NCBI RefSeq assembly: GCF_039822205.1
Contig: NZ_JBAGBW010000040.1
Coordinates: 1-7,906, forward strand
Reading direction: 5' to 3'
DNA: 7,906 nucleotides
Source: Thermodesulfobium sp. 4217-1
Lineage (GTDB): Bacteria; Thermodesulfobiota; Thermodesulfobiia; Thermodesulfobiales; Thermodesulfobiaceae
Shown here: piece after piece, positions 1 through 7,906 of the stretch
Layout: each line of letters starts with the position of its first letter
How positions within the stretch are numbered: the first letter of the stretch is position 1
Made by a program: the position numbers and the translations under genes
Notes under the pieces: model-generated
Seen by the model: the letters and a program-made list of their open reading frames with translations, nothing else
Databases searched by the model: none
What the model was told of the DNA's origin: nothing

Positions 1-131
1 ACCTTAACAATAGCAAGATAGGAAAATATTCCCAAGATAAGTTATAATATTGAAATTGAGCGCACCATCCAAAGTTAAAATACTTATTAGAGTTTCTTGG
101 CTAACATATTGATCCACAAAAGGGAGGAAAA
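1..131. other. Untranslated lead-in upstream of the CYTH-CHAD gene
   Basis: I see no convincing coding sequence here. A TATAAT hexamer lies at 43-48 on the plus strand, but no good -35 box sits 16-18 nt before it. If it is used, the 5' leader would be roughly 75-80 nt. A TTGAAA hexamer at 50-55 has no matching -10 at normal spacing. A small GGAA/TTCC hairpin is possible at 21-32 but has no following T-run, so it is not a terminator. The promoter of the downstream operon is therefore not assigned with confidence, and it may lie before the window. Confidence 0.4.
121..127 (+). promoter_or_regulatory. Ribosome binding site of the CYTH-CHAD gene
   Basis: AGGGAGG lies four A residues before the ATG at 132. 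It is the strongest Shine-Dalgarno sequence in the window and fixes the start of the first gene. The spacing is slightly short but usable. Confidence 0.8.
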
Positions 132-1652
132 ATGAACACAAATATAGAAATTGAGTTAAAGCTTAGATGCATTTTTCCTGAAAAAATCGATGAGATATAC
201 TCTCTTCCATTGCTTTCTGACATAAAAGATGAATGGAAGAAAAAAGAGATTCGTTCTATATATTACGACACAGCAGAAAACATTTTTTTAAATTCAGGAA
301 TATCTCTCAGGACAAGATTGGAAGATGGCGAATGGACGCAGACCATTAAGGTTGCAGGAAATTCGAATGGGGGCTTTTCCAGGAGAAAAGAGTACAACGT
401 CTCAATCCAGGACGGCAAGCCTGACTTAACAGTATTAAAAGATTCATCGCTAAAAAACTTTTTTAAAGACACGAAATCCAAATTCGAACTCACACCAATG
501 TTTGAAACAGTTTTTGAAAGAAGTGTAGCTCTTTATACCTATAGCGACAAAAGCGTGCTTGAGTTGGCAGTTGACAGGGGGAAAATTATTTCAGGCGACA
601 AAACTGAAGACTTCTGCGAGGTGGAAATAGAGCTTAAAGAAGGCAATATTTCTTCCATCCTAAAGCTCGCAGAAGACCTCTCAAAATCAATTAGCTTTCT
701 ACTGGAACCTAAAAGCAAATATTACAGAGGTATCTTGCTTGCAAATCTGGAACCAAAATATGAAATCCAAAAGGAAAGGGATCCTGATGTAATAGCTGAA
801 GAAGGATTGCAAAATGAGTTAACAGAAAAACTTCAAAATTTAATCCTATATCACAATAGATTCGTAGAAAATCCAGAAAATTTTGATAATCTTCACAATT
901 TTAGGGTATCTCTTAGAAAAATTAGAACCATATTGAAGTTCGGAAAACCATTAATAGAAAAAGACGATCTAAACCACTGGTTAGAACAATTTGACCAGAT
1001 TACAGAGTTGACTAATCCACTTAGAGAGACAGATGTATTGATTGAAGATTGGAGAAGCTTCCTTGCTATAACCAAGCGCGATGACCTTAAAAACTCCATT
1101 CTTACAAAAAAGCTTCTTGAAGAGAGACAGCTCAAATTAGACTTAATATATCCTTATTTTTCCGAAGGAAAATTTACCAATATATTTCTTGGTCTTTGGT
1201 ACTGGCTATTAGAGGGGGCTTTTCTGATAGATGATTCAGCTACCTTAAGGCTAAAGAAGTTTGCCAAAGACAGACTAAATATATGGTTCAGAAAAACTTT
1301 GAAGAAATTGAAGAAAACAGATTTCAACAACGAGCGCGATCTTCACAAACTGAGAATTGCAACCAAAGACCTCAGGTATTCTCTAGAGGTGTTTTCTTTT
1401 GCGTTAAAATCTGACACAAAGGATATGATTTCAAAACTAAAAAAAATTCAAGACATATTGGGATATATTCACGATACCCAAACCTTTTCAGCTTATCTTG
1501 AAAGCTTGATCTCATCATCAGATAACCCTGAAATATACAAAGAAAGCGGTTGGCTGTTGGGTTACAGGCTCCATAGCGATCAAAGTCTCAAAAGCGATTT
1601 AGAGAAGCAGTGGAAAAAATTTAAAGAACAAATAAAGGCCTTTATTGATTAG
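132..1652 (+). CDS. CYTH-CHAD domain protein, predicted inorganic triphosphatase / polyphosphate-binding protein
   Basis: The 506-residue product has an N-terminal CYTH (triphosphate tunnel) domain at about residues 5-205 and a C-terminal CHAD domain at about 225-500. The CYTH signature ExExK is E6-E8-K10. Other expected tunnel residues are visible: the YYDT strand (44-47), R60 and R62 in LRTR, K73, the RRKE segment (84-87), D148, the alternating acids E163/E165/E167, and SKYYRG (195-200). CHAD is an all-helical domain with HxxR repeats. Here they are H255/R258/R262/R265 and H405/R408/K412/R415. CYTH proteins hydrolyse or bind triphosphates, and E. coli YgiF, with the same architecture, is an inorganic triphosphatase. 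CHAD domains bind polyphosphate through these basic residues. No signal peptide or membrane helix is seen, so it should be cytosolic. The strong SD at 121-127 supports this ATG. It is the first gene of a probable three-gene operon. Substrate (PPPi or other) is inferred from the family. Confidence 0.93.
   Translation: MNTNIEIELKLRCIFPEKIDEIYSLPLLSDIKDEWKKKEIRSIYYDTAENIFLNSGISLRTRLEDGEWTQTIKVAGNSNGGFSRRKEYNVSIQDGKPDLTVLKDSSLKNFFKDTKSKFELTPMFETVFERSVALYTYSDKSVLELAVDRGKIISGDKTEDFCEVEIELKEGNISSILKLAEDLSKSISFLLEPKSKYYRGILLANLEPKYEIQKERDPDVIAEEGLQNELTEKLQNLILYHNRFVENPENFDNLHNFRVSLRKIRTILKFGKPLIEKDDLNHWLEQFDQITELTNPLRETDVLIEDWRSFLAITKRDDLKNSILTKKLLEERQLKLDLIYPYFSEGKFTNIFLGLWYWLLEGAFLIDDSATLRLKKFAKDRLNIWFRKTLKKLKKTDFNNERDLHKLRIATKDLRYSLEVFSFALKSDTKDMISKLKKIQDILGYIHDTQTFSAYLESLISSSDNPEIYKESGWLLGYRLHSDQSLKSDLEKQWKKFKEQIKAFID
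1634..1638 (+). promoter_or_regulatory. Weak ribosome binding site supporting a TTG start at 1645
   Basis: AAAGG lies inside the 3' end of the CYTH-CHAD gene, 6 nt before TTG 1645 and 18 nt before the in-frame ATG 1657. Its spacing favours the TTG, which would make the start overlap the previous stop and allow translational coupling. Confidence 0.4.
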
Positions 1653-3504
1653 TACTATGGATGCAGCCTCATATTTTCTGAAGTTAGCTAACCAAAAATC
1701 ACTATATATATCAGGGAAAATAGATATAGGAGCTATTGATCTTGCGTCTTGCTCGAATGATAACAAGTTTGTCGGACTCTCATCGAAAGGAAATTACAGC
1801 TTATATTCCATTTTTGAAAATAAAATAGCTAAAACTTGGCAAGACACCTCCTCTTCGAAAATATTTATAAATTCAAGAAATTCTACCATATACCAAACTC
1901 TATCTGGTCAAATAAAAATTATTGATTTTGATAAATCAAGCCCTAAAACAATTTCGTCAGACATGGTCTTAGCCGATTTCAATGATAAATATGTTGTCAG
2001 TTATTCTGAATCAAATATATTAGCTCTTACCGAGATCGACAACCCAAGCAATATAAAAAATATACGCCTACCTGAAAATTTTACAGTAAAGGACATAGTA
2101 TTAAAAAATAACGCTCTTCTAATTGGTGAGATAAATAACCGCGTTTTTTTCATAATATATGAATTACATTCTATAACTCTGCCACAACCTCAAAGTGTTC
2201 CAGATGGCAGCGTTTATGTTGGATCTTCTGACGACTTTGAATACATTGCATTCAGATCTGACAACGCAGGCCTAAATATATTTAACACAAAAGATCCATC
2301 AAAATCTTACAATATACCCATTGTAGAATCAAAAACCAAAAAGGTTTATTTCTCAAAAGATAAAACTCTCATTGTAATAGTTGATTTCGACGAATACATC
2401 AGCTTTTGGTGGACAAATAAAGAACTTAATACGGGTAATGAGCCAATTTTCAAACAAAAAATTTGCGGCAACCCCTTAGAATTAACTTTTAGCGAAAACG
2501 GAAACGTTTCATCCTTAATAACTTACAAAAATAATTTTTTAAAAATTTGGCTTCCTGCCAGTAAAACAGATAGACTTGATTTGACTGCAAACTTTAAATC
2601 AGATGAAAGCGACTCGTTTTTGCACAACGGATATTTCCTTGACTCTGTATCGTTTACAGAAAAAAATGAAGCTGTTTGTCTTTTCATAAAACCAAGGTGG
2701 GAATCAAAGATATTGAAATTTGATTTATATAATAGACTGAATATAAACTGTGAAAACGTATTTAAGGAATCCTTAGTAAATTCTGGAATCTTATCAAATA
2801 ATTCCAAACTTTTAGCTACTTTAAGAAATAAAAATAAAATAAAAATTATCAATACCCAATCAAATAGCATAATTCAAGAATTTGCTATAAAAGATGAATC
2901 AATTAACACGCTTTGTTTCTCTCCAGATCAAAGATTTCTGATACTTGGAGGTTCTACCCTAAGGATTTGGTCTATCGATAAAGAGATAATTGTAAAGTCA
3001 GTTTTTCCAGAGCACCCCGTTAGTTTTGTCGCTGTCTCTCCAAACAGCGACTTGATAGCTTTTAGTCAGAAAGTCAGAGATAATATAATATTAAGCATAA
3101 TGGATTTAAACACAAAAGAAGTAAAAAGAAAATTCGATGGCTTAAATAATGTAAATTCCTTAGTATTTTCCCCAAATAGCAAGTTTTTATTTGTAGGCTC
3201 AACAAAAAAAGATCCTTTAATAAGAGCATATTCAGTTGATACGGGCAATCAGGTATTTTCTTATCAAACGAATTATATCGATGTCAATGATATGTGCATT
3301 AGCTCGAGCGGAACACATCTCTTTTTTGGTGGTTCAGATGAAAAAATATACGTATTTGATCTCAGAAAAACCAAGATTATAAAAATTCTTAATGGACATT
3401 ACGATATTATTAAAAAGATTAGCATATCTGAAAATGATAGATTTTTAATTTCATCGTCAAACGATGAAAGATTATGTGTTTGGAAGGTGGCCGACTATAT
3501 TTAA
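1645..3504 (+). CDS. WD40-like beta-propeller repeat protein
   Basis: The 619-residue product is built almost entirely of WD40-like beta-propeller repeats and has no signal peptide or membrane helix, so it is probably a cytosolic scaffold. The clearest blades are C-terminal: INTLCFSPDQRFLILGG...LRIWSID (419-445), VSFVAVSPNSDLIAFS (459-474), VNSLVFSPNSKFLFVGS...RAYSVD (503-532), VNDMCISSSGTHLFFGG...IYVFDL (547-573) and IIKKISISENDRFLISSSNDERLCVWKV (588-615), the last preceded by a classic GH dipeptide (584-585). More degenerate blades, such as 277-302 ending LKIWLP, cover the N-terminal half. The length fits about 14 blades, or two seven-bladed propellers; the blade count is my estimate. The start is either TTG 1645 (overlaps the upstream gene by 8 nt, AAAGG at 1634-1638) or ATG 1657 (4 nt after the stop, no SD). 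No catalytic motif is seen. It sits between the CYTH-CHAD and TPR genes, so a shared complex is likely but unproven. Confidence 0.88.
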   Translation: MISTMDAASYFLKLANQKSLYISGKIDIGAIDLASCSNDNKFVGLSSKGNYSLYSIFENKIAKTWQDTSSSKIFINSRNSTIYQTLSGQIKIIDFDKSSPKTISSDMVLADFNDKYVVSYSESNILALTEIDNPSNIKNIRLPENFTVKDIVLKNNALLIGEINNRVFFIIYELHSITLPQPQSVPDGSVYVGSSDDFEYIAFRSDNAGLNIFNTKDPSKSYNIPIVESKTKKVYFSKDKTLIVIVDFDEYISFWWTNKELNTGNEPIFKQKICGNPLELTFSENGNVSSLITYKNNFLKIWLPASKTDRLDLTANFKSDESDSFLHNGYFLDSVSFTEKNEAVCLFIKPRWESKILKFDLYNRLNINCENVFKESLVNSGILSNNSKLLATLRNKNKIKIINTQSNSIIQEFAIKDESINTLCFSPDQRFLILGGSTLRIWSIDKEIIVKSVFPEHPVSFVAVSPNSDLIAFSQKVRDNIILSIMDLNTKEVKRKFDGLNNVNSLVFSPNSKFLFVGSTKKDPLIRAYSVDTGNQVFSYQTNYIDVNDMCISSSGTHLFFGGSDEKIYVFDLRKTKIIKILNGHYDIIKKISISENDRFLISSSNDERLCVWKVADYI

Positions 3505-3507
3505 TCG

Positions 3508-3514
3508 AAAAAGG
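3508..3514 (+). promoter_or_regulatory. Ribosome binding site of the TPR gene, decides start 3522
   Basis: AAAAAGG lies 7 nt before ATG 3522 and immediately after the WD40 gene stop (3502-3504). The longer in-frame ATG at 3474 has no such site and would overlap the WD40 gene by 31 nt, so 3522 is preferred. Confidence 0.65.
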
Positions 3515-3521
3515 TTGTTTG

Positions 3522-4346
3522 ATGAGCATTAACTTAGAGGACTTTTTTAAGGAAATCAATAGAGAAATTCAGTCCAATAATTTTGAAGAGGCGCTAAACA
3601 AGTCCAATTATCTGCTTAGCCTCATTGACGCAAACGAAGTTGAATTTGACACGGAGTTTTTAATAAAGCTTCTTGATACCAGGAGCTTTATCCTTACAAT
3701 CATGGGCAACAATGCGCAGGCACTTGAAGACATAAATAGGGCAATCGAAGAAAAAAACGGCATTTCCTCAAGCAGCGACGATCAATTAGCGAAGCTTTTA
3801 ATACACAGAGGACTAAATTATTTCTACTTAGGAGACCACATATCCTCGTTAAAAGACTTCAATACTGCCATAGAAATATTAAGCTCCTCTGCCGATAAAG
3901 AATCGACTAAACTGCCACAGGTATTTTTAAACAGAAGTGCATTGCTCAAAAAACAGGGGTTAAGAAAGGAATCGTTAGAAGACATAAATAAAGCAATTTC
4001 TCTTCTAACCAAAATTAACAACTCAAAATCTATACTTATACTAATAAATGCGCTGATAGAGAAGGGGCTGCTCCTGATGGAGGAAGAGAAATTTTTTGAG
4101 TCTGCATACAATTTTGACTTGGCAATCTCAAAATCCAGACAGCTCTTAACCACAGAAAAATTAAAGATTTTAGGCACTCATATGAGATTAATTTACTATC
4201 TAATAATAACCAATCTCGCAGCAGGAAAACATCAAGACCCCATAAACAAGCTCTTGATGGAGGCCAAAAGTATTGTCAATAACTATGGAGCCAATGAAGA
4301 AACGAGCTATTGGTTAAATAAAATCGGTGAAATTGCAGCTATTTAA
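3522..4346 (+). CDS. Tetratricopeptide repeat (TPR) protein
   Basis: With the preferred start the product has 274 residues and is nearly all alpha-helical, made of about five TPR units. Recognisable ones are 46-79 (ending NNAQALEDINRAIEEK), 89-122 (LLIHRGLNYFYLGDHISSLKDFNTAI), 131-164 (FLNRSALLKKQGLRKESLEDINKAI) and 175-208 (NALIEKGLLLMEEEKFFESAYNFDLAI). Each has the usual small/large pattern (G or A at turn positions, Y/F, then A in helix B). A weaker unit begins at about residue 14, and a final helix pair covers 217-250. There is no signal peptide, membrane segment or fused enzymatic domain, so it is a cytosolic protein-protein interaction module. It follows the WD40 gene by 17 nt and is probably the last gene of the operon, since a convergent gene begins to overlap at its stop codon. 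Its partners are unknown; the operon neighbours are the obvious candidates. ATG 3474 would add 16 unlikely residues. Confidence 0.87.
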   Translation: MSINLEDFFKEINREIQSNNFEEALNKSNYLLSLIDANEVEFDTEFLIKLLDTRSFILTIMGNNAQALEDINRAIEEKNGISSSSDDQLAKLLIHRGLNYFYLGDHISSLKDFNTAIEILSSSADKESTKLPQVFLNRSALLKKQGLRKESLEDINKAISLLTKINNSKSILILINALIEKGLLLMEEEKFFESAYNFDLAISKSRQLLTTEKLKILGTHMRLIYYLIITNLAAGKHQDPINKLLMEAKSIVNNYGANEETSYWLNKIGEIAAI

Positions 4347-5845
4347 TAAAATCTAATATATTGAGACGAAATATATCCTTCAGCGCCATTTTTCGTCTTT
4401 ACCTTGTACCAAACGCTTTCGTTGGCAAGACGAGTGTCTGACTTTGGAACATAAACCTCTATATGTTCCTTATCAAGCCTTGCCTGATACATCATTCCCA
4501 CTGTATCTTTAATTGAGAATCCCTCTCCAACATATATTTTTACCTCTTTGGTACCGTCCACACTCTTAACGGTGGTGTCGTTCATTACCACACCCTCTCT
4601 AACCTGTGAGGGGTCAATCTTCTCAAGGACATCTACTTCATCCCCATAAGAAAGGCCTGCGGTTTCTTCAGCAGACTCATAAGGAGATTTTTTCAGATGA
4701 ATCTGATATCTTATCACAAATGCCTTCGCAAACATCTTTTCACTGCTCGAATTTTCACTTTCACTTGTATTATTATTATTGCCGCCTGGCTCAACAGTTA
4801 CCTTTACAGGAGTAGACTCTGCGTAATTTCCTGCCTTATTAACCGCTACAGCCTGAAACACAAAACTGCCAATCTTTTCTGGGTACCATCTGTAAACGGT
4901 ATCCTCACCAGCATACCAAACCTTAATAGTAAGGTTGTTCATAAGCAGCCTCACCTTATCTATACCTTTTTTGTCTGTGGCATCCACTCTTATCTCCAGA
5001 GGATTATTTACACCCTTAACCACAGTATTGTTAGCTGGGCTCTGAATAACAACCCTTGGAGGAGCAGTATCAGGTGGTTCGTGAGCAGTAGTGATCTGAA
5101 AAAACATGAATGTACCAAATGTTAACAACAAGGATATAAAAAAGGCAACAAGCGGTATTATATAAGAGATTGGCTTCGTTGGATGAAGACTCTCTATCTT
5201 CGGCTCTTGAGGTTTCTCTTTTTTAAATTTTAAAATAGAGGCAATGCTTGATAGATTGATATTCCCAAAAATCTTATAAATCTTTTTCAGATTAGAAAAA
5301 GGGTTCGGAATTTTTACAACAAGCTTGGATTCATAAACCTTTTGTATCCACGATCGCGCCCTTTTACGCTTTTCATCCAAGAGATCGCTTTCGGTCTGAG
5401 AGGGCTCTGGAATGACCTCTGAAACTATGCTCTCTTGAACTGACTCTTCAAGAGTTTGTTCTTCAGCAGGTTGGGCGTCGGCGTTCCCCTGGGTCTCATC
5501 GCCAGGAACTGGTTCTAATGTGGCTTCAACAGCCTTATCTTTAAGGGTGGAGATATCAATACCTGTTTTCGTCACATAAGGAGAGAAGGCAAGGAGATCT
5601 AAGTAGGACTTTTCATCAGCTTGCAACAATATACTTGTTTCATCTTGAAAATATATCCTAAAAATAAAGGTCTTAATATTCTTTTTTACAAAAGGCAAAA
5701 AAGATTTCTCTTTCTCGAACACCTCTTCAACCCATTCAATATGGGAAATATTGTCCTTTAGGGCAAAAGCCCTCCCATCGGAAGAGACAATGTGTGAACC
5801 CTTCCGTTCGATTACAATATTAGAAGGCTCAAGTGAGCGAAGCAT
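4343..5845 (-). CDS. Single-pass membrane protein with cytoplasmic N-domain, Ig-like domain and C-terminal SH3b-like domain
   Basis: The 500-residue product is mosaic. Residues 1-100 form a soluble, probably cytoplasmic domain with alternating strands (for example TFIFRIYFQDETSILLQAD, 59-77), loosely resembling a PH-like fold. Residues 106-158 are an acidic, low-complexity linker rich in E, P and Q. Residues 159-226 are strongly basic. A transmembrane helix spans about 227-250, with positive charges on the N side, so the N-terminus is inside. Residues 262-352 resemble a bacterial Ig-like domain (PPRVVIQSPANNTVV start; YRWYPEKIGSFVFQAVAVNKAGN, 318-340). An N/S-rich linker (354-368) leads to an SH3b-like C-terminus: HLKKSPYESAEETAGLSYGDEVDVLEK (383-409) and WYKVKTKNGAEGYISSQYI (479-497) with about 65 residues inserted between. 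SH3b domains often bind peptidoglycan or cell-wall peptides, which would suit an outside location; this is inferred. The start is backed by AAGGG 7 nt upstream. It is convergent with the TPR gene and divergent from the diguanylate cyclase. I recognise no named family for the whole protein. Confidence 0.85.
   Translation of the reverse strand: MLRSLEPSNIVIERKGSHIVSSDGRAFALKDNISHIEWVEEVFEKEKSFLPFVKKNIKTFIFRIYFQDETSILLQADEKSYLDLLAFSPYVTKTGIDISTLKDKAVEATLEPVPGDETQGNADAQPAEEQTLEESVQESIVSEVIPEPSQTESDLLDEKRKRARSWIQKVYESKLVVKIPNPFSNLKKIYKIFGNINLSSIASILKFKKEKPQEPKIESLHPTKPISYIIPLVAFFISLLLTFGTFMFFQITTAHEPPDTAPPRVVIQSPANNTVVKGVNNPLEIRVDATDKKGIDKVRLLMNNLTIKVWYAGEDTVYRWYPEKIGSFVFQAVAVNKAGNYAESTPVKVTVEPGGNNNNTSESENSSSEKMFAKAFVIRYQIHLKKSPYESAEETAGLSYGDEVDVLEKIDPSQVREGVVMNDTTVKSVDGTKEVKIYVGEGFSIKDTVGMMYQARLDKEHIEVYVPKSDTRLANESVWYKVKTKNGAEGYISSQYIRFY
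4364..4398. terminator. 8-bp inverted repeat near the convergent gene ends, possible terminator
   Basis: AGACGAAA (4364-4371) and TTTCGTCT (4391-4398) are perfect reverse complements separated by 19 nt. The repeat starts 18 nt after the TPR stop on the plus strand and lies just inside the 3' end of the minus-strand gene. The plus-strand 3' arm is preceded and followed by short T runs, and the minus-strand copy is followed some 15 nt later by TTTTATT. The loop is long for an intrinsic terminator and an 8-bp repeat can arise by chance, so this is only a candidate. Confidence 0.25.
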
Positions 5846-5849
5846 ATTA

Positions 5850-5860
5850 CCACCCTTCTT
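5850..5860 (-). promoter_or_regulatory. Ribosome binding site of the membrane SH3b gene
   Basis: Read on the minus strand, AAGAAGGGTGG precedes the ATG at 5845. The AAGGG core is 7 nt from the start, and a second GGTGG core is 4 nt away. This supports the full 500-residue reading. Confidence 0.7.
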
Positions 5861-5888
5861 TTACATATACCATATATTATAGTATTAT
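5860..5888 (+). promoter_or_regulatory. Sigma-70-type promoter for the diguanylate cyclase gene
   Basis: TTTACA (5860-5865, five of six matches to TTGACA) is followed after exactly 17 nt by TATTAT (5883-5888, five of six matches to TATAAT). Transcription would begin near 5895. That leaves about 9 nt before ATG 5904 or about 21 nt before TTG 5916. The -10 box shares bases with the minus-strand TATAAT of the divergent gene. Confidence 0.55.
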
Positions 5889-5889
5889 A
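5876..5889 (-). promoter_or_regulatory. Tandem -10-like boxes for the membrane SH3b gene
   Basis: On the minus strand, perfect TATAAT hexamers occupy 5889-5884 and 5881-5876, 2 nt apart. Either would start transcription a short way upstream of the SD at 5860-5850. Neither has a good -35: 17 nt before the second box the hexamer is TTAGAA (three of six matches to TTGACA). The promoter may be weak, activator-dependent or driven by another sigma factor. Confidence 0.4.
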
Positions 5890-5903
5890 GACTAAAAATT
5901 CTA

Positions 5904-7829
5904 ATGGAGAAAACTTTGAGTATAAAAAACTATCTTAAAATAATAATAATCTTTTTAGTTATTACTCCATTATTAATCTTAAGCTTAGTTGCAGTAAATT
6001 TATATAACGAAACCAAGAACAGATCGATAAACGATCTAATTCAGGAAACAACCCTAAAACAGTTTACGATTCAAACATACCTTCAGAAATATACAGGCCT
6101 GATTAATCTATTATCGGCAAATATTTCACTTACAAACAACAATTATGAAAAAATAAATTACATATTTAAAGAATTATCATCTGACAGTGAAATAGAAAAT
6201 CTATATTTTGTAAGTCCGGATGGCTATAGCAACGTAGAACTAAATGGTCCTCATCACATTTCATTTAATAGCGATAAGCTATTTAAAGATGCTATGAAGG
6301 GAAATGAGGGGTTTTTAATAAAAGGCGATGAACTAAATAGCTATCTATATATCTCCAAACCTGTATACGGGACCAACAATCAAGTATCTGGCGTAGTCTT
6401 TGAAATCATAAAGCTAACAAAGTTAGAAGACCTAATAAACATCCAGAATGTCCTAAACAGCCAATCTACATTTCTTTTTTCAAACGATAAGGTGATATTA
6501 GGAAATCAACAGAAAAATATGCCAACAGACCTTTCTAAAAAGATAGATATTGCTAAGGGAAGCAGTCTGATAAATTATAAAAACGATACAGGCAAGAATT
6601 TTATCTTATATTGGAAGAATTTCCCAAATCTAAATCTTTCAATAGCCTCTCAAATTGACGAAAACTATATTTTCGAACAGTTTAAACAGGACTTCGCAGT
6701 TGTAACAATTACTTTTCTGATAATATTTATTACATCATTAATTATCTCAATCATAATGGTTAAAAAGCTTGAAGAACCAATAAATTTTTTACAAAGTTTG
6801 TCCCAGAAAATAAGGGAAGGAAATTATAAAACAAGAGTAGGACAAAGCTTCATAGAAAGCTCACCTGAGGAGTTTCAACCTCTATTAAAGTTATACAACC
6901 AAATGAGCATCTCAATAGAAAGCTATATATCTAAATTAAACGAACAATCCAAGGCTCTTGCTAAAAGTGAAGCAAGGTATAGAGCAGTAGTGGAAGACCA
7001 AACAGACCTACTTTGTAGATTTCAAAAAGATGGCACTATAACATTTTCAAACGAAGCTTTTAAGAACTATCTAAACCTTGCGGAATCAGAAAAATATAAT
7101 TTATTTGAACTCTTACAGAAAGATGCAAATAACATAAAGGATTTATTAGAGACCTTAGACAATGAGACTCAATATAGAAGCATTGAATTAACCTTTGAAA
7201 AAGAAAAAGCAAAAAGATATTTCGATTGGACATTCAGAATGATTTATAAAGACGACGCATTGGAGTTCCAGGGCACAGGACACGACATCAGTGAAATAAA
7301 AAAACTTGAAGATGAGCTCAGATACCAAAGTTTTCATGATAAGCTAACAGGGCTGCTTAATAGAGCATATTTTGAAGAAGAATTTGAAAGGTTATCAAGC
7401 GGGAGGTTTAGCCCCACATCGATAATAGTAGCCGACGTTGACAACTTAAAGGTAGTAAATGACCACCTAGGACACGACAAGGGAGATTTATTGTTAATAA
7501 AGGCTTCAAATATATTACAAGCAAACTTTAGAAACACAGATATAGTTGCAAGAATTGGCGGAGATGAGTTTGTAATTCTCTTACCGTTTTGCCCATTAGA
7601 ATGCGTAGAAGAGCTCTTAAAAAGGCTAGACGACAATATAAGAGCAGCAAATAAAGTAGCAGACAGCCTTTACTTGAGCATATCAATTGGATATGCAAAT
7701 GCAAAAGGACCCTTTAATAAAGTAGATCTCTTTAAAGAAGCAGACACAAAAATGTATCTGGACAAGAAATCGCATCACGAAAAAGCAAAAGAAATAGCTA
7801 TTAAAAGAATTAAAAAATATAATACATAA
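5904..7829 (+). CDS. Membrane-bound diguanylate cyclase (sensor-HAMP-PAS-GGDEF)
   Basis: The 641-residue product should make cyclic di-GMP from two GTP at the inner face of the membrane. In order: TM1 (about 12-33), a periplasmic Cache-like sensor (36-260, with the core IENLYFVSPDG at 97-107 and SYLYISKPVYG at 146-156), TM2 (264-286), HAMP (287-340), PAS (356-465) and GGDEF (472-630). The active-site GGDEF is intact at 552-556. D511, N519 and D528 match the metal- and guanine-binding residues of PleD, and the inhibitory I-site RxxD is R543-N-T-D546, five residues before GGDEF, so product inhibition is expected. There is no EAL or HD-GYP domain. The ligand is unknown. The start is uncertain: ATG 5904 has no SD, whereas TTG 5916 has GGAG at 5906-5909 with 6-nt spacing and fits the promoter better. 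The longer form is listed; only four residues differ. It is divergent from the membrane SH3b gene. Confidence 0.93.
   Translation: MEKTLSIKNYLKIIIIFLVITPLLILSLVAVNLYNETKNRSINDLIQETTLKQFTIQTYLQKYTGLINLLSANISLTNNNYEKINYIFKELSSDSEIENLYFVSPDGYSNVELNGPHHISFNSDKLFKDAMKGNEGFLIKGDELNSYLYISKPVYGTNNQVSGVVFEIIKLTKLEDLINIQNVLNSQSTFLFSNDKVILGNQQKNMPTDLSKKIDIAKGSSLINYKNDTGKNFILYWKNFPNLNLSIASQIDENYIFEQFKQDFAVVTITFLIIFITSLIISIIMVKKLEEPINFLQSLSQKIREGNYKTRVGQSFIESSPEEFQPLLKLYNQMSISIESYISKLNEQSKALAKSEARYRAVVEDQTDLLCRFQKDGTITFSNEAFKNYLNLAESEKYNLFELLQKDANNIKDLLETLDNETQYRSIELTFEKEKAKRYFDWTFRMIYKDDALEFQGTGHDISEIKKLEDELRYQSFHDKLTGLLNRAYFEEEFERLSSGRFSPTSIIVADVDNLKVVNDHLGHDKGDLLLIKASNILQANFRNTDIVARIGGDEFVILLPFCPLECVEELLKRLDDNIRAANKVADSLYLSISIGYANAKGPFNKVDLFKEADTKMYLDKKSHHEKAKEIAIKRIKKYNT
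5906..5909 (+). promoter_or_regulatory. Possible ribosome binding site for a TTG start at 5916
   Basis: GGAG sits 6 nt before TTG 5916, in frame with the cyclase. No comparable site precedes ATG 5904 (upstream bases are ACTAAAAATTCTA), so the real N-terminus may begin four codons later. Confidence 0.45.
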
Positions 7830-7831
7830 AA

Positions 7832-7894
7832 AAATATAATACTACTTAGACGAATATCTAAACAGACATATCTAAACTAAATAGTATTATATTT
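7832..7894. repeat. 13-bp perfect inverted repeat downstream of the cyclase gene
   Basis: AAATATAATACTA (7832-7844) and TAGTATTATATTT (7882-7894) are exact reverse complements, separated by 37 nt. After one mismatch the pairing continues for four more base pairs (7846-7849 with 7877-7880). Each arm carries TATAAT, pointing inward in both arms (plus strand 7835-7840; minus strand 7891-7886). The stem starts 2 nt after the cyclase stop. The pure A/T character and long loop argue against a normal intrinsic terminator. It may be an operator or promoter region for a gene beyond the window. Confidence 0.6.
7854..7877 (+). repeat. Two-copy direct repeat ATATCTAAAC with 14-bp period
   Basis: ATATCTAAAC occurs exactly at 7854-7863 and 7868-7877. 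AGAC precedes both copies (7848-7851 with GA inserted before the repeat; 7864-7867 directly). The pair lies inside the loop of the 13-bp inverted repeat and 18 nt before a perfect TATAAT at 7896-7901, where no good -35 exists. This is the placement expected of an activator site, which is an inference. Confidence 0.55.
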
Positions 7895-7895
7895 A

Positions 7896-7901
7896 TATAA
7901 T
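7896..7901 (+). promoter_or_regulatory. Candidate -10 box for a gene beyond the right edge
   Basis: A perfect TATAAT lies six bases from the window end. The hexamer 17 nt upstream is TAAACT (three of six matches to TTGACA) and falls in the second direct repeat. In such AT-rich sequence a chance match is quite possible. Confidence 0.25.
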
Positions 7902-7906
7902 AGAAG

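Follow-up and report, generated by a model that had tools for sequence, protein, structure and literature searches.

CYTH-CHAD, WD40 and TPR genes of Thermodesulfobium as the likely downstream half of a polyphosphate operon

Three tightly packed genes on one strand of a Thermodesulfobium contig raise the question of what a CYTH-CHAD protein, a WD40 protein and a TPR protein have to do with one another. The window, meaning the whole stretch of DNA analysed, is an entire 7906-bp contig (C40 of genome G000). Its open reading frames placed the trio where the original prediction had it, with CYTH-CHAD at 132-1652 (+, 506 aa), WD40 at 1657-3504 (+, alternative TTG start at 1645) and TPR at 3522-4346 (+, 274 aa). 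The ribosome binding site AGGGAGG of CYTH-CHAD can be read directly at 121-127 (+), with GGAGGAAAAATGAA invariant in four genomes. The junction between CYTH-CHAD and WD40 is an 8-nt overlap if WD40 starts at TTG 1645, which has AAAGG 6 nt upstream, or a 4-nt gap if it starts at ATG 1657, from which MDAASYF is conserved across all orthologues; WD40 and TPR are separated by 17 nt. Two more distant congeners have gaps of 6 nt and 11-12 nt at these junctions, and the range over four genus members is 4-6 nt after CYTH-CHAD and 11-17 nt after WD40. Thus, the packing is conserved and is not a chance feature of one assembly. The junctions are probably translationally coupled.

A compact operon of these three genes had been proposed, and the compactness, kept throughout the genus, holds; the three-gene extent does not, since the unit continues upstream past the window. 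The first bases of the window are the final seven codons of a ppx gene (1-21, +; TLTIAR and stop), cut by the contig end and matching the end of ppx on contig L002 (JAJXTU010000009.1) of a sister MAG whose CYTH-CHAD is 97% identical to that of the window. Upstream of CYTH-CHAD, L002 encodes Ppx/GppA (524 aa), Ppk1 (721 aa) and a second Ppx/GppA (508 aa). The Ppk1 of the window's own genome, 98% identical to that of L002, lies on contig C36, which ends at 12438, just past a complete second ppx, and whose last 47 bases are window bases 1-47. Given the continuity of L002 and this overlap, the actual unit is ppx-ppk1-ppx-CYTH/CHAD-WD40-TPR. A search for ppk and ppx near the trio was therefore positive, with ppk1 and two ppx genes directly upstream in the window's genome and in three congeners. 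Ppk1 was identified by its Pfam PP_kinase domains (1e-33 to 3e-77) and by TIGR03705 (857 bits, cut-off 466). On L002, the first ppx overlaps ppk1 by 4 nt and ppk1 adjoins the second ppx, as they also do in G000, G001 and G003. With ppk1, ppx and a CHAD gene closely packed on one strand, the locus has the gene content and layout of a polyphosphate operon.

This gene order is identical in all four genus genomes (1.77-2.0 Mb, GC content near 35%), and a search for homologues standing apart in these close relatives found the trio always together. WD40 and TPR evolve faster than the other genes compared: identity to the window in the one-contig genomes G001 and G003 is 67% for WD40 and 65-68% for TPR against 78% for CYTH-CHAD, and that of Ppk1 is 87%. 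The dN/dS values of 0.06-0.16 for CYTH-CHAD, WD40 and TPR (0.04-0.16 over all genes) indicate that the three are maintained genes under purifying selection. Genus synteny itself is weak evidence of function, because unrelated SH3/Ig and dCache-GGDEF neighbours are also syntenic, and the co-location of WD40 and TPR may be inherited. The former neighbour is a convergent gene (4343-5845, -) whose stop overlaps that of TPR by a few bases; its product has a likely membrane segment with bacterial Ig (Big_7) and SH3_3 domains, and it is syntenic in all four genus members. The latter (5904-7829, +) encodes a dCache-PAS-GGDEF diguanylate cyclase, syntenic in the genus. Relatives beyond the genus share only the domain level in the genome collection searched, and because they are listed as "same domain" only, the genus appears to be alone in its phylum there.

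Ppk1 makes polyphosphate, Ppx degrades it, CHAD domains bind it and CYTH domains cleave tripolyphosphate. The CYTH domain of the CYTH-CHAD protein (aa 4-196; Pfam 3e-18, 66.7 bits against a curated cut-off of 23.2) is of the YgiF-like inorganic triphosphatase type and is followed by a polyphosphate-binding CHAD domain (aa 238-456; 6e-34, 118.4 bits against 25.6). Among solved structures, the protein is closest to E. coli inorganic triphosphatase (PDB 5a60, 2e-22) and a polyphosphate-binding CHAD protein (6qv7, 5e-11). Invariant in the four orthologues are the ExExK residues E6, E8 and K10, together with R60, R62, K73 and E163/E165/E167, and the CHAD residues H255 and H405 are invariant in the genus; the role of ExExK and of the basic and acidic residues in the CYTH tunnel is one we take from knowledge of the family. 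With both domains above their cut-offs and the ExExK and tunnel residues present, the protein appears by sequence to belong to the YgiF-like family. It resembles E. coli YgiF (PDB 5A60/5A61) in domain order, CYTH motif and length (a 435-aa chain against 506 aa here) and differs from it in its low identity and in its placement in a polyphosphate operon with two scaffold-type genes. The proposed link of CYTH-CHAD to polyphosphate was borne out by ppk1 and two ppx genes upstream in four genomes and by the CHAD domain, a known polyphosphate binder that, as described in PMC6537752, also sits on granules. Phosins of Ralstonia eutropha polyphosphate granules, cited in the same paper, likewise carry a CHAD domain. 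A role of CYTH-CHAD in polyphosphate metabolism is thus well supported, because the gene order is shared by all four genus genomes.

The gap between ppx and CYTH-CHAD differs from the later junctions in being longer (78-110 nt in four genus members) and divergent in sequence. Within it, GATAAnnTATAAT (36-48, +), a candidate -10 element without a clear -35, is invariant in all four. The longer gap and the invariant element make a second, internal promoter possible, and CYTH-CHAD, WD40 and TPR may for the same reason form a separate transcript. A promoter scan, in which the overall number of sites was about equal to that in shuffles, did not call the GATAAnnTATAAT site as a sigma-70 promoter, and a named sigma-70 promoter ahead of CYTH-CHAD was rejected. 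A three-gene unit with its own promoter could serve signalling through phosphate or nucleotides, with CYTH-CHAD as a CYTH cyclase or thiamine triphosphatase, for instance, instead of polyphosphate storage. Both the gap with its conserved element and the presence of cyclases and thiamine triphosphatases within the CYTH fold, as described in PMC8233210, would fit such a unit. However, CHAD is fused to CYTH, ppk1 and two ppx genes are adjacent and the best match is the inorganic triphosphatase 5a60, and we consider a signalling unit highly improbable.

The products of WD40 and TPR show no catalytic domain, and their pI values (7.5 and 5.3, respectively) give no sign of a generally basic character that would point to direct polyphosphate binding. 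The WD40 protein (Pfam WD40, 1e-19, with repeats in the C-terminal half) is predicted to form two beta-propellers: its AlphaFold model, of modest confidence (pLDDT 66), has strands at 29-290 and 374-610, and its Foldseek alignments to WD40 proteins with tandem propellers run along the full length, at TM-scores that are low because the two model halves are poorly placed. For the TPR protein (Pfam TPR_2, 7.5e-11), AlphaFold gave a confident 13-helix solenoid (pLDDT 92), nearest in Foldseek to the TPR domains of BtubC, kinesin light chain and LGN (3e-7 for BtubC and kinesin light chain). These domains bind peptides or partner proteins. A scaffold role for WD40 and TPR is plausible.

CHAD was found in 84 of 389 genomes, the genus included, and 60 CHAD loci from other lineages, each up to 19 kb, were screened for ppk and ppx as well as for WD40 and TPR genes. 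Of these loci, 16 have ppk1 at most about 9.5 kb from CHAD, 25 have ppx and 26 have either, a strong enrichment given that such a stretch covers well under 2% of a genome. At three loci (L065, L070 and L084), CHAD is accompanied by ppk1 and two ppx genes in another gene order, and a fourth (L104) has the same gene set, again with two ppx and in another order, around a CHAD-only protein. No WD40 or TPR gene was found joined directly to CHAD in any of the 60 loci, the TPR screen, by phmmer, being less sensitive than that for WD40. A Pfam scan of the 102 same-strand CHAD neighbours, ppk and ppx aside, gave thymidylate kinase (9), ParA-type ATPase (8) and histidine phosphatase (8) as the commonest; among the 25 commonest families listed, a list that could hide a lone WD40 or TPR neighbour, no WD40 or TPR family matched at least 2 of the 102. 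A loose multi-seed search returned seven WD40-type matches within 9.5 kb, none of them joined to CHAD. This is likely an overcount, because kinase-bearing seeds drew in L098, where the gene that seemingly overlaps CHAD in fact encodes a TPR-bearing protein kinase; the long antisense frames there, two in number, are probably a high-GC effect. At L075, CHAD is followed by two other genes and then, about 2.5 kb downstream, by the start of a WD40-type gene on the same strand. Moreover, no full-length relative of the WD40 protein was found outside the genus in the 389 genomes, and its N-terminal propeller had no orthologues there even with a profile, outside matches beginning at residue 370 or later. 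A widespread CHAD-WD40-TPR system was accordingly rejected on these loci and genomes. The co-occurrence proposed as a check holds for the trio within the genus and was not found at the 60 outside loci, and the attachment of WD40 and TPR appears, as far as these sequence data go, to be a private trait of the genus.

The same results bear on the main alternative, namely that the operon functionally ends at CYTH-CHAD and that WD40 and TPR are read-through passengers serving another process in the genus. Besides the lack of joined WD40 or TPR genes at all 60 outside loci and the extension of genus synteny to unrelated genes, paralogues of both WD40 and TPR lie at other sites of the genome, outside any polyphosphate context. 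One is a TPR paralogue of 26-27% identity, present once per genus member and away from polyphosphate genes (L054:5796-6665). A 922-aa protein largely of WD40 repeats (L055:7155-9923) is also encoded outside the operon, beside a pyruvate-kinase-like gene. However, the gaps of 4-17 nt and the overlapping alternative start are kept in the genus, and genes packed so tightly are functionally related more often than not. We give the passenger reading a serious but minority chance.

On balance, we lean toward an operon for polyphosphate homeostasis whose downstream half is the trio and in which WD40 and TPR act as a pair of adaptors specific to the genus. The tight, conserved junctions favour this view over passengers, though only moderately. 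Based on established family functions and conserved residues, Ppk1 would make polyphosphate from ATP, the two Ppx/GppA-type exopolyphosphatases would shorten it, the CHAD domain would hold CYTH-CHAD on it and the CYTH tunnel may cleave tripolyphosphate or short chains. The WD40 double propeller and TPR solenoid, presumably made in step with CYTH-CHAD via the tight junctions, would link other proteins to CYTH-CHAD or to the surface of the granule. By analogy, their place would be that of the ParA-type ATPase gene found beside CHAD in some other lineages. In a stronger version, WD40 and TPR would form a scaffold dedicated to this task and specific to the genus, on which CYTH-CHAD and Ppk1/Ppx dock at polyphosphate granules or which positions the granules, in the place that ParA-type ATPases have in other lineages; this version is speculative and seems to us unlikely. 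The organisation and positioning of bacterial polyphosphate granules are poorly known. If the adaptor reading is true, the locus offers a defined set of candidates for the scaffolding of granules, namely polyphosphate enzymes, a polyphosphate binder and two interaction platforms; should WD40 and TPR be passengers, it is an ordinary polyphosphate operon.

Clusters of ppk1, ppx and CHAD genes were noted by Iyer and Aravind in 2002 (cited in PMC6537752), a ppk-parA-CHAD cluster is described in Acidithiobacillus (PMC10892726), and the linkage of CHAD to ppk and ppx is thus already in the literature, as these two papers present it. The genus shares with such clusters the side-by-side Ppk1, Ppx and CYTH-CHAD genes and differs from them in gene order, in lacking a ParA gene and in having WD40 and TPR added downstream. 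The suggestion of an undescribed phosphate-handling assembly was consequently too strong, as a polyphosphate cluster of a familiar type accounts for four of the six genes. The polyphosphate part is ordinary, and the novelty is the lineage-specific addition of WD40 and TPR to it. Judged by title and abstract, no paper retrieved in a literature search dealt with a ppk operon that includes a WD40 gene or with WD40 on granules of bacteria. Elsewhere, a ParA-like ATPase gene often lies directly beside CHAD (8 of 102 neighbours, for example at L061, L065, L070 and L075), and the genus, without a ParA gene at its CHAD locus, has ParA-type ATPases at other sites. Thymidylate-kinase-type (9) and histidine-phosphatase (8) genes also recur beside CHAD, at L105:8503-11279 and other loci.
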